Shown here: one piece after another, positions 1 to 64,000 of the stretch | Layout of the letters: each line of letters opens with the position of its first letter | How positions within the stretch are numbered: the first letter of the stretch is position 1 | NCBI RefSeq assembly: GCF_003730195.1 | Contig: NZ_QWGG01000007.1 | Location: 62,001-126,000 of the forward strand | Reading direction: 5' to 3' | Origin: Halosimplex salinum | Lineage (GTDB): Archaea; Halobacteriota; Halobacteria; Halobacteriales; Haloarculaceae | Length of the DNA stretch: 64,000 nucleotides | Program-made: the position numbers and the translations under genes | The notes under the pieces: model-generated | Told to the model about the DNA's origin: nothing | Seen by the model: the letters and a program-made list of their open reading frames with translations, nothing else | Database searches by the model: none

Positions 1-24
1 TGAACTCCGGCCAGTGGCGGTGGT

Positions 25-267
25 TTACACCTCCGCGAAGGTCTCGAAGCTCTCTGGCGTGTTGATCTCCGCGATGAGCTCCACGTCCGGGTTGAGGTAG
101 TTGGTCTGAGTCATCAGGTCGGCCATCGTCACCCGCTTGTACTCGTCCGGGCGCTCGCGTGTGGTGAGTGAGACGCCGGTCTGTGGGAGAGCCACAGCTC
201 TCGGGACCCCTCGTCGGTGCTCACCAGTCGGTCGCGGAAGCCGACGAACGGCATGTGGGCGTTCCAC
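25..267 (-). pseudogene. Decayed coding remnant at left edge
   Basis: The minus strand from about 267 to 25 looks like the end of a gene that has lost its frame. One frame reads plausibly near 260-190 (MPFVGFRDRLVSTDEG). A different frame reads plausibly near 160-25 (KRVTMADLMTQTNYLNPDV and onward to a stop at 25). A single frameshift around 190-160 would join them. The family is not recognised. The piece sits at the edge of an AT-rich island and may be what remains of a gene broken when the island arrived. It could also be a chance open frame. Confidence 0.35.
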
Positions 268-803
268 ATTCAGAAACTACTAGTAGACACTCTTGTGTCG
301 AAAACCGCTAATTCTGAGCCAAAGGATGGTCTGCGGTCGGCATCTACACTGTGTCTGGTTTGCGATCTCACGGACGACAGCCTCATTGACTCAAGTACTT
401 ACAGATATATACACAAACCAGATGATGATGTAGATAATAGTCAGAAGATCTGCTATTATACTAATCACCTTCTCTCTATTTTCATCCATACCTAGTCTTG
501 AAATCGGAGAGAATAGACAAATAGGACCCTCACAGATTATCCCAATGTCTAGGTTTCACAGACGATGTTAGAACCCACAGATGACTATAGTGAAAAAATC
601 CATCTGTAGGCACTGTCTCCTGTAGGTGTTTAAGAAGCAAACAGGTTGCAGTGAAGGGTGTCTATGACACTCGGATGCCTGGTCAGAGAGAATGTGCGGG
701 TAGACATCAAGATGTTTGAGAGGGGAACAAGCCCACACCGACACCCATACGCTGTTTCGCGGTTCGACTTTACTTTATGAAGTTGTTAGTGTGTGAAATA
801 TCG
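268..803. other. AT-rich stretch without a recognisable gene
   Basis: This stretch is clearly richer in A and T than the rest of the window. The only open frame of any length (plus strand, about 217-495) has no recognisable motif and no haloarchaeal codon bias. I see no tRNA, transposase or clear inverted repeat. It is probably the non-coding left part of the island that carries the GlmS-like gene. Confidence 0.5.
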
Positions 804-3149
804 TTAAATCTCCTCCTTTAATTTTTTAGTTGATGTAGTTTCATCTGAAGAAAGATTTAGCACTGTGTCACTGGTATTTTTCACTTTGAAGGGTACACGA
901 CCAAATTCCTCCTGAAATGCATCCTCTTTCACCAGCAATATAGAATTTGTACGGGACGGATCAAAGAGGAAATGACAAGTTTCACCTAATTTAAATAACT
1001 CGCCAAAATATACAATAGATGAAATATCAATATTCAATCCCCTATTTTCATTATATATTGCTTCGGAATCAACCAGTGGCATATCGTAAATTACCCCTTT
1101 TTTAAGCTTTGACGACCTCTCTTCCAAGCCATCCAAAATTTGGTTCACTGATTCATTTCGTGCTTTTGAAGAGGTTAAGACGGCAAGCCCGGATGATCCT
1201 AAATCCCAAATCACCTCATCTAACTGTCTCTCAAATATTCCTAACTCAAATGCTGGTTTAGGGACCGCAAGTTTGGGAACTGTCGGATGAATTGAATTCT
1301 GTCCCAGCCAATAAAGTTGCTTCCTATCCGTTTCAGCTCTGAGTTGTGGCTTACTGATTGAGCTGTTGGCTGTCTCTGATGAAACAGAGGGGTCTTCTCG
1401 GTTACCCAAAAGTCTGGCAGTGTGATATGCAAATAATTGTAGATGAACGGTAGCAAGAATAGGCGATACGCAGCGATGTGTCTGTGGTATTTGTAATGTA
1501 TGATCTGCAATGGCGTCTACCTTCGTAGAATTATCTGTTATTGCCACCGTTGGGGCTCCCCGCGAACGTGCTTGAGTCATATTCCAGATGGTTTTACGGG
1601 CACTCTCTTGGTTTCCTGCAACAACACCAAAAACAGGCGTTGAGTCGTCAATCAAGGCGAGAGGGCCATGTTTGAATTCGCCTCCTGCAAAACCCTCGGC
1701 ATACTTGTAACTGTACTCGTTAATTTTTAATGCACCTTCAAGTGCAACGGGATATTGGAACTCTCGACCAATGAAAAAACAGGCAGGAGAGTCATGATAT
1801 AGACGTGCGACTTCATCTGCCATTGAATTATTCAAGACCGATTCTACCTGTTCTGGTAATTCTGTGAGTGCTGAAATGAGCGCTTCGTGAAATGAGTCAT
1901 TTTGGTTGATGGTAAGCGAAAGTAGATTAAGTGCTGCTAATTGTGTAGGGAAGGTTTTGGTCGCGGAGATGCCTATCTCCGGGCCAGCGCGGATGTATAG
2001 CGCGTGGTCACACTCACGGGCCGCAGTAGAGCCGACTACGTTAGTCACAGCAAGTGTGCGCGCGCCGCGGCGGCGGGCCGCCCGAAGGGCTGAGAGCGTG
2101 CTTGCGGTCTCTCCGCTATTGGTGACGGCGACAACGAGCGTGTCACCGGTGGGTGGCGCCGCCATGGCGTACTCACTTGCGTGGAATGCTTGGGCGGGTA
2201 TGCCCGCTTCGCGAAACAGTTGCGCGCCATGCAGGGCGGCGTGGTAGGAGGTCCCACTAGCGACAAGTTGGACGCTTGAGCGCGAGAAATCTACAAGATC
2301 GTCAATTTCCAGTTCAGGGTCGACACGTTCGCGGAGACACTGCTGAAGAGCCTTTGGTTGCTCACTGATCTCCTTAATCATCCAATCATCGTAGCTGTCT
2401 TCATTACTTTCCTCAGGAACCCAATCAACGGTGTCAATTTCTCTATTGATCGGGTTCCCGTTAGAATCTGTCACGCACCACTCCGGCTCTTCGACCGTTG
2501 AAATAGTCGCAAATTCGCCATCATCCAAATATACAACCTGATTAGTGAGATCAATGAACGCAGGTATATCACTAGCGAGGAAGCAAGCATTGTCAGCAAT
2601 ACCAAGTACAAGTGGGGAATCATCTCGTGCCGCGAAGATTGAGTTCACGTCTTCGATGATACAGGCGATAGCATAGCTACCTTTGAGTTGTTTGACAGCG
2701 GAACGGAACGCCGTTTCTGCTTCCTTCCCGTTAGATATTTCTGACTCAATCAGGTGTGGAATGACCTCAGAATCAGTATCACTCGTAAAGGTATGGCCAG
2801 CATCTGTTAGTTGATCACGGAGTGAGTCATAATTCTCAATAATCCCGTTGTGAACCACCGTCACTTTATTGGTACAATCGGTATGGGGGTGTGCATTCTC
2901 ATCAGTTGGCGGGCCGTGAGTGCTCCAGCGAGTATGACCAATTCCAGTAGTAGCGTGGGAAGTCTCTATTTGCTCAAAATGATCAGATAAATCTTGGACC
3001 TCACCAGCATATTTTACGACTGACAGTTTTCCGTTTTTGAAAGCTATGCCAGCAGAATCATATCCACGGTATTCCAGTTGTCTAAGTCCATGAAATAGGA
3101 CATCGATTGTACTCCATTCTCGTCCAATGAATCCAATAATTCCAGCCAT
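804..3149 (-). CDS. GlmS-like protein lacking the catalytic Cys, with C-terminal extension
   Basis: The 781-residue product follows the plan of glutamine:fructose-6-phosphate aminotransferase: an N-terminal glutaminase domain (1-240, with HTRWSTHG near 72-79 and the HNGIIENY motif near 100), then two SIS sugar-isomerase domains (about 255-585, with ASGTSYHA, TNSGETAST, GISATKTFPTQ and GGEFKHGPLAL). The family needs Cys right after the start Met as glutaminase nucleophile; here the protein begins MAGIIG, so Ala replaces it. Isomerase residues equivalent to E. coli Glu488 and His504 are kept (E478, H494). The usual C-terminal tail with the catalytic Lys is replaced by about 190 unrelated residues. 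Glutamine-dependent GlcN-6-P synthesis therefore looks unlikely; ammonia-dependent amination, sugar-phosphate isomerisation or sensing is possible. A TATA-like AT stretch lies about 27 bases upstream. The gene is AT-rich apart from a GC-rich patch at about 1975-2265. Confidence 0.85.
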   Translation of the reverse strand: MAGIIGFIGREWSTIDVLFHGLRQLEYRGYDSAGIAFKNGKLSVVKYAGEVQDLSDHFEQIETSHATTGIGHTRWSTHGPPTDENAHPHTDCTNKVTVVHNGIIENYDSLRDQLTDAGHTFTSDTDSEVIPHLIESEISNGKEAETAFRSAVKQLKGSYAIACIIEDVNSIFAARDDSPLVLGIADNACFLASDIPAFIDLTNQVVYLDDGEFATISTVEEPEWCVTDSNGNPINREIDTVDWVPEESNEDSYDDWMIKEISEQPKALQQCLRERVDPELEIDDLVDFSRSSVQLVASGTSYHAALHGAQLFREAGIPAQAFHASEYAMAAPPTGDTLVVAVTNSGETASTLSALRAARRRGARTLAVTNVVGSTAARECDHALYIRAGPEIGISATKTFPTQLAALNLLSLTINQNDSFHEALISALTELPEQVESVLNNSMADEVARLYHDSPACFFIGREFQYPVALEGALKINEYSYKYAEGFAGGEFKHGPLALIDDSTPVFGVVAGNQESARKTIWNMTQARSRGAPTVAITDNSTKVDAIADHTLQIPQTHRCVSPILATVHLQLFAYHTARLLGNREDPSVSSETANSSISKPQLRAETDRKQLYWLGQNSIHPTVPKLAVPKPAFELGIFERQLDEVIWDLGSSGLAVLTSSKARNESVNQILDGLEERSSKLKKGVIYDMPLVDSEAIYNENRGLNIDISSIVYFGELFKLGETCHFLFDPSRTNSILLVKEDAFQEEFGRVPFKVKNTSDTVLNLSSDETTSTKKLKEEI

Positions 3150-3259
3150 CGCTTATAGCCGATGTGAGTTTGTTATTACCAACAATCCGGGATGAAATTC
3201 AAGATTATTGAGGTGGGCACGCTAGACAAGTGTGGGGCACCTGTTACTAACTCTCAATG

Positions 3260-3946
3260 TCATTTGTCCGAGTTTCTGTGTTTCATTCGTTGTTTTAACT
3301 CATCCACTTGTAGAATTTCTCCAGTATCAATGTTAAATGCTTCTCCCTCCTCAACAAATGCTTCTGGCATTTCTGTATCAATCCCTTCTTCAACCAAATC
3401 ATTGATATTTCGACCACCATCAGTTACGAGATTTCTACCTGCCTGTCCGAGCATTTCTCTGGACGTTTTATCATCGATAACATAACAGATTTGGCATTCC
3501 CACATATCCTCAAAAAACCAAAAATGGCAGTTTTCTCCTGGCGAAAATTTATATTCATCTTGAGAATATTCAATTTTTCCGATTCTCTTACTCTCACCCC
3601 TGATTAAACTTTTTGGTACGGTCAACGTATGGTTCTCCTGAAGCTTCATTGACTCAAACGCTGCAATATCATCAGAAACTGCCCGTTTAGTCTCGGCCTT
3701 GCTATGTCTTTCAACAAAATTTTCTATATCTTCTTCAAAGTTCTCTTTTTTTATTTCCTCGACTAATTCCGATTGTAATCCACCGTTACAAATTCCCGCC
3801 CATTCTTTATCTCGTAATATACACCAGGAAACATCAACTCCAGGTACTACGAAATTCAATTTAATAACGCCTGGTGGGACTGTAATCCGATATCCATCTC
3901 CGACATCGACTATCGAATTGCAATTAAGCCAGATACGGTTGGACAT
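3260..3946 (-). CDS. Hypothetical protein, possibly AbrB-like folds
   Basis: This is a 228-residue protein of unknown function with AT-rich codon use like the neighbouring GlmS-like gene. I chose the ATG at 3946 over an in-frame GTG at 3970 because an AT-rich TATA-like box (TTTTTATTG on the minus strand) lies about 30 bases upstream of it. Two stretches resemble the AbrB/SpoVT pattern, a basic 'ITVP' strand followed by a 'PGE' turn: GYRITVPPGVI near the N-terminus and TLTVPKSLI followed by SPGENCHFWFF in the middle. The second stretch resembles LGETCHFLFD in the extension of the adjacent GlmS-like protein. The gene lies upstream of that gene on the same strand, 110 bases away, so co-transcription is possible. 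The AbrB reading is tentative. Confidence 0.6.
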   Translation of the reverse strand: MSNRIWLNCNSIVDVGDGYRITVPPGVIKLNFVVPGVDVSWCILRDKEWAGICNGGLQSELVEEIKKENFEEDIENFVERHSKAETKRAVSDDIAAFESMKLQENHTLTVPKSLIRGESKRIGKIEYSQDEYKFSPGENCHFWFFEDMWECQICYVIDDKTSREMLGQAGRNLVTDGGRNINDLVEEGIDTEMPEAFVEEGEAFNIDTGEILQVDELKQRMKHRNSDK

Positions 3947-3989
3947 TGGGATAGATATTACAAACCCCACAATAAAAACTCAGCGACTA

Positions 3990-4490
3990 AATGAATGGGA
4001 TCTGTCGAATAACAAGGCATACGCTAGAAAGGCGATCGGATTTGTCTTCCAAGACACTGACACGCAACTCGTTGCACAGACCGTTTTGGATAACGTGATT
4101 TCCGGACATCGAATTGTGGCATCTCGGGAAGGGAAGGCTAAGAACGCGCGCTTGAAGCGCTCGCCGCCGTTGTTCCGGCTATCTTGAATATCGGATCCTG
4201 AAATATCTGAACGGCGGTGAGAATCAACTCGTCTGGTTGGCCGGAGTGCTGATTCTGGAACCGAGCGTGATCATTCCCGACGAACCACTGGCCGGGTTGG
4301 ATCCCGAGCGTTCACGACTGGTCGCTGACCGCGTCGAAAAGGTCCACAAAGCGCAAGTGAGAGTCGTCCTTTCGACGCATGACCTCAATTCGCGGCCGAA
4401 GTAAGCGACTGCGTTTGCGTGATGGCTGCCGAAAATATCATCGGCAATGGCACCCCCGGTCGGCGAGTTCGAGTCGCTCTGACGACATCT
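3990..4490 (+). pseudogene. Truncated, frameshifted ABC transporter ATPase (CbiO/ECF type)
   Basis: Fragments of an ABC ATP-binding subunit can be read in order on the plus strand. RKAIGFVFQDTDTQLVA (about 4024-4080) is the Q-loop region typical of cobalt/biotin ECF ATPases. In another frame, LNGGENQLVWLAGV (about 4207-4251) is the degenerate ABC signature, followed by Walker B (IIPDEPLAGLDPER) and the H-loop (VVLSTHDLN). A further frameshift near 4390 leads to a last fragment (SDCVCVMAA). The Walker A segment is absent: the sequence upstream belongs to the AT-rich island. The gene is dead and appears to have been cut at its 5' end by the island junction near 3980. Confidence 0.8.
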
Positions 4491-4541
4491 ATCCGGGCTT
4501 GGCCGCGTTATTTGACTTAAAACTTAGCACAGGGACGCCCG

Positions 4542-4679
4542 GAGAGTGAAGACGACGAGAACTGGCGCAAACTCTTCGGGGTCGTCGATGCCGGTGGGTG
4601 GGGCGACGCCCATGAGGCACAAACCGGGGGCGGGCCACAGCCCGTCGACGAAACCGATACGGACCCATCGAGCGAGTAG
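4542..4679 (+). pseudogene. C-terminal fragment of an unidentified protein
   Basis: A 45-residue acidic reading frame (DDENWRKLFGVVDAGGWGD near its start, ending TDPSSE at a TAG) has the composition of a haloarchaeal C-terminal tail but no start codon or upstream body. It follows the ABC ATPase pseudogene on the same strand and may be the end of another gene of the lost operon. The family is not recognised. Confidence 0.35.
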
Positions 4680-4788
4680 CGACCGAACACGATAGCCCTC
4701 CTTTCGTTCCGAACGCGGTACCGCCCTGTTAACCGGTCGGTATCTATTCGTCAGGTACCCTCTTGTCACGTCGGACCTACCTCCCACT

Positions 4789-5718
4789 ATGGCGTTCCCG
4801 ATTCGCGTCACCGACGTGATGAGTAGTCCGGTCGAGACGGCTTCGCCCGGGACGACCGCCAGCGATGCCGCCAGCCGATGTCACGCGGCCTCGATCGGGT
4901 CACTGGTCGTCGTCGAGGACGGAGCGGTCGTCGGCATCGTCACCAGCGACGACTTCGTGGTACTGCTCGGCGAAGCGCCGGATCCGGAGGAGCGCTCGCT
5001 GTCGGAGTTCATGTCGACCGATGTCGTTTCGATCGATGCAAGCGCCACTCTCGGCGACGCAGTCGAAAGAATGTTCGAGCACGATATCGCCCGGTTGGTT
5101 GTCTTCGACGGCGACGAACTGGCCGGGCTGGTCAGCACCGACGACGTCGTCCGACACGTCCCGCAGATCCTGCAGCGGCGCGAAATCGGGGGGTACGAGC
5201 GACAGGCGGCTCGCTACCACCGGCAACAAGAGACCGCCTACGAGAAAGACGACTGGACCGTCGAGGGGACGGGATTCGACGACCGGCGCGTCAACGTCGG
5301 TGACAGAGTCGAGTTCTCGAAGACGATCACCGAACGGGACGTCGAGACCTTCGCGACGGCCAGCGGCGACACCAACCGGCTCCACCTCGACGACGAGTAC
5401 GCCAGCCAGACGCGGTTCGGCCGCCGGATCGTCCACGGGACGCTCATCGGCGGATTGATCAGCGCTGCGCTGGCCCGCCTCCCCGGTGTAACCATCTACA
5501 TCTCACAGGACCTCTCGTTCCTGAAACCGGCCGGCCTCGGTGACCGCCTCACCGCGGTCTGCGAAGTCGTCGAGGACCTCGGCAGGAACAAGTACCAGCT
5601 CACGACGGACGTGGTCGATGCGGACGGCGACGGGCTGATAGAGGGTCAGGCCGCCGTCCTGATCGACGAGGCGCCGGAGACGGGCCGGGTTACTGTCGAG
5701 GCCATAGCCAGTAGCTGA
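4789..5718 (+). CDS. CBS-domain pair fused to MaoC-like hydratase
   Basis: The 309-residue product has two CBS motifs at the N-terminus (about 7-60 and 72-125, beginning RVTDVMSSPVET and EFMSTDVVSID), a linker, and a MaoC/hot-dog domain from about 165. The MaoC part contains FATASGDTNRLHLDDEYA and the downstream RIVHGTLIGGLIS, the Asp/His pair expected for (R)-specific enoyl-CoA hydratases. CBS pairs usually bind adenosyl ligands such as AMP or ATP, so hydratase activity may be gated by energy state; that link is inference. MaoC proteins in haloarchaea take part in fatty-acid and polyhydroxyalkanoate metabolism. The gene stands alone, downstream of decayed DNA and upstream of an oxidase-fold gene on the same strand. 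Confidence 0.88.
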   Translation: MAFPIRVTDVMSSPVETASPGTTASDAASRCHAASIGSLVVVEDGAVVGIVTSDDFVVLLGEAPDPEERSLSEFMSTDVVSIDASATLGDAVERMFEHDIARLVVFDGDELAGLVSTDDVVRHVPQILQRREIGGYERQAARYHRQQETAYEKDDWTVEGTGFDDRRVNVGDRVEFSKTITERDVETFATASGDTNRLHLDDEYASQTRFGRRIVHGTLIGGLISAALARLPGVTIYISQDLSFLKPAGLGDRLTAVCEVVEDLGRNKYQLTTDVVDADGDGLIEGQAAVLIDEAPETGRVTVEAIASS

Positions 5719-5812
5719 TCGGGTATCCAGGGCTCGAACTCCGCCGGCGTCCCCTCGTCGAGTCGGTGCCCACACACGAATTATACGCCATGCTAACGTA
5801 TCTCGAGACGGG

Positions 5813-6280
5813 ATGACGATCGACGAACTCACTGACTTCGGGATGCACGAGATGAGCGACGATGAGGTCGAGGGATTCCTCTCGACTCAGAGCATGGGGA
5901 CGCTCGGGCTCCCGACGGACGCCCAGCCCTACCTGGTTCCGATGTCCTACGGATACGACGGGGGGTCACGTCTCTACTTCTACTTCGTCGTGGGAACCGA
6001 AAGCCGGAAGGTGGAGCTGGCCGACCGGGCCGAGAAAGCAGCGTTCCTGGTGTACAGCGCCGAGACGGCGTTTAACTGGGAGAGTGTCGTGCTCACCGGG
6101 ACGCTCCGACAACTCCCGGCGGACAGGCGTGGTGACGTCGACGAGGCGGCGACGCCAACGTGGCGCCCGGAACTGTTCGAGACCGCGAGCGAATCCCTGG
6201 AGACACAGATCTACGAGTTCCGGATCGAGGAGTGGACCGGCGTTCGACACACGGGCCTTCCACCGGGCTTCTACGGGTAA
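5813..6280 (+). CDS. Pyridoxamine 5'-phosphate oxidase family protein
   Basis: The 155-residue protein has the split-barrel flavin-binding layout of the pyridoxamine 5'-phosphate oxidase-related family. SMGTLGLPTDAQPYLVPMSY (first strands) is followed by LYFYFVVGTESRKVELA and later VVLTGTLRQL, the usual strand order in F420- or FMN-binding relatives. The substrate cannot be told from sequence. A TATA-like TTATAC at 5781-5786 lies about 27-32 bases before the ATG, which supports this start and a leaderless transcript. It lies 94 bases after the CBS-MaoC gene and probably has its own promoter. Confidence 0.82.
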   Translation: MTIDELTDFGMHEMSDDEVEGFLSTQSMGTLGLPTDAQPYLVPMSYGYDGGSRLYFYFVVGTESRKVELADRAEKAAFLVYSAETAFNWESVVLTGTLRQLPADRRGDVDEAATPTWRPELFETASESLETQIYEFRIEEWTGVRHTGLPPGFYG

Positions 6281-6494
6281 ATCTGGCTGAGACCCCGAGA
6301 ATACCAACTTTCAGTGGCCGTCGGGGAAGGGGCAGCCGTGGATACCGAGTGTTCGCTGGGAGAGGCCTTCGTGGTCAGTGGTCGGGACAGTCCGGCCCGC
6401 TCACATCCCGTCTTTCCACCGGGTGTATCTTCGTACAGCGGCCGCGTTCAGACGCCCGACTCTACGGGGTGGGATCGAATCCCGGCTTCTGGAG

Positions 6495-7352
6495 CTACGC
6501 TGGTTGGCGAACCGTCAGGACCGGTACTGGCGACGTGCGGACGGTTTTCTCGGCGACGCTCCCGAGGAGGTATCGCTCGATGCCACTGCGTCCGTGGGTG
6601 CCCATCACGACCAGATCGATGTCGTGGTCGTCTACGTAGGAACGAATCCCTCGATAGGGAGTCCCGTGCTCTATCGCGGTTTCGACCGCAGACAGGGACG
6701 CTCGACCGGCTCGCTCTTCGATAGTTTCGACCGCCGACTGTGCCGATTCTTCGAGGGCGTCGAGGAATGCACCGGAATACACGTCGGTTCCCATCGCCAC
6801 CGTATCGACGACAGAGAGCGCGTGTACGCGGGCGTCGTACGTGCGCGCGATATCGATAGCGGGCCCGATAGCGACCTCGGCCCCCTCACTCCCGTCGGTC
6901 GGCACCAGGATGTCGGTGTAGGGGTACGTGACCTCACGGTCACCTTCCGCCCTGACCGTCAACACTGGCACGTCCGATAGCCGGACAACTTTCTCGGTGA
7001 CACTCCCGAGGAGATAGCGTTCGACGCCAGTCCGTCCGTGTGTCCCCATGACGACGAGATCGATGTCCTCCTCGGAGGCGTACTGTAGAATCGCCTCGTA
7101 CGGAACGGCGGTACGGACGGCCTGCTCGACTGAGACGCCGGTCGCAGCGATCTCGTCACTGGTCCGCTCTGCGATCTCCGCGCGTTCTTTCTTGATCTGG
7201 TCGTACTGCGGCGCGTTTTCGAGTAGTCTGGAATCGGCCACACACAGTACGTGTACGTTCGATTCGTAGCGTCTCGCCAGATCTTCGGCGTGCCCGACAG
7301 CCGCCTGCGCACAGTCACTTCCGTCGGTCGGGACGAGGATGTCGTCGAACAT
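6495..7352 (-). CDS. Tandem universal stress protein (UspA)
   Basis: The 285-residue protein contains two complete Usp domains (about 1-140 and 148-285). Each starts with the ILVPTDGS strand-loop and ends with the ATP-binding pattern: GTHGRTGVERYLLGSVTEKV in the first and GTHGRSGIERYLLGSVAEKT in the second. Both fit the G-2x-G-9x-G(S/T) signature of ATP-binding Usp proteins. Such proteins are cytoplasmic and help cells survive stress by mechanisms that vary. The gene has no co-directional close neighbour. About 210 bases downstream and 490 upstream carry no clear gene. Confidence 0.93.
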   Translation of the reverse strand: MFDDILVPTDGSDCAQAAVGHAEDLARRYESNVHVLCVADSRLLENAPQYDQIKKERAEIAERTSDEIAATGVSVEQAVRTAVPYEAILQYASEEDIDLVVMGTHGRTGVERYLLGSVTEKVVRLSDVPVLTVRAEGDREVTYPYTDILVPTDGSEGAEVAIGPAIDIARTYDARVHALSVVDTVAMGTDVYSGAFLDALEESAQSAVETIEERAGRASLSAVETAIEHGTPYRGIRSYVDDHDIDLVVMGTHGRSGIERYLLGSVAEKTVRTSPVPVLTVRQPA

Positions 7353-7843
7353 CGGTAGCCGCTATCGAGTTCGTCGGGGAGCCCCTTCAGTGGTGCCGTG
7401 AGACGCTTCGATCGCTCGTTCCCGTTCCAGACGGTCGGTGATGACCGTCTCTCTCGTCGATACCGGCCGACGCCCGGGGCTCGACCCGCCCGGTGTCCGG
7501 ATCGACATCGCCGATCCGGGCGACCGGGTCGGGTTCGGAGCCGCTGGCGCTCTCACAGACACGGGCTCGGAGTTCTGTGCGCGATTTCAGTATTCGGCCC
7601 TCCTCGTTCGACAGATTATCTCGGAGACTGGGTCTACCGGTCGGATCCCGGGTCCTTCGACGTGGGCGAGCGTCGCGGTCGGGTCCGGGTTCGCTTCGTT
7701 CACACCCTGACCGCAGGTCGCAGTCGTTCGCGCGTGGTGTCGTCTCTCCGCGCATTTCCAGTCAGTAGAATGCCATTGGCACCGGGGGCCGGACTCCTCG
7801 TACTCGGGGCAGGCTTATGCGCCATGCCATCGACTGCCGAGAC
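7353..7843. other. Intergenic stretch, nothing firmly supported
   Basis: Several overlapping open frames exist on both strands here. One (plus strand, 7438-7710) has mostly G/C third positions, but none shows a recognisable family, domain or good start signal. The last 30 bases carry the likely TATA box (CTTATG, 7814-7819) of the aldo/keto reductase gene. The segment may be a decayed gene. Confidence 0.4.
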
Positions 7844-8833
7844 ATGGAGTACACGACACTCGGTTCCACCGGGATGGAGGTGAGCCGAATCTGTCTCGGC
7901 TGTATGAGCTTCGGATCGAGCGAGTATCGCGACTGGATACTTGACGAAGCGGAGAGTCGGCCGATACTCGAGCGAGCGATCGACCTGGGAATCAACTTCT
8001 TCGACACGGCGAACGTCTACTCGAACGGCGAGTCGGAACGCGTCCTCGGGAACGTGCTGGAGGACTACGACCGCGACAGCCAGGTGGTCGCGACGAAGGG
8101 CTACGGGGAGATGGACGAGGAGAACCCGAACGCGAGCGGGCTCTCGCGGAAGGCAATCGAGCAGGAACTCGACAACTCGCTCGACCGGCTCGGCATGGAG
8201 ACCGTCGACCTCTACCAGACCCACCGGTGGGACTACGACACGCCCATCGAACAGACGCTCCGCGCGCTCGACGACGCCGTCAGGCGCGATCAGGTCCGGT
8301 ACGTCGGCACGTCGTCACAGTGGGCCCACCAGTTCGCCGACGCGCTCCACACGAGCGACCGGCTCGGCCTCGAACGGTTCCAGACGATGCAGAACCACTA
8401 CAACCTCGCCTACCGCGAGGAGGAACGCGAGATGCTCCCGCTCTGCGAGCGCGAGGGTGTCGGCGTCATCCCGTGGTCGCCGCTGGCTCGCGGGTATCTG
8501 ACGCGTCCGCACGAGGAACTCGCCGACACGGTCCGCGGGGAGTACATGGAGAACAGCCAGTTCGCCGACCGGATCGCGACGTATCGCGCGAACGGCGGCG
8601 AGGAGATCAACGAGCGGTGCGAGGAACTCGCCGCCGAAAACGGCGTGACCATGGCGCAGATCGCGCTCGCGTGGCTCCTGCATCAGGACGCGGTGGACGC
8701 GCCGATCGTCGGCACGACGAGCGTCGAACACCTGGAGGACGCCGTCGAAGCGCTCGATATCGACCTCTCCGACAGCGACCTCGAGTATCTCGAGGAGCCC
8801 TACGGCCCGGTCGAGATCAACGGGCACGAGTAA
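7844..8833 (+). CDS. Aldo/keto reductase
   Basis: This NADPH-dependent oxidoreductase (329 residues) has the aldo/keto reductase barrel. It begins MEYTTLGSTGMEVSRICLG, carries the catalytic Asp-Tyr segment FFDTANVYSNGESERVLG (residues about 53-70), the Lys in VVATKGYG and the His in YQTHRWDY. The C-terminal IVGTTSVEHLEDAV is the usual cofactor-binding stretch. I prefer the ATG at 7844 to the one at 7817: the shorter form starts exactly where family members do, and a TATA-like box sits at the upstream ATG. The substrate is unknown; relatives reduce sugar aldehydes, ketones or methylglyoxal. It is transcribed alone. Confidence 0.92.
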   Translation: MEYTTLGSTGMEVSRICLGCMSFGSSEYRDWILDEAESRPILERAIDLGINFFDTANVYSNGESERVLGNVLEDYDRDSQVVATKGYGEMDEENPNASGLSRKAIEQELDNSLDRLGMETVDLYQTHRWDYDTPIEQTLRALDDAVRRDQVRYVGTSSQWAHQFADALHTSDRLGLERFQTMQNHYNLAYREEEREMLPLCEREGVGVIPWSPLARGYLTRPHEELADTVRGEYMENSQFADRIATYRANGGEEINERCEELAAENGVTMAQIALAWLLHQDAVDAPIVGTTSVEHLEDAVEALDIDLSDSDLEYLEEPYGPVEINGHE

Positions 8834-8873
8834 GTGGACTCGTCCGACTGTAGCACCCGGTCGAGCCGCGCTG

Positions 8874-9644
8874 TCAGTCGGTGTGGCGTTCGCGGCCGGA
8901 CTCCATCCCGGACTGCATGAACGCGGCGAGGATCCGGCCGATGCTGGAGTCGCCGGTCCACATCGCCTCCTCGCCGACCGGTTCGTCGCTCGTCTCGGCG
9001 GCGAGGAGCACGGTTCGGTCGTCGGCCATCAGCGCCCGCCCGGCGAAGTCGGCGGGGTTGTCCTCGGACATGACGAAGACGGCCACGGCGTCGGTCGCGA
9101 ATCGGTCCTCGAGCGAGTCGTCTGCGGTGACGACGGTGACGTCGACGCCGTCGGCAGCGGCCCCACGGAGCGCGTCCGCGATGGCCGGCGTCGTCGACTC
9201 ACCCGTCGGTGAGACGAAGACGACGGTGTGGTCGGCGGCCCGGACCAGCGCGGCGATCCGGTCGCTGACCGGGTGCCGACCGCGGATCACCGAGACGTCC
9301 TGTCCGTCGCCGTGGTCGGCCTCCGTCGTGCGGATGGCTTCGAGACTGTCGAAGGCGCGTGTGGCCTCTCGCTCGAGTCGTTCGGTGAGGAGTTCGCGCG
9401 CGGTCTGGAGCGCGACCGGCCGGTAGGCTTTGGGCGACGCCTGGACGACTTCGACGAGGCCGCGATCGGAGAGGTCGTCGGCCGCGCCGTACACTTGCGA
9501 CCGCGGGACCTCCGAGAGCTCGCTCACTTCCTGTGCGGTCCCGCTCCCGAGTTGCTGGAGCGCGACGAACACCTGCGCCTCGTAGTTGGACAGCCCCAGT
9601 GTCCGCAACGCGTCGACCGCTTCGCGCTCACTCATTGACTGCAT
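8874..9644 (-). CDS. TrmB-family transcriptional regulator
   Basis: The 256-residue protein has a winged helix at residues about 8-75 (LGLSNYEAQVFVALQQLG, then AQEVSELSEVPRSQVYGA), a coiled segment near 85-105 and a C-terminal phospholipase-D-like effector region. This is the plan of haloarchaeal TrmB-like regulators. It is divergent from the MMPL exporter gene at 9868, with 223 bases between, so it probably controls that exporter; this is inferred from position. Two in-frame starts are possible, 9644 and 9635. A TATA-like GATAAACG on the minus strand around 9656-9665 fits 9635 slightly better for a leaderless mRNA. Confidence 0.88.
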   Translation of the reverse strand: MQSMSEREAVDALRTLGLSNYEAQVFVALQQLGSGTAQEVSELSEVPRSQVYGAADDLSDRGLVEVVQASPKAYRPVALQTARELLTERLEREATRAFDSLEAIRTTEADHGDGQDVSVIRGRHPVSDRIAALVRAADHTVVFVSPTGESTTPAIADALRGAAADGVDVTVVTADDSLEDRFATDAVAVFVMSEDNPADFAGRALMADDRTVLLAAETSDEPVGEEAMWTGDSSIGRILAAFMQSGMESGRERHTD

Positions 9645-9725
9645 TCCTCACGCGTCGTTTATCTCCATTTTCTTTCGGTCCGTCGATACCGACGGCGACG
9701 GCCGCCCTGCCGTCCGATAGATATA

Positions 9726-9737
9726 GTAGATATCTAC
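9726..9737. promoter_or_regulatory. 12-bp palindrome, candidate operator of the TrmB/MMPL pair
   Basis: GTAGATATCTAC is a perfect 12-base palindrome in the intergenic region between the divergent TrmB-type regulator and the MMPL gene. It directly precedes an AT-rich TATA-like element (ACTTAAGAA, 9742-9750) oriented toward the MMPL gene. Its position fits a regulator-binding site, but binding is not shown. Confidence 0.4.
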
Positions 9738-9867
9738 AAACACTTAAGAATCGCGGGCGCAGAGGTGCACACGACGGATCAACCGAGGGACCACAGGTGA
9801 CAGAGAACGATACCCCCGAGGGGTGGACGGTCGGTCGAGTAGCGTGGCGTGAGACAGGTGTCTGAGT

Positions 9868-12528
9868 ATGGCGGGGAACCTCTCGCAGTGGTACGCGGAC
9901 GCGATCACGACGCACAGCAAGTTCGTCGTCGTCGTCGTGCTGGTCGTGACAGGGGCGGTCGCCGCGGGGTCGGCGTTCGGCGGCGCGGGCGAGGAGGACA
10001 TCGGTGGGTTCGACGTCGACTCGCCGGAGACGGCGGCCCAGGAGTACGTGCGGAGCAACTACGGGGGTGACGACGGCGTCGCCGCGCAACTGGTGGTTCG
10101 AAACGAGAGCGGCGACGTGCTCACCCGCGATTCGCTGCTCGCGGGACTGCGACTGCAACGGGATATCAGGGCGAACGAGTCGCTGAACGAGACGCTCTCC
10201 GCGCAGGGGTTCGTCGGCATCGAGAACGTCGTCGCGACGGCGGCCGTCTCCGAGGACCGCGCCGCCGGTGGCGGTCGACAGTCCAACGGTGACGACGGTG
10301 GAGCGGGCACGGCAGACGGCGGCCAGCCATCGGCGACCGCGTCGGACGGTGCACAGCCGCAGACGACCGCACCGTCGCTGGCGGCACAGATCGAGGCGCT
10401 CGAATCCCGGGACGACGAGGAAGTCGAGCAACTGTTGAAGGCGGTTCTCGACCCGGAGCGAGACGCGCCCGGGGGGCAGGACCCCTACGAGTTCCTGCCC
10501 CGGAGCTACGAGCCGGGTGAATCGGACGCCGAGGCGCGGCTCACGCTCGTCGCACAGGTCGACGGCGGCGGCGCGGGCGAGGACCCGCAGGCCGCCTACG
10601 ACGCGCAGGTCGTCATCGACCGGATGGTCGAGGACCGGTTCGACGACGCGTTCGTGTTCGGGCAGGGCGTCAGTGACGACGCCTCCTCGCGAGCGACGGG
10701 CGACAGCTTCGCGATCATCACGCCGTTCGCGCTCGCCATCGTCGTGCTCGTCCTCGGGATCACGTACCGCGACCTGCTCGACATCCTGCTGGCGTTCGTG
10801 GGCATCGGGGTGGTACTCGCGTGGCTCCAGGGGCTCATGGGCTGGCTCGCCATCCCGATGAACGTCATCCTCATCGCCGTTCCGTTCCTGCTCGTCGGGC
10901 TGAGCATCGACTACGCGCTGCACGTCGTGATGCGTTACCGCGAGGCGCGGGAGGGCGAACTCAGGGCCGACGAGGCAGCCGACGACGGGGACCGGAGCCG
11001 GGCCATCAGAGCGGCCATGGCGGTCGGGTTCGGGAGCGTCGTGCTTGCACTCGCCGCGGCGACGGTCTCGACGGCCGTGGGATTCCTCTCGAACGTCGTC
11101 AGTCCGTTGCCCGCTATCCGCGACTTCGCGGTCCTCAGCGCGGGCGGGATCGGTGCGACGTTCGTCGCGTTCGGCGTGCTCCTCCCGGCGCTGAAGATCG
11201 AGGTCGACGGGTTCGTGGAGAACCGGATCGGCTGGAGCCGCCGGAAGGGCGCGTTCGGCGTCGAGAGCGGACGCGCGAACGCCGTCCTCGATCGACTCGC
11301 CGCGCTCGTCATGCGAGCACCGGTCGCGATCGTCGTCGTCGCGCTGCTGCTGGCGTCGACGGGCGCGTACGGCGCGACGACCATCGACACGGAGTTCAAC
11401 CAGGCCGACTTCCTCCCGCAAGACGCGCCCGAGTGGGCCCAGTCGCTCCCGGGCCCGCTCGCGCCCGACAGCTACACCATCGCCGACGACTTCGCGTATC
11501 TCAGCGACAACTTCCAGCTACAGGGCGACGACGGGCAGTCTCAGGTGCTGATACGCGGCAACGTGACCGACCCGTCCGTTCTGGCGGCGGTGGACGACGC
11601 GAGTCGGGACGTCTCGAACGGGAGTTCGATCCAGCGCCGGCCGGACGGACGGGCGGCCGTCGACGGGCCGCACACGGCGATCCGAGCGGTCGCGGCGTCC
11701 AACGAGTCGTTCGCGGCGCTCGTCGACGAGACCGACGGTGACGGCGACGGCCTGCCGGACGAGAACGTCTCGACGGTGTACGCGGCGCTGTTCGACGCCG
11801 ACCAGGGGACGGCCCAGCAGGTCCTCAGCCGGGACGACGACGGAGCTATCAGTTCGGCGCGACTGCTCGTGTCGGTCCGGGGGAGCGAGTCGGCACAGAC
11901 CATCGCCACGGACACGCGAGCGTACGCCGAGCGGGTCGAGGCAGACGCGTCGGGTATCACCGCGGTGGCCACGGGCGGGACGGTCACGACGGCCGTGATA
12001 CAGGACGCGCTGCTGGAGACGCTCGTCGAGGCGTTCGCGGTGACGCTGGTCGTGATTCTGGCGTTCCTCACGGCCCTGTTCTGGGTCCGCTACCGGTCGC
12101 TGTCGCTGGGCGCGCTGGTCCTCCTGCCGGTCGTCGTCTCGCTGGCGTGGTTGCTCGGTGCGATGTCGCTGCTCGGCATCGCGTTCAACAGCGAGACGGC
12201 GGTGATCACGAGCCTCGCGATCGGGCTCGGCGTCGACTACAGCATCCACGCCGGCGAACGCTTCGTCGACGAGCGGGAGAAACAGGAGACGCTCGACGCG
12301 GCCGTGCGGCGGACGATCACCGGCACCGGCGGGACGCTCCTGGCGAGCGCCGCGACGACGGCCGCCGCGTTCGGCGTCCTCGCCCTCGCGCTCTCCCCGC
12401 CACTGCAGCGGTTCGGCATCGTGACCGGGCTGGCGATCCTGTTCGCCTTCGTCGCCGTCGTCACGATGCTCCCCAGCCTCCTCGCCCTCCGGGAGCGGGC
12501 CCTCCTTCGCCGGCAGTCTCGGCAGTGA
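9868..12528 (+). CDS. MMPL/RND-family transporter
   Basis: The 886-residue membrane protein has the RND/MMPL architecture. TM1 is near 19-40, followed by a large extracytoplasmic loop (about 45-280), a bundle of TM helices (about 285-440), a second TM near 475-495, a second large loop (about 500-715) and a final TM bundle to the C-terminus. Each bundle carries a sterol-sensing-like stretch with the LSIDYALHVVMRY and LGVDYSIHAGERF motifs, where the Asp is the usual proton-relay residue. The first loop holds a low-complexity Gly/Asp/Ala-rich insert near 125-170. Haloarchaeal relatives are thought to export hydrophobic compounds; the substrate is unknown. A small frame of 22 codons (9797-9865) ends two bases before this ATG and might be a leader peptide. 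Confidence 0.9.
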   Translation: MAGNLSQWYADAITTHSKFVVVVVLVVTGAVAAGSAFGGAGEEDIGGFDVDSPETAAQEYVRSNYGGDDGVAAQLVVRNESGDVLTRDSLLAGLRLQRDIRANESLNETLSAQGFVGIENVVATAAVSEDRAAGGGRQSNGDDGGAGTADGGQPSATASDGAQPQTTAPSLAAQIEALESRDDEEVEQLLKAVLDPERDAPGGQDPYEFLPRSYEPGESDAEARLTLVAQVDGGGAGEDPQAAYDAQVVIDRMVEDRFDDAFVFGQGVSDDASSRATGDSFAIITPFALAIVVLVLGITYRDLLDILLAFVGIGVVLAWLQGLMGWLAIPMNVILIAVPFLLVGLSIDYALHVVMRYREAREGELRADEAADDGDRSRAIRAAMAVGFGSVVLALAAATVSTAVGFLSNVVSPLPAIRDFAVLSAGGIGATFVAFGVLLPALKIEVDGFVENRIGWSRRKGAFGVESGRANAVLDRLAALVMRAPVAIVVVALLLASTGAYGATTIDTEFNQADFLPQDAPEWAQSLPGPLAPDSYTIADDFAYLSDNFQLQGDDGQSQVLIRGNVTDPSVLAAVDDASRDVSNGSSIQRRPDGRAAVDGPHTAIRAVAASNESFAALVDETDGDGDGLPDENVSTVYAALFDADQGTAQQVLSRDDDGAISSARLLVSVRGSESAQTIATDTRAYAERVEADASGITAVATGGTVTTAVIQDALLETLVEAFAVTLVVILAFLTALFWVRYRSLSLGALVLLPVVVSLAWLLGAMSLLGIAFNSETAVITSLAIGLGVDYSIHAGERFVDEREKQETLDAAVRRTITGTGGTLLASAATTAAAFGVLALALSPPLQRFGIVTGLAILFAFVAVVTMLPSLLALRERALLRRQSRQ

Positions 12529-12637
12529 CGGCGCCCGCTCGGCCGACATCGACTCCCCTCGCGGCGGGACTCGGTCGGCGTCGCGCGTCGGCATCGAACC
12601 ACGATCATTATTTACTCGCCCCGGCGAGCACACGCAC

Positions 12638-13438
12638 ATGGACGTCTACGGTATCATCGGGAACCCGGTCGAGCACTCACTGTCGCCGCCGATGCACCAG
12701 GCCGCCTTCGACGAGCTGGGCATCGACGCGACGTTCGTCACCTTCGAGGCCGAGGAAGATCGGATCGAGGACGCGTTCCGGGGCGCGGAGGCGCTCGGGA
12801 TCGACGGCCTGACCGTCACGCTGCCGTTCAAACACGACGCCTTCGAGTTCGTCGAACCGACGAAGTCCGTCCGACGCGTCGGCGCGGTCAACACGATCGA
12901 CTTCACCGACGACGGCCCGGTCGGCTACAACACCGACATGACGGGAACGCTCAGCGCGTTCGAGCACCACGACGTGGCCCTCGACGGGACCAGCGCCGTC
13001 GTGGTCGGCGCCGGCGGCGCGGCCCGCGCGCTCGCGTTCGGGTTCGAGGAAGCGGGCGCCGACGTCGCGGTCGTGAACCGGACCGAGTCGAAGGCTCACG
13101 ACCTCGCCGACGAGGTGCCCCGGGCCTCCGGTCACGGCCTCGACGAACTGCCGGACCTGATGGCCGACGCCGACGTCGTCGCCAACGCCACGAGCGTCGG
13201 GCTGGAATCGGACGAGTCGGTCGCGCCCGCCGACGCCTGGCACGGGGACTGCGTGGCCTTCGACGCGGTGTACAAACCCCTCGAGACGCGGTTCCTCGCC
13301 GACGCGGCCGCGGCCGGCGCCCAGACGATCGACGGCGCGTGGATGTTGCTGTTCCAGGGCGTCGACGCCTTCGAGATGTGGACGGGCGAAGACGCGCCGG
13401 TCGACGTGATGAACGAGGCGCTCCGGAGTCACCTGTAG
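12638..13438 (+). CDS. aroE: Shikimate dehydrogenase
   Basis: AroE reduces 3-dehydroshikimate to shikimate with NADPH in aromatic amino-acid synthesis. The 266-residue protein starts MDVYGIIGNPVEHSLSPPMH with the substrate-binding Ser pair. It carries the catalytic Lys in VTLPFKHDAF (K65) and Asp in YNTDMTGT (about 102). The nucleotide-binding loop is VVVGAGGAARALAFG and the NADP-binding stretch VVNRTESKA. Length is normal. A TATA-like ATTATTTAC (12606-12614) lies about 27 bases upstream of the ATG, consistent with a leaderless transcript. It follows the MMPL gene by 109 bases and is probably independent of it. Confidence 0.96.
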   Translation: MDVYGIIGNPVEHSLSPPMHQAAFDELGIDATFVTFEAEEDRIEDAFRGAEALGIDGLTVTLPFKHDAFEFVEPTKSVRRVGAVNTIDFTDDGPVGYNTDMTGTLSAFEHHDVALDGTSAVVVGAGGAARALAFGFEEAGADVAVVNRTESKAHDLADEVPRASGHGLDELPDLMADADVVANATSVGLESDESVAPADAWHGDCVAFDAVYKPLETRFLADAAAAGAQTIDGAWMLLFQGVDAFEMWTGEDAPVDVMNEALRSHL

Positions 13439-13511
13439 CCACAACTTTTGCACAGAGACGGGCGCGGCGCCCTCGTGCAAGCTCTCGGTGGATCGGCCAG
13501 CGGGGGTCCCG

Positions 13512-15395
13512 TCAGTCGCTGGCGTCGTCCGCTGCCAGGAGTGTGAACGAGAAGGTCGTTCCCTCGCCGGGGTCGCCGTCGATCCAGATGTCGCCGCCGT
13601 GGCGCTCGACGATGCGCTCGCACAGCGCCAGGCCGATGCCGGTCCCCGAGTGGTCGCCGTCGTCGATCCGCAGGCTCTGGAACACCTCGAACACGCGCTC
13701 TCGGTCGTCGGGGTCGATACCGATCCCCTCGTCTCGCACCGAGATCTGCCACCGATCGCCGTTGCGCTCGGTGGCGATGTGGACAGTCGGCGGGTCGTCG
13801 CCGCTGTACTCGATCGCGTTCTCGAGCAGGTTCTGGAACAGCTGGCGCAACTGCCCGCCGTCGCCTTCGACACTGGGGAGCGGGTCGGCGGTGATCTCGG
13901 CGCCCGACTCCTCGATTTTGACCTGCAGATCGTCGCGGACGTCCGCGAGGACGCTCTCCAGGTCGACGGGTTCGAGGGAGTCGCCGCTCGTATCGACCCG
14001 CGAGTACTGGAGCAGTCCCTCGATCATCTCGCGCATGCGGTCGGCGCCGTCGACCGCGAACTCGAGGAACTCCTGGCCGTCCTCGTCGAGGTCGTCACCG
14101 TAGCGCTGGTCGATCAGCTGCAGGTAGCTGGAGACCATCCGCAGGGGCTCCTGCAGGTCGTGGGAGGCGGCGTAGGCGAACTGTTCGAGGCGCTCGTTGG
14201 ACTCCTCCAGCATCCGCTCGTACCGCCGGCGCTCGGTGACGTCCTGTATCATGATCATGCCCGCGAACACGTCGCCGTAGTCGTCCTCGATGGGCAGGGT
14301 GGTCGCGTACAGCTTGCGGTTCTGGAACTCGACCTCGAAGGAACTCGTCTCGCCCTCGAGGGCGGCGTAGAAGTACGGTTCCAGCTCGTCGACGAAGGCG
14401 GACGGGTGGAGCTCGGTGAAGCTGTGGCCGATCCGGTCTTCCGGGTCGTAGTCGAGCGAGTCGAACATCTGTCCGCCGACGACGGTGTATCGGAGGTCGT
14501 CGTCGAACAGCCCGACCGCCCCGTTCGGGAAGTTCTCGACGAGGGCTCGATAGCGCTGTTCGGACTTCTCGAGCGCCCGCTCGCGCTCCTTCCGGTCGCT
14601 GATGTCTCGGACGATGCCGGCCCGGTGCCAGTCGCTCTCGTCGTCCTCCGGCAACAGCGCGGGCGTCGCCTCGACGGGGAGCCACTCGCCGCTCGCAGTC
14701 CGGAGTCTGGTCTCTACCGTCGGTCGGTCGGCGTACTCGTCGCCGGTCTCCCGGTACAGTTCGTCGATCTGGTCGGCTATCTCGTCGTCGAGGAGGCGAG
14801 ACGAGTCGGTCCCGACGAGGTCGTCCGGGGAGTAGCCCAGCATCTCGGCGTAGGTCTCGTTGACCATCTGGAACGTCCCCTCGTCGTCGGCCACGTAGAC
14901 GCCGTCGTCGACCGCCTCGACGATCATCGCGTACCGCTCGAAGCGCTCGTTCGACCGCTCCAGCTGGTCGATCGTCGCTTCCAGTTCACGCGCCCGCGTT
15001 CCGGCCTGGGCGTTGTGGATGCCGGCGGCGAGCCCGGCGACCGCAGCGAGCCCCGTCAGAATGAGGACGGTCGAGACGTCTTCGATACCCTCGTTCGGTT
15101 GCAGACTGTAGAAGCCGAGCACGGCGACCATCACCCCCAGGCCACCGACGCACCAGCTGGCGACGGACGGGTAGAACTCGGTGTGGATATCGAACCGCGC
15201 CAATCGGTAGCCGGAGTACAGGAGGACGGCACCGGGTCCCGCGATCAGGACGAATATGATCAGTTCGCTGATCGTGGTGGTCTCGAACATCTCCGCGAGC
15301 GTCCATCCGATACCGGCCGCGACGTACAGTCCTCCGAGAAGAGCGATCAGACGTCGTCCCCCGACGACGGAGATGAATCTGTGCCAGGCGGCCAT
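13512..15395 (-). CDS. Membrane PAS sensor histidine kinase
   Basis: This 627-residue signal-transduction kinase has about four N-terminal transmembrane segments (residues about 12-115). A coiled stretch follows (about 120-140), then two PAS domains (about 140-260 and 265-385), a HisKA dimerisation domain with the phospho-acceptor His in ASHDLQEPLRMV (near 410), and a HATPase domain (N-box LLENAIEY, G1 DEGIGIDPDD, G2 GTGIGLALC). No receiver domain is attached and no response regulator gene is adjacent, so its partner is unknown. The signal may be sensed in the membrane or by the PAS domains. A TATA-like CTTAATAC on the minus strand about 27 bases upstream supports the start. Confidence 0.93.
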   Translation of the reverse strand: MAAWHRFISVVGGRRLIALLGGLYVAAGIGWTLAEMFETTTISELIIFVLIAGPGAVLLYSGYRLARFDIHTEFYPSVASWCVGGLGVMVAVLGFYSLQPNEGIEDVSTVLILTGLAAVAGLAAGIHNAQAGTRARELEATIDQLERSNERFERYAMIVEAVDDGVYVADDEGTFQMVNETYAEMLGYSPDDLVGTDSSRLLDDEIADQIDELYRETGDEYADRPTVETRLRTASGEWLPVEATPALLPEDDESDWHRAGIVRDISDRKERERALEKSEQRYRALVENFPNGAVGLFDDDLRYTVVGGQMFDSLDYDPEDRIGHSFTELHPSAFVDELEPYFYAALEGETSSFEVEFQNRKLYATTLPIEDDYGDVFAGMIMIQDVTERRRYERMLEESNERLEQFAYAASHDLQEPLRMVSSYLQLIDQRYGDDLDEDGQEFLEFAVDGADRMREMIEGLLQYSRVDTSGDSLEPVDLESVLADVRDDLQVKIEESGAEITADPLPSVEGDGGQLRQLFQNLLENAIEYSGDDPPTVHIATERNGDRWQISVRDEGIGIDPDDRERVFEVFQSLRIDDGDHSGTGIGLALCERIVERHGGDIWIDGDPGEGTTFSFTLLAADDASD

Positions 15396-15509
15396 TGGCT
15401 GTATGCAGGCGAACGACCCGTATTAAGTTGGTGCCGAAGCGGTCGGTCGACAGTCAGAACGCGGGTCTCGAACGCGCCCGGAGCGCCGAACTCGACCGCT
15501 GTGCTGCGG

Positions 15510-16559
15510 TCAGGCGTCGATTTCCGAGTCGCGGAGCCGCGTCCCGGAGATGAGGAACCAGCCCTGGCCGTAGAGGTTCACGGCCTGCGGGGCTTCGGGG
15601 CCGCCTGGCATCGCCGCGTTGCGCTGGACCGCGCCGTCGTCGGTCACGGCCGTCTTCGCCGCGCTCATGGCCTTCTCGGCGACCTCGCGGTACTCCTCGT
15701 CGAGCAGGCCGCGGTCGACCGCCTCGGTGAAGGCGTAGGCGTACTGCATCGTGCCCGACGTCTCCAGGTACATCGAGGGGTCGTCGATGAGGTGGTGCCA
15801 GAAGCCGCTGCGGTCCTGGTACTCGGCCATGCTCAGGAGGTGGTCGGTGACGATCTCCTCCAGTCGCTCGCGCTCGGGGTGGTCCTCGGGGACGTAGTCG
15901 AGGGTGTCGAGGATGCCGTTAGCCATCCAGCCGTTGCCGCGCAGCCACAGCGAGCCGTCGGGGTAGCTATCGGGCGTCTCGCGCCAGATGTGTCGATAGA
16001 GGTCGGACTTGGGGTCGACGAGGTGGTCGTGGTGGACGATGATCTGGTCGACGGCCTCCTCGACGGCCTCGGGGGTGTCGGTGAGCCGGCCGTAGCGGGC
16101 CATGAACGGACACATCATGTAGACGGCGTCGATCCACAGCTCGATGTCGTCGATGTGGTGGGAGATGCCGCCCGCCTCGCTGCGGGGGGCGCCCTCGTGG
16201 AAGTACTCGAACTGCCGCCGGGCGGCGTCGAGGAAGTAGTCGGGGCCGCCGTCCTCGTACACGTCGAGGACGAGGAAGCCGAACGCGCCGGCGTCGGGGA
16301 CGGGGCGGAAGATCCGGTGTTCGTCCCACTCGGGGACCACGTCGATCGAGCCGTAGGCGAGCTGGCCCTTCGTCGACTGCGAGCGGACCGCCTTGTCGAT
16401 GTACTGTTCTGCGATCTCGGTGTGCTCCTCGTCGTCGGTGGCGAGCAGTCCGCGGAGGACCATCGGTCGTTCGCCCTGGATGAACTCCTCGAAGTCGAGT
16501 CCGAGCGTGTACTCGGCGACGTCCGGGAGCAACTCGTCTAGCGACCGTTGTCTGGGCAT
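15510..16559 (-). CDS. Glycoside hydrolase family 88/105-like protein
   Basis: The 349-residue protein resembles the (alpha/alpha)6-barrel unsaturated uronyl/rhamnogalacturonyl hydrolases: HHIDDIELWIDAVYMMCPFM, LWLRGNGWMANGI, DRSGFWHHLIDD and LETSGTMQYAYAFTEAV appear in the family order, with Asp residues suited to hydrating the 4,5-double bond left by polysaccharide lyases. No signal peptide is seen, so it should act in the cytosol on imported oligosaccharides. No lyase or sugar transporter lies next to it. I start at the ATG at 16559 because a TATA-like CTTAAG (16583-16588) sits about 27 bases upstream. A longer frame to 16739 adds only atypical sequence. Confidence 0.85.
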   Translation of the reverse strand: MPRQRSLDELLPDVAEYTLGLDFEEFIQGERPMVLRGLLATDDEEHTEIAEQYIDKAVRSQSTKGQLAYGSIDVVPEWDEHRIFRPVPDAGAFGFLVLDVYEDGGPDYFLDAARRQFEYFHEGAPRSEAGGISHHIDDIELWIDAVYMMCPFMARYGRLTDTPEAVEEAVDQIIVHHDHLVDPKSDLYRHIWRETPDSYPDGSLWLRGNGWMANGILDTLDYVPEDHPERERLEEIVTDHLLSMAEYQDRSGFWHHLIDDPSMYLETSGTMQYAYAFTEAVDRGLLDEEYREVAEKAMSAAKTAVTDDGAVQRNAAMPGGPEAPQAVNLYGQGWFLISGTRLRDSEIDA

Positions 16560-16835
16560 ACGAACCCATCCACCCGGCGTATTCTTAAGAACGAGGGATC
16601 GAGGTCGAGTCCTCCGGCTTCGGTCGTGCTCGCTCGAATCGCTCCAGCCGAGGGGGTTCGACCGCGACTCGGGCTCGAAGTCGTCGATCGCCTCGTACTC
16701 GGTAGCGACGATCTCGGGGGCCGGTAGACGCGCACCCACGGAGCGACGTGTGAGTGACCCCAGCTCCGACCCCCTGGCCCGTCCGTCCTCGGCCTGCCGG
16801 CGATACTCGTCTCGTTCCGAACGCGAGTCGCCGCC

Positions 16836-18812
16836 TCAGAGGCCGAGAATGCGCAGGGAGTAGAGAGCCCAGGTGAACAGTACCGCTGCGACCGTCGCCA
16901 GCGTGTAGTGGATGCGGACGGGCGTGTTCCAGTAGGCGTCACGCCAGGCTAGCGCGACGAAGACGCTGGCACCGAGAGTCCCTGCGAGGGCGAGATAGGG
17001 GAGAGCCAGCCCGACGCGGAGGAGCGATGACGGTGAAGCAACTTCGGCGTCGATCTCGATGGTCGCGAACAGGAAGATTGCGGCGACGCTCAGCCACAGG
17101 AGGCTGACGACGCCGAGGAGGGCGCGAGCGACTCGCTCCCGCGCACTCGGAGCGGACGTCTCGCGTATTCGACGCCGCACCGCGGCGCCAGCCCACAGTG
17201 CGAGCGTCGAGACGAACGCGAGCGTCCCGCCGAGGAGGATCGCCCGATAGACGGACAGCGATTCGTACCACGGCACCCGCTCGTACGTCGCCGGCCCGAA
17301 GTTCCCGAAGAAGAGGTGTGTGGGTGCGCCCTCCTCGTCGAAGCGGAACGCGAGTTGCTCGTCGCCGCCGACTGCGTCGTAGATTCCCGGCCGCTGCTCG
17401 ATCCACGTTCTGGGTTCGCCGCCGAACTGTCGCGTCGTGAGATACCCGTCCTCCGTCGTTCCGACCGACACCGTCCTCGTCAGGACGCCGAAGGCTCGAT
17501 GCCACGTGGTCTCGGAGACGGTCAACGACCGGTAGTCGCCGGTCAGCCGATCGGCTCGCTCGGCGGCCCCCGGCGGCTCGACGACTGGGGCCCGGGAATC
17601 GGGATAGTAGCGGTCGACGAACGCCTGCAGGAAGTCGAACCGCGCCGTCTGTCCGCCTGGGCTGTTGTAGACGACGAACACGCCGGTATCGCGCTCCGGG
17701 AGGAGCGCGAGCATGCTCCGAGAACTGGCAGTGTCGCCCCAGTGGCCGACGATACGTTCGTCGTTGCGGTCCATCTCGATGAACCCGTAGGCCATCCCGT
17801 TCACGTCCGGCGCGTCGGGCGCCTTGTCGAAGTGCTGGCGGTGCATCTCCCGGACGGTCTCCGGTTCGAGTATCCGTTCCGACCCGTGCGATCCCTCGCC
17901 GAGATACGCGAGCATGAACCGGCCCATGTCGGTCGCCGTCGACCGCATCGCACCGCCCTCGGGCGCCATCCCCCAGGTCTGTAACGGCTGGGCTCGGTAC
18001 TCACCGTTCTGGTACGTGTATTCGCTCGCGAGACGTGGCCGCAGGCGCGCTGGAAGCGGCTGTTCGTACGTACTGTTGTCCATCTCGAGCGGGTCGAGAA
18101 TTCGCTTTTCAACGTATTCGGTGAACGCCGTCTCGTACTGTTCGGCGACGACGTGCCCGGCGAGTCCTGCCCCGTAGTTCGAATAGGCGACGAACTCGCC
18201 GGGCGGACGAACGCGGGTCGGCTGATTCTCGGCGAGGACTTCCCCGAGCGGTCTGAGGTCGCTGGGCTCGTCGACGAGCGTCCCACCGAAGGCGTCCTCG
18301 TAGCCTGCCGTGTGAGTGCCGAGGTGTTCGAGTGTGATCGGCCGTGGATAGGTGTCCGGGACCGTGACGGGCGAATCCGTCAGGTAGTCGTTGACGTCGC
18401 GGTCGAGGTCGAGGTCACCGGCTTCGACCCCCTGCATCACGGCCGTCCAGGTGAGGAGTTTCGCTGTCGATCCGACCCCGAAGATCGTTTCGTCCGCAGC
18501 GACCGGCTCCCGAGCGTCGAGGTCGGCGTACCCGTACCCCTTCGAGACGACGAACTCACCGTCGCTGACGACGACGACCGCGGCGCCGGGGATGCGATGT
18601 TCCTCTAGCTGGTCGGCCATCGTTTCGTCGAGCCACGCTTCGACTTCGGCCGGGTCGTCCAGTTCTGGCCGATCCGACGAGCGAGGCGGGCCGTCGAGCT
18701 GACTGGCCGTCGTGATCACCGGCGTGCTCACGAGAACGGCGACGGTGAGGATCACGCCTGCCTGGACGCGCTGGGATGTCATCGGATAGGTCTCCGGGAT
18801 GGTGCGTAGCAT
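16836..18812 (-). CDS. Membrane-anchored beta-lactamase-fold serine hydrolase
   Basis: The 658-residue protein has an N-terminal membrane segment or signal (about 17-38), a class C beta-lactamase/esterase domain (about 55-420) and about four C-terminal transmembrane helices (about 530-655). The active-site set is intact: S-x-x-K as STAK (S115, K118), Y-x-N as YSN (Y210) and the HxG-type motif in VGHWGDT near 355. Such proteins are peptidases or esterases, not necessarily antibiotic hydrolases; haloarchaea lack peptidoglycan, so the substrate is open. An internal ATG at residue 11 is an alternative start. The upstream DUF998 gene ends only 18 bases before this start, so the two form an operon. 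Confidence 0.9.
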   Translation of the reverse strand: MLRTIPETYPMTSQRVQAGVILTVAVLVSTPVITTASQLDGPPRSSDRPELDDPAEVEAWLDETMADQLEEHRIPGAAVVVVSDGEFVVSKGYGYADLDAREPVAADETIFGVGSTAKLLTWTAVMQGVEAGDLDLDRDVNDYLTDSPVTVPDTYPRPITLEHLGTHTAGYEDAFGGTLVDEPSDLRPLGEVLAENQPTRVRPPGEFVAYSNYGAGLAGHVVAEQYETAFTEYVEKRILDPLEMDNSTYEQPLPARLRPRLASEYTYQNGEYRAQPLQTWGMAPEGGAMRSTATDMGRFMLAYLGEGSHGSERILEPETVREMHRQHFDKAPDAPDVNGMAYGFIEMDRNDERIVGHWGDTASSRSMLALLPERDTGVFVVYNSPGGQTARFDFLQAFVDRYYPDSRAPVVEPPGAAERADRLTGDYRSLTVSETTWHRAFGVLTRTVSVGTTEDGYLTTRQFGGEPRTWIEQRPGIYDAVGGDEQLAFRFDEEGAPTHLFFGNFGPATYERVPWYESLSVYRAILLGGTLAFVSTLALWAGAAVRRRIRETSAPSARERVARALLGVVSLLWLSVAAIFLFATIEIDAEVASPSSLLRVGLALPYLALAGTLGASVFVALAWRDAYWNTPVRIHYTLATVAAVLFTWALYSLRILGL

Positions 18813-18830
18813 TCAGCCGTGCGCGGTGGT

Positions 18831-19490
18831 TCACGAGCCACGCCGGGTGGGAGCATCGACTCGGGCGGGCGTGCCGAACAGATAGCCGCTGAGAGCGATC
18901 ATCCAGATCATCACGGGGTAGACCATCATCCGTTCCGTCCCGCCGTGGTTGATCGGGCCGAACGCGGCCGGATTTCCGGCGTCACCGACGACCATGAGCA
19001 CGACGAACACGAGACCGACAGTCCCGGCGACGACCGAGACGAACCGCATCACGCCGGAGAGATCCGTCGCGCTCCCGATCGCTTCCAGATTGAAGAACAC
19101 GAACGCTACGAGCGCGAACAGCGAGTGGACTCCACCGGTATCGAGGGGGAAGAGAGCGGCCCCGACTGCGCCGACGCCAGCGAGCGTGAAGACGGCCAGC
19201 AGCCAGCGCTTGCCGTGGGTACGGTAGTAGAAGTAGCCGCCGACGAGGTCGAGGATGCCCACGACTGCGAGGGAGGTGTTGAACAGCAGTGCGGTCTCTG
19301 GGATGACGCCGAGGTCGCTGATAGCGGCCGCGCCGAAGTCGTAGCCGGGAGCCATCGCCGCCGCGAGCATGATGACCGTCATGAACTGGGCCGAGAGCGC
19401 GAGAAAGAGGATGCCCGCGACCGTCCGGCTGTCCGTCATCGTTTCGCGAACGCGCGCCGCGGTCCGCTCGTACGTGGTAACTTGGCTCAT
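18831..19490 (-). CDS. DUF998 family membrane protein
   Basis: This 219-residue protein has about six transmembrane helices and fits the DUF998 family, with the early motif YDFGAAAISDLGVIPET and a later GGVHSLFALVAFVFFNLEAI. DUF998 proteins are integral membrane proteins without an established activity. An internal ATG at residue 17 (19442) would drop a short polar N-terminus and is an alternative start. The gene lies just upstream of the membrane beta-lactamase-fold gene with an 18-base gap, which points to a shared role at the membrane. Confidence 0.85.
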   Translation of the reverse strand: MSQVTTYERTAARVRETMTDSRTVAGILFLALSAQFMTVIMLAAAMAPGYDFGAAAISDLGVIPETALLFNTSLAVVGILDLVGGYFYYRTHGKRWLLAVFTLAGVGAVGAALFPLDTGGVHSLFALVAFVFFNLEAIGSATDLSGVMRFVSVVAGTVGLVFVVLMVVGDAGNPAAFGPINHGGTERMMVYPVMIWMIALSGYLFGTPARVDAPTRRGS

Positions 19491-19711
19491 TACTCAGACG
19501 GGTGACGACAGCGACGGAGAAACGTCTGTTGCTTGCAAAGTTCGGCGTGCTTACCCGCTACCTCGTCGCTCCCTTCGCCGTCGGCTCCGACCGATTCGAC
19601 GACGGGGGCTGCTGAAACCGTCGAGAGCCCGCTCACTCCCGCAACCGGCCCGGTCCCACCCCAGCACACGCACCTTTTGTGGATAGAGCCGATACCTCGA
19701 AACAACCAATC

Positions 19712-20464
19712 ATGGAGTCCGAATCGACGCCGAAACTCTACAAGGCCCCACGCACGGACGTCTCACAGAATCAGGGCAAGTTCCGGATCCACCTCAACTT
19801 CCCCGGCCGAAACCACCCGGACCACGAGGACCACGGCTACGGCCCGCTCGCGACGGTCGTCGAGTCGTTCATGGACCCGGACACGCTCATCTCGATGCAT
19901 CCCCACCGGAACGAGGAGATAATCTCCTGGGTGCCGGCGGGCGTGATGCGCCACGACGACGGCGAGGGGAACAAACTGGTCACCGATTCGGAGCACATGA
20001 TGGTGATGAACGCGGGCAGCGAGTTCTGGCACGAGGAGCGCACGCTCGCTGAGGACCCGCCGCTCCGGATGTTACAGATCTTCGTCCGACCGCACAGCCT
20101 CGACCTCGAACCCGACATCCAGCACGGCGCCGTCGAGGACCCGGTCGCAAACGAGTGGCGCCACCTGTTCGGCCCCGAGGACTCCGAGGCGCCGTTCTAC
20201 GTCCGCAACGAGGTCGACTTCTACGACGTCCGCGTCGACGAGGGAGCGAGCGTCGACCTCCCCACGCGGTCGGAGCGGGACACGTACTTCTACGTCTTCG
20301 AGGGTGCGGTCGAGGCCGACGGCACCGAGTTCGACGGGACGGAGAGCGGACTGCTCGTCGAGGGCGACGACCTGACGCTCACCGCTCGCGAGGAGTCGAT
20401 CCTCGTTGCCTTCGTCGTCGACCCCGGCGCCCCGATCACCCGACAGGGGACCGTCGGGCGGTAG
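19712..20464 (+). CDS. Pirin-like cupin protein
   Basis: This is a bicupin of 250 residues in the pirin-related family. The metal-binding motif of the first cupin is visible as SMHPHRNEEIISWVPAG followed by VMRHDD, and MVMNAGSEFWHEE corresponds to the second motif. The C-terminal cupin has lost its ligands, as is usual. Pirin relatives include quercetinases and transcription co-regulators; the function here is unassigned. I start at the ATG at 19712. A GTG at 19679 would add eleven unusual residues, and TTTTGTGG upstream could serve as its TATA-like element. Confidence 0.88.
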   Translation: MESESTPKLYKAPRTDVSQNQGKFRIHLNFPGRNHPDHEDHGYGPLATVVESFMDPDTLISMHPHRNEEIISWVPAGVMRHDDGEGNKLVTDSEHMMVMNAGSEFWHEERTLAEDPPLRMLQIFVRPHSLDLEPDIQHGAVEDPVANEWRHLFGPEDSEAPFYVRNEVDFYDVRVDEGASVDLPTRSERDTYFYVFEGAVEADGTEFDGTESGLLVEGDDLTLTAREESILVAFVVDPGAPITRQGTVGR

Positions 20465-20508
20465 TACGGTCAGGCGTCCGCGGACACCGGGGTACCGACG
20501 CTCGGCGC

Positions 20509-21432
20509 TCAGAGCGGACTCATTCGGACGTCACCGTCGTCGACGTCGATGGTTAGCCGGTCGCCCCCGTCACCGATCTCTCCGCGAGTCGTGTCCTCGT
20601 TCGTCGAGACGCTGTCGAAGAGGTCTCCCTCGTACTGCACGGAGCCGTCGTCTGCGTTCACGACGACGGTCGCATCGATCGTCGGGGCTACCCGTGCGGT
20701 GACGGTCCCGTCGTCACACTCGACCGTGGCGTCGCCGTCCAGATCCTCGATAGCCAGTTCGAGGTCGCCGTCGTCGACGGAGAGGTCGCCGACGGTCGCC
20801 GGTTCGGTCATCTCGAGGGCCCCGTCGTCGAACTCGCCGGTCACGCGGTCGACCGCTCCGACGGTGACGGTCCCGTCGTCGACGGTCGTCTCGAGGTGAC
20901 CGGACAGCGGCCCGACCTCGACGGTCCCGTCGTCCACGTCGAGCGTCAGATCGCCCGCGACGTCCGTCACCTCGGCGTCGCCGTCGTCCATCTCGACGCG
21001 CGTGACCCGCGTGCCCTGCGGGACTCGGACGTCGAGCGACTCCAGTCCCCCGCCGGCCGGACCGATCCCGACCGCGACAGAGACGTCCGCTTCGATGTCG
21101 AGTCGGCCGTCGGCCACCGCTCTGGTCACCGTCACGTCCGAGAGGTCGGTCCGTCCACGGGCGTACTTCGTCGCCTCGACCCGGACATCGTCACCGTCCC
21201 AGCCCCGAACGGTGGTGTCCCCGTCGTCGCCCGAGACGGCTATCCGGTCGACTTCGCTCCCGTCGACCGAATACTCCACGTCCGCGGTCTCTCGCTCGAC
21301 GTCCGCCGTCACGCTACAGCCCGCGAGGAGGGCCGTCGCCGCGACACCCAGTCCCTTGAGGGCAGTGCGTCGCGTCGTTCCCGACTGGGTCTCCGCTCTC
21401 GATCTGTCGGCGGTCGCCTCGTTCACTCTCAT
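20509..21432 (-). CDS. DUF4097-type lipoprotein (Tat-exported)
   Basis: The 307-residue protein begins with a twin-arginine signal (TTRRTALKGLG) followed by a hydrophobic run and a lipobox-type Cys (ALLAGC), so it is probably exported by Tat and lipid-anchored. The mature part is made of repeated short strands built around Asp-Asp-Gly: VDDGTVEVG, VDDGTVTVG, FDDGALEM, VDDGDLELA, CDDGTVTAR, ADDGSVQY. This suggests the right-handed beta-solenoid of the DUF4097/putative-adhesin family. I start at the ATG at 21432; a longer frame to 21459 has no Tat-related benefit. The gene stands alone, divergent from the P450 gene. Confidence 0.85.
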   Translation of the reverse strand: MRVNEATADRSRAETQSGTTRRTALKGLGVAATALLAGCSVTADVERETADVEYSVDGSEVDRIAVSGDDGDTTVRGWDGDDVRVEATKYARGRTDLSDVTVTRAVADGRLDIEADVSVAVGIGPAGGGLESLDVRVPQGTRVTRVEMDDGDAEVTDVAGDLTLDVDDGTVEVGPLSGHLETTVDDGTVTVGAVDRVTGEFDDGALEMTEPATVGDLSVDDGDLELAIEDLDGDATVECDDGTVTARVAPTIDATVVVNADDGSVQYEGDLFDSVSTNEDTTRGEIGDGGDRLTIDVDDGDVRMSPL

Positions 21433-21660
21433 ACTGAGAGACACGACGGAATACCTCAATAAGAACTACACTCCGTTTCAGCGCCAGCAACGCGGGCGAA
21501 CATTTAAATAAGAGACGAGGACTGTTGACGGGGAGGCTCCCCTCGAACCGTCGACGAGCGCGACACCGTCGCGACGACAGAACGAGGACACGGCCCGAGT
21601 CGAGTGTTGGATGTCTGATAGACGCTGCCGTTTTGGCCGTCGGAACCTGTAGTCGTATCT

Positions 21661-22896
21661 ATGAGTGGCGCTGACACACAAGGGCTGCAGTCGTTCCCCG
21701 AAGCGCTCGCGGGGCGAGACGCGTGGCTCGAGCCGTTCGACTGGTATCGGCGGATGCGTGCCGACGAGCCGGTGAGATACGACTCGAACCGAAGCTGCTG
21801 GGACGTGTTCAGGTACGCGGACGTGAAGCGCGTCCTCGACGACGACGAGACGTTCTCGGTCGAGCCCGGGATCGCGAGCGATTTCGTCGAACCCGACGAC
21901 TTCGGCGAGGGGCTCATGCTGGAGACGATGATCCTCCGTGACCCGCCTCGTCACGACGAGATCCGGGCCGTCGTCGAAGACGAGTTCAGTCCGCGGACGC
22001 TCCGGGACCGCGAACCGAGGATCCGCGAGATCACGCGTGACCTCCTCGAGACGGCCGTCACCGAAGGGAACGGACGCATGGACGTGGTCGGGGATCTGGC
22101 GTATCCGCTGCCGGTGATCGTGATCGCCGAGATGCTCGGCGTCCCGCCCGAGCGGCGCGACCAGTTCAAGGAGTGGTCGGACGCGATCGTCGCCTCGACG
22201 GGGGCCGACGACTCCTCGGAGGCAGTGGCCGACGCGCAGAGCCAGTCGCTCCAGGAGATGGGGATGTACTTCGTGCAGTTACTCGAAGAGCGCCGGGACG
22301 ACCCCAGAGACGACCTCGTGTCGACGATGGTCTCCGCGGAGGCCGGGGCCGATGCCCACCTCTCCCAGGAGGAGGCGCTCGGGATGTGTGTGCTCCTCCT
22401 GATCGCCGGCAACATCACGACCACGAACTTCCTCGCCAACGCGGTCCGCTGTCTCGCGAACCACGACCTGTTCGACGCGGTCGCCGACGGCGAGTACGCG
22501 GTCCCGGCCGTCCTCGAGGAGGTCCTTCGCTATCGCTCGCCGGTCCAGGCGATGTCACGGATCGCCACCCGCGAGGTGACCCTTCAGGAGGAGACGATCG
22601 GCGAGGGCGACCGGGTCGTCGTGTGGCTCGGCTCGGCGAACCGCGACGACAGGCAGTTCGACGACGCGGACACGTTCGTCCCCGACCGGTCACCGACCCA
22701 GCACCTGGCGTTCGGGCACGGGACGCACTACTGCCTCGGTGCGCCGCTCGCTCGCCTCGAAGCGCGCGTGGCCCTGGAGGAGCTACTCGACGGCGTCTCC
22801 GAACTCTCTCTGGTCGATACGCCGCTGCAGCCCACGCGAAGTTCGTTCGTGTACGGCGTCGAGTCGCTCCCGATCGAATACGAACTCGCCGAGTGA
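21661..22896 (+). CDS. Cytochrome P450
   Basis: The 411-residue soluble P450 has all core motifs. The I-helix is LLLIAGNITTTN (the oxygen-activating Thr is kept, but the usual Asp/Glu before it is Ile), the ExxR motif is EEVLRYRSPV, and the haem loop FGHGTHYCLGAPLA contains the axial Cys near residue 360. It resembles bacterial-type class I enzymes, which need a separate ferredoxin and reductase; none is encoded next to it. No membrane anchor is present. The substrate cannot be told. Its base composition matches the surroundings, so recent transfer is not indicated. Confidence 0.95.
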   Translation: MSGADTQGLQSFPEALAGRDAWLEPFDWYRRMRADEPVRYDSNRSCWDVFRYADVKRVLDDDETFSVEPGIASDFVEPDDFGEGLMLETMILRDPPRHDEIRAVVEDEFSPRTLRDREPRIREITRDLLETAVTEGNGRMDVVGDLAYPLPVIVIAEMLGVPPERRDQFKEWSDAIVASTGADDSSEAVADAQSQSLQEMGMYFVQLLEERRDDPRDDLVSTMVSAEAGADAHLSQEEALGMCVLLLIAGNITTTNFLANAVRCLANHDLFDAVADGEYAVPAVLEEVLRYRSPVQAMSRIATREVTLQEETIGEGDRVVVWLGSANRDDRQFDDADTFVPDRSPTQHLAFGHGTHYCLGAPLARLEARVALEELLDGVSELSLVDTPLQPTRSSFVYGVESLPIEYELAE

Positions 22897-23022
22897 GTCG
22901 TCCGCAGAGAGAGTCGTCCGACGCGCTGTGTCCGCCTGACGAGTGGATTCCACCGGGCGGGGACGCCGCGTGCCGGTCGGTACGGGCTGTGTAACTTTGC
23001 GGTCGGGACTCGCCCGACCGAT

Positions 23023-23484
23023 ATGATCGACGGCGTCGCCGTCCGAGAGTTACAGGTCAACGCCGACGAGCGCGGCCACCTGGTCGAGGTGTATCGAGAG
23101 GACTGGGACGAGTTCGACCCCGACCCGGCGATGAGCTACTACTCGCTTTCCTACCCGGGAGTGGTCCGCGCGTGGCACCGCCACACCCGCGGACAGGTCG
23201 ACCACTTCGTCTGCCCCAGCGGGCGGATCAAAGTCGGCGTCTACGACGACCGCGACGACTCGCCGACGCGAGGTGACCTCGACACGTTCGTCATCGGGGA
23301 GCACGACCAGCGGCTGGTCCGGATCCCGGGCGCCTGCTGGCACGGGTTCAAAGTCGTCGGCGACGAGCAGGCCCTCCTGCTCAACATGCCGACCGAACTC
23401 TACGACTACGACGACCCGGACGAGGAACGACTGCCGCCCGACACCGACGAGATCCCGCTCGACTGGGACGAGATGCCTTACTGA
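23023..23484 (+). CDS. rmlC: RmlC-like dTDP-4-dehydrorhamnose 3,5-epimerase
   Basis: The 153-residue cupin belongs to the RmlC family. ADERGHLVEVYRED is the first strand and RAWHRHTRGQVDHFVC carries the catalytic His. RIPGACWHGFKVV is the conserved P-x-x-x-x-H-G-F segment, and DYDDPDEERLPPDTDEIPLDW matches the C-terminal sugar-binding tail. It is shorter than typical bacterial RmlC (about 180), so it might act on another dTDP-6-deoxy-4-keto sugar. It leads the nucleotide-sugar gene run and is 46 bases from rmlA. A TAACTTT box (22993-22999) lies about 27 bases upstream, fitting leaderless transcription. Confidence 0.88.
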   Translation: MIDGVAVRELQVNADERGHLVEVYREDWDEFDPDPAMSYYSLSYPGVVRAWHRHTRGQVDHFVCPSGRIKVGVYDDRDDSPTRGDLDTFVIGEHDQRLVRIPGACWHGFKVVGDEQALLLNMPTELYDYDDPDEERLPPDTDEIPLDWDEMPY

Positions 23485-23530
23485 GGATAAGCGGCTACTA
23501 ACTGACTGTCTGGGAGACGACCGCCGGACC

Positions 23531-24604
23531 ATGAAGGGGCTCATCCTCGCCGGCGGGACGGGATCGCGGCTCCGGCCGATCACCCACACGGGACCGAAAC
23601 AGCTCATCCCGGTCGCGAACAAGCCGGTCCTGGAGTACGCGGTCGAGGACCTGCGCGAGGCCGGTATCACCGACGTCGGCGTCGTCCTCGGACACAAGGG
23701 ACGGGAGGCCATCCAGGCGTTCCTCGGCGACGGCTCCGAGTTCGGCGTCGACGTGACCTACATCGTCCAGGGGAACCCGCTGGGACTCGCCCACGCGGCG
23801 GGGTGTGCCCGCGAGTTCGTCGGCGACGACGACTTCGTGATGTACCTCGGCGACAACCTCCTGAACCGCGGGATCGGCCGCCTCGTCGAGGACTTCGAAT
23901 CCGGCGACTACGGGGCGAGCATCGCCCTGCAGGGCGTCGACGACCCCGGCGCGTTCGGTATCGCGGAGGTCGACGAGGCCGGTGAGGTCCGCCGACTCGT
24001 CGAGAAACCGGACGACCCGCCGAGCGACCTGGCGCTCATCGGGATCTACGTGTTCTCGCCCGCCGTCTTCGACGCGATCGAGGAACTCGAACCGTCGTGG
24101 AGGGGGGAACTCGAGATCACCGACGCCATCCAGTCACTCCTCGACGACGGGCTGGCTGTCCGCTCGCACGTCGTCGAGAGCTGGTGGAAGGACACCGGCA
24201 AGCCGGGCGACGTGCTCGAAGCCAACCGGCTGGTCCTCTCCGATATCGACCCCGCGAGCGAGGGGACCGTCGAAGACGGCGCGGAGACGAGGGGCCGGAT
24301 CGACACCCGGGACGGTGCGGTCGTCGAATCGGGGGCGGTCGTCCGGGGCCCCGTCTCGCTCGGTCGGGACGTCACGGTGAAGGAGGGGGCGTACATCGGG
24401 CCCTACACTTCGATCGGACCGAACTCGACGGTCGCCGACACGCACGTCGAGAACAGCGTGATCATCGGCGACGCGGAGATCGACGCGTCGGAACGGATCG
24501 TCGACAGCCTCGTCGGGAGCGGCGCGACGATCGCGAGCGCCGACGACGTGCTCCCCGACGGCCAGCGCCTCGTGGTCGGCGCGAACTCAGATCTCAAGCT
24601 CTGA
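23531..24604 (+). CDS. rmlA: Glucose-1-phosphate thymidylyltransferase (long form)
   Basis: RmlA makes dTDP-glucose from glucose-1-phosphate and dTTP. The 357-residue protein begins MKGLILAGGTGSRLRPITHT with the nucleotide-binding G-G-x-G-x-R-L-x-P loop. It continues with GPKQLIPVANKPVLEYA, YLGDNLL (metal-binding Asp) and the VEKP sugar-binding motif. After about residue 240 there is a left-handed beta-helix of hexapeptide-like repeats, as in long archaeal and streptomycete forms, so the product may also be UDP-linked. The start at 23531 is chosen because homologues begin exactly at MKG; the open frame extends upstream without meaning. It follows rmlC in one operon and is followed by a zinc-finger peptide gene. 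Confidence 0.92.
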   Translation: MKGLILAGGTGSRLRPITHTGPKQLIPVANKPVLEYAVEDLREAGITDVGVVLGHKGREAIQAFLGDGSEFGVDVTYIVQGNPLGLAHAAGCAREFVGDDDFVMYLGDNLLNRGIGRLVEDFESGDYGASIALQGVDDPGAFGIAEVDEAGEVRRLVEKPDDPPSDLALIGIYVFSPAVFDAIEELEPSWRGELEITDAIQSLLDDGLAVRSHVVESWWKDTGKPGDVLEANRLVLSDIDPASEGTVEDGAETRGRIDTRDGAVVESGAVVRGPVSLGRDVTVKEGAYIGPYTSIGPNSTVADTHVENSVIIGDAEIDASERIVDSLVGSGATIASADDVLPDGQRLVVGANSDLKL

Positions 24605-24639
24605 GAGCGATGCGACTCGACCGTAACCCCTGACTACTC

Positions 24640-24819
24640 ATGCGAATCATCACCCACACCTGCCCGGACTGCGGGACCGTCGTCTCGGCGAACGAACTCG
24701 AAGCGAACCGCGTGATGAAATGTCCCGGCCTCGACTGCGAGTCGGTCCTCCGGTTCGCCGACCTCCCCGCGGACGACCGGGAGCACTTCCTCGAACACCG
24801 GGAGCGGTACCGGTTGTAG
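24640..24819 (+). CDS. Small CPxCG-type zinc-finger protein
   Basis: A 59-residue protein starts MRIITHTCPDCGTVVSANEL and ends at a TAG at 24817-24819. It contains two Cys pairs, CPDC (residues 8-11) and CPGLDC (about 28-33), a likely zinc ribbon, then a charged C-terminal helix rich in Glu, His and Arg. Small zinc-finger proteins of this kind are common in haloarchaea and some affect regulation or biofilm formation, but this one is unassigned. It lies 35 bases after rmlA on the same strand and may be co-transcribed. Confidence 0.7.
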   Translation: MRIITHTCPDCGTVVSANELEANRVMKCPGLDCESVLRFADLPADDREHFLEHRERYRL

Positions 24820-24937
24820 CCGTCGCGGAGCGGCCGGCCGTCCCGGCTGAACGCGGCGGACCGCCCCCTCGCTCGGGCCCGGCCTGCCTATGCCGTATTG
24901 GGACTCTTCTCCGAAGAGGCCGAAGGCTCGAACCGTC

Positions 24938-25624
24938 ATGAGACAGCAGTTATCCCTCCCCACCTCGGGGAGTAGCGGTCGCGGGGAGTCGCAAGCGCCA
25001 CTGGACAGCGACGACGAGGACGCCCTCCCGTGGTTGCTCGGCGCGCTCGTCCTCCGGGGCCTCGTGAAAGGCCTCCGCTCCGACGAGAGCGACGGCTCCA
25101 TCGACCTCAGTGCGAGCCAGCACGAGGCGACGGACCGGTCGTCCGAGGGCGGACGGAGCGGGCTCGTCTGGGTACTCGGTGCCCTCGTCCTCGTCGCCGT
25201 CGGGTACCTGATCCGCGACCGGTACGGCCCGTCGAAGCAGCGGGCCGGCCAGCGGGTCGGTCGGGGGTCACAGGAGTTCGCCGACCGCACGGAGGAGATG
25301 TCCCAACAGGCCGCCGACCGCACCGAGGAGATGTCCCAGCAGGCCGCCGACCGAGTCCGCGAAGGCGGGCAGGCCGTGGCCGAGCGCGCCGAGGAGACGG
25401 CCCACGAGGCCGCCGAACAGGTCGAGTCGAAGAGCGAGGCGGTCGGCGACCGGATCGAGGAGGAGAGCGAAGCGGTCGGCGACCAGATCGAGGAACGCGG
25501 CGAGGAAGCCAGCGAGAAGGTCGAAGAGGGCGGCAAGGAGGCGAGCGAGAAAGTCGAAGAAGGCGGCGAGAAGGCGAGCGAGGCGGCCGACGAAGCGGAA
25601 GACGCCCCCCAGCAGGACGACTGA
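24938..25624 (+). CDS. Membrane-anchored coiled-coil protein with charged repeats
   Basis: This 228-residue protein has two short hydrophobic segments (about 31-42 and 75-93, the second being GLVWVLGALVLVAVGYLI). A long charged helix rich in Glu, Ala, Lys and Arg follows. It contains imperfect repeats: RTEEMSQQAAD occurs twice, SEAVGD twice and SEKVEEGG twice. Such heptad-like amphipathic repeats resemble late-embryogenesis-abundant or apolipoprotein-like helices and would lie along the membrane. The ATG at 24938 is preferred over 24890 because the longer form adds an unusual leader. The PspA-like gene follows 178 bases later, so a joint role in membrane protection is possible (inference). 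Confidence 0.7.
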   Translation: MRQQLSLPTSGSSGRGESQAPLDSDDEDALPWLLGALVLRGLVKGLRSDESDGSIDLSASQHEATDRSSEGGRSGLVWVLGALVLVAVGYLIRDRYGPSKQRAGQRVGRGSQEFADRTEEMSQQAADRTEEMSQQAADRVREGGQAVAERAEETAHEAAEQVESKSEAVGDRIEEESEAVGDQIEERGEEASEKVEEGGKEASEKVEEGGEKASEAADEAEDAPQQDD

Positions 25625-25802
25625 GCGGCCCGCCGCGCGACGGGTCGAGATCGGGGGTCCCGCGACAGCGGAGCGCGAGGGAGCGGCCTCCAGAACACCG
25701 GCCGGCGCTTGCTCGCAGGCGAATTAACCGGCTCTGGCCCGATGCCTCTCCCATGCCATCGAACAGGCCCAGTCGGCCACGCGAGCGCGACGACGCGGGG
25801 GG

Positions 25803-26567
25803 ATGCCAGTGACGCTCTTCGGACGCATCGCGTTCCAGATCGAGTCGTGGATCAACGCCGTGCTCAACCGGACGTCGGACCCCGCGGCCGAACTCGACTA
25901 CTCCTACGAGCAGTTGCGCGACCAGCTCCAGGAGATCAATCGCGGGATCGCGACCGTCACGACCCAGAAGAAGCGACTGCAGATGCACCGCGAGCGCCTG
26001 CGGTCGTCCGTCGAGAAGTACGACGAGCAGGTCCGGGAAGCGGTCCGGCAGGACCGCGACGACCTCGCGCGGCGCGCGCTGGAGAAGAAACACGCGACGC
26101 TCGACCAGGTGACCGGCCTCGAAGAGCAGATCGAGCGCCTGCAGGCGACCCAGGACGACCTGGTCGAGCGCCAGGTCGCGCTCCGCGGTCGTATCGAGGG
26201 GTTCCGGACGCACAAGGAGACGCTGAAGGCCCGCCACGAGGCGGCGCAAGCGTCGGCGCGCGTCGCGGAGGCGTTCACGGGCGTCGGCGGCGAGATGGCG
26301 GACGTCTCCAGGGCGATCGAGCGAGCGACCGAGCGCACCGAGCAGATGGAGGCCCGCGCGGCGGCCCTCGAAGAACTCGAGGCGTCCGGGGCGCTCGACG
26401 ACGTGCTCGCCGAGGGCGACGAGATCGACCGCGAACTGCAACGCCGCTCGACGGAACAGCGGATCGACCGGGAACTCGAGGATCTGAAGACGCGCGTCGG
26501 CCGGGAGACGGACGCCGGGACCGACGGGGAACTCGAACCGGAGACCCCCGAGAGCGGGACCGACTGA
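25803..26567 (+). CDS. PspA/IM30 family protein
   Basis: The 254-residue protein is almost entirely helical and coiled-coil with the PspA/IM30 pattern. It opens with a short amphipathic segment (FGRIAFQIESWINAVLNRTS), then AAELDYSYEQLRDQLQEINR and further heptads to about residue 215, ending in an acidic tail. PspA/IM30 proteins are ESCRT-III-like and stabilise stressed membranes; archaeal members respond to envelope or salt stress. The ATG at 25803 is used because the preceding residues do not fit. It sits in the dTDP-sugar region, behind a membrane coiled-coil gene. Confidence 0.82.
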   Translation: MPVTLFGRIAFQIESWINAVLNRTSDPAAELDYSYEQLRDQLQEINRGIATVTTQKKRLQMHRERLRSSVEKYDEQVREAVRQDRDDLARRALEKKHATLDQVTGLEEQIERLQATQDDLVERQVALRGRIEGFRTHKETLKARHEAAQASARVAEAFTGVGGEMADVSRAIERATERTEQMEARAAALEELEASGALDDVLAEGDEIDRELQRRSTEQRIDRELEDLKTRVGRETDAGTDGELEPETPESGTD

Positions 26568-26583
26568 GCCGTCGGGGTCGCGG

Positions 26584-26826
26584 TCAGGACTCGACCGCGA
26601 CCGAGTAGCCGATGAGAACGACGCCGACGACGCCGAACACCGTGGCCCCCCACCCGCCGTACCCGGCGGGCCACTCGCCGCTCAGCGCGAGTATCGCGGG
26701 CGAGACGACCCCGGCGGCGACGAACAGGAGACCGACGTTGCGTGGCGACCACAGCTGTTCGCTGGCCGGCGTCTCTTTCGTCCGACCGGAGGCCGAATCG
26801 GGCGTCGCGTCTCGTCGTTCCCTCAT
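26584..26826 (-). CDS. Small two-helix membrane protein
   Basis: The 80-residue protein has a charged N-terminus (about 1-28) and two transmembrane helices (VGLLFVAAGVVSPAILAL and GGWGATVFGVVGVVLIGYSV). No family is recognised. It runs opposite to the PspA-like gene and ends 16 bases from that gene's end, so the two are convergent. Codon use is typical of the genome, which supports it being a real gene. Confidence 0.6.
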   Translation of the reverse strand: MRERRDATPDSASGRTKETPASEQLWSPRNVGLLFVAAGVVSPAILALSGEWPAGYGGWGATVFGVVGVVLIGYSVAVES

Positions 26827-27009
26827 ACCCGGGTTTCGGTGTCGTCCTTGAAAGGGGGACTGCGTGCTTACTGAAGGCGTTCAAGTACCGACGGCACCGT
26901 GCAGACTGCTCGACGCCACTCGGTTCGACCGGACGCTAGACGGCCGGAGCGGCTGTCGGGCGGATCGGGCGCCGGTCGGACCGGGCGCCGGTCGGACCGG
27001 GTGGCGCGT

Positions 27010-27927
27010 TCAGGAACCGTCGTCCGCGGTCTCGCCGGGTTCGAGCGCGTCGCCGATGGCAGCGAGGTCCTCCTCGGTCGTCGGCTGGGGCCGACCGAGC
27101 GCCGATTCGAGTCTCGACACGTCCAGACAGGTGTCCCGGGGACGCGGCGCCTCCCGGTCGATATCGTCCATCGCGCCTTCCTCGACGAGGCCCGGATCGA
27201 CGCCCATGCGCTCGGCCAGCAGGTGTCCGAACTCGTAGGGGGTGAGACAGGAGCGACCGGCGACGTGGAAGAGTCCACGCTCTCCGGCGTCGGCGAGGTC
27301 CATGAGCGTGCTCGCGGCCTGCCCCGCCCGACTCGGCGTCACGTGCTGGTCGGTGAACAGCGGGACGGACTCGCCGGCCGCGAGCCGGTCGCGGACCCAC
27401 ACGGGGAAGCCGGTCAGTTCGCCCGTGAACCCGTGGGTTCCGTAGACGAACGAGAGCCGGCCGACGAGGGCGTCGGCGTCGGACTCCCGGACCGCTCGCT
27501 CGCCGGCCAGTTTCGACTCGCCGTACACCTGGAGCGGGTTCGGTTCGGCCGACTCGTCGTAGGGCGCCCCGTCCCGGCCGTCGAACACGTAGTCCGTCGA
27601 GACGTGGACGAAGGAAATCTCCCGGTCGGCGCAGGCCGAAGCGAGGACGCCCGGCGCCTCGGCGTTGACCGCGTGGGCTCGCTCGGGCTCGGTCTCGCAG
27701 CCGTCCACGTCGACCATCGCGGTGCAGTTGACGACCGCGTCGGGGGCGTGGTCGTCGAGCAGGGCGGCCGCGCGGTCGCCGTCGCGGACGTCGAGTCGGT
27801 CGAGCGGGACCGGCGCCGTGTCAGGTTCCGACCGCACGGTCCCGCGGACCTCCCACCCGCGGTCGAGCGCGGCCGTGACGACGTTGCTCCCGAGGCGGCC
27901 GTTCGCACCGAGGACCAGCGTTCGCAT
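27010..27927 (-). CDS. rmlD: dTDP-4-dehydrorhamnose reductase
   Basis: RmlD performs the last step of dTDP-rhamnose synthesis with NAD(P)H. The 305-residue short-chain dehydrogenase begins MRTLVLGANGRLGSNVV with the Rossmann G-x-x-G-x-x-G. It carries HVSTDYVFDG, the catalytic Tyr-x-x-x-Lys in PNPLQVYGESKLAGE, and RLSFVYG. The start at 27927 is set by homology; the open frame upstream is a shadow of rmlB. It is divergent from rmlB with 54 bases between, so both probably use a shared promoter region. Its arrangement opposite rmlB, away from rmlCA, is unusual for an rml set. Confidence 0.92.
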   Translation of the reverse strand: MRTLVLGANGRLGSNVVTAALDRGWEVRGTVRSEPDTAPVPLDRLDVRDGDRAAALLDDHAPDAVVNCTAMVDVDGCETEPERAHAVNAEAPGVLASACADREISFVHVSTDYVFDGRDGAPYDESAEPNPLQVYGESKLAGERAVRESDADALVGRLSFVYGTHGFTGELTGFPVWVRDRLAAGESVPLFTDQHVTPSRAGQAASTLMDLADAGERGLFHVAGRSCLTPYEFGHLLAERMGVDPGLVEEGAMDDIDREAPRPRDTCLDVSRLESALGRPQPTTEEDLAAIGDALEPGETADDGS

Positions 27928-27981
27928 GTCTCGGCACACGCCGCGGAAACACAAATATGCGGTCGACTCGTTGCTGGGAAC
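27928..27981. promoter_or_regulatory. Shared divergent promoter region rmlD/rmlB
   Basis: Only 54 bases separate the start codons of rmlD (minus) and rmlB (plus). The middle contains the AT-rich AACACAAATATGC (about 27949-27961), the only TATA-like element available in either direction. It is placed about 25-30 bases from both starts, so both genes may be leaderless and driven from this element. Confidence 0.55.
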
Positions 27982-28908
27982 GTGCGAACGCTCGTCACCG
28001 GCGGTGCCGGATTCATCGGCTCGAACTTCGTCCACTACCTGATCGAGCGGACCGACGACGAGGTGGTCACGCTCGACGCGCTCACCTACGCGGGGTCGCG
28101 GGACAACCTCGCGGGCGTCATCGACCACGACCGCCACGAGTTCGTCGAGGGGGACGTCCGCGACGGGGAACTGGTGACCGACCTCGTCGCAGACGTCGAC
28201 GCGGTCGTGAACTTCGCGGCCGAGTCCCACGTCGACCGCTCGATCGACGGCGCCGCGCCGTTCGTCGAGACCAACGTCGGCGGGACGCGGACGCTCCTCG
28301 ACGCCGCTCGCGCCGCCGACCTCGACCGGTTCCTGCAGGTGTCGACCGACGAGGTGTACGGCCAGATACTCGACGGCCGGTTCGCCGAGGACGACCCGCT
28401 CGACCCGCGCAACCCCTACGCGGCGACGAAGGCGGGCGCGGACCACCTCGCGCTCAGCTACCAGCGGACCTACGGTCTCCCGGTCGTCGTCACCCGCTCG
28501 TCGAACAACTACGGACCGCGCCAGCACCCCGAGAAGCTGATCCCGAAGTTCCTCACGCGAGCGGCCGAGGGTGAGCCGCTCCCGCTGTACGGCGACGGCT
28601 CCAACGTCCGCGAGTGGACGTACGTCGCGGACAACTGCCGGGCCGTCGACCTCGCGCTCAGGGAGGGCGACGCGGGCGAGGTGTACAACGTCGGCGCGGG
28701 CGAGGAGCGGACCAACCGCGAGGTGACCGAAGCGATCCTCGACGCGGTGGGCGCGTCGCGGGACCTCGTCGAGTTCGTCGACGACCGCCCGGGCCACGAC
28801 CAGCGCTACGCGCTGGAGACGGCGAAGATCCGGGACCTGGGCTGGGAGCCCGAGTACTCCTTCGAGGCGGGACTGGCGCGGACCGTCGACTACTACCTCG
28901 GCGACTGA
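27982..28908 (+). CDS. rmlB: dTDP-glucose 4,6-dehydratase
   Basis: RmlB converts dTDP-glucose to dTDP-4-keto-6-deoxyglucose. The 308-residue extended SDR starts at GTG (VRTLVTGGAGFIGSNFVHYL). It carries FAAESHVDRSI, the catalytic TDEVYG (Asp-Glu pair), NPYAATKAGADHLA (Tyr-x-x-x-Lys) and TRSSNNYGPRQHPEKLIPKF, all diagnostic of RmlB rather than UDP-glucose epimerase. The GTG start gives a protein matching homologues at the N-terminus; the much longer open frame upstream overlaps rmlD and is not coding. With rmlA and rmlC it supplies the dTDP-sugar precursor for the glycosyltransferase genes downstream. Confidence 0.94.
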   Translation: MRTLVTGGAGFIGSNFVHYLIERTDDEVVTLDALTYAGSRDNLAGVIDHDRHEFVEGDVRDGELVTDLVADVDAVVNFAAESHVDRSIDGAAPFVETNVGGTRTLLDAARAADLDRFLQVSTDEVYGQILDGRFAEDDPLDPRNPYAATKAGADHLALSYQRTYGLPVVVTRSSNNYGPRQHPEKLIPKFLTRAAEGEPLPLYGDGSNVREWTYVADNCRAVDLALREGDAGEVYNVGAGEERTNREVTEAILDAVGASRDLVEFVDDRPGHDQRYALETAKIRDLGWEPEYSFEAGLARTVDYYLGD

Positions 28909-29033
28909 GCGCGCGAGGGGAGTCCGACCGCCTGTCGGGGCCCGAGCGGTCGGCGACGGTGGCCCGCTTCGGCCCCGGAATCGAGTTCCCTGGGCGACAC
29001 GTCTTTCCGGCTTTCGGCCGAAAGAGCGTTCGT

Positions 29034-30869
29034 ATGCGCCCGGTGATGGGGGGACTCCTGGGGAGAGCCCGGCAGTGCCTCCGCGACGACTACGAGTCGG
29101 ACCCGTATCTCCCGTACGTGCTGGGACTGGCCGCGGTGCTCGCCGGGTTCTGGTTCTGGCACCGGATCCCGAACTTCGCGACGCGGGACGAGCGCTGGCG
29201 GATCCTCGACCCGATGGTTCCGGTCGGGCTGTTCGCCGAGGACCCCGGGATCGAGTCGCTGCTGGAGGGGATGCAGCAGGGACGCACGTTCGGGGCGACG
29301 TTCTACGTCTTCGGGCTGGCGCTCCTGCCGGTGTTCGTGGTGGCGTTCCTCACCGGCCAGATCGACGCGTTCGTCGCGCTCCCGGAGCACGGCGCGGTCG
29401 ACCTGTGGGCGCTGTGGAACCGGACGCCGCGCTGGATCTGGACGTGGAGCCTCGTGCTCGGCCGCCTCGCAGTGGTCGCGTTCGCGGTCGGTTGCGTCTA
29501 CGTCACCTACCGGATCGGGACGACCATGCGGGACCGCGCGACGGGGCGGCTGGCCGCCCTCCTCCTCTCGTTCACGTGGGGCTTTCTCGTCCTCGCACAC
29601 GAGGTCGGCGAGGACGTGCCCGCGCTCTTCTTCTTCCTGCTGGTCGTCTACTTCGCGCTCCGGTACGCGGAGACGGGCGACCCGGCGCTCTTTCTCGCCG
29701 GCTGTGCCTGTGGCGGGATCGCCATCGCGGTGAAGCTGACGACTGTCGTCGTCGTCCCGCTGCTGGGGATCGCGTACCTCCTTCGCATCGGCAACGCCGG
29801 CGACGACTGGCTGGACGCGCTGGTCCAGCCACGGCTCCTCGCGGTCGGCGCCGCGCTCGGCGCCGGCGCCGTCTTCGTCGGCTTCCCGAGCGTCGTCGCG
29901 GGCGGACTGGAGCCGCTCGTGGCGCGGATCCAGCGGGGGACGACTGGGAAGACCGACCCGCACGGCTGGCGGGTCGAGCCGACCTGGTGGTGGTTCCTGC
30001 GGAGCTACCTCAACGGCATGGGCCTCCCGCTGTTCGTCGCGTCCGTCGGCTCGCTCGTGGCCGGCCTCCCCAGGATGTGGGAGCGGTCGACGGAGGCCGA
30101 CGGGTACGCGCTTGCGCTGATCGGGGTCGCCTCGTACTTCTATCTCTACGCGAACTGGGCGTACATCCGCACGCATCACGTCCTCCCCACGATCCCGCTG
30201 CTCGTGCTGGTCCTCGCCGCCGGACTGATGCGACTGACCGACGCGCACGAGACGGTCGGCCGCGCGGTCGTCGCGGTCCTCCTGGTGACGAGCGGGCTGT
30301 ACGCCGGCGTCGGCGACGTCGGGTACGCTTCCCAGCCGCGCGACGAGGCGACAGACTGGTTGCGAACGAACGCGGCAGCGAACGCGACGGTCGAGACGTA
30401 TCCGAACGACCCGCAGGAGGCGGCGGTCCCCCACGGCATGGAGATCTATCGGCCGTCCAACCGCGAGGCGACGCCCGGCGGTGCGAAGGGGTCGGCGATG
30501 GAGTGGCTGCTCGCCGTCGAGGAGCGCTGCCCCGACTACGTCCAGCTCCACTACTACGAGAGCATCCTCGCGCTGGCCCCCGACGACTGGAGCGAGCGGG
30601 CGCGCCGGCTCTCCGGCGAACGCCGCGCGCAGTACGTCCGCGACCTGCTCGCCGAGGACACCTACCCGTACCGCGTCGCGGAGACGTTCGGGCCGCGCCC
30701 AGCGTTCCTCGACGGCGAACCCCGATCGGCGGGGCTACCGGAACTCGTCGAGGTCGGCCTGTTCCCCCGCACCATCCAGTACGGCGACCCGCAGGACGTG
30801 GGCGTCGACCAGTACACCGTGATCCTGGAGCGAGACGGCCAGTGCGGCGCGTCGGCTGGGAGCTCCTGA
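29034..30869 (+). CDS. GT39-like membrane glycosyltransferase
   Basis: The 611-residue multispanning protein has about ten to twelve transmembrane helices and the order of PMT/ArnT-type (GT-C) enzymes. TM1 (YVLGLAAVLAGFWFW, about 25-40) is followed by a loop with acidic residues, including the DERW and GLFAEDPG stretches. Many helices follow, then a soluble C-terminal part (about 440-611). GT39-family enzymes use lipid-linked sugars to modify proteins or lipids on the outside. The exact donor and acceptor are unknown. The ATG at 29034 gives a natural N-terminus. It is the first gene of the assembly block after rmlB; CTTTCGGCCGAAAG (29011-29024) just upstream is a 14-base palindrome. Confidence 0.72.
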   Translation: MRPVMGGLLGRARQCLRDDYESDPYLPYVLGLAAVLAGFWFWHRIPNFATRDERWRILDPMVPVGLFAEDPGIESLLEGMQQGRTFGATFYVFGLALLPVFVVAFLTGQIDAFVALPEHGAVDLWALWNRTPRWIWTWSLVLGRLAVVAFAVGCVYVTYRIGTTMRDRATGRLAALLLSFTWGFLVLAHEVGEDVPALFFFLLVVYFALRYAETGDPALFLAGCACGGIAIAVKLTTVVVVPLLGIAYLLRIGNAGDDWLDALVQPRLLAVGAALGAGAVFVGFPSVVAGGLEPLVARIQRGTTGKTDPHGWRVEPTWWWFLRSYLNGMGLPLFVASVGSLVAGLPRMWERSTEADGYALALIGVASYFYLYANWAYIRTHHVLPTIPLLVLVLAAGLMRLTDAHETVGRAVVAVLLVTSGLYAGVGDVGYASQPRDEATDWLRTNAAANATVETYPNDPQEAAVPHGMEIYRPSNREATPGGAKGSAMEWLLAVEERCPDYVQLHYYESILALAPDDWSERARRLSGERRAQYVRDLLAEDTYPYRVAETFGPRPAFLDGEPRSAGLPELVEVGLFPRTIQYGDPQDVGVDQYTVILERDGQCGASAGSS

Positions 30870-31200
30870 CCCTCGCGTTCGGGGTCAGCGACGGCGTTCC
30901 CGGCCGTCTTGAATCTGCAAGATCGACGCTTATGACGGTCTCAGCCGTACCGAATCGGTAGCGAGGGCCAAGGATGTTATCGTTTCTCAGTCGCCGGATC
31001 CGGCCAGGAACAGCGCCGTCGAACGCGAGCGGTCCGGAGAGCAGGCCGCTCGCGCCGCTCTCCCGGTCCGGGGCCGGTGGCTCTCCGGGCGCTCACGAGT
31101 TCGCCGGCGGTCGCGGCGGCGAGAGCGCCACGAGAGGCGGGGCGGGGGAGCCGCCTGCCGCCGGGCCTGACCGGACAGGGCGACCGGGCTGTGAGCGGAG
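30870..31200. other. Intergenic stretch upstream of GT2 gene
   Basis: A plus-strand open frame of 79 codons (30974-31213) is rich in Gly, Pro, Arg and Ser and has no sign of being a gene. A TATA-like CGCTTATGAC near 30927-30936 could start a transcript toward the GT2 gene, giving a leader of about 240 bases. No repeats or RNA genes are evident. Confidence 0.4.
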
Positions 31201-31209
31201 GTGGGAGCG

Positions 31210-32124
31210 GTGACCGCCCGTTCGTCGCGGCCGACGTTCTCGCTCGTCTTCCTGACGTGGAACCCGGGGGAGGCGATCGTCGGGGTGGTCGAGTCCGTGA
31301 AACGGCAGACCTTCGACGACTACGAGGTCGTCGTCGTGGACAACGACAGCGACGACGGCACGCCCGAGCGGATTCGGGACGCCTACGGCGACGACGACTC
31401 GGTCCGACTCTTCGAGAACGACGAGAACCGGGGCTTCAGCCGCGGGATGAACCGCGGGATCGGCGAGAGCCGCGGGCGGTACATCTGCTGTTACAACCAC
31501 GACACGCTGTTCCCCCCGGAGTACCTGCAGGTGCTCTCCGAGCGCGTCACGCCCGACGCGGTCTGGACGACGGCCAGGCGGAACTACCGCGTCGACCCCG
31601 AGTGGACCTACGTGCGTCTCCTCTCGGAGTTCCGGTTCACCGTCCCGTACGTCGTCGACCCGCTGTCGGGGACGGCCGAGGTGAACTACGTCCCCGGTGA
31701 CGGGACGATACTCCCCCGGGAGATCTACCGGGATGAACTCGACTCTGAGGTGTTCGATTCCTCGATGCCGACGAGGGGTGAGGACGTCGACCTCTCGCTC
31801 CGCCTGGCCGAGGACGGGGTGCCGATGCGGGCCGTCCTCGACACTCACTCGATCCACCCCGACAAGGACGACCGATACGAGCCGACCATCGAGAACTTCG
31901 GGACGCTCCTTCGGACTATCGCGGCGCGGATAGCCGCCCACAGCAACAACGCCGTCCCGCGGTCGACGGTCCTGCTCTCCGCGGCGAGCATCCTGACCCA
32001 GCCGCTGCACGTCTACTTCGCACCGTACCCGCGCTCGCCGGAGGCGTTCGTCGAGGCGACGACCGTCCACCGCGGCGGCGGACCGCACTCTCGAGACGAG
32101 CCGACGCCCGTCGAGGTGAGCTGA
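31210..32124 (+). CDS. Family 2 glycosyltransferase
   Basis: The roughly 305-residue protein has the GT-A fold of family GT2. SLVFLTWNPGEAIVGVVESV leads to the nucleotide-binding YEVVVVDNDSDDGT, then ENRGFSRGMNRGI, the DxD-equivalent YICCYNHDTLFPP, and the acceptor-side TRGEDVDLSLRLAEDG. It has no strong membrane helix. Rhamnosyl and similar transferases often have this shape, which fits the dTDP-sugar genes nearby. GTG codons at 31201 and 31210 are both possible starts; I chose the shorter. A methyltransferase gene follows 47 bases after the stop. Confidence 0.87.
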   Translation: MTARSSRPTFSLVFLTWNPGEAIVGVVESVKRQTFDDYEVVVVDNDSDDGTPERIRDAYGDDDSVRLFENDENRGFSRGMNRGIGESRGRYICCYNHDTLFPPEYLQVLSERVTPDAVWTTARRNYRVDPEWTYVRLLSEFRFTVPYVVDPLSGTAEVNYVPGDGTILPREIYRDELDSEVFDSSMPTRGEDVDLSLRLAEDGVPMRAVLDTHSIHPDKDDRYEPTIENFGTLLRTIAARIAAHSNNAVPRSTVLLSAASILTQPLHVYFAPYPRSPEAFVEATTVHRGGGPHSRDEPTPVEVS

Positions 32125-32171
32125 GGTGGCCGCGACGACCACCGCTCCCGATCCCAACCCATCACCGATAC

Positions 32172-32948
32172 ATGGCTGCACGTAACCTGATCCGGCGATC
32201 GATTCGACAGAGCGGCGCGCTCGACTGGGTCCACGCGACGGTCGACAGGGTCAACCGACTCCTCCGCTCGGAGGTGTACGAGCCGCCGACGGACCTGTCG
32301 GAGTTCGAGACGGTCCAGCGGCGCGCCCGGAAGACGACCGACATCAGCGACCACCTCGACCGGCTGTTCGTCGAGGCGCTGCAGGCCTCGCCCGACACCA
32401 TCGTCGAACTCGGCGTCCGCGACGGCGAATCGACGTTCGTCTTCGAGCGAGTCGCCAGACTCGCCGACGCCGACGTGGTGAGCGTCGACGTCGACGAGAC
32501 GACCTACACCACCGACTACGACCGCTGGCAGTTCGTCCAGTCGGACGACGTGGCGTTCGCGGCCGACTTCGAGGAGTGGAGCGCCGACCACGGAGTCGAC
32601 CCGGCTATCGACGTGCTGTTCGTCGATACCAGCCACCGATACGACCACACCGTCGCGGAGATCGAGGCGTGGTTCCCCCACCTCGCCGAGGACGGCGTCG
32701 TGCTCTTTCACGACACCAATCAGCGACACCTCTACCGGCGCGAGGACGGGACGGTCGGGCTCTCCCCGCTCGACGACCGGGGCGTCATCGGGGCCATCGA
32801 GACCCACTTCGGCTGTGCGCTCGACGAGACCGAGTCGTTCGTCACGGTCGCGGACGGGTTCGTCCTCGAACAGTATCCGCTGTGTAGTGGCCTCGCCGTG
32901 TTGCGAAAGCTCGACACCGGGGGCGAGGACTCCCGGGACGCGACGTGA
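32172..32948 (+). CDS. Class I SAM-dependent methyltransferase
   Basis: The 258-residue protein has a Rossmann methyltransferase core: motif I TIVELGVRDGESTFVFE (about 77-93), the acidic post-I VVSVDVDET, and IDVLFVDTSHRYDHTVAEIE (about 145-165) with GVVLFHDTN. This is the layout of the Methyltransf_24 group and of cephalosporin-hydroxylase-like methyltransferases found in polysaccharide clusters. An O-methyl modification of a sugar is a reasonable guess from context. Its stop overlaps the start of the next gene by four bases (GTGA), so the two are translationally coupled. Confidence 0.82.
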   Translation: MAARNLIRRSIRQSGALDWVHATVDRVNRLLRSEVYEPPTDLSEFETVQRRARKTTDISDHLDRLFVEALQASPDTIVELGVRDGESTFVFERVARLADADVVSVDVDETTYTTDYDRWQFVQSDDVAFAADFEEWSADHGVDPAIDVLFVDTSHRYDHTVAEIEAWFPHLAEDGVVLFHDTNQRHLYRREDGTVGLSPLDDRGVIGAIETHFGCALDETESFVTVADGFVLEQYPLCSGLAVLRKLDTGGEDSRDAT

Positions 32949-33985
32949 CGGACTCGAAGCGTCGGGCGTGGCTCGTCACGGCCGCGCAGTACCTCCTCGG
33001 CGCGCTCGCGCTCGCGTGGGTCGTCCGGCAGGTCGAGTGGGAGCGGGCGGTATCGCTGCTCGGCGGCGTCTCCCCCGGGACGGCCGCGGCGCTCGTGGCC
33101 GTGAGCGCGCTGGGCCTGCTCACGTCGCTCTCTATGTGGCACGTGTTGCTCGACGCCGCCGCCCCGACGCGCTTTCGCGAGGCGGCCGAGACCGGACTGG
33201 TCGTCCTCTTCGTCAACCAGTTGCTCCCGTCGCGGCTGTCGGGGCGGGCCGTCGCCCCCTTCGTCGCCCGCGACCGGACGGGGATGCGGTACTCCGACGC
33301 CATCGCCGTCTCGGGCGTCCACACCGGACTGTACGCGCTCCTGTACGGGATCACTGCCTTCGCGGGAATCGTGGTCGCACGGGGTCGGCTCCCGCTCGCG
33401 CTCGTGCTCGTCCTCCTGCTCTCGACCGGGCTGTACGTCGCCGCCGGGACCGTGGTGTTGCTCGCCGGTGCGCACATGCGGGCCGTCAACCGCGTCGCCG
33501 GCTGGTTCGACGCGCTCGCCGGTCGCGTCCCCGTCGTCGGCGACAGGCTCTCGGCGCTGACCGGGAAGATACCGGCGTTCACCGAGGCGTCGTCGGTCGC
33601 GTTCCGGTCGCTGCTGGCCGACCCGGGAGCCGTCGGCCGCTACGCCGCGGGGTTCGTCCTCTCGGTGCTGGTCGTGCCCGGCCTGCGGGTCTGGCTGCTG
33701 TTCGAGGCGCTCGGCGTCGGGTTCGAGCCGGTCGTGGTCCTGCCGATTTACCTCGTCATGGCCTACAGCGTGACGCTGCTGCCGCTCACGCCGGGGAGTA
33801 TCGGCGTCACCGAGGCGAGCGCGACGGCGGTGTTCACCGGACTCGGGATGCCCGTCGAGGCGGTCGTCCCGGTGGTGTTCGTCGACAGGCTCCTCGGGTC
33901 GTACCTCCCGGCGCTGACGGGGTGGTACCCCTCGCTCAGGACGGACTTCTCCGAACTGGCCGCGGACGTGTCGCCGGGCGACTGA
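32945..33985 (+). CDS. YbhN/UPF0104-type membrane protein
   Basis: This 346-residue protein with about eight transmembrane helices belongs to the lysylphosphatidylglycerol synthase membrane-domain (YbhN/UPF0104) family. The recognisable motif is near the end of the core: LLPLTPGSIGVTEASATAVF. Archaeal members are often encoded with glycosyltransferases and have been proposed to move lipid-linked sugars across the membrane; that role is not proven. It starts with GTG inside the stop of the methyltransferase gene. It closes the glycan block, and the next gene is convergent. Confidence 0.82.
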   Translation: MTDSKRRAWLVTAAQYLLGALALAWVVRQVEWERAVSLLGGVSPGTAAALVAVSALGLLTSLSMWHVLLDAAAPTRFREAAETGLVVLFVNQLLPSRLSGRAVAPFVARDRTGMRYSDAIAVSGVHTGLYALLYGITAFAGIVVARGRLPLALVLVLLLSTGLYVAAGTVVLLAGAHMRAVNRVAGWFDALAGRVPVVGDRLSALTGKIPAFTEASSVAFRSLLADPGAVGRYAAGFVLSVLVVPGLRVWLLFEALGVGFEPVVVLPIYLVMAYSVTLLPLTPGSIGVTEASATAVFTGLGMPVEAVVPVVFVDRLLGSYLPALTGWYPSLRTDFSELAADVSPGD

Positions 33986-34077
33986 CGCCCGTTCGACACC
34001 CGATTCCGACGCCGATTCGGTTGGTCCGCGTCCGAGGCGGCCACAACCCCGCCGCACGGTCTCCGACCCCGACCCGC

Positions 34078-35085
34078 TCAGAGCTCGCGGAGTCGGTCGG
34101 CGAGTCGGTGAGCGATCTCCGTCATGCCGTGGTCCATCGGGTGGAGCAGGTCGGTCGAGAGCCCGCCCGGATCCTGCAGGAGGTCCGATCCCTCGATCAG
34201 GTGGAGGTTGTCGCGGTCGGCGGCCGCGACGGCGTCGCGTACCTCCTCGCGGTACTGGCTCGGCGTGGCCGGCCACTCGTCGCCGTCGGTGATCTCGGGA
34301 CACAGGTCGGCGAAAAACGGGAACAGCGTCACCGCGGCGACGGGTTTGTCGGGGTGGGAACCCGCGACGGTGTCGACCAGATAGCGGACGCGCTCGCCGA
34401 ACTCCTCGGCGTCGAAGCCGGCGGCGATCATGTTGACCGAGACGGCGAGCACGGCGCGGTCCCAGTCGTCCCGCCCGGCGATGTACTCCGCGAGGGCGTT
34501 CTCGCAGAACGCCGACCCGCCGGAGCCGAGGTTCAGGTGGTCGTCGCCGAGCAATCGCGCGGTCTGGTGGCCGTAGGTCATCGGGTAGCGACTCGCGCAG
34601 GCGCCCTGCGTGATCGACGTGCCGTAGGTGAGCAGCGTCCCGTCGGGGCGCTCGGCCGGGTCCGGGAGTCGCACGTCGCCGGACACGTCGTGGAGGACGA
34701 CCGGATTGCCGAACAGCACGAGGCGGCCGACCGTCGGGTCGAAGTAGCGGTCGTCGAGGCGGTCGCGGTCGACGGTCTCGACGCGCTCCGGGAGCGACAG
34801 TTCGATAGTCGTCGGCTCGGCGTCGAGGGTGACGTGCTCTTCGGGCCGGTGCTGGAAGGGGCCCCAGAACGGCGTCGCTTCGCACGACCCCTCCGGACAG
34901 GACAGCGTGATCTCCGCGGACTCGCCGACGAAGCGGAGCTCGACGCCGTCGGGGCGCCTGTACTCCTCCTGCGAGCGGTCGTTGAACGGCTCTGTGACCT
35001 CCGGCGGGAGTCGATCCAGTCGGACGCCGTCGTCCGCGGGGATCGGCTCGGCGACGTTGTGCATCTCGACGGTCTCGCGCGACAT
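34078..35085 (-). CDS. SGNH/GDSL hydrolase family protein
   Basis: The 335-residue protein has an N-terminal beta-sandwich-like part (about 1-140) and a SGNH hydrolase domain from about 145. Its nucleophile block is LLTYGTSITQGACAS, the oxyanion Gly is in NLGSGGSAF, VSVNMIA replaces the usual GxND, and LLHPMDHGMTEIA carries the late Asp/His pair. These enzymes are esterases; members next to glycan clusters often deacetylate sugars. No signal peptide is visible. The start at 35085 gives a clean haloarchaeal N-terminus. The gene is convergent with the flippase-like gene upstream. Confidence 0.83.
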   Translation of the reverse strand: MSRETVEMHNVAEPIPADDGVRLDRLPPEVTEPFNDRSQEEYRRPDGVELRFVGESAEITLSCPEGSCEATPFWGPFQHRPEEHVTLDAEPTTIELSLPERVETVDRDRLDDRYFDPTVGRLVLFGNPVVLHDVSGDVRLPDPAERPDGTLLTYGTSITQGACASRYPMTYGHQTARLLGDDHLNLGSGGSAFCENALAEYIAGRDDWDRAVLAVSVNMIAAGFDAEEFGERVRYLVDTVAGSHPDKPVAAVTLFPFFADLCPEITDGDEWPATPSQYREEVRDAVAAADRDNLHLIEGSDLLQDPGGLSTDLLHPMDHGMTEIAHRLADRLREL

Positions 35086-35195
35086 ACCGCGGCAATGGGA
35101 GACCACCGATATAGGCGTGGCCTTGACGTCCCGTGCGTCCGGGATCGTCGCCGGACAGCGGGCGAGTTTTCCCGCTCCCGCACGGACGATTTCAC

Positions 35196-35630
35196 ATGAG
35201 CGACGACGGCGGCGAGTACGTCGACGGCGACCAGCGCGTCGATGGCGACCAGCGCGTCGATGGCGACCAGCGCGACGATGGCGAGGCGCTCGCGCGGCGC
35301 CTCGCAGCCGCGATCGAGGCGGACGAGCGCGGACCCGACGCGCTCGCGGTCGTCGACGAGGCGGCGGTCGAGCCGACCGCGGACGGCGCGTTCGCGTACG
35401 CGGTCGACTGCGGAGAGACGCGACTCGCGGACGCGTTCGTCCACCCCGATCGGATCCACGTCGAGTTCTCCGTCGAGCCGGATCGGGCGGCCGATGCGGC
35501 AGCGGACGCCGGCTTGCGCGCCCGCCCGAAAGCAGTTCGACCGCCGCGGACGCTCGTGTTCGTCGAGTCCCCCGACGAGGTCGAGCGGGCGCTGGACGTG
35601 TTCGACGCCGTGGTCGAAGCGCTCGACTGA
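35196..35630 (+). CDS. Conserved haloarchaeal hypothetical protein with N-terminal repeats
   Basis: The 144-residue acidic protein has a normal haloarchaeal composition but no family I can name. Near the N-terminus, three copies of a six-residue unit (VDGDQR) are encoded by three 18-base tandem repeats. The rest contains two alpha/beta-like segments, AFAYAVDCGETRLADAF and TLVFVESPDEVERALDVF. The repeat is probably a recent expansion of a flexible leader. The ATG at 35196 is used because the longer frame is GC-biased noise. The neighbours give no functional hint. Confidence 0.65.
   Translation: MSDDGGEYVDGDQRVDGDQRVDGDQRDDGEALARRLAAAIEADERGPDALAVVDEAAVEPTADGAFAYAVDCGETRLADAFVHPDRIHVEFSVEPDRAADAAADAGLRARPKAVRPPRTLVFVESPDEVERALDVFDAVVEALD
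35220..35273 (+). repeat. 18-bp tandem repeat, three copies
   Basis: Copies at 35220-35237, 35238-35255 and 35256-35273 read GTCGAYGGCGACCAGCGC, where Y is C in the first copy and T in the other two. They encode VDGDQR three times in frame, and a partial fourth copy follows. Copy number may vary between strains. Confidence 0.9.
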
Positions 35631-35660
35631 CCCCGGCTCTCGCGGTGCCGTCGCCGCCGA

Positions 35661-35921
35661 TCACTCGCCCTCGGACGCAGCGCTCTCGGCCGTCTCGACG
35701 TGGTCCAGGCAGCGGATCTCGCCGGTGTCGGTGTCGAAGGCGAAAGGGTCGCCGGGTCGGATCTGCTTGCCATCCTCGGCACAGCCGTCGGCGTGCTGGA
35801 GGAAGTAGCGACCCTCCTCGCGGCCGGTCTCGAGGCGGCCGGCCTGGACGGCGAAACGGACGAGCCCCTCGCCGATCTGGGTCCGCTCGGGCGAGTCGGC
35901 TTCGAGGCGGAGTACGGGCAT
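35661..35921 (-). CDS. Small haloarchaeal hypothetical protein
   Basis: The 86-residue protein starts MPVLRLEADSPERTQIGEG and contains GREEGRYFLQHADGCAEDG with RPGDPFAFDTDTGEIRCLDH. It is acidic with good codon use and a clear ATG. The family is not recognised; the pattern of short strands and two Cys does not form a zinc finger. It is convergent with the upstream gene (30 bases between ends) and divergent from the toxin-antitoxin-like pair. Confidence 0.6.
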   Translation of the reverse strand: MPVLRLEADSPERTQIGEGLVRFAVQAGRLETGREEGRYFLQHADGCAEDGKQIRPGDPFAFDTDTGEIRCLDHVETAESAASEGE

Positions 35922-36026
35922 CGTGGTCCGCCTCCGGCTTGGGGCGCGACGCCCATACGATCGTCGCCGGGCCGCTCCACCCTGCTGGGCGGTACTTTTA
36001 ACGCATACCGAATTGTTTTAGCATTC

Positions 36027-36719
36027 ATGAACGACGAGATCGTTCAATCATCTCGGCCTAACGAGGGGTCGTACCTTCGGGTCCCCGTTCCGATCGGCGA
36101 CCCGGAGGCGTTTCGGTACGGCGCGACTGCGGACGTCCTCCATCTGCTCGTCGACAACCCGGGACGAGCGTTCACCAACCGGGAACTCCATCGCGTGACC
36201 GGGCAGGGGCTGGCGGGTGTGAACGCCGCCGTCGATACCCTCGACGCGCTCGGCGTCGTCGACGTCGACCGTTCGGGGCGGGCCAACGCCGTCCAGGTCG
36301 CTCCTGGAGCGCTCGTCAGGCCCGACGACCCGGTGACGACCGTCCCGCAACCGGAGTTCCACGCCCCGATCAGAGACGTCCTTGCGAGGATCGAAGCCCA
36401 GATCGGCGAGGAAACCGGCGTCGTCCTCTTCGGAAGCGTCGCCCGCGGTGACGCCGACCGGACGAGCGATATCGACCTGTTCGTCGTGGTCGAGTCGGAC
36501 CGGATGCGTGCCCAGCGAACGGCACACGCCATCGAGCGGGCGATCGCCGACGAAGCGTTCGACGGTGAGCGGTACGAGGTTCACATCGTCGTCGAGACGG
36601 AGGAATCGGCAGCGGGCCACGACCGGATCGGTGCCGTCCTCACCGAGGGGGTGACCCTCCGGGACGCGCCAGCCCTCGATTCGGTCAAGCAGGAGGTGTT
36701 CGACGGTGGGACTCAGTGA
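36027..36719 (+). CDS. MNT-type nucleotidyltransferase with N-terminal winged helix (antitoxin candidate)
   Basis: The 230-residue protein joins a winged-helix domain (about 28-90: TADVLHLLVDNPGRAFTNRE, then AAVDTLDALGVVDVDRSGR) to a minimal nucleotidyltransferase domain (about 115-215). The catalytic motif GSVARGDADRTSDIDLFVV has the two Asp residues, and a third acidic residue may lie in YEVHIVVETEE. MNT proteins paired with HEPN partners act as antitoxins that modify the toxin with AMP. The fused DNA-binding domain suggests direct autoregulation. A TATA-like CTTTTAAC (35994-36001) about 27 bases upstream supports the ATG. It overlaps the next gene by 14 bases. Confidence 0.85.
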   Translation: MNDEIVQSSRPNEGSYLRVPVPIGDPEAFRYGATADVLHLLVDNPGRAFTNRELHRVTGQGLAGVNAAVDTLDALGVVDVDRSGRANAVQVAPGALVRPDDPVTTVPQPEFHAPIRDVLARIEAQIGEETGVVLFGSVARGDADRTSDIDLFVVVESDRMRAQRTAHAIERAIADEAFDGERYEVHIVVETEESAAGHDRIGAVLTEGVTLRDAPALDSVKQEVFDGGTQ

Positions 36720-37218
36720 CGTCGTCGACGCGCTCGACCGCGTCGAGCAGCTGGTCGAGGATTCGGAGACCGGACCGGTACAGGATTCGCTATCGTGGCA
36801 ACGGGACGGGGACGACGCCGACATCCAGCTCGGGAAGGCGTGCGCGATGCTGGGGACGTGTCGACAGCTCCGCACGGGGACAAACAACTACGTCAGCGTC
36901 GTCGAACTCTCGTTCAACGCCATCGAGCGGTCGTTCCAGTTCTATCTCGTCGAGATGACTGCGGCCGAGTCGTCGGACTACCGGAACCACGAGGAAGTGT
37001 TCGAAGACGTCGCTGCCCGGAACGTCTTCTCGGACGAGGCTGTTGCCGGTCGTATCGACGCCTTCCGTTCGGAACACCGGCCGCGCTACTACTACGACAT
37101 CGACCGGCCGGGCCGAGACTTCGCGGTCGCCATGCACGATCTGGCGGAAGAAGTCCATCGATACGTCGTCGCGTTCGCCGACGCACACTCGCGGTGTAAC
37201 TGTGACGACCGGCACTGA
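36706..37218 (+). CDS. HEPN-like protein (toxin candidate)
   Basis: The 170-residue all-helical protein overlaps the MNT gene by 14 bases and matches the size and position of HEPN partners. IQLGKACAMLGTCRQLR and VVELSFNAIERSFQFYLVEM are long helices. HEPN toxins are RNases with an R-x(4-6)-H motif. I do not see a clean copy: the Arg/His-rich FRSEHRPRYYYD near 119-130 is the best candidate. The assignment rests mainly on partner and helical content. A non-toxic HEPN protein, or a different substrate-binding role, remains possible. Confidence 0.68.
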   Translation: MGLSDVVDALDRVEQLVEDSETGPVQDSLSWQRDGDDADIQLGKACAMLGTCRQLRTGTNNYVSVVELSFNAIERSFQFYLVEMTAAESSDYRNHEEVFEDVAARNVFSDEAVAGRIDAFRSEHRPRYYYDIDRPGRDFAVAMHDLAEEVHRYVVAFADAHSRCNCDDRH

Positions 37219-37288
37219 CCAACGGGGTGCCGCCATCGCCCCCGTCGCGCGACCGGTCATTTAGGGTGCCCAGGCTCCAACCGCAGTC

Positions 37289-37891
37289 ATGGGCGTCCGA
37301 GACGTGACCGACATCCACGAGGAGTTCGACGGCGAGCGCCTGCCACCGGGTCAGCGCGAGACCGAGCGGTTCCCGGTGCTCTCGCTGAAGAACACTCCCA
37401 GCTTCGACCCCGACGAGTGGGAGTTCACCGTCCGCGGCGCCGTCGAGGAGGAACTGACCTACTCCTGGGACGAGTTCCAGGACCTCCCGACGGACACCCA
37501 GCGACAGGACTTCCACTGCGTCACGGGCTGGAGTCGCTTCGACAACGAGTTCCGGGGCGTGACCTTCCCCGAACTCGCCGAGCGGGCGGGCGTCGACGAC
37601 GACGCCGTCCACGTCATGTTCGGCGCGATGGACGGCTACACGACGAACCTCCCGCTCGAGGAGTGCATGCGGCAGGAAGTGCTGTTCGTCCACGAGTTCG
37701 ACGGCGACCCGCTCCCCTCCGACCACGGCGGCCCGCTCCGGGTGGTCACACCGCACAAGTACGCCTACAAGGGCGCCAAGTGGGTCGACGGCGTCACCTT
37801 CCTCACCGAACCCGAACGGGGCTACTGGGAGAAGCGCGGCTACTCCAACACCGCGAACCCCTGGGCGGAGGACCGGTACACGACGGTCTGA
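37289..37891 (+). CDS. Sulfite-oxidase-like molybdopterin oxidoreductase
   Basis: The 200-residue protein is a short member of the YedY/sulfite oxidase molybdopterin family. LSLKNTPSFDPDEWEFTVRG leads into the core, and the Mo-coordinating Cys is in DFHCVTGWSRFDNEF (about 76). Cofactor-binding stretches GAMDGYTTNLPLEE and DHGGPLRVVTPHKYAYKGAK follow. There is no Tat signal, so it should be cytoplasmic. The substrate is unknown; relatives reduce protein methionine sulfoxide. A CATTTAGGG element (37258-37266) lies about 27 bases upstream. It is a single-gene transcript as far as I can see. Confidence 0.9.
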   Translation: MGVRDVTDIHEEFDGERLPPGQRETERFPVLSLKNTPSFDPDEWEFTVRGAVEEELTYSWDEFQDLPTDTQRQDFHCVTGWSRFDNEFRGVTFPELAERAGVDDDAVHVMFGAMDGYTTNLPLEECMRQEVLFVHEFDGDPLPSDHGGPLRVVTPHKYAYKGAKWVDGVTFLTEPERGYWEKRGYSNTANPWAEDRYTTV

Positions 37892-37995
37892 CCCTCGAAC
37901 TCGCTCCGACCGTGTGGCCGCTCCGGGCGGTGAACGACCGTCCACCGAGTCGGCCGGGCCGAACAACTTAGTCGCGTCATTCGGTATCGCTACAC

Positions 37996-39189
37996 ATGAC
38001 CGACGACGGGCCGGACGACCAGCCGGGACCGAGCCGGCAGCGAGACGTGTACATGCAGGGGCTCGCGGGCGTGACGCCGGACCTGCCCGTCAGTTACGAG
38101 GACCTCGAGGCCGCGGCGCTGGAGGCGCTCGACGACGACGCGGCGGGATACGTCGCCGGCGGTGTGGGCGGCGAGGAGACGATGGACGCCAACAGGGAGG
38201 CGTTTCGACGGTGGCGTATCGTCCCGCGGATGCTCCGCGACGTGGCCGAGCGCGACCGCTCTGTCGAACTGTTCGGTCGGGAGCTGTCGGCGCCGGTGTT
38301 GCTCGCGCCGATCGGCGTCCTCTCGATCGTTCACGACGGGGCCGAGCGGGCCGTCGCCGAGGCGGCGGCCGACCTCGACGTTCCGATGGTCCTCAGCACG
38401 GCGTCGTCGGTGACCCTCGAAACCGTGGCGGAGACGCTCGACGACGAGGGCGGCCGGGGCTGGTTTCAGCTCTACTGGAGCAGCGACCGGGCGGTCACCG
38501 AGAGCCTCGTCACCCGCGCCGAAGCCGCGGGGTACGAAGCGCTCGTCGTCACCGTCGACACGCCGCTGTTGAGCTGGCGCGAACGGGACGTCGACGACGC
38601 GTATCTCCCGTTCCTCGACGGCGAGGGGATCGCGAACTACCGCACCGACCCGGCGTTTCTGGACCGGCTCGACGCCGACCCCGAGGAGAACGAACTCGCG
38701 GCGGTCCGGGAGTTCGTCGACGTCTTCGGCGACCCGTCGCTGACGTGGGACGATCTGGCGTGGCTGACGGACCTCACCGACCTGCCCGTCGTGGTGAAGG
38801 GCGTGTTGCACCCGGACGACGCGCAGGCGGCGGTCGACCACGGGGCCGATGGCGTCGTCGTCTCGAATCACGGCGGGCGGCAGGTCGACCGCGCGATCCC
38901 CGCGCTGGAGGTCCTCCCCGAGGTCGTCGACCGCGTCGGCGACGACGGCGCGGTGCTCTTCGACAGCGGCATCCGCCGCGGGGCAGACGCGGTCGTCGCG
39001 CTGGCGCTCGGCGCGGACGCCGTGCTTCTCGGCCGCCCGTACGTCTACGGCCTCGCGCTCGACGGCGCCGACGGCGTGCGCGCCGTCTGCGAGAACTTCC
39101 TCGCGGACTTCGACCTGACGCTCGGACTGGCCGGCCAGCGGTCGGTAGCGGAACTGGACCGGAGCGCCCTCCGGCGGCGTGACGGCTGA
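37996..39189 (+). CDS. FMN-dependent alpha-hydroxy-acid oxidase/dehydrogenase
   Basis: The 397-residue TIM-barrel flavoenzyme belongs to the lactate/glycolate oxidase family. It has APIGVLSIVHDGAERAVAEA, LSTASSVTLETVAE, GWFQLYWSSDR and VVKGVLHPDDAQ. The catalytic His is in VVSNHGGRQVDRAI, and the phosphate-binding end is LFDSGIRRGADAVVALALGA. Whether it uses oxygen (lactate 2-monooxygenase type) or another acceptor is open. The ATG at 37996 follows a TATA-like AACAACTTAG (37963-37972). The first 30 residues are a polar extension compared with bacterial members. Confidence 0.93.
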   Translation: MTDDGPDDQPGPSRQRDVYMQGLAGVTPDLPVSYEDLEAAALEALDDDAAGYVAGGVGGEETMDANREAFRRWRIVPRMLRDVAERDRSVELFGRELSAPVLLAPIGVLSIVHDGAERAVAEAAADLDVPMVLSTASSVTLETVAETLDDEGGRGWFQLYWSSDRAVTESLVTRAEAAGYEALVVTVDTPLLSWRERDVDDAYLPFLDGEGIANYRTDPAFLDRLDADPEENELAAVREFVDVFGDPSLTWDDLAWLTDLTDLPVVVKGVLHPDDAQAAVDHGADGVVVSNHGGRQVDRAIPALEVLPEVVDRVGDDGAVLFDSGIRRGADAVVALALGADAVLLGRPYVYGLALDGADGVRAVCENFLADFDLTLGLAGQRSVAELDRSALRRRDG

Positions 39190-39346
39190 CGATCCAACCG
39201 GACCTCGCTCCGACCGCCGAGCGCTGGCGTCCCGTCCGAGACGCCCGCGCGAGTGGGGCGGTCAGCCGCCGAGGGCGGGGTGGCCTTCGTGTACAGGCAG
39301 AATCGGGTTACAGCGGCGGGTCGAAACACGGGTGGTGAAGCGAGGA

Positions 39347-39622
39347 ATGGCCCCGAGCCCGGAGCGTCGGCGGTACTACCCCGAGGCGGAGAACGTGCCG
39401 CTCAGCGTCGCCGTCCGCGAAGCGGTCGCGGCCCACGAGAGCGCGTCGCTATCCGCCGACGAGTTCGACCTGTCGGACCACGTCGACCCCGAGGCGCTCG
39501 ACGCGCTGTTCGAAGCCGAGGCCGACGTCGACGTGTCGGTCCAGATCCGCCTCCACGACGTGACCGTCAGCGTCTGGACCGACGACGGCGTCGACATCCG
39601 CGTCACCGACCGGATCGGGTAG
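39347..39622 (+). CDS. HalOD1 output domain protein
   Basis: The 91-residue protein consists of one HalOD1 domain, a haloarchaeal module usually found at the end of signalling proteins. The pattern is visible: PLSVAVREAVAAHESASL, then DHVDPEALDALFEAEADVDV and the closing strands VQIRLHDVTVSVWTDDGVDIRV. The role of free-standing HalOD1 proteins is not known. I start at the ATG at 39347. The frame extends upstream over the end of the previous gene, but that part is not protein-like. Confidence 0.82.
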   Translation: MAPSPERRRYYPEAENVPLSVAVREAVAAHESASLSADEFDLSDHVDPEALDALFEAEADVDVSVQIRLHDVTVSVWTDDGVDIRVTDRIG

Positions 39623-39697
39623 CGTCGGATCTGCCTCCCGGCGTATTAGGAATATCAGGCCTGCGCTATTCTCCTATTACGTATGTAGACAACCTCT

Positions 39698-39790
39698 ATG
39701 AACCCGCGAGCGCCCGGATCGACTGTGAACAGCAGACGCCACGCAGACGACGCGAACCGGACGCCCCGGGTGGTGATAGCCCGTGAGTGA
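39698..39790 (+). CDS. Possible 30-codon leader ORF before nadE paralogue
   Basis: An ATG at 39698 opens a 30-residue frame (MNPRAPGSTVNSRRHADD near its start) whose stop overlaps the GTG start of the next gene by eight bases. An AT-rich element (CTATTCTCC, about 39666-39674) lies about 27 bases upstream of the ATG, so this frame could be the first one translated on the mRNA. It may couple translation of the downstream gene, or it may be plain leader. Confidence 0.3.
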   Translation: MNPRAPGSTVNSRRHADDANRTPRVVIARE

Positions 39791-40631
39791 CGCGGCGCGA
39801 CACCCGCGGATGCTGGACCTGCCGAGAGACGATGCCGGACTCGCGACGACGAGGGTCGCGCTCCGCCGACTGCAGGAACTCCTCCCGGAGTTTCTCGTGG
39901 ACCTCGTGACCGAGGCCGACGCCGACGGACTGGTGGTCCCGCTCGACGGCGGAGTCGACACGGCGACGGCGGCGGCGCTGGCGGTCGACGCGGTCGGTGC
40001 CGCGGACGTGACCGGCCTCGTCATGCCCGCTGGGCTGGCCGACGAGGCGACGGCGAGCACGGCCGAGGCAGTCGCGGAGATGCTCGACATCGAGCACCGG
40101 CGCCTCCAGCTCCGGCCGGTCCTCGCGGCGTTCCAGGAGATGGTCGGTGAGTCCGGCGGGCCGGCGGACGACATCGTCGCGACGGACAACGCGGTCGCAC
40201 GGTTCCGGACGGCGACGGCGTACTACGTCGCCAACCGACGGAACGCGCTCGTTGTCGGGCCGGTGAATCGCACCGACCGCCTGCTGGGGTCGGCGACGAA
40301 GTACGGCGAGACGGGCGTGGACTGCTTCCTGTTCGGCGACTGCTATCGGACGGAGGTGCGCGCGCTCGCCGAGGCGATGGACCTGCCGGTCGAGATGCTC
40401 GACGGCGGGCCGCGAAGGGGTCACCACGAGCCGACCGACGCGGAGCGACTCGGCGTCGACGCCGAGACGGTCGACCGGGCGCTGCGACTGCACGTCGACG
40501 AGGGCCGCGACGTGACGGCGGTGGCGGACCGACTCGGGGTCGAGCGGGCAGTCGTCGCGCGGCTGTCCGACTGGTGTCGAGCCACCCGGCACAAGCGACA
40601 CATGCCGCCCAAGCCGTCGACGAACCGCTGA
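39783..40631 (+). CDS. NAD synthase-like protein with altered PP-loop
   Basis: The 282-residue protein aligns by eye with ammonia-dependent NAD synthase (NadE). AVARFRTATAYYVANRRNAL and GSATKYGETGVDCFLFGDCY match the conserved regions that bind NaAD and ATP, followed by RTEVRALAEAMDLP. The ATP-pyrophosphatase loop, SGGxDS in true NadE, reads LDGGVDTATAAAL here, so its first Ser is Asp and the second Thr. The usual GTGNKSE reads GPVNRTD. A C-terminal tail of about 60 residues has a helix-turn-helix-like stretch (VTAVADRLGVERAVVARL). It may be a low-activity or repurposed paralogue. The start is GTG. Confidence 0.78.
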   Translation: MSDAARHPRMLDLPRDDAGLATTRVALRRLQELLPEFLVDLVTEADADGLVVPLDGGVDTATAAALAVDAVGAADVTGLVMPAGLADEATASTAEAVAEMLDIEHRRLQLRPVLAAFQEMVGESGGPADDIVATDNAVARFRTATAYYVANRRNALVVGPVNRTDRLLGSATKYGETGVDCFLFGDCYRTEVRALAEAMDLPVEMLDGGPRRGHHEPTDAERLGVDAETVDRALRLHVDEGRDVTAVADRLGVERAVVARLSDWCRATRHKRHMPPKPSTNR

Positions 40632-40639
40632 GTCGGCGC

Positions 40640-40702
40640 CGTTCGCGGTCCGGCGGCGGCCGTTCGCGGTTCGGTGGCGGCCGCTCGTGGTCCGGCGGCG
40701 GC
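40640..40702. repeat. 21-bp tandem repeat, three copies
   Basis: Three copies of a unit close to CGTTCGCGGTCCGGCGGCGG plus one C lie at 40640-40660, 40661-40681 and 40682-40702, with one to three changes between copies. They sit in the non-coding gap between the nadE-like gene and the first DUF4129 cassette. No function is evident. Confidence 0.8.
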
Positions 40703-40759
40703 GGCCACCTGCGGTTTTCCCGGCGGTACCGATAAGAGTCGCACCTCCCTAGGCAGCGT

Positions 40760-41773
40760 GTGGATCCGTCACGTGTGAGTCCGCGGACGGTCGCGCTCGC
40801 GGTCCTCTGTGTCGCGGTGATCGCGTTCGCGGCGGCGACGCTGGACTCGACGACGAACCCCGACGCGTCGTTCGGGGCGGGCTACGCGGGGGTGGACGAG
40901 GACCCGGGCGGCGAGCGGACGCCGACGGCGGAGCCCTCCGGCGACAGCCCGGGCGACTCGAACTCGCCGCTCGACCTCGACACGAGCGAGGGCGCGCCCA
41001 TCCAGCTGTGCCAGCCGTGGCTCAAACAGCCGCTGGTGCAGACCCTGCTGGTGTTCGGCCTCGTCGGCATCTTCGCGGCGGGCCGCTGGCTCGACGACGC
41101 GGCGACCGGGCTGGCGGGCGTGTTCGTCGTCGGCTACCCCGGTTTCTTCCTGTATCTGCTCTTCACCTCCTGTCGGACCGGCGACGCGGGATTGGTCGAC
41201 CTCTCGGACGCCGGTCGCCCCGCCGCACAGGGGGGTGGACTGCTGGGCGGTGAGACGACCGTCGCGCCGCCGACGCTGTCGACGACGCTCCTCCTCGTGC
41301 TGGTCGTCGCGACGCTCGTCGCCGTCGCGGCGCTCGTGTTGACCGGGAACCACGACCAGCGCGACGACCGGGAGGTCGGTGGCGAGGACGACGAGCCCGA
41401 CCCGGAACCGGCGACGGACGTGCGAGCGGTCGGTGCGGCGGCCGGTCGAGCCGCGGACCGCATCGAGGCGGCCGGCGGCTTCGAGAACGAGGTGTACCGC
41501 GCGTGGGCGTCGATGACCGACCACCTCGCGGTCGACCACCCCGAGTCGAGCACGCCGGCGGAGTTCGCGGCCGCGGCGACTGACGCGGGCATGGATCCGG
41601 TGGACGTGACCCGGCTCACCGACCTCTTCGAGGACGTGCGCTACGGCGGGAAGGAGCCGACGCCCGAGCGCGAGGACGCGGCCGTCGAGACGCTCCGGCG
41701 CATCGAATCGGCGTACGCCGACGCCGAAACCGACGCCGATACCGACGAGAAGGGGTCGGGTGGGGAGCCGTGA
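40760..41773 (+). CDS. DUF4129 domain membrane protein (cassette 1)
   Basis: The 337-residue protein has about four transmembrane helices (about 10-25, 93-108, 117-135 and 177-196) and a cytoplasmic DUF4129 domain at the C-terminus with the motif EVYRAWASMTDHLAV and ESSTPAEFAAAATDAG. DUF4129 proteins are usually encoded with MoxR ATPases, DUF58 proteins and transglutaminases; their role in archaea is not established. It starts with GTG about 27 bases after a TATA-like CGATAAGAG (40731-40739). Its stop overlaps the start of the next gene by four bases (GTGA). Confidence 0.85.
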   Translation: MDPSRVSPRTVALAVLCVAVIAFAAATLDSTTNPDASFGAGYAGVDEDPGGERTPTAEPSGDSPGDSNSPLDLDTSEGAPIQLCQPWLKQPLVQTLLVFGLVGIFAAGRWLDDAATGLAGVFVVGYPGFFLYLLFTSCRTGDAGLVDLSDAGRPAAQGGGLLGGETTVAPPTLSTTLLLVLVVATLVAVAALVLTGNHDQRDDREVGGEDDEPDPEPATDVRAVGAAAGRAADRIEAAGGFENEVYRAWASMTDHLAVDHPESSTPAEFAAAATDAGMDPVDVTRLTDLFEDVRYGGKEPTPEREDAAVETLRRIESAYADAETDADTDEKGSGGEP

Positions 41774-42330
41774 GCCGGAGCCTCACCGCGATCCTCGGGG
41801 CGGTGCTTGGCGTCGTCGGCCTGGCGGCCGTCGCCGTGCCGGGCATCGCGGCGCCGCTCCCGACTGGCGACGCGTTCCTCGCCCTCGTCGGTGGAGTGCT
41901 CCTGCTGGGGGCGGTCGGGCAGATCCAGCGGCGGCGTCGCACGGAGCCCGAGTACGCCGAGACGCCGGACGCGGAACTGGCGGTCGACCTGCCGACGCCG
42001 GGCGACGACCTCGACCGGCGACTGAACCGGTTGGCGCTGACCCGGTTCAGCGAGGCCGAGCGCCACCGTCTGCGCGACGAGATCGGCGACGTGGCGGCGA
42101 CGACGATCCAGCGCCGCGAGCGGTGTGACGAGGCCGAGGCCGAGCGAGCGCTCCGGGAGGGGACCTGGACGGACGACCCGTTCGCGGCCGCCTTCTTCAC
42201 CGGGCTCGCGCCGGAGGCGAACACGACCGACCGCATGCGCGAACTGCTCCACAGCGAGCCGCCGTTCAAGCGACGCGCGGTCCGCGCTATCGACGCCGTC
42301 GAGGGACTCCTGGAGGACGACGATGACTGA
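41770..42330 (+). CDS. DUF7269-like membrane protein (cassette 1)
   Basis: The 186-residue protein has two N-terminal transmembrane helices (about 5-28 and 35-52) and a soluble helical domain with REGTWTDDPFAAAFFTGLAP near 134-153. The same motif (ADGTWTDDPVAGGFFAG) occurs in the N-terminal part of the fused gene of the second cassette, which identifies the domain. It overlaps DUF4129 upstream and the DUF58 gene downstream, so the three are translated together. DUF7269 is my best family name for it. Confidence 0.78.
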   Translation: MSRSLTAILGAVLGVVGLAAVAVPGIAAPLPTGDAFLALVGGVLLLGAVGQIQRRRRTEPEYAETPDAELAVDLPTPGDDLDRRLNRLALTRFSEAERHRLRDEIGDVAATTIQRRERCDEAEAERALREGTWTDDPFAAAFFTGLAPEANTTDRMRELLHSEPPFKRRAVRAIDAVEGLLEDDDD

Positions 42331-43897
42331 GGGACCGACGGAGCGACCCGACGGCGGGGCGGCGGTCGACCCCGACGGCGTCGTCGACGACGCGGTGCCC
42401 GAGGAGTCGGACGTGGCGGACTCGACCGATGGGAACCCCGGAGATGCGCAAGCCGACGGGGCGGTGTCCGGTAGCGCCGTCCTCGACGACGCACGGAGAC
42501 AGTCTGCCGATGCTAACGCCGATGTCGAGGACGGCGGATCGACTCCCGATCGACACGGAGAGACGGCCGCGGGGGACTCGGCGGCACCGACGGAGTCGGG
42601 ACCGGTGGCGGCGACGATACGGTCGTCGACGCTGCGGTCGACGAACCACTGGGTCGGGTTCGCGGCGCTATCCTTCCTGTCGGCGGGGGCCGGCGTCGTG
42701 GTCCGCTCGCGCGCGCTCTTGCTGGCGGCGGTCGTCGGCGTCGGTTACCTCGCGTACGCGAACGCGACGGAGGCGCCGGAGCCCGCGCTCGCGGTCGAGC
42801 GCCGGCTGTCGACCGACGATCCGGAGCCCGGCGACACTGTCGACGTGACGGTCGTGGTCGAGAACGTCGGCGAGTCGGTCCTGCCGGACCTGCGTGTCGT
42901 CGAACAGGTGCCCGAGGCGCTGGCGGTCACGGACGGCCCGGCGCGGGCGGCGACCGCGCTCCGCCCCGGCGCGCGGATGACCTTCTCGTACACGGTGCTG
43001 GCCCGGCGGGGCGCGTACCGCTTCGACGGGCTGACCGTCCTCGCGCGCAACGCCAGCGGCAGCCGCGAGCGCGAACTCGACGTGGCGACCGAGCCCGCGT
43101 CGATCACCTGCTTAGCGCCCGTGGACGCGACGGCGACGGTCCCGCTCCGCGGGCTCACGTCGCCGTACACGGGACGGGTCTCGACGGATTCCTCGGGAGA
43201 GGGGACGGAGTTCGCCTCGCTCCGCGAGTACCAGCACGGCGACTCGCTGAGCCGCATCGACTGGAACTCGTACGCTCGCGACGGGCAACTGGCGACCATG
43301 GAGTTCCGCGAGGAGCGGATGGCGACGGTCGTGGTCGTCCTCGACCTGCGTCGGCCGGCGTACCTCCGGGCGGGCGACGACGGCCTCCACGCCGTCGACC
43401 GCGGTATCGACGCGACCCGCCGGATCTTCAACTCGCTGCTCGACACGGGCGACCGCGTGGGCCTCGCCGCGCTCGCACCGGAGACGGTCTGGCTGGCGCC
43501 GGGCGCCGGGGCGACCCACCAAGCTCGCGCCCGGGACCTGCTCTCGACGAATCCGGCGCTGTCGCCGACGCCGCCGGACGGACGGGTGTACGTTCGAACG
43601 GAGCTCCGACGGCTCCAGAAACGCCTCGACGACGACGCGCAGGTCGTCTTCGTCTCGCCGATGCCCGACCGGACCAGCGCGCTCGTCGCTCGCTCCCTCC
43701 ACGTGCGGGGCCACCCGGTCACCGTCGTCAGCCCGGACCCGACCCTGCGGGACACGCCCGGGCGGACGCTCGCGGCGATCGAACGGTCGAACCGCCTGAA
43801 CGACCTGCGCGGGAGCAACGTTCGCGTGGTCGACTGGAGCGCGGACGAGCGACTGGCCGAGGCGCTCGAACGCGCGCGCAGGCGGTGGTCGACGTGA
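42323..43897 (+). CDS. DUF58 domain protein (cassette 1)
   Basis: The 524-residue protein starts with a long acidic disordered part (1-105) and continues with two transmembrane helices (about 112-150) and an immunoglobulin-like region (about 160-270: PGDTVDVTVVVENVGESVLP). The DUF58 domain follows, with the signature SLREYQHGDSLSRIDWNSYA, and then a von Willebrand-like fold (VVVVLDLRRPAYL). DUF58 proteins work with MoxR AAA+ ATPases, none of which is encoded here. The ATG at 42323 overlaps the DUF7269 gene by eight bases. Confidence 0.88.
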   Translation: MTEGPTERPDGGAAVDPDGVVDDAVPEESDVADSTDGNPGDAQADGAVSGSAVLDDARRQSADANADVEDGGSTPDRHGETAAGDSAAPTESGPVAATIRSSTLRSTNHWVGFAALSFLSAGAGVVVRSRALLLAAVVGVGYLAYANATEAPEPALAVERRLSTDDPEPGDTVDVTVVVENVGESVLPDLRVVEQVPEALAVTDGPARAATALRPGARMTFSYTVLARRGAYRFDGLTVLARNASGSRERELDVATEPASITCLAPVDATATVPLRGLTSPYTGRVSTDSSGEGTEFASLREYQHGDSLSRIDWNSYARDGQLATMEFREERMATVVVVLDLRRPAYLRAGDDGLHAVDRGIDATRRIFNSLLDTGDRVGLAALAPETVWLAPGAGATHQARARDLLSTNPALSPTPPDGRVYVRTELRRLQKRLDDDAQVVFVSPMPDRTSALVARSLHVRGHPVTVVSPDPTLRDTPGRTLAAIERSNRLNDLRGSNVRVVDWSADERLAEALERARRRWST

Positions 43898-43931
43898 CCG
43901 ACCGCACCGACGCCGACGGGCGGTGGTCGCG

Positions 43932-44435
43932 GTGAGCGGCACCGAGATCACCCGTCGGCCCGGTCGCCACTCGCTCGTCGTCTCCGGCGTGGCCGGCGCG
44001 ACGGCCGCGGCGGCGAGCCTCTCTGGCGGGATCACCGGCGCGGCCGTCACCGCGCTCGGTGTGGTCGTCCTGCTCTCGGGCGTCCGGTCGGCGCGCCACG
44101 GTCTCGTCGACGCCGGCGGCCTGATCGCATTCCTCGGCGTGGTCCTCGCCGCGCTGGGCGAGGCACCCCCTCCGGCCGTCCTCGTCGGGACGGCCGCGTC
44201 GGTCGTCGCGTGGGACGCCGGGGGGAACGCCGTCTCGCTGGGCCGCCAGCTCGGCGCCGAGGCCGACACCGTCCGCGCCGAGAACCTCCACGCTATAGCC
44301 GGCGCGCTGGTCGGACTGGTCACGGCGTTCTTCGGGCTCGTCGTCTTCGAGGTCGGCCCCACTCGCCAGCCCGTCACGACGGTGTTCGTCCTGCTGGTCG
44401 CGGCGAGTCTGTTGCTGGTCGCGCTGAACCGGTGA
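43932..44435 (+). CDS. DUF7519-like membrane protein (cassette 1)
   Basis: The 167-residue protein has about five transmembrane helices (for example AAVTALGVVVLLSGV and ALVGLVTAFFGLVVFEV) and ends VAASLLLVALNR. Position and helix pattern match the last gene of the second cassette (GTVVTWTTAQHVVGLADHLG against ASVVAWDAGGNAVSLGRQLG). GTG at 43932 or 43923 can serve as start. Its last 77 bases are copied again at 45302-45378, beyond the toxin-antitoxin pair. Confidence 0.78.
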   Translation: MSGTEITRRPGRHSLVVSGVAGATAAAASLSGGITGAAVTALGVVVLLSGVRSARHGLVDAGGLIAFLGVVLAALGEAPPPAVLVGTAASVVAWDAGGNAVSLGRQLGAEADTVRAENLHAIAGALVGLVTAFFGLVVFEVGPTRQPVTTVFVLLVAASLLLVALNR

Positions 44436-44437
44436 GG
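44361..44437. repeat. 77-bp direct repeat, copy 1 (3' end of DUF7519 gene)
   Basis: This segment, from ACTCGCCAGCCCGTCACGAC to GAACCGGTGAGG, is the in-frame 3' end of the DUF7519-like gene. It matches 45302-45378 with a single difference. Similarity continues weakly beyond it: CGCGGTCGTGAC here against CGCGGTCGCGAC after copy 2. The two copies bracket the AbrB/PIN pair. Confidence 0.95.
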
Positions 44438-44553
44438 AACCTGTCGCGGTCGTGACTGCACGCCACTGACCGCCTCGAGATCTCCGAATCAGATCTAGCT
44501 ATGGCCCAAAGCTGATGGTGATCGAAATCATCCGATCAAACAGTGGTGATTAC

Positions 44554-44817
44554 ATGAGTGCGACAGACGGATCGGACGACGAGGAGTACGGAGAGGCGGA
44601 GATCAATCATCGAGGGCGGTTGACGATTCCGAAGGAACTCAGGGACGAGCTTCAGCTCGAGGCAGGCACGACGTTCACGGTGGTTCGAGACGGGAGCGAC
44701 ATTCGGCTCGTCCGCCAGCTTCCCGAACTGGAGACGCTCTCGTCGGGGAAGTCACGGGACGAGTGGGGCGACGAAGCGTTCCGCGACGCGGGTGAAGGGA
44801 CGTTCGGAGGGCGATAG
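44554..44817 (+). CDS. AbrB/MazE-type antitoxin
   Basis: The 87-residue protein has an AbrB/SpoVT swapped-hairpin domain (about 18-55): AEINHRGRLTIPKELRDELQ, then LEAGTTFTVVRDGSDIRLVR. An acidic C-terminal tail follows, of the kind that wraps the partner toxin. It ends one base before the PIN gene begins, the usual antitoxin-first order. The ATG at 44554 is preferred over 44515 because the shorter form starts like relatives. DNA binding by the AbrB domain normally represses the operon. Confidence 0.88.
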   Translation: MSATDGSDDEEYGEAEINHRGRLTIPKELRDELQLEAGTTFTVVRDGSDIRLVRQLPELETLSSGKSRDEWGDEAFRDAGEGTFGGR

Positions 44818-45270
44818 ATGCGCGTGTTACCGGATCTGAACGCGCTCTCTATCCAACTGATCGACGACCACCCGGGACACCAGTACGTCGCCGAACAGTT
44901 AGTGCCGGCTCTCCGGGGAGAGCAGACACTCCTGATGTTCGGATACCTGCCGCTTCGCGTTCAGTGGGTGCTCGAGGACCTCGATTTCGAGACGGTCGAA
45001 GCGAGAAACGCGGTGAGTTCGCTGCTTCAGTACCCGATGGAGTCCCTCGATGTGACGCCGGAGACAGTCCTGCACGCCTACGAGATCAGTGCGGAGAAAA
45101 ATCACGACGTGTACGACTGTTTCTACGTCGCGTTAGCGCGCGAAGCAGACGCGGATAGACTCCTGACGACTGACCGGGACTTCGCGGACCTCTGCGCGGA
45201 CGAACCGTTCGAGTACTCGAACCCTGTCCCCGAGGCGGTACTCTCCGAGTTTCACACCGTATCGACCTGA
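44818..45270 (+). CDS. PIN-domain toxin candidate
   Basis: The 150-residue protein has a PIN RNase fold: RVLPDLNALSIQL carries the first Asp, EISAEKNHDVYDCFYVALA the Glu/Asp region, and RLLTTDRDFADLC the last acidic pair. VapC-type PIN toxins cut tRNA or rRNA under Mg2+. The pair with the AbrB protein is a VapBC-like module. It is directly adjacent to the antitoxin with no gap. Base composition is less GC-rich than the surrounding cassette, which suggests it arrived separately. Confidence 0.87.
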   Translation: MRVLPDLNALSIQLIDDHPGHQYVAEQLVPALRGEQTLLMFGYLPLRVQWVLEDLDFETVEARNAVSSLLQYPMESLDVTPETVLHAYEISAEKNHDVYDCFYVALAREADADRLLTTDRDFADLCADEPFEYSNPVPEAVLSEFHTVST

Positions 45271-45301
45271 GTACGGCAGATATGGCCACGAAATCGACCC
45301 G

Positions 45302-45378
45302 ACTCGCCAGCCCGTCACGACGGTGTTCGTCCTGCTGGTCGCCGCGAGTCTGTTGCTGGTCGCGCTGAACCGGTGAGG
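45302..45378. repeat. 77-bp direct repeat, copy 2
   Basis: This is a second copy of the last 77 bases of the DUF7519-like gene, differing at one position (GTCGCCGCG against GTCGCGGCG). It is not attached to a gene body here, so it is a residue of a duplication. It is 941 bases downstream of copy 1; the 864 bases between them hold only the AbrB/PIN pair. Confidence 0.95.
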
Positions 45379-45432
45379 CGGTACGCGGTCGCGACCGGCG
45401 GTGTTTTTTCGATGCGCCGTCGACTGTCCGCC

Positions 45433-46050
45433 ATGGAACGGTTCCAGAACACCCGCCAGCCGGACTGGGGCTGGTGGGGACGACTGTGGCCGGCGCCGGG
45501 TGAGACGCTCCGCGAACTCGGCGTCGAACCGGGCGAGACGCTCGCCGAGATCGGATGCGGGAACGGCTACTTCGCGCTCCCGGCCGCCCGGATCGTCGAG
45601 CCCGCGCCGGTCTACGCGCTGGACATCGACGAGGCGCTGCTGGAGGAGTTCACGGAACTCGCCGACCAGCAGGGGATCGAGAACGTCACCGCCGTCGACG
45701 GCGACGCCCGGCAGCTATCGGAGTTGCTCCCCGAACCGGTCGACGTCGTCCTGATGGCCAACACGTTCCACGGCATCGACGAGACGGGGCCGTTCGTCCG
45801 CCAGGCGTTCGAGTCGCTCCGGCCCGGCGGTCGATTCGTCGTCGTCAACTGGGCGGACGCGCCCCGGGAGACGACGCGGATCGGCGGCGACCCGCGCGGC
45901 CCGCCGACCGAATTGCGGCTGTCTCCCGAGGAGACTACGGAGGCGGTGCTCGACGCGGCAGCGTTCTCCGTACAAGCGGTCGTCGACCTTCCGCCGTACC
46001 ACTACGGGGTCGTGTTCGAGCGAGACGGACGTCCCGACTCGGATCAGTAG
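45433..46050 (+). CDS. Class I SAM-dependent methyltransferase
   Basis: The 205-residue protein begins MERFQNTRQPDWGWWGRLWP and has the methyltransferase motif I TLAEIGCGNGYFALPAA (about 36-52), post-I ALDIDEALLEEF, motif II VDVVLMANTFHGID and motif III SLRPGGRFVVVNWAD. Substrate unknown. I use the ATG at 45433: a T-rich element (TGTTTTTTCG, about 45402-45411) is about 27 bases upstream. The longer frame runs into the duplicated repeat. Confidence 0.88.
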   Translation: MERFQNTRQPDWGWWGRLWPAPGETLRELGVEPGETLAEIGCGNGYFALPAARIVEPAPVYALDIDEALLEEFTELADQQGIENVTAVDGDARQLSELLPEPVDVVLMANTFHGIDETGPFVRQAFESLRPGGRFVVVNWADAPRETTRIGGDPRGPPTELRLSPEETTEAVLDAAAFSVQAVVDLPPYHYGVVFERDGRPDSDQ

Positions 46051-46085
46051 TCAGCGCCGGCCCGCGGCCCGGACCGGGACGCCGC

Positions 46086-47660
46086 TCAGAGCTCGCCCTC
46101 TCGCTTCATCGACCGGAGTTCGCTGACACGCTGGACGATCTCGTCGAGTTCGCCGTCCTCGCGCTTATCGTCGACGTGGCCGTACATCAGGCCCATCCGG
46201 TGGTTGCTCCGTAACTCGTCCTCGTTGCGGGCGAGGAACTCCCAGTACAGCGCGTTGAACGGGCAGGCGCCCTTCCCGGTCGAGCGGTCGGGGTCGTAGG
46301 CGCAGTCGCCGCAGTAGTCGCTCATCCGGTCGAGATAGTTCGCCGAGGAGACGTAGGGTTTCGTCGCGAAGGCGCCGTGGCCGAACGACCCCATCTCGAC
46401 GACGTTGGGCGTCGTCACCCAGTGGTAGGCGTCGACGTAGGCGGCGTGGAACCACTCGTTCAGTTCCGCCGGGTCGACGCCCCACAGCGTCGCGAAGTTG
46501 GAGAGCACCATCAGCCGCTGGACGTGGTGGGCGTAGCCACGCTCGGCCACGTCGTCGACGGTGCTGGCGACGCAGTGCATGTCGGTCTCGCCCGTCCAGT
46601 AGAACTCGGGGAGGTCGCGCTCGGCGCCCAGCTGACTGGCCGCGGCGAGGTCGGGCATCGTGTGGCGATACACGTGGCGCACGAACTCCCGCCAGCCGAG
46701 TATCTGGCGGACGGCGCCCTCCGCGGACTCGAGCGGGACGTCGTCGCGGCGCTCGTACGCCGATTCGATAGCGCTGACCGCCTCCCAGGGGTGGAGCAGG
46801 CCGAGGTTGAGCGCCGGCGAGAGCAGCGCGTGGGCCATCGCGGGGTCGTCGGCGCGCATCGCGTCCTGGTAGGGGCCGAATGCGGGCAACCGCTCGGTGA
46901 CGAAGTGGTCGAGCGCGGCGAGCGCCTCCTCGCGGGTGACCGGCCAGGCGAACTCGTCGGCCGACCCCCACGTGTCGAACTCGTCGGCCACCCAGTCGCT
47001 CACGTCGGCGGTCACCTCGTCGACGCCGGGGTCGTACACCGGCGGTGACTCCCAGTCGTCGGGCGGGAACTCCCGGTTGGCGTCGTCGAGGTTCCACTCG
47101 CCGCCGACCGGCGCGCCGTCCGGGCCGACGAGGACGCCGCTCTCGCGGCGCATCCACCGGTAGAACGACTCGTGGCGGAAGGAGTCGCGCCCGTCGTTGG
47201 CCCACTCGTCGAACGCGGCGCGGGTGGAGCAGAACAGTTCGTTGTCGACGAGTTCGAGGGCGCCGCCGGCGTCGTCGACGAGTTCGCGAAAGCGGTCGCC
47301 GCTCCGGTGGCTGGGCGAGCGCATCGCGACGAGGGTGTCCTCGGGATGGCGCTCGACGTACGTCACGAGGCCGTCGCCGAAGCTGTCGGCCTTGACGTAC
47401 TCGACGTCGTAGCCGGCCGCTCGGAGCGCGTCGCGGGCGTGTCGCATCGCGCTGAAGACGAGCGTGAGCTTCTGGTGGTGGTAGGGCTTGCGCCGTGCGA
47501 AGTCGTGCGCTTCGATCATGCAGACGCGCGAGCCCTCCGGGGCGCGTCCGAGGGGGCCCGCATCGGGGTGGAGGTGGGTTCCGAGCACCCACGGGACGCG
47601 GTGGGGGCCGTCCAGTTCGTAGTCGTCGACGGTGCCGACGACCGGGTGTGGCTGTGTCAT
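46086..47660 (-). CDS. FeS-type photolyase/cryptochrome-related protein
   Basis: The 524-residue protein belongs to the FeS bacterial cryptochrome/photolyase (PhrB-like, deoxyribodipyrimidine photolyase-related) group. The N-terminal domain (about 20-150) has FARRKPYHHQKLTLVFSAMR. The C-terminal FAD domain contains the four Cys that should bind a 4Fe-4S cluster: one in TDMHCVAS, two in DYCGDCAY and one in KGACPFNALYWEFL. Such enzymes repair (6-4) photoproducts with light. This is sensible for a sunlit halophile. It runs opposite to the methyltransferase gene, with 35 bases between their ends. Confidence 0.92.
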   Translation of the reverse strand: MTQPHPVVGTVDDYELDGPHRVPWVLGTHLHPDAGPLGRAPEGSRVCMIEAHDFARRKPYHHQKLTLVFSAMRHARDALRAAGYDVEYVKADSFGDGLVTYVERHPEDTLVAMRSPSHRSGDRFRELVDDAGGALELVDNELFCSTRAAFDEWANDGRDSFRHESFYRWMRRESGVLVGPDGAPVGGEWNLDDANREFPPDDWESPPVYDPGVDEVTADVSDWVADEFDTWGSADEFAWPVTREEALAALDHFVTERLPAFGPYQDAMRADDPAMAHALLSPALNLGLLHPWEAVSAIESAYERRDDVPLESAEGAVRQILGWREFVRHVYRHTMPDLAAASQLGAERDLPEFYWTGETDMHCVASTVDDVAERGYAHHVQRLMVLSNFATLWGVDPAELNEWFHAAYVDAYHWVTTPNVVEMGSFGHGAFATKPYVSSANYLDRMSDYCGDCAYDPDRSTGKGACPFNALYWEFLARNEDELRSNHRMGLMYGHVDDKREDGELDEIVQRVSELRSMKREGEL

Positions 47661-47766
47661 TTGAGAGGCGAGGCCGTTGCTACGTTGTTAGTGACTCAGA
47701 CCATAGAAGCCGTACCCACACAGTTCGATGTCACGTCGCCTCGACAGCGCGCGCAGGAGAACGGGG

Positions 47767-47952
47767 CTACGACTCGATCACTGTCTCGAACGTGTCGTTC
47801 CCGCACTCACAGCGCCCGTCGGTGCCGATCGGACGGAGGTCCCCGTTCTCTCGCTGGGCGGTGTACACGTCGCCGCAGTCCGCGCACTGTCCGAGCGTCT
47901 CGGGTTCGCCGCCCCCGGAGACTCCGTCGCGACCCGTCGAGTGTTTCCCCAC
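47767..47952 (-). CDS. Small zinc-ribbon protein
   Basis: The 61-residue protein has two Cys pairs, CADC (about 23-26) and CECG (about 48-51), spaced like a rubredoxin-type zinc ribbon. It starts MGKHSTGRDGVSGGGEPE with a polar leader and ends FETVIES. The partner or target is unknown. It is on the same strand as the photolyase gene, 106 bases upstream of it. Confidence 0.6.
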   Translation of the reverse strand: MGKHSTGRDGVSGGGEPETLGQCADCGDVYTAQRENGDLRPIGTDGRCECGNDTFETVIES

Positions 47953-48112
47953 CTGTCCGTGTACCGGGTGACGATGGATTAGTGTACTTACAGGGTTCGT
48001 ATCAGGTGCTGGCCCGACACCGGTCGCTCCCGGCGCGAGGCTGTCCCGTGGCCGCTGCTCTCGGGAACTCGTCGGGGGCCGGATCCGGCCCCTTCCGCGA
48101 AGTCCGACAGAA

Positions 48113-49453
48113 CTACTCTACGATCTGGATGGTGTTGCCGTTCGACGTGACGTGGAGGTCGTCGCCCAGCGTGTACCCCTGACTCGTCGCGAGGTCGACG
48201 TACCCGGAGAAGCCGGCCATGTCCTGGTGGGCCGGGATGACGTTCTCCGGCCGGAGCGCGTCGAGCATCTCGTAGTGGCCCTCGCGGCGGAGGTGGCCCG
48301 ACACGTGGACGTCGTCGTAGATGCGCGCGCCCTGCATGCGGAGGAGCGTCTCGCTCTGGTAGCGCTGGCCCTCGTTGGTCGGCTCCGGGATCACTCGGGC
48401 CGAGAAGATGACCTTGTCACCGTTTTCCAGCTCGTAGGGCGTCTCGCCGCGGCCCATGCGGGTGAGCATGGCACGGGGTTCGCCCTGGTGGCCCGTCACG
48501 ACGGGGAGGAAGTTCTCCTTGCCCTCGTTCATGATGCGCTCGAACGCGCGGTCGACGGACTTGCGGTGGCCGTACATCCCCAGGTCGTCCGGGAAGTCCA
48601 CGGCGCCGATGCGCTCGGCCGTCCCGGAGTACTTCTCCATCGAGCGGCCGAGGAGGACGGGTTCGCGGCCGATGTCCTCGGCGAACTCGACGAGCGATTT
48701 CACGCGGGCGATGTGGGAACTGAAGGTCGTGGCGACGATGCCGCCGTCGTAATCCTCCAGACTGTGCATCACGTCTCTCAGGTGATTGCGCGCGACGGAC
48801 TCGCTCGGCGTGCGGCCCTTCTTGTTCGCGTTCGTGCAGTCCTCGATGTAACAGAGAACGCCTTCCTCGCCGAGTTCGCGGAACCGGTCCATGTCGATGG
48901 GGTCGCCGAGCACGGGCGTGTGGTCCATCCGCTTGTCGAGGCCGTAGACGACGGCGCCCTCGGGCGTGTGCAGGACCGGGTTGATCGCGTCGATGATCGA
49001 GTGAGTGACGTTGACGAACTCGAGTTCGGTCTCCTCGCCGATGCTCATCGTCTCGCCGGGTTTCATCTCGACGAGGTCGTTGCCGACCTCGAACTTGGAC
49101 TCGTCCTGGATCTCCTCTTTGACGAGTTCGAGCGTGAACGGCGAGGCGACGATGGGTGCGTCGTAGCGGTGGGCCAGTTTGGAGATGGCGCCGATGTGGT
49201 CGAGGTGACCGTGCGTCGGCACGATGGCTTTCACGTCGCCTTCCAGGTCGGACATGACGCGGTCGTCGGGGATCGCGCCCATGTCGATCAGGTCCAGACT
49301 GTGCATCCGCTCGGTCTGGACGTCGTCGTGGATCAGTACCTTCGAGAGGTTCAGGCCCATGTCGAAGACGACGATGTCGTCTCCGGCACGGACCGCAGTC
49401 ATCTGTCGTCCGACTTCCTCGTAGCCGCCGATAGTCGCAATTTCGATTTCCAT
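48113..49453 (-). CDS. rnj: Ribonuclease J (archaeal beta-CASP exonuclease)
   Basis: The 446-residue enzyme has a metallo-beta-lactamase core with [16 protein letters not shown] (metal ligands), the next His in [13 protein letters not shown] and Asp in [13 protein letters not shown] beta-CASP insertion covers about 200-360, and the late motifs [14 protein letters not shown] and [12 protein letters not shown] complete the site. Archaeal RNase J degrades RNA from 5' to 3'. The start at 49453 matches homologues ([18 protein letters not shown]). A TATA-like TATTTAC (minus strand, 49634-49640) lies much further upstream, which predicts a leader of about 155 nt. Confidence 0.93.
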
Positions 49454-49720
49454 GAGTGGGTCCGATCAGAGTGATCCCAGGACCCGTCGCAGAGGCCGCC
49501 GATGAAGGAGAGCAGCGCGCGGAGAGCGTTCGACGGTCGAGCGATAGCGAAATCGTGGCGACGGACCGGTCGGGCCGCGCGAGTACTCGGGGATGACGCG
49601 TGTTTCGGTTGTGATCCACTCCGCGCTCACGACGTAAATACTCGAGGAACCGAGTTTTTCCGAGCGCTCCGTCGGATCGGCCGGTCGGTCCCCCAGCGCG
49701 CCGACCGGGCCGGAGACGGC

Positions 49721-49948
49721 TCACTCGAGTCGGCCGCTTCGGTCGTGTGTGAACACGTTCCCGACGTGGTTCATCTCGATCCGGTGTTCGTACTCGTCGG
49801 AGTAGGTGTGGGTCCTGAACTCGACGACCCAGGAGCCGTCCGTCTGTCGCACGTCGGTCACGTCACCCCACTGCCCGACACACTCCTCGTCCGCGTACTC
49901 CTTCGCCAGTTCCACCGCTGTTTCGCGGTCCCGGACTTCCCCCTTCAT
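49721..49948 (-). CDS. Small conserved hypothetical protein
   Basis: The 75-residue protein reads MKGEVRDRETAVELAKEYAD, then WGDVTDVRQTDGSWVVEF and YEHRIEMNHVGNVFTHDR. A helix followed by three or four strands suggests a small alpha/beta fold. Codon use is typical and the ATG is clear. Not assigned to a family. It is on the same strand as RNase J, 267 bases upstream of it, and may be a separate transcript. Confidence 0.65.
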   Translation of the reverse strand: MKGEVRDRETAVELAKEYADEECVGQWGDVTDVRQTDGSWVVEFRTHTYSDEYEHRIEMNHVGNVFTHDRSGRLE

Positions 49949-50138
49949 GGTCGGTACTTCGGTCCGAGCGTCAATAGGTGTACGCCAGCGTCACGGCGGC
50001 GGTCGCGTCACCCGGGGACAGACGCGAGCCCCCTCCGTCGGGTCACGCTCGGCGGCCCCGAATCGCCGAAGCCACGACTGTCCGTCTCTGTCGTCCGAAA
50101 AATGGAAGCACTGCAACAGTCCCAGTCGCGCCGGACGC

Positions 50139-50327
50139 TTACTCCTCGTCGGGGTCGTCTTTGATGTCTTCGAGCCGGCCGACGAGGTCGTCCGTGGAGG
50201 CGTTCGCCTCGAAGGAGACCTTCCCATCGTGACTGTTCTCACGAGCGTTCACGTCCATGTTCTCGTCGTCCTCTGTGTCGATCTCCTGGTCCTGCTGTTC
50301 GGATTCATCGTAGCTTCCAAAACCCAT
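50139..50327 (-). CDS. DUF5786 family protein
   Basis: The 62-residue acidic protein starts MGFGSYDESEQQDQEIDTED and ends with a helix LVGRLEDIKDDPDEE. This is the typical DUF5786 pattern: the MGFGSYDESEQ start, a variable acidic middle and NSHDGKVSFEANASTDDL. It is common in haloarchaea and of unknown function. It has its own region, with AT-rich sequence upstream (about 50328-50356) that can serve as promoter. Confidence 0.85.
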   Translation of the reverse strand: MGFGSYDESEQQDQEIDTEDDENMDVNARENSHDGKVSFEANASTDDLVGRLEDIKDDPDEE

Positions 50328-50421
50328 ATCAAATACTTCTCATTCCTGTATTAAAGGCTGCCGGTGTAGCTATCAGACGGGAGAACGGCGGCCTCGCGTC
50401 GGCGAGAACGCCCCTCCGCGT

Positions 50422-51102
50422 TCACTGCTCCGAACTCGAGACACCGGCGAAGCGGCCCGTTGCCGGCCGATACTCGAGGTCGAGTCGCCCGTCGGCGTCC
50501 GGCGTGACCCAGAGCACGCCGTCGACCTGTTCGGTCAGCGCCGTCGTCGTCGCCTCGTCGTGTGCGGTGTAGTCGACGCCGACGAGTGTGAGGCCGTCGT
50601 CCGTTCGGATGCCCGAGATCTGTCGGAGCACCGTACAGACCTGCTCGGTCGAGATGCTGTCGAGAACCGGCGTGAGCGACCCCACGAGGAGGTGGCGTGC
50701 TCCGTCGGCCGGCGGGCGGTCCCCGGACAGTTCGGCGAGGGCCACGACCAGTCGCTCCAGGTCGCTGGGGGAGGGCGTGAAGACGACGGGCACCTCACCG
50801 TAGCGAGACGCGACCGACTGCCCCGTCGACACCGTGTCGACCACGCCGAGCGGGGGGCGCTCCCCGTCACCGTACACGCGGTCGACGGCCTCGACGAACT
50901 CGTCGGCGCTTTCGGTCGTCGTGACGGCGAGTATCGTATCGTCGGCGTCGCCGAGCCGGGCGAGGATCCGGAGGGCGATATCGTGTCGCGGGGGGTGGCC
51001 CGTGCTCGCGACGAGGACCGTCGAGCCGGTCGCGAGCCCCTGTGGCAGGGCGTCGATGTGCTCCGGCTCTCGACCGGCGCTCCGGTCGGGGTTCTCGGTC
51101 AC
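50422..51102 (-). CDS. DUF7504-like RecA-fold protein
   Basis: The 226-residue protein has a RecA/KaiC-like layout without a recognisable Walker A: ALPQGLATGSTVLVASTGH, LGVVDTVSTGQ, then RHLLVGSLTPVLDSI and VDGVLWVTPDADGRLDLEYR. Haloarchaeal proteins of this form are grouped as DUF7504 and are linked to signalling, but the role is unproven. The start is GTG at 51102, which overlaps the stop of the upstream zinc-protein gene by four bases (GTGA). The longer in-frame extension upstream is rejected for that reason. Confidence 0.7.
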   Translation of the reverse strand: MTENPDRSAGREPEHIDALPQGLATGSTVLVASTGHPPRHDIALRILARLGDADDTILAVTTTESADEFVEAVDRVYGDGERPPLGVVDTVSTGQSVASRYGEVPVVFTPSPSDLERLVVALAELSGDRPPADGARHLLVGSLTPVLDSISTEQVCTVLRQISGIRTDDGLTLVGVDYTAHDEATTTALTEQVDGVLWVTPDADGRLDLEYRPATGRFAGVSSSEQ

Positions 51103-51308
51103 CGTTCGGCCGTCCGGCGTCGGCGAGCGTCGGTCGACTGCCTCGCCAGTTGGCGCACGGTCTGGTTCGGGTAGTAGCGGGCGCCGCAGTCGAGACACTC
51201 GGCGACGCGGACGCTACCGCGCCCGTCGACGGGGAGGTCCGCCGTGAAGGCGATGCGTTCGACGACCTGTGCGCCACACTCCGAGCAGGGGAGGTCTGTT
51301 TCTTTCAT
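51099..51308 (-). CDS. Small zinc-finger protein
   Basis: The 69-residue protein starts MKETDLPCSECGAQVVERIA and has a second Cys pair in VAECLDCGARYYP, forming a zinc ribbon; the C-terminus is a basic helix (VRQLARQSTDARRRR). The basic end may contact nucleic acid. It is coupled to the downstream DUF7504-like gene by a GTGA overlap. Start at 51308 is chosen because the Cys pair then sits close to the N-terminus. Confidence 0.7.
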   Translation of the reverse strand: MKETDLPCSECGAQVVERIAFTADLPVDGRGSVRVAECLDCGARYYPNQTVRQLARQSTDARRRRTAER

Positions 51309-51567
51309 GGGTGGAGACGTGCGCTCGGCCCCGTCCGGGAAACCCACGGTTCCGCGAGGGGCGTCCATCCGGCACGGCGCATCTCAGAGCAGTGCCCGGG
51401 GACGCCCCACAGCGGTGGCGAACCGATGGGCTAGCGAAGAAAGGACGGGACGAAAGCCGCAGTACGAGTTGACGTACCGGCCTCCGAGATAAATAGGTTT
51501 CGCTCGATCCGTCAGTCGTCGTCGGATTCAGTCCCGGTTCGAGGACGAAGCGCCGGGCCCGGGCGAT

Positions 51568-53487
51568 TCAGTCGAACCGGAACGTCTCGAGATTCTTCGG
51601 GGCGTGGGTTCGGACGTTGAGGTCCTGGTAGAGGGCCGAGGACAGCTGGTCCGTCGCGGACTCGTCGCCGTGGACACAGAGTATCTTCTCCGGCCGCGGA
51701 CTCATCGTTCGGACGAAGCTCTCGAGGCCGTTGCGGTCGGCGTGGCCGGAGAACCCGCTCACCGACTGGACGCCGAGGCGGAGCGTCAACTGCTCGCTCC
51801 GGGTGCCGCGGTCGCTGAAGGGGACTTCGCGTCGGCCGCTCTGGATCCGTCGGCCGAGCGTGCCCTGTGCCTGGTAGCCGACGAACAGGAGCAGGTTCTC
51901 CGGGTCGCCGCCGAGAAGCTGCAGCCACGACATGATCGGGCCGCCGGTCACCATCCCGGAGGTCGAGAGGATGACGCAGGGCTCGTCGTCGGCGATGTCC
52001 TCGCGCATCTCCTGGCCGCCGTCGACCTGCTGGAACTGGTCGGCGAGGAACGGGTTCTCGTCCTCGTGGAGGATCCGCTGGCGGAGCCCGTCGCGGAGGA
52101 ACTCGGGATAGGCGGTGTGGATGGCCGTCGCCTCGCGGATCATGCCGTCGAGGTAGATGGGCATCGTCGGGATGCGCCCCTCGCGCATCGCCTCCTCCAG
52201 CACGAGCATCAGTTCCTGCGAGCGCCCGACGGCGAAGGCGGGGATGACGACTTTCCCGTCGTTCTCGTAGGTCTGGTTGACCAGCTGGGTGAGCTTGCGT
52301 TCGCTGTCCTCCTGGTCGGTCTGGTGGTCGTCGCGTTTCCCGTACGTGGACTCCATGACGAGCGTCTCCGCCCGCGGGAAGTCGTTCGACGCACCGTTGA
52401 ACAGGCGGGTGTCCGTGTAGTGGATGTCGCCCGAGAAGACGATGTTGTGGAAGCCGTTCCCGACGTGGAAGTGCGCGACCGCGCTCCCGAGGATGTGGCC
52501 GGCGTTGTGCATCGTGAGCTTGATGTCCGGCGCGATGTCGGTCACGTCGCCGTAGTCGACCGCGATGGTTCGCTTGAGCTCCTCGCGGATCATCTCGGAC
52601 TCGTAGGGCGGCGACCGGCCCTCCTTGGCGGCGACGTCGAGGTAGTCGAGCTGGAGGAGGCCCATCAGGTCGCGGGTCGGTTCGGTCGTGTAGATGGGGC
52701 CGTCGTAGCCGTACTTGAACAGGAGCGGGAGGAGCGCCGAGTGGTCGAGGTGGGCGTGCGTGAGCACGACCGCGTCGATGTCGGGGATCGGGTTGGCCTC
52801 CGGCGCCTGGAGGTAGGGGACCTCCCCCTCGGCGCCCGGCTTGTCGCCGCAGTCGACGAGGATGCGCGTCTCGGGCGTCGAGAGGATGAACGAGGCGCGG
52901 CCGACCTCGCGACAGCAGCCCAGCGTCGTGACGCGGACCCACTCCGTCTCTTCGGTCTGTTCGCGGTGGATCCGTTCGCCGACGCCCTCGAGGAACTCCC
53001 GCCGCTCGTCGCGTTCCTGGATGAGGTAGTTCCGCACGTTGTCGACCGTCGAGGACTCCATCGGCGGGGTCCGAAGCACCTCGGCCGTCCAGCCGACCGT
53101 CTGCTGGATGTCTCGGAGGGTGCCGCCGCGGTTGCCGACGACGAGCCCCGGCTTCTCGGCCTCGATCACGACCTCGCCGGTCGTCGGATAGAACCGGAGG
53201 GTCGTGATCCCGGCGTCTTCGGGGATCAGGTCCCGGATCTGGGCCTCGGCGTCGCGTTCGGGCACCTGCGTGCCCGCCGCGGGACGGACCGTGATCCGTT
53301 TTCGGACGGAACTGGCGAGTTGCGGGATCAGTCCGTCCTGTTCGGCGAACTTCTGTGGCGTTTCGGTGTAGATGACGAGTTCCGGGCCCTCGAACGTGAC
53401 TCGCGATATCGATAGTTCGTCGGGGACCTCCGCCTCTACCGTCTCCTGCATCTTCTCGAGCGGGTTCGTGCTGTCGTCTGTACTCAT
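51568..53487 (-). CDS. fttA: Transcription termination factor FttA (aCPSF1)
   Basis: The 639-residue KH/beta-CASP ribonuclease is the archaeal CPSF73 homologue that ends transcription. It has two KH-like domains (about 1-145, with GLVVGNRGGTLRDIQQTVGW) and a metallo-beta-lactamase domain (TLGCCREVGRASFIL, VLTHAHLDHSALLP, NAGHILGSA, FSGDIHYTDT). Beta-CASP motifs follow (VMESTYGKRDDH, CVILSTSGMVTGG, SVSGFSGHADRN). All metal ligands appear intact. The start at 53487 gives the usual MSTDDS-like N-terminus. A TATA-like GGCTTATA (minus strand, 53721-53728) predicts a leader of about 210 nt. Confidence 0.95.
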   Translation of the reverse strand: MSTDDSTNPLEKMQETVEAEVPDELSISRVTFEGPELVIYTETPQKFAEQDGLIPQLASSVRKRITVRPAAGTQVPERDAEAQIRDLIPEDAGITTLRFYPTTGEVVIEAEKPGLVVGNRGGTLRDIQQTVGWTAEVLRTPPMESSTVDNVRNYLIQERDERREFLEGVGERIHREQTEETEWVRVTTLGCCREVGRASFILSTPETRILVDCGDKPGAEGEVPYLQAPEANPIPDIDAVVLTHAHLDHSALLPLLFKYGYDGPIYTTEPTRDLMGLLQLDYLDVAAKEGRSPPYESEMIREELKRTIAVDYGDVTDIAPDIKLTMHNAGHILGSAVAHFHVGNGFHNIVFSGDIHYTDTRLFNGASNDFPRAETLVMESTYGKRDDHQTDQEDSERKLTQLVNQTYENDGKVVIPAFAVGRSQELMLVLEEAMREGRIPTMPIYLDGMIREATAIHTAYPEFLRDGLRQRILHEDENPFLADQFQQVDGGQEMREDIADDEPCVILSTSGMVTGGPIMSWLQLLGGDPENLLLFVGYQAQGTLGRRIQSGRREVPFSDRGTRSEQLTLRLGVQSVSGFSGHADRNGLESFVRTMSPRPEKILCVHGDESATDQLSSALYQDLNVRTHAPKNLETFRFD

Positions 53488-53720
53488 TCGTATGGGTTCC
53501 GGTGTGAACGTGGTTCGGTCGTCGACCTGTCGTCCGCTGGATCGCGTCTGCCCAGGTGACTCCACCGCGACTGCCCGTTCGAACGTGCGGGCACGTGGCG
53601 CTTTCTCGGCCGCTCTCGTCGAGGGTTCGGACCTTGACGGAGTGGAAAATCCGAGTTCGGGACCTGGATCCGCACCGACGGACGGACGAATCCGTTCACT
53701 GAGTCGTTGTCGAGTGTGGG

Positions 53721-53728
53721 TATAAGCC
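53721..53728 (-). promoter_or_regulatory. Likely TATA box for fttA
   Basis: GGCTTATA on the minus strand is the only strong AT-rich element upstream of fttA. Transcription would begin near 53698, giving a leader of about 210 nt before the ATG at 53487. Confidence 0.45.
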
Positions 53729-53916
53729 TTTTCCGACGGCTCCGACGGACCGCGGCGAGCGACCCCCGGCTCCGGCCCGTCCAGTTCCGGGACCACAACC
53801 GCTAAGCGACACGACCGAGAACCGGGGAACGTACTACCCGTCTCCGGTCGGGAGACTGCTCGACACTCCGAGTAGCCGCGCCCGATGATGCCAGCCGGCT
53901 GAGGGCGCGTATCGCC

Positions 53917-53956
53917 GCCGACCGGGCCCGTGTAGCGCTACACGGGCCCGGTCGGC
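53917..53956. repeat. 40-bp perfect palindrome
   Basis: The sequence GCCGACCGGGCCCGTGTAGC (53917-53936) is followed directly by its exact reverse complement (53937-53956). There is no spacer. In RNA from either strand it would form a long GC-rich hairpin; in DNA it can form a cruciform. It lies 189 bases after the end of the enoyl-CoA hydratase gene and 189 bases before the likely fttA TATA box, so it could end transcription of the former. Confidence 0.95.
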
Positions 53957-54050
53957 CCCACGCCTGCCATACGTGGGACCGACCGGAGGTCGCGTCCGGT
54001 GACGCGGGCGGACCTCGACCTGCTTTCGCTCGCCGCCAGTCCGACGCGAG

Positions 54051-54130
54051 CGTCGGCTCTCGCCAGCGTCGGCTCTCGCCAGCGTCGACTCTCGCCAGCG
54101 TCGACTCTCGCCAGCGTCGGCTCTCGTCAG
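54051..54130. repeat. 16-bp tandem repeat, five copies
   Basis: Five copies of CGTCGRCTCTCGYCAG lie head to tail: 54051-54066, 54067-54082, 54083-54098, 54099-54114 and 54115-54130. R is G in copies 1, 2 and 5 and A in copies 3 and 4; Y is T only in copy 5. They sit just after the stop of the enoyl-CoA hydratase gene. The period of 16 is not a multiple of three, so no repeated peptide is preserved. Confidence 0.92.
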
Positions 54131-54144
54131 CGTCCGCCCGGCGG

Positions 54145-54972
54145 TCAGCCGCGCTCGTCTCGCCGCGCCGGCGGACGGACGCCGTCGAAGTCGCGGGGGT
54201 CGAACTCCTCGTGGGCGAGGAACGCCTCGGCGCGCTCGCGGAACTCGTCGCTGTCCCACACGCGCGCGTTCAACTCGCGGGCCATCTCCTGCCCGAGCAG
54301 GCCGAAGTTCGTCCACGGCTTCAGGATAGCCTTGATAGTCCGGTAGGCCTGCGGGCTCTTCTCGTCGACGATGGTCTGTACGAGGTCGACGGCCCGCGAC
54401 TCGCCGTCGCCCTCGGGGACGACGCGGCTGACGAGGCCCATCGCCCGCGCTTCCTCGGCGTCTATCATCCGGCCGGTCAGCAGGAGGTCCTTCGCGCGCT
54501 TCTCGCCGACGATGAGCGGGAGCAACTGGACCCCGCCGCCCGCCGCGGTCGCGCCGACGCCGGCCTCGGGCTGGGTGAACCGGGCGGTCTCCTCGGCGAC
54601 TATCAGGTCACACGCCGACGCCAGTTCGTTCCCGCCGGCGGCGCAGGTGCCGTGAACGCCGGCGACGACCGGCTTTCCGGTCTCCCGCAACAGGTCGAGC
54701 GCCTCGAAGTACGCGGTCATGAACCGCGTCCCGTCCTCGAAGGTGAGCTCTTTCAGGTAGTGCAGGTCCGCGCCCGCGCAGAACATCTCGCCGGCCGCGC
54801 TCACGACGATCCCCTGCACGTCGTCGTCACGGTCGGCGGCGACGACCGCCTCGGAGAACTCGAGGATCATCTGGAGGTCGATCGTGTTGTTCCGGTCGGG
54901 GGCGTCGAGTCGCACGATCGCGATACGGTCGTCTTCGGCGCGTTCGGCGGTGATACTCTCGTATGCTGCCAT
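54145..54972 (-). CDS. Enoyl-CoA hydratase/isomerase family protein
   Basis: The 275-residue crotonase-fold enzyme has the CoA-binding/oxyanion segment EMFCAGADLHYLKEL (about 61-75) and HGTCAAGGNELASACDLIVA with a Glu at the catalytic position (about 115). A second acidic residue lies in FTQPEAGVGATAAGG. It fits enoyl-CoA hydratases of fatty-acid or amino-acid breakdown; the exact substrate is open. The ATG at 54972 gives the usual start. No other beta-oxidation gene is adjacent. Confidence 0.9.
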   Translation of the reverse strand: MAAYESITAERAEDDRIAIVRLDAPDRNNTIDLQMILEFSEAVVAADRDDDVQGIVVSAAGEMFCAGADLHYLKELTFEDGTRFMTAYFEALDLLRETGKPVVAGVHGTCAAGGNELASACDLIVAEETARFTQPEAGVGATAAGGGVQLLPLIVGEKRAKDLLLTGRMIDAEEARAMGLVSRVVPEGDGESRAVDLVQTIVDEKSPQAYRTIKAILKPWTNFGLLGQEMARELNARVWDSDEFRERAEAFLAHEEFDPRDFDGVRPPARRDERG

Positions 54973-55028
54973 GAGTTAGCATACCGCTCCAGCGGGCAAA
55001 GTTCCACTGGGGAACCCGGTCCGAGTGC

Positions 55029-55934
55029 CTACCCGTTCGCGGTCGCCGTCCCCGGAGGATCGGTCTCGGTCGGTGAGTCTGTCGCGGTGACGACCTCGGA
55101 CCTGGGGACGCAGAACGCCTCGGGCCGTTCGACGGTGACCGTCCCGACTTCGGGGACGGAGAGGGTCTCGACGTCGGTGGTGTTGACGACTTCGTCCACG
55201 TCGTCGGAGCGGACGGTGCGGACGTGGCGGACGTGGCGGACGACGCCACGTCGGTCGACGAGGACGGTGGAGTTGATAGAGAGGGCCTCGCCCGCGCCCA
55301 CGAGAATCTCGGCGTCGAGGTCGTCGCGGAAGACGCGCACTTCGGTGCCGTTCCAGGTCCGGGTGTCGACCCGCGTGTAGTTGTACGGTCCGACGCGCTC
55401 TGCCAGCCAGTCTCGGCCGGTGAGGTCGTTCAGGTACTGCTCGCGGGTCGCGGCGTCGCCCGGGTAGGGCTGTTCGGTGACGCTTACGCCGGCGCCGGTC
55501 TGGTGGAGGTGGTAGACGGTCCCGGCGACGGCGAACATCTGGACGGACTCGAAGCCGAGCGTGACGCCCTCGTAGGTGAACGCGGTCGCGCCCGGCATCG
55601 ACTCGACGCGAGTGCCGTCCATCCGCAGCGCGTAGCTGTAGTTGGCCAGCGCGGCGGCGTGCCGGGTGACGAGCGCCGCACCGCGTACCGTCCCGTTCTC
55701 CGTCGGAAGCGGGGCGGGCGTCGTCGGCGTCGCCGCGGGCGAACGGTCGGGCGCGGCCACCCGCGGCGCGAGACACTCGGTGGGGGTGGCCGTCGGCGTC
55801 CGGAGCGACTCGGCGGTGGGGACCTCGGCCGGCGTCAGCGTCTCCTCCGGGGCGTCCTCGCTCCCGCCCGTCGGGAAGGCGTTACACCCGCTGACGACGA
55901 GTAACAGCGCGACGGCGACGACGGTCCGTCTCAC
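55029..55934 (-). CDS. Haloarchaeal lipoprotein (DUF7537-like)
   Basis: The 301-residue protein begins VRRTVVAVALLLVVSGCNAF, a signal peptide with a lipobox Cys near residue 17, followed by a Thr/Pro-rich linker (about 25-75). The mature domain is rich in beta strands (ATAFTYEGVTLGFES, GTVYHLHQTGAGVSV), similar to haloarchaeal DUF7537 lipoproteins; I am not certain of the family. I start at GTG 55934 because the signal peptide is then at the very N-terminus. It is divergent from the hydantoinase gene. Confidence 0.72.
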   Translation of the reverse strand: MRRTVVAVALLLVVSGCNAFPTGGSEDAPEETLTPAEVPTAESLRTPTATPTECLAPRVAAPDRSPAATPTTPAPLPTENGTVRGAALVTRHAAALANYSYALRMDGTRVESMPGATAFTYEGVTLGFESVQMFAVAGTVYHLHQTGAGVSVTEQPYPGDAATREQYLNDLTGRDWLAERVGPYNYTRVDTRTWNGTEVRVFRDDLDAEILVGAGEALSINSTVLVDRRGVVRHVRHVRTVRSDDVDEVVNTTDVETLSVPEVGTVTVERPEAFCVPRSEVVTATDSPTETDPPGTATANG

Positions 55935-56070
55935 ACCGGCGCTCGGGCCGCCAGAGGCAAAAATCCTCACGTCGCCGGGCCGTTCGCGAGACGTGACCCG
56001 TTCGCTGGACAGGTGTCCACGCGTCGCCACGACGGGGCACGCTTATCGGCGTTCCGACGCTGGGTCGGGT

Positions 56071-58146
56071 ATGGACACTGACGACACCGGAGACCCCGGC
56101 GATCCCGGCGACGGCGAGCGGTCGAACCCGCCCGACTCCGCCGACGAAGCGACCACACGGGACACCCGCCTCGGCGTCGACGTCGGCGGGACGTTCACCG
56201 ACGTGGCGCTCCTGGCCGACGAGCGACTCACCACCGCGAAAGTCCCGACGACCGACGACCAGAGCCGCGGCGTCGTTCGCGGGATCGAGGCCGCCTGCGA
56301 GGCCGCGGGCGTCGACCCGGCGACGATCGCCGGGTTCCGGCACGCGACGACCGCCGCCGTCAACGCGCTCCTCGAGGGGACCGGCGCGGAGACGGCGCTC
56401 GTGACGACCGAGGGGTTCGCCGACGTGATCGAGATCGGCCGGCAGGACCGGCCCGACCTCTACGACCTCTCGGCGACGAAACCCGACCCGCTCGTCCCGC
56501 GCGAGCGGCGGTTCGAACTCGACGAGCGAGCCACGACCGAGGGGATCGAGACGCCGGTCGACTCCGACGAGGTCCGGGAGATAGCCGACGCCCTCGACGG
56601 CGACTGCGAGAGCGTGGCGGTCTCGCTCCTGCACGCGTACGCCCATCCCGAGAACGAGCGGCGCGTCGCCGAGGTGCTCCGGGCGGAACTCGACGTGCCG
56701 GTGTCGGTGAGCCACGAGGTGCTCGGGGAGTTCCGCGAGTACGAGCGGACGGCGACGACGGTCGCGGACCCGTACGTCACGCCGGTTGTCGACGACTACC
56801 TCGGGCGCCTGATCGAGCGGGCGGACGACCTCGCCGTTCCGGCGCCGCAGGTCATGCAGTCGAACGGCGGCATCGCCGACGCGGCGGCGGTCCGCCGGCG
56901 CGGGGTCACGACTCTCCTCTCCGGTCCCGCCGCGGGGGTCGTCGGCGCGGCGCGCTTCGAGCGCGAGGACCACGACGGCCTCGTCACCTTCGACATGGGC
57001 GGGACCTCCTCGGACGTGAGCCTCGTCCGCGAGGGCAGCGTCGAGCGGACGACCGACGCCAGCGTCGGGGGCCATCCGGTCGGCGTGCCGATGGTCGACG
57101 TGCAGACCGTCGGTGCAGGCGGCGGGTCGATCGCCCGGGTCGACGAGGGCGGTGCGCTCCGCGTCGGTCCCGAGTCCGCGGGCGCGGACCCCGGCCCGGC
57201 CTGCTACGGGAAAGGCGGCGAGGCGCCGACCGTCACGGACGCGGCGGTCGTGCTGGGATATCTCGGCGAGGACACGACGCTGGGCGACGGGCTGGAACTC
57301 GACGCCGACCGCGCCGAGGACGTGATGGAGGCCCTCGCCGACGAGGCGGGCCTCGACACCGTCATCGACGCGGCACAGGGAGTCTACCGGGTCGCGAACG
57401 CGACGATGGCGCGCGCCATCCGCGGCGTGACCGTCGAGCGGGGCCACGACCCCCGCTCCTTCGCGCTGGCGGCCTTCGGTGGAGCCGGGCCGATGCACGC
57501 GGCGTCGCTGGCCGACGAACTCGGGATCGAGACGGTGCTCGTCCCGCCCGGCAACGGCGTCCTCTCGGCGCTGGGGCTGCTCGCGGCCGACGAGCGCCAC
57601 GACGCCGCCCGAACCCGTCGCGGGTCGCTCGCCGACCTCGACGCCGACGCGGTCGAGTCGGTGTTCGACGACCTGACCGACGCGGTGCTCGACGAGGCCA
57701 GTGATCCCGACGCGGCGACGCTCGCCCGGCGCGTCGACTGTCGGTACGAGGGGCAGAGCTTCGAACTCGCCGTCGACGCGCCGGACCCGTTCGACGCCGC
57801 GACGGTCCGGGAGCGCTTCCACGCCGAACACGAGCGCGCCCGGGGCTACCGCCTCGACGACCCGGTCGACCTGGTCACCTGTCGCGTCACCGCGACCGTG
57901 CCGGGCGACCCGCCGGATCTCGCGTACAGCCCGGAGGGCGACCCGCTCCTCGGGAAGCGCGACGTGTTCTTCCCGTCGGGGTTCTACCGCGCGCCGGTGT
58001 ACGACCGCGCCCGGGTGCCCGTCGACGTGAACGTGGACGGCCCGGCCGTCTTCGCCGGCGGCGAGAGCACCGTCGTCCTCCCGCCGGACTGGTCGGCTCA
58101 CGCCGACGCTCACGGCACGCTCGTGCTGGAGGTGACCGAGGAGTGA
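56071..58146 (+). CDS. hyuA: Hydantoinase/oxoprolinase subunit A (HyuA)
   Basis: The 691-residue protein is the A (ATP-binding) subunit of the hydantoinase/5-oxoprolinase family. It has the actin-like phosphate loop RLGVDVGGTFTDVALL (about 32-47), HATTAAVNALLEGTGAETAL, QSNGGIADAAAVRRRGVTTL, VTFDMGGTSSDVSLVREG and FGGAGPMHAASLADELGI. These enzymes open cyclic amides such as N-methylhydantoin, 5-oxoproline or acetone-type substrates in related carboxylases. The ATG follows a CTTATC box (56042-56047) by about 27 bases. Subunit B is encoded 376 bases downstream. Confidence 0.93.
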   Translation: MDTDDTGDPGDPGDGERSNPPDSADEATTRDTRLGVDVGGTFTDVALLADERLTTAKVPTTDDQSRGVVRGIEAACEAAGVDPATIAGFRHATTAAVNALLEGTGAETALVTTEGFADVIEIGRQDRPDLYDLSATKPDPLVPRERRFELDERATTEGIETPVDSDEVREIADALDGDCESVAVSLLHAYAHPENERRVAEVLRAELDVPVSVSHEVLGEFREYERTATTVADPYVTPVVDDYLGRLIERADDLAVPAPQVMQSNGGIADAAAVRRRGVTTLLSGPAAGVVGAARFEREDHDGLVTFDMGGTSSDVSLVREGSVERTTDASVGGHPVGVPMVDVQTVGAGGGSIARVDEGGALRVGPESAGADPGPACYGKGGEAPTVTDAAVVLGYLGEDTTLGDGLELDADRAEDVMEALADEAGLDTVIDAAQGVYRVANATMARAIRGVTVERGHDPRSFALAAFGGAGPMHAASLADELGIETVLVPPGNGVLSALGLLAADERHDAARTRRGSLADLDADAVESVFDDLTDAVLDEASDPDAATLARRVDCRYEGQSFELAVDAPDPFDAATVRERFHAEHERARGYRLDDPVDLVTCRVTATVPGDPPDLAYSPEGDPLLGKRDVFFPSGFYRAPVYDRARVPVDVNVDGPAVFAGGESTVVLPPDWSAHADAHGTLVLEVTEE

Positions 58147-58522
58147 GGGGGACCGGGCGAGTGAGGGGACGCCGACAGTCGAGAATCCACGTGGCGCACG
58201 CTGTCGAGGGTGCCCGCGCGACGCGCGGGCCGCGAGACGGAGCCGTGCGAGGGGCGAGGAGCGCAGCGCAGCGAGCACCGCAGTCGGTTGGGGAGGTGTG
58301 TGGCTGTCGGCTGTGCCGTCCGCGGGGCGGGACTGAAAGGGGCCGGCCGCTCCGGGAAGACGCGCGACGCAAGCACCGCGGCCGAGCGCAGCGAGGCGAG
58401 GAACGCAGCGAGTGCATCGACCGGAGCGGTCGGGGGCTTTCCGCGCTCGCTGCCGTCGCTTCCCCTCTCGGCGAGAACGCCGGCACCACTCACACGAACA
58501 CTCTCACAGGAGGACGAATCAG
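58147..58522. repeat. 376-bp spacer between hyuA and hyuB with GAGCGCAGCGAG-type repeats
   Basis: The spacer contains purine-rich short repeats around the core GCGCAGCGAG: AGCGCAGCGCAGCGAGCACC near 58260-58279, GAGCGCAGCGAGGCGAGG near 58384-58401 and AACGCAGCGAGTGCATC near 58403-58419. CTGAAAGGGGCCGGCCGCTC lies near 58333-58352. Such blocks recur between genes in some haloarchaea in my recollection. The protein-like reading frame here is not a gene. It looks like an inserted repeat element inside what is normally a tightly spaced operon. Confidence 0.5.
58508..58514 (+). promoter_or_regulatory. Shine-Dalgarno site of hyuB
   Basis: AGGAGGA sits eight bases before the ATG at 58523. This is unusual in a window where most starts look leaderless and fits translation of hyuB from a longer mRNA. 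Confidence 0.75.
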
Positions 58523-60187
58523 ATGGTAGCACTCGATTCCAGAGAGCTCGACCCCGTCGAACTCGAGATACTCAGAAATCAGCTCGAGAGCGTCGCGGAA
58601 GAGATGGGACAGGTACTGATCAGGGGCGCCTACTCGCCGAACATCACCGAGCGGAGGGACTGCTCGACCGCTCTCTTCGACGCCGACGGCAGGATGATAG
58701 CTCAGGCCGAGCACATCCCGGTCCACCTCGGGGCGATGCCGGAGGCGGTCGACGCGGTCCTCGAACACGACCCGGAGCCGGGCGACGTGTTCGTGCTCAA
58801 CGACCCCTTCACGGGCGGGACGCACCTCCCCGACGTCACGCTCGTCTCGCCGATCGCACCGGCAACAGACGCGCTCGACGGCGAAGATGGAGACGGCTCG
58901 ATCCTCGGCTACGCGGTCTCGCGCGCCCATCACGCCGACGTTGGCGGGATGGCACCGGGGAGTATGCCGGCCGGCGCTCGCGACATCCATCAGGAGGGGT
59001 TCCGCATCCCGCCGGTCAGACTCGTCGAGGACGGTGAGATCGACGCCGAGACCGAGTCGCTCCTGCTCGCCAACGTCCGGAATCCGGGCGAACGCCGAGC
59101 CGACCTCCGCGCCCAGATCGCGGCGAACGAGCGGGCCGAGGCGCGGATCGACGACCTCCTGGCCGACCACGGCGACCGCCTGCTCGCGGCCTTCGACGCG
59201 GTGATCGACTACTCCCGCGAGCGCGTCGAAGCGGAACTGCGCGACCTCCCGGACGGCACCTATCGCGCCAGCGACGCCATGGAGGGCGACGGCGTCACCG
59301 ACGACGACGTCCCGGTCGAAGTGACGGTCACCGTCGACGGCGCCGCGGTCGACGTGGACTTCGCCGGCACCGCCGACCAGGTCGCCGGCAACGTCAACGC
59401 GCCGCTCACCGTCGCCAAGAGCGCCGTATACTTTGTGATCAGATGTGTAACGGACCCGGAGATACCGCCGAATCACGGCTGTTACGAGCCGGTAAGCGTC
59501 TCGGCACCCGAGGGATCGCTGCTGAACCCCGATCCGCCCGCCGCGGTCGTCGGCGGGAACGTGGAGACGAGCCAGCGGGTGACCGACGTGGTCTTCGCGG
59601 CGCTGGCCGACGCGGCGCCGGAGCGGGTCCCCGCGGGCGGACAGGGGACGATGAACAACGTCGTCGTCGGCGACGACGACTTCGCCTACTACGAGACGGT
59701 CGGCGGCGGTGCGGGCGCGAACCCGGGGAGCGACGGGCTCTCGGGCGTACAGGTCGGGATGACGAACACGCTCAACACGCCGGTCGAAGCGCTCGAAGCG
59801 GCCTACCCGCTCCGGGTGGAGCGCTACGCCCTCCGCGAGGACAGCGGCGGTGACGGGCGCTACCGCGGCGGCGACGGACTCGTGCGCTCGCTCGAAGTTC
59901 AGACCGACGCGACGGTCTCCCTGCTGACCGAGCGGCGGCGACACGCACCGCGCGGTATCGCCGGCGGTGCGGACGCCGAACCGGGGATCAACCGCATCGG
60001 TGGCGAACGCGCCCCCTCGAAGGTGACACGGGCGGTCGCGGCGGGGACGACGGTCACCGTCGAGACGCCCGGCGGCGGCGGGCACGGGCCCGCTGCGGAG
60101 CGACCCGCCGACGACTCAGGGGGATCGACCGATTCCGACGGGGGAAAATCGGAGACGGCAACCGGCAGGGGCGACGGGAACCGTTAA
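58523..60187 (+). CDS. hyuB: Hydantoinase/oxoprolinase subunit B (HyuB)
   Basis: The 554-residue protein is the B (hydrolase) subunit. It starts with [20 protein letters not shown] and carries [37 protein letters not shown] and [20 protein letters not shown]. The metal-binding region [17 protein letters not shown] follows, with later [18 protein letters not shown] and [15 protein letters not shown]. The C-terminal 30 residues are a polar, Gly/Asp/Ser-rich tail. With HyuA it should form a cytoplasmic ATP-dependent hydrolase complex. Start is supported by the strong AGGAGGA site. Confidence 0.93.
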
Positions 60188-60213
60188 GTCCGTGTTGTTT
60201 GACTTGTTCACGC

Positions 60214-61233
60214 ATGGCAGATAGGCTCGTCGCGGCGCTAGTCGTCGTCCTCTGTGTCCTCGCGCTGGCGTTCGCCGCCTCCTCGCTCTCGGCGTCCACG
60301 CCGAGTCGCGGGCTCGGCGAGGGTGACGCCTCGGGCTCCAGCGACCTGCCGGAGGCGCAACCGACGCCGGCGAACGCGACCACAGAGGATCCGCCGGGAC
60401 TTCCGGCGAACTGGGTCGCGATCGTGGTCGCCGCCTTCGTGGCGCTCGGGCTCCCGGCGCTTTTCTTCCTCGGTCGCGACCGCACGCTGGGGATCCTCGC
60501 GGGCGGCGCGCTCGTCCTCCTGATCGTGGGCGCGTTGATGTTCTTCGCCGGGAGCGGGTTCGACCAGTCCGTCCCGTCGTTCGCCGAGAACGTCTCGGCG
60601 GGGGCCCAGGGCGGTGGCGACCTCGGCGGGAGCGAGCAGTCACAGTCCGACCGGTCGCGCGACCTCCCGACGCTCGTGACGTTCGGCGTCGTCGGGCTGG
60701 CGCTCCTGGCGGCCGTCGGGATCGTCGCCTACGCGAGCGCGAGCGTCGACGCGTCGGTCGACCCGGAGCGGACGACCGACCCCGAGCCCGAACCCGAGGA
60801 GTGGTCCGGCGTGGCCGAGGCGGCGGGGCGGGCGGCGGACCGCATGGAGCGCGAGAGCGACACCTCGAACGCCGTCTACGAGGCCTGGCGGGAGATGACG
60901 GCGGCGCTCGACGGTCCCGACCCGGACACGGCGACGCCCGGCGAGTTCGCCGCGGCGGCCGTCGACGCCGGGATGGCCGAGGACCGGGTGGCGGACCTCA
61001 CCGACCTGTTCGAGCAGGTCAGGTACGGCGACGAACCAGTCACCGCCGAGCGGGAGCGGCACGCGGTCGAGACGCTCCGTGCTATCGAGGCCGACCACGG
61101 GAGCGTCGACGCCAGCGTCGCCGACCGCGACGGCGACAGTTCGGCCGACGCCAGCACCGACCCCGACGGCGACAGTTTGGCGGACGCCAGCACCGACGAC
61201 GGAGACGGACAGAACCCGGGTGAGCGGTCGTGA
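60214..61233 (+). CDS. DUF4129 domain membrane protein (cassette 2)
   Basis: The 339-residue protein matches the cassette 1 member: an N-terminal TM (about 4-24), helices near 62-80, 86-105 and 155-175, and a DUF4129 domain with AVYEAWREMTAALDG and ATPGEFAAAAVDAGM. The C-terminal tail repeats DGDS-x-ADAST-type units (two copies of about 11 residues). The ATG is about 27 bases after CCGTTAAGTC (60181-60190). Its stop overlaps the next start by four bases (GTGA). Confidence 0.85.
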   Translation: MADRLVAALVVVLCVLALAFAASSLSASTPSRGLGEGDASGSSDLPEAQPTPANATTEDPPGLPANWVAIVVAAFVALGLPALFFLGRDRTLGILAGGALVLLIVGALMFFAGSGFDQSVPSFAENVSAGAQGGGDLGGSEQSQSDRSRDLPTLVTFGVVGLALLAAVGIVAYASASVDASVDPERTTDPEPEPEEWSGVAEAAGRAADRMERESDTSNAVYEAWREMTAALDGPDPDTATPGEFAAAAVDAGMAEDRVADLTDLFEQVRYGDEPVTAERERHAVETLRAIEADHGSVDASVADRDGDSSADASTDPDGDSLADASTDDGDGQNPGERS

Positions 61234-63287
61234 GTTCCGACGACGTCGACCGCGACCCGGGGACGGTCACCGACCAGCGACTCCAGCAGGGGCAGGCGAT
61301 GGGCGAGGCGATGGACCTCGTCGACGCTGGCGTCACCGGCGACCTCGAACTGCAGGCGCCGTCGGTCCGCGACAACCCGATCCGGGCGGCGCTCGGCGTC
61401 GCCGTCGTCCTCCTCGGACTGGCCGCCGTCGTCGGATTCGACCTCGTCCGGGCGGTCCCGTCGGGCACCTTCGTCGTCACCCTCGTGTCGATATCGGCGC
61501 TCTCGCTCGGCGCGCTGGCGCTCGTGCGACGGCTCTTCACGACGATCAGGACGGCCGAGACGGCGGACGTGGAGGACCGCGAGTCGGTGACCGTCCCCGG
61601 GACGGACTTCGACGCCGCCGTCGCCGACGCGATACACGGGGTCGGCGGTGCGCGATTCTCCGCCCAGCAGACGGTCGTCGACAGCCTCCGCGAGGCGACG
61701 GTGTCGGCGTACGGCCGCGCCGAAGGGCTCTCCGAGTCCGAGGCTCACGAACGGGTCGCCGACGGTACGTGGACCGACGACCCCGTCGCCGGCGGCTTCT
61801 TCGCGGGGACCCAGACCGTCTCCGCCGTGACCGACTCGGTGCGCTCGCGGCTCGGTCGCTCGTCGGGTCTGGAGCGACGGGTCGACCGCGTCCTGGTCGA
61901 ACTCGCGGCGCTTACACCCGGCCTCTCGGTCGACGACCTGGCGGGCGAGCCGGCGGACGACCGGCCGGCGAGGCGGCGGACGCCCGACCCGAGTCGGCGA
62001 CAGGTCGACCGGCGGACCCGTCGCTGGACCGGCGTCACCGGTCTGGGCCTGCTCTGCGTCGGATTCGGCCTGTGGGCGGGGTACACCGCGGTACCGCCGT
62101 CGCTGGTCGTCGCCGCCGCAGTCGCCGTCGGCGCCGCCGGCTACGTCTACCTCTCCTCGCCGCCGCCGGTTTCCCTCGCCGTCGAGCGGGACCTCTCGCC
62201 GGCCGACCCGGCGCCGGGCGAGTCGGTGACGGTCACCGTCACCGTCACCAACGAGAGCGACGACTTCCTGCCGGACCTGCGGCTGGTCGACGGCGTCCCC
62301 GCGGCCGTCCGCGTCGTCGACGGGTCGCCCCGCTTCGCCACCGCCCTCCGCGGCGGCGAGTCGGTCCGCTTCTCCTACACCGTCGAGGCGGTCCGAGGCG
62401 ACCATCCCTTCGAACCGGTCCACGTCGTCGCCCGCGACTTCAGCGGCGCGCTCGAACGCGAGCGCCACGTCGCCGCGGACTCGGGCGTCGCCCTCGCGTG
62501 CGCGCTCGACCTCGCCGCGGACGAGTCGGTCCCGGTCCACCCCCAGACGGCCCGGCGAGTGGGTCGAGTCGTCACGGACACGGGCGGGAGCGGTCTCGAA
62601 CTCCACTCGGTGCGCGAGTACCGGCGCGGCGACCCGATGAACCGCATCGACTGGAACCGCGTCGCGACCACCGGCGAGTTCGCCACGCTCCGCTTCCGCG
62701 AGGAGCACGCCGCGACGGTCGTCGTCCTCGTGGACGCTCGCGACGAGGCCTACGTCGCCCCGCGGATCGACGCGAAGTCGGCGGTCGACCACGCGGTCGA
62801 GGCGGCGGACGTGCTCGTCGCGTCGCTCGTCGGCGCGGGCGATTCGGTCGGGCTGGCCGCGCTCTCGCCGGAGTGGTGCTGGCTGGAGCCCCGCGGCGGC
62901 GCCGGGCAGGCCGCCCGCGCCCGTCACTGTCTCGAGACCCATCCCGCCTTCGACGGCCGACGGCCCGCGGGCGCGTTCCACGGCGAGACCCAGGAGCGGC
63001 GCCTCCGACGTGAACTCCCCGGCGACGCCCAGCTCGTCCTCTGCTCGCCGCTGTGTGACGACGCCGCCGTCGCCATCGCCCGACAGCTCCACGCCCGCGG
63101 CTTCCCCGTCACCGTCGTCAGCCCCGACGTGACCGCCCACGCGTCCACGGGCCAGCGCCTCGCGGCCGTCGAACGCGCGATCCGTCTCTCCGACCTGCGC
63201 CGCTCGGGCGTGCGCGTCGTCGACTGGGACACCGACCAACCGGTGGAGGCGGCCATCGACGCCGCCCGCAGGCGGTGGTCGGCGTGA
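61230..63287 (+). CDS. Fused DUF7269-DUF58 protein (cassette 2)
   Basis: The 685-residue protein joins two proteins that are separate in cassette 1. Residues 1-255 contain two TM helices (about 55-75 and 85-105) and the DUF7269-type motif ADGTWTDDPVAGGFFAG. From about 265 come two TM helices, an Ig-like region (PGESVTVTVTVTNESDDFLP) and the DUF58 domain (HSVREYRRGDPMNRIDWNRV), followed by VVVLVDARDEAYV. A MoxR ATPase gene is missing here too. It starts at GTG inside the DUF4129 stop and overlaps the last gene by four bases. Confidence 0.86.
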   Translation: MSSDDVDRDPGTVTDQRLQQGQAMGEAMDLVDAGVTGDLELQAPSVRDNPIRAALGVAVVLLGLAAVVGFDLVRAVPSGTFVVTLVSISALSLGALALVRRLFTTIRTAETADVEDRESVTVPGTDFDAAVADAIHGVGGARFSAQQTVVDSLREATVSAYGRAEGLSESEAHERVADGTWTDDPVAGGFFAGTQTVSAVTDSVRSRLGRSSGLERRVDRVLVELAALTPGLSVDDLAGEPADDRPARRRTPDPSRRQVDRRTRRWTGVTGLGLLCVGFGLWAGYTAVPPSLVVAAAVAVGAAGYVYLSSPPPVSLAVERDLSPADPAPGESVTVTVTVTNESDDFLPDLRLVDGVPAAVRVVDGSPRFATALRGGESVRFSYTVEAVRGDHPFEPVHVVARDFSGALERERHVAADSGVALACALDLAADESVPVHPQTARRVGRVVTDTGGSGLELHSVREYRRGDPMNRIDWNRVATTGEFATLRFREEHAATVVVLVDARDEAYVAPRIDAKSAVDHAVEAADVLVASLVGAGDSVGLAALSPEWCWLEPRGGAGQAARARHCLETHPAFDGRRPAGAFHGETQERRLRRELPGDAQLVLCSPLCDDAAVAIARQLHARGFPVTVVSPDVTAHASTGQRLAAVERAIRLSDLRRSGVRVVDWDTDQPVEAAIDAARRRWSA

Positions 63288-63775
63288 GCGTCGTCCGTCG
63301 CCCCGCCCGGGACTCCGTCTGGATCGCCGTCGCCCCGGGGGCGGTCGCGGTGCTGGGACTGGCCGTCGACCTCGTCGCCCTCGCCGTCGCGTTCGTCGGC
63401 CTCGCGGTCGTCTGGGCCGCGACCGACCGATCCTCCCGGCTCGGCGTCACGGCGGGGAGCGGCGCGATGTTCGCCGCGCTCTGTTACGCGGGTATCCGCG
63501 GCGCATCGCCGGCGCTCCTGCTCGTCGTGACCGCCGGCACCGTCGTCACCTGGACCACCGCCCAGCACGTCGTCGGCCTCGCGGACCACCTGGGTCGGGA
63601 CGCGCCCGTCCGCCGGTCCGTCCTCGTCCACGCGAGCGGCGCGTCGATCACGACGCTTCTCGCCGGCGCGCTGACCCTGGGCGTCTACCGGTCGGTCACC
63701 GCCTCGTTCCCCCCGAGCGTCCTCGTCTTCCTGCTGGTCGGGAGCGCGCTCCTCCTGTACGCGCTCGAACCGTGA
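63284..63775 (+). CDS. DUF7519-like membrane protein (cassette 2)
   Basis: The 163-residue protein has about five transmembrane helices (AVAVLGLAVDLVALAVAFVG and others) and resembles the last gene of cassette 1 in size, helix order and the central VVTWTTAQHVVGLADHLG region. GTG at 63284 overlaps the upstream stop by four bases, which favours it over GTG at 63275. It closes the second cassette. A CBS-domain gene follows 74 bases later. Confidence 0.78.
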   Translation: MSVVRRPARDSVWIAVAPGAVAVLGLAVDLVALAVAFVGLAVVWAATDRSSRLGVTAGSGAMFAALCYAGIRGASPALLLVVTAGTVVTWTTAQHVVGLADHLGRDAPVRRSVLVHASGASITTLLAGALTLGVYRSVTASFPPSVLVFLLVGSALLLYALEP

Positions 63776-63849
63776 GCGGGCGCGGCCCCGCGTGACGGTC
63801 GGCTGATCGCGGGGAAACCCACATATCGTCGGCCGCCGTCGATTACGAT

Positions 63850-64000
63850 ATGGGATCTACCGACAGACCGACGGTCGAAGACGTGATGTCAACGCCACTC
63901 GAGACGATTTCGGCCGACGCGACGGTGATGGAGGCCGCACAGCGGATGCGAGACATGGAGATCAACGCGCTGGTCGTGCTGACCACGCCGCGGGCGATAA
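63850..64000 (+). CDS. CBS-domain protein, N-terminal part (cut by window end)
   Basis: The first 50 residues are visible: MGSTDRPTVEDVMSTPLETI, then ADATVMEAAQRMRDMEINAL. This is the start of a CBS motif, which usually comes in pairs and binds adenosyl ligands. The frame is open at 64000, so length and any fused domain are unknown. A TATA-like ACATATC (63822-63828) sits about 25 bases upstream and supports the start. Confidence 0.75.
   Translation, partial: MGSTDRPTVEDVMSTPLETISADATVMEAAQRMRDMEINALVVLTTPRAI

Follow-up and report, generated by a model that had tools for sequence, protein, structure and literature searches.

The locus studied here raises the question of what a paralogue of NAD synthase (NadE) does once the PP-loop of the enzyme has changed. 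The window, a 64,000-nucleotide stretch of Halosimplex salinum DNA, holds on its forward strand, to which all feature positions below refer, an open reading frame with a GTG start (39783-40631, 282 amino acids) that is probably a transcription unit of its own. Its product matches the Pfam NAD_synthase model PF02540 with an E value of 5.4e-45 (153.9 bits, cut-off 21) and passes the NadE domain model TIGR00552 (130.8 bits against a cut-off of 63.65), and it scores 185.7 bits with the archaeal NadE equivalog NF010587, whose cut-off of 255 is not reached. The closest named orthologue, from Halosimplex pelagicum, is 81% identical, and RefSeq names the orthologues "NAD(+) synthase".

An earlier note, made from the letters alone, had pointed to DGGVDT in place of SGGxDS and to an altered GPVNRTD motif, and had held the rest of the NadE core to be well kept. 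Both motifs are found as described: the PP-loop DGGVDT occupies residues 55-60 (39945-39962), with Asp as the equivalent of Ser46, a replacement present in every orthologue in other genera, and GPVNRTD, at residues 159-165 (40257-40277), replaces GTxNRSE, with Asp at the position of the Mg ligand Glu162 (Asp, Gln, Arg or Ala within the family). The orthologues in other genera rule out a sequencing error or chance as the source of these changes. As for the core, the fold is kept but the damage is wider than the note had supposed. Residue mapping places Glu176 (40308-40310) at Asp173 of the KYGD motif and Ser at the neighbouring Phe/Tyr167; Arg189 (40347-40349) replaces the catalytic Lys186; and unrelated sequence (40395-40448) replaces the closing loop, which in intact NadE reads K-P-T-A-x-L-W-x-G-Q-T-D-E and includes Thr208.

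We then compared 32 degenerate sequences with 53 intact NadE, mapped to the sequence of Bacillus subtilis NadE and the roles presumed for its residues, the numbering having been checked for consistency. Eight of the nine ATP, pyrophosphate, magnesium and catalytic positions conserved in the intact proteins are lost across the degenerate ones. The Ser46 position is Ser in 53/53 intact and Asp in 32/32 degenerate sequences; Asp50, Glu162 and Thr208 are each kept in a single degenerate sequence of the 32 and Lys186 in none, and Gly48, Ser51, Thr157 and Asp173 are mostly or partly changed. Thr208 and the closing loop, gone in the degenerate family, are also less conserved among intact NadE. At the dinucleotide site, in contrast, 10 of 11 conserved positions are kept in the 32 sequences, Phe/Tyr167 being the lost one; the kept positions include Asn133, Arg137, Arg139, Tyr144, Asp177, His257 and Lys258. 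In the window protein they are represented by Asn136, Arg140, Arg142 and Tyr147 (40188-40223) and, near the C-terminal end, by the HKR motif equivalent to His257/Lys258 (40590-40598). The difference between loss on the ATP side and retention in the pocket gives a Fisher p of 9e-4, which is indicative, the residue classes having been assigned in this analysis. Judged from these residues, the loss of the ATP, pyrophosphate and Mg ligands together with the kept NaAD site fits a protein that would bind a ligand without catalysis.

Since the residues for ATP, pyrophosphate and Mg are lost, NAD synthesis by the degenerate copy is very improbable, and the RefSeq label is probably wrong for this family. 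Some residual binding of ATP may persist, to go by the residues that are left. That the protein is a slow but working NAD synthase for unusual conditions, or an NMN synthetase, seems to us quite unlikely: the passed Pfam and TIGR00552 cut-offs, the RefSeq name and the Asp at the D50 position (Asp59), which the window copy and one relative retain, speak for it, but Ser46, Lys186, Glu162 and Thr208 are all changed, D50 is lost as well in most orthologues, and the NF010587 score lies well under its cut-off. The precedent for the second variant is the NadE homologue of Francisella, an active NMN synthetase (PDB 3fiu; PMC3376133); like the window family, it is a NadE-fold paralogue whose role departs from that of NAD synthase, but it keeps SGGxDS-type residues (LSGGIDS in the alignment), which the window family has lost.

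Nor should the organism need this gene for the reaction. That it might be the only nadE of the genome, one part of the case which the earlier note had named as fatal to its reading, is ruled out by two further genes for intact NadE, type A (C25:214227-214958) and type B (C22:8170-8898), so that the second, normal nadE for which the note proposed to look exists twice over. Types A and B and the degenerate copy occur together in all seven near-complete Halosimplex genomes (an eighth is a 71% complete assembly), and each of the 39 genomes with a degenerate copy carries at least one further NadE. Across the order, 119 of 122 good genomes have type B (E 1e-75 or better), and with this near-universal type NAD synthesis is covered.

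If the protein is not an enzyme, it might be a regulator, and the earlier note had proposed an NaAD/NAD-sensing one with a helix-turn-helix-like tail added at the C-terminus. The AF2 model of the window protein (mean pLDDT 79, pTM 0.83) superposes on NadE of Pyrococcus horikoshii (2e18) over 239 residues, through residue 274, with Z 26.8 and an rmsd of 2.1; as modelled, the protein has the NadE fold over its full length, C-terminus included. The HTH-like helices (40464-40607) belong to the ordinary C-terminal region of NadE, and in phmmer and profile alignments the tail follows that of 2e18 residue by residue, HTH-like region included, as far as the HKR-P motif near the end. An added HTH domain is thereby ruled out, and matches of the tail to HTH models were sub-threshold (E about 0.1 to 0.2), so no DNA-binding domain beyond the enzyme fold was found in the window protein. 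Because the presumed addition is a normal NadE C-terminus, the idea of self-contained DNA binding falls, and nothing speaks for DNA binding by the protein alone, through its tail or otherwise; of the proposed regulator, the lost ATP side and the kept NaAD-site residues stand. Enzyme-derived NAD regulators do exist in bacteria, NadR and NrtR, with the DNA-binding domain in the same chain. They resemble our model in that an enzyme fold is reused for sensing pyridine or ADP-ribose nucleotides, but the window protein is without the added domain. A transcription factor complete in one chain, with the NadE core as sensor and the tail as DNA-binding HTH, can draw on these bacterial examples and on the weak HTH matches; against a tail that is the NadE C-terminus and ends in the shared HKR motif, we consider it most improbable.

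The changes are not those of a single gene. A sample of 392 genomes of the order contained clear orthologues (>380 bits) in 36 and a divergent one in three more; the genera represented are Halosimplex, Haloarcula, Halomicrobium, Natrinema, Halopiger and Salinadaptatus, joined by a few uncultured lineages. The 34 degenerate rows of the tree group together with an SH-aLRT support of 91, or 75 without the active-site columns, and 32 of them with 96-98 (96 without those columns). This makes a single origin of the family probable from the alignments; the neighbouring clade consists of intact NadE from order-mates (L023-L025). A gene of Natronomonas aquatica (L072, 8001-8729), with the PP-loop LDGGLGST and Arg for Lys186, lies in a distinct clade and degenerated independently, with S-to-D, D50G and K186R; one clade with the family is rejected (AU p 0.003).

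The median omega of the degenerate gene is 0.28 (0.23 to 0.53) for six Halosimplex species, and for seven species of the genus the two intact paralogues give 0.14 and 0.15; the degenerate copy is thus under purifying selection, looser than that on the intact copies, and evolves faster. Only the window protein and one relative keep Asp59, which the other four of the six species replace by Ala, with the remaining protein constrained, and catalysis is therefore not what is conserved. Orthologues that are conserved and under purifying selection although their catalytic residues are lost, as here, bear one mark of a pseudoenzyme, and the degenerate NadE is a real conserved family. The patchy distribution, the location of the Haloarcula copy, annotated nadE, NAD(+) synthase, on a 400 kb megaplasmid, and a frameshifted copy in one genome (G279; L131:4900-6000) imply that the gene is dispensable in places, and it is being lost in at least the last of these lineages. 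The orthologue of Haloarcula hispanica is HAH_RS18880, on pHH400. Patchiness, faster evolution and the frameshifted relative are also what a functionless, decaying paralogue would leave behind; with the frame intact in all seven near-complete Halosimplex genomes and in at least six genera, the omega given above, the selectively retained pocket residues and a new invariant Asp55, we regard decay as unlikely. Other PP-loop (HUP-type) folds have been kept for ligand binding without the pyrophosphatase motif, as in the universal stress proteins and the electron transfer flavoproteins. Those are ancient separate families, whereas the one described here branched off NadE recently and still shares about 40% identity with its intact paralogues.

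The same Asp55 bears on the other proposal of the earlier note, an enzyme of the synthase fold with new chemistry, which would still bind a nucleotide and in which Asp55 would act in a new reaction, for example hydrolysis or transfer on NaAD, NAD or a related nucleotide. The residue is invariant in the 32 sequences and arose again independently in the Natronomonas gene, and an amidohydrolase annotated as 5'-deoxyadenosine deaminase lies near the degenerate gene in Haloarcula, Natrinema versiforme and a further genome (G229), which could suggest nucleotide metabolism. A new active site, however, usually shows several new invariants; here the only clear ones are Asp55 and the conservative Ser-to-Thr change at Thr164, polar positions of the former active site vary freely (D50 to E/A/G, E162 to D/Q/R/A, K186 to R/G/H/W), even within Halosimplex, and no neighbour is common to all lineages. 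We therefore give changed chemistry little weight and think it improbable.

The reading that we favour from residues and model, at about even odds, is that the window protein is a NadE pseudoenzyme, a non-catalytic sensor of NaAD/NAD or a regulatory partner with a NadE-type dimer interface. A halobacterial NadE would have been duplicated, after which one copy gave up its ATP, pyrophosphate and magnesium ligands; this copy would very probably be unable to adenylate NaAD or to make NAD, and, having retained the NadE fold and the pocket residues at the dimer interface, would still bind NaAD or NAD and most likely serve as a ligand-binding subunit. It could then form mixed dimers with one of the two intact NadE proteins and tune them by the level of NaAD or NAD, or it could signal the level of pyridine dinucleotides to another protein, for instance the winged-helix regulator whose gene adjoins it in some lineages.

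The gene neighbourhood bears on the second of these routes. In the window, the gene is flanked by a HalOD1 protein gene (39179-39622) on one side and by DUF4129, DUF58 and DUF7519 genes on the other, and only these downstream genes are common to the Halosimplex species. Comparison of the Halosimplex, Haloarcula, Halomicrobium and Natrinema loci revealed no neighbour shared across genera, which rules out an operon or conserved neighbour that would explain the role. A gene for a winged-helix (HrcA-type) protein lies directly 3' of the degenerate gene in Halomicrobium and in one other genome (G104); in G279, G229 and N. versiforme the two are 1 to 6 kb apart, and in L023-L025 the winged-helix gene is oriented divergently from the intact sister NadE. 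HrcA-type genes beside intact or degenerate NadE are at L050:8899-9429, L123:4727-5239, L023:455-961, L118:6494-7006 and L148:2935-3474. The protein, labelled Rrf2 family by RefSeq in Natrinema, has a C-terminal beta domain (AF2 model moderately confident, pTM 0.43), and its family has one to three genes per genome. In Halosimplex its gene is near carotenoid-type genes, as read from their sequences, and not beside the degenerate NadE. A rough estimate puts the adjacency at 1e-6 by chance, with lineages that are not independent and a family picked post hoc. The gene is present in 29 of 39 genomes with the degenerate family and in 56 of 353 others, a contrast inflated by shared ancestry, and among 30 sampled winged-helix loci (the query being without a NadE beside it) four had a NadE within about 1.5 kb. 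The regulator is thus ruled out as a fixed partner; what these loci hint at is that any DNA-binding role lies in the winged-helix partner.

For the first route, that of mixed dimers, haloarchaea hold other unusual NadE genes. In bacteria, glutamine-dependent NadE is under the control of PII, which contacts it directly, and PII-linked nadE islands are known (PMC7196632). These are alike in the regulation of NadE by a partner, but differ in that the window gene has no link to PII, which was seen only for another degenerate NadE-like gene. In two genomes (L117:5437-9955, G136; L119:4842-9312, G194, on a plasmid of Haladaptatus pallidirubidus, also L149), amtB and glnK, encoding PII, are followed by a strongly degenerate NadE-like gene, named 7-cyano-7-deazaguanine synthase by RefSeq, and by a NadE.NadE tandem fusion of about 566 amino acids. 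The locus is possibly an ammonium-linked NAD synthase module, and by analogy a degenerate gene with glnK on one side and an intact tandem NadE on the other may be taken as a precedent for a dead NadE as accessory of a live one. NadE.NadE tandem reading frames of about 566-625 amino acids are found in at least six haloarchaeal genomes (L115, L116, L117, L118, L119, L120), one of them (L116) adjoining urease genes; each half forms its own clade, which implies one old fusion. One half carries SGSVDS. The fusions are intact in nearly all halves and lie outside the family of the window gene, and a dead-live fusion as direct proof of mixed dimers is thereby ruled out. A broader reading, that haloarchaea have repeatedly recruited surplus NAD synthases as dead sensor subunits that bind NaAD/NAD, acting through mixed dimers or a winged-helix partner, with the window gene as the most widespread line, we put forward as a tentative and rather doubtful one.

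Set beside the ammonia-dependent NadE of archaea (PF02540, NF010587, 2e18; the Methanocaldococcus jannaschii enzyme, PMC3376133), the window protein has the same fold, C-terminal helices, length and conserved dinucleotide-site residues; it differs in the PP-loop Ser, now Asp, in the loss of the Mg ligands, the catalytic Lys and the closing loop, and in its score under the NF010587 cut-off. The literature searched contained no description of a NadE pseudoenzyme or of this family, which as far as that search goes is new. Many haloarchaeal RefSeq entries entitled "NAD(+) synthase", among them those of the Haloarcula megaplasmids, probably name a protein unable to carry out the reaction, and this probable misnaming matters for metabolic models. 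The control of NAD levels in archaea is poorly known, and if it is true that NaAD or NAD is sensed, the family would be a starting point for it.
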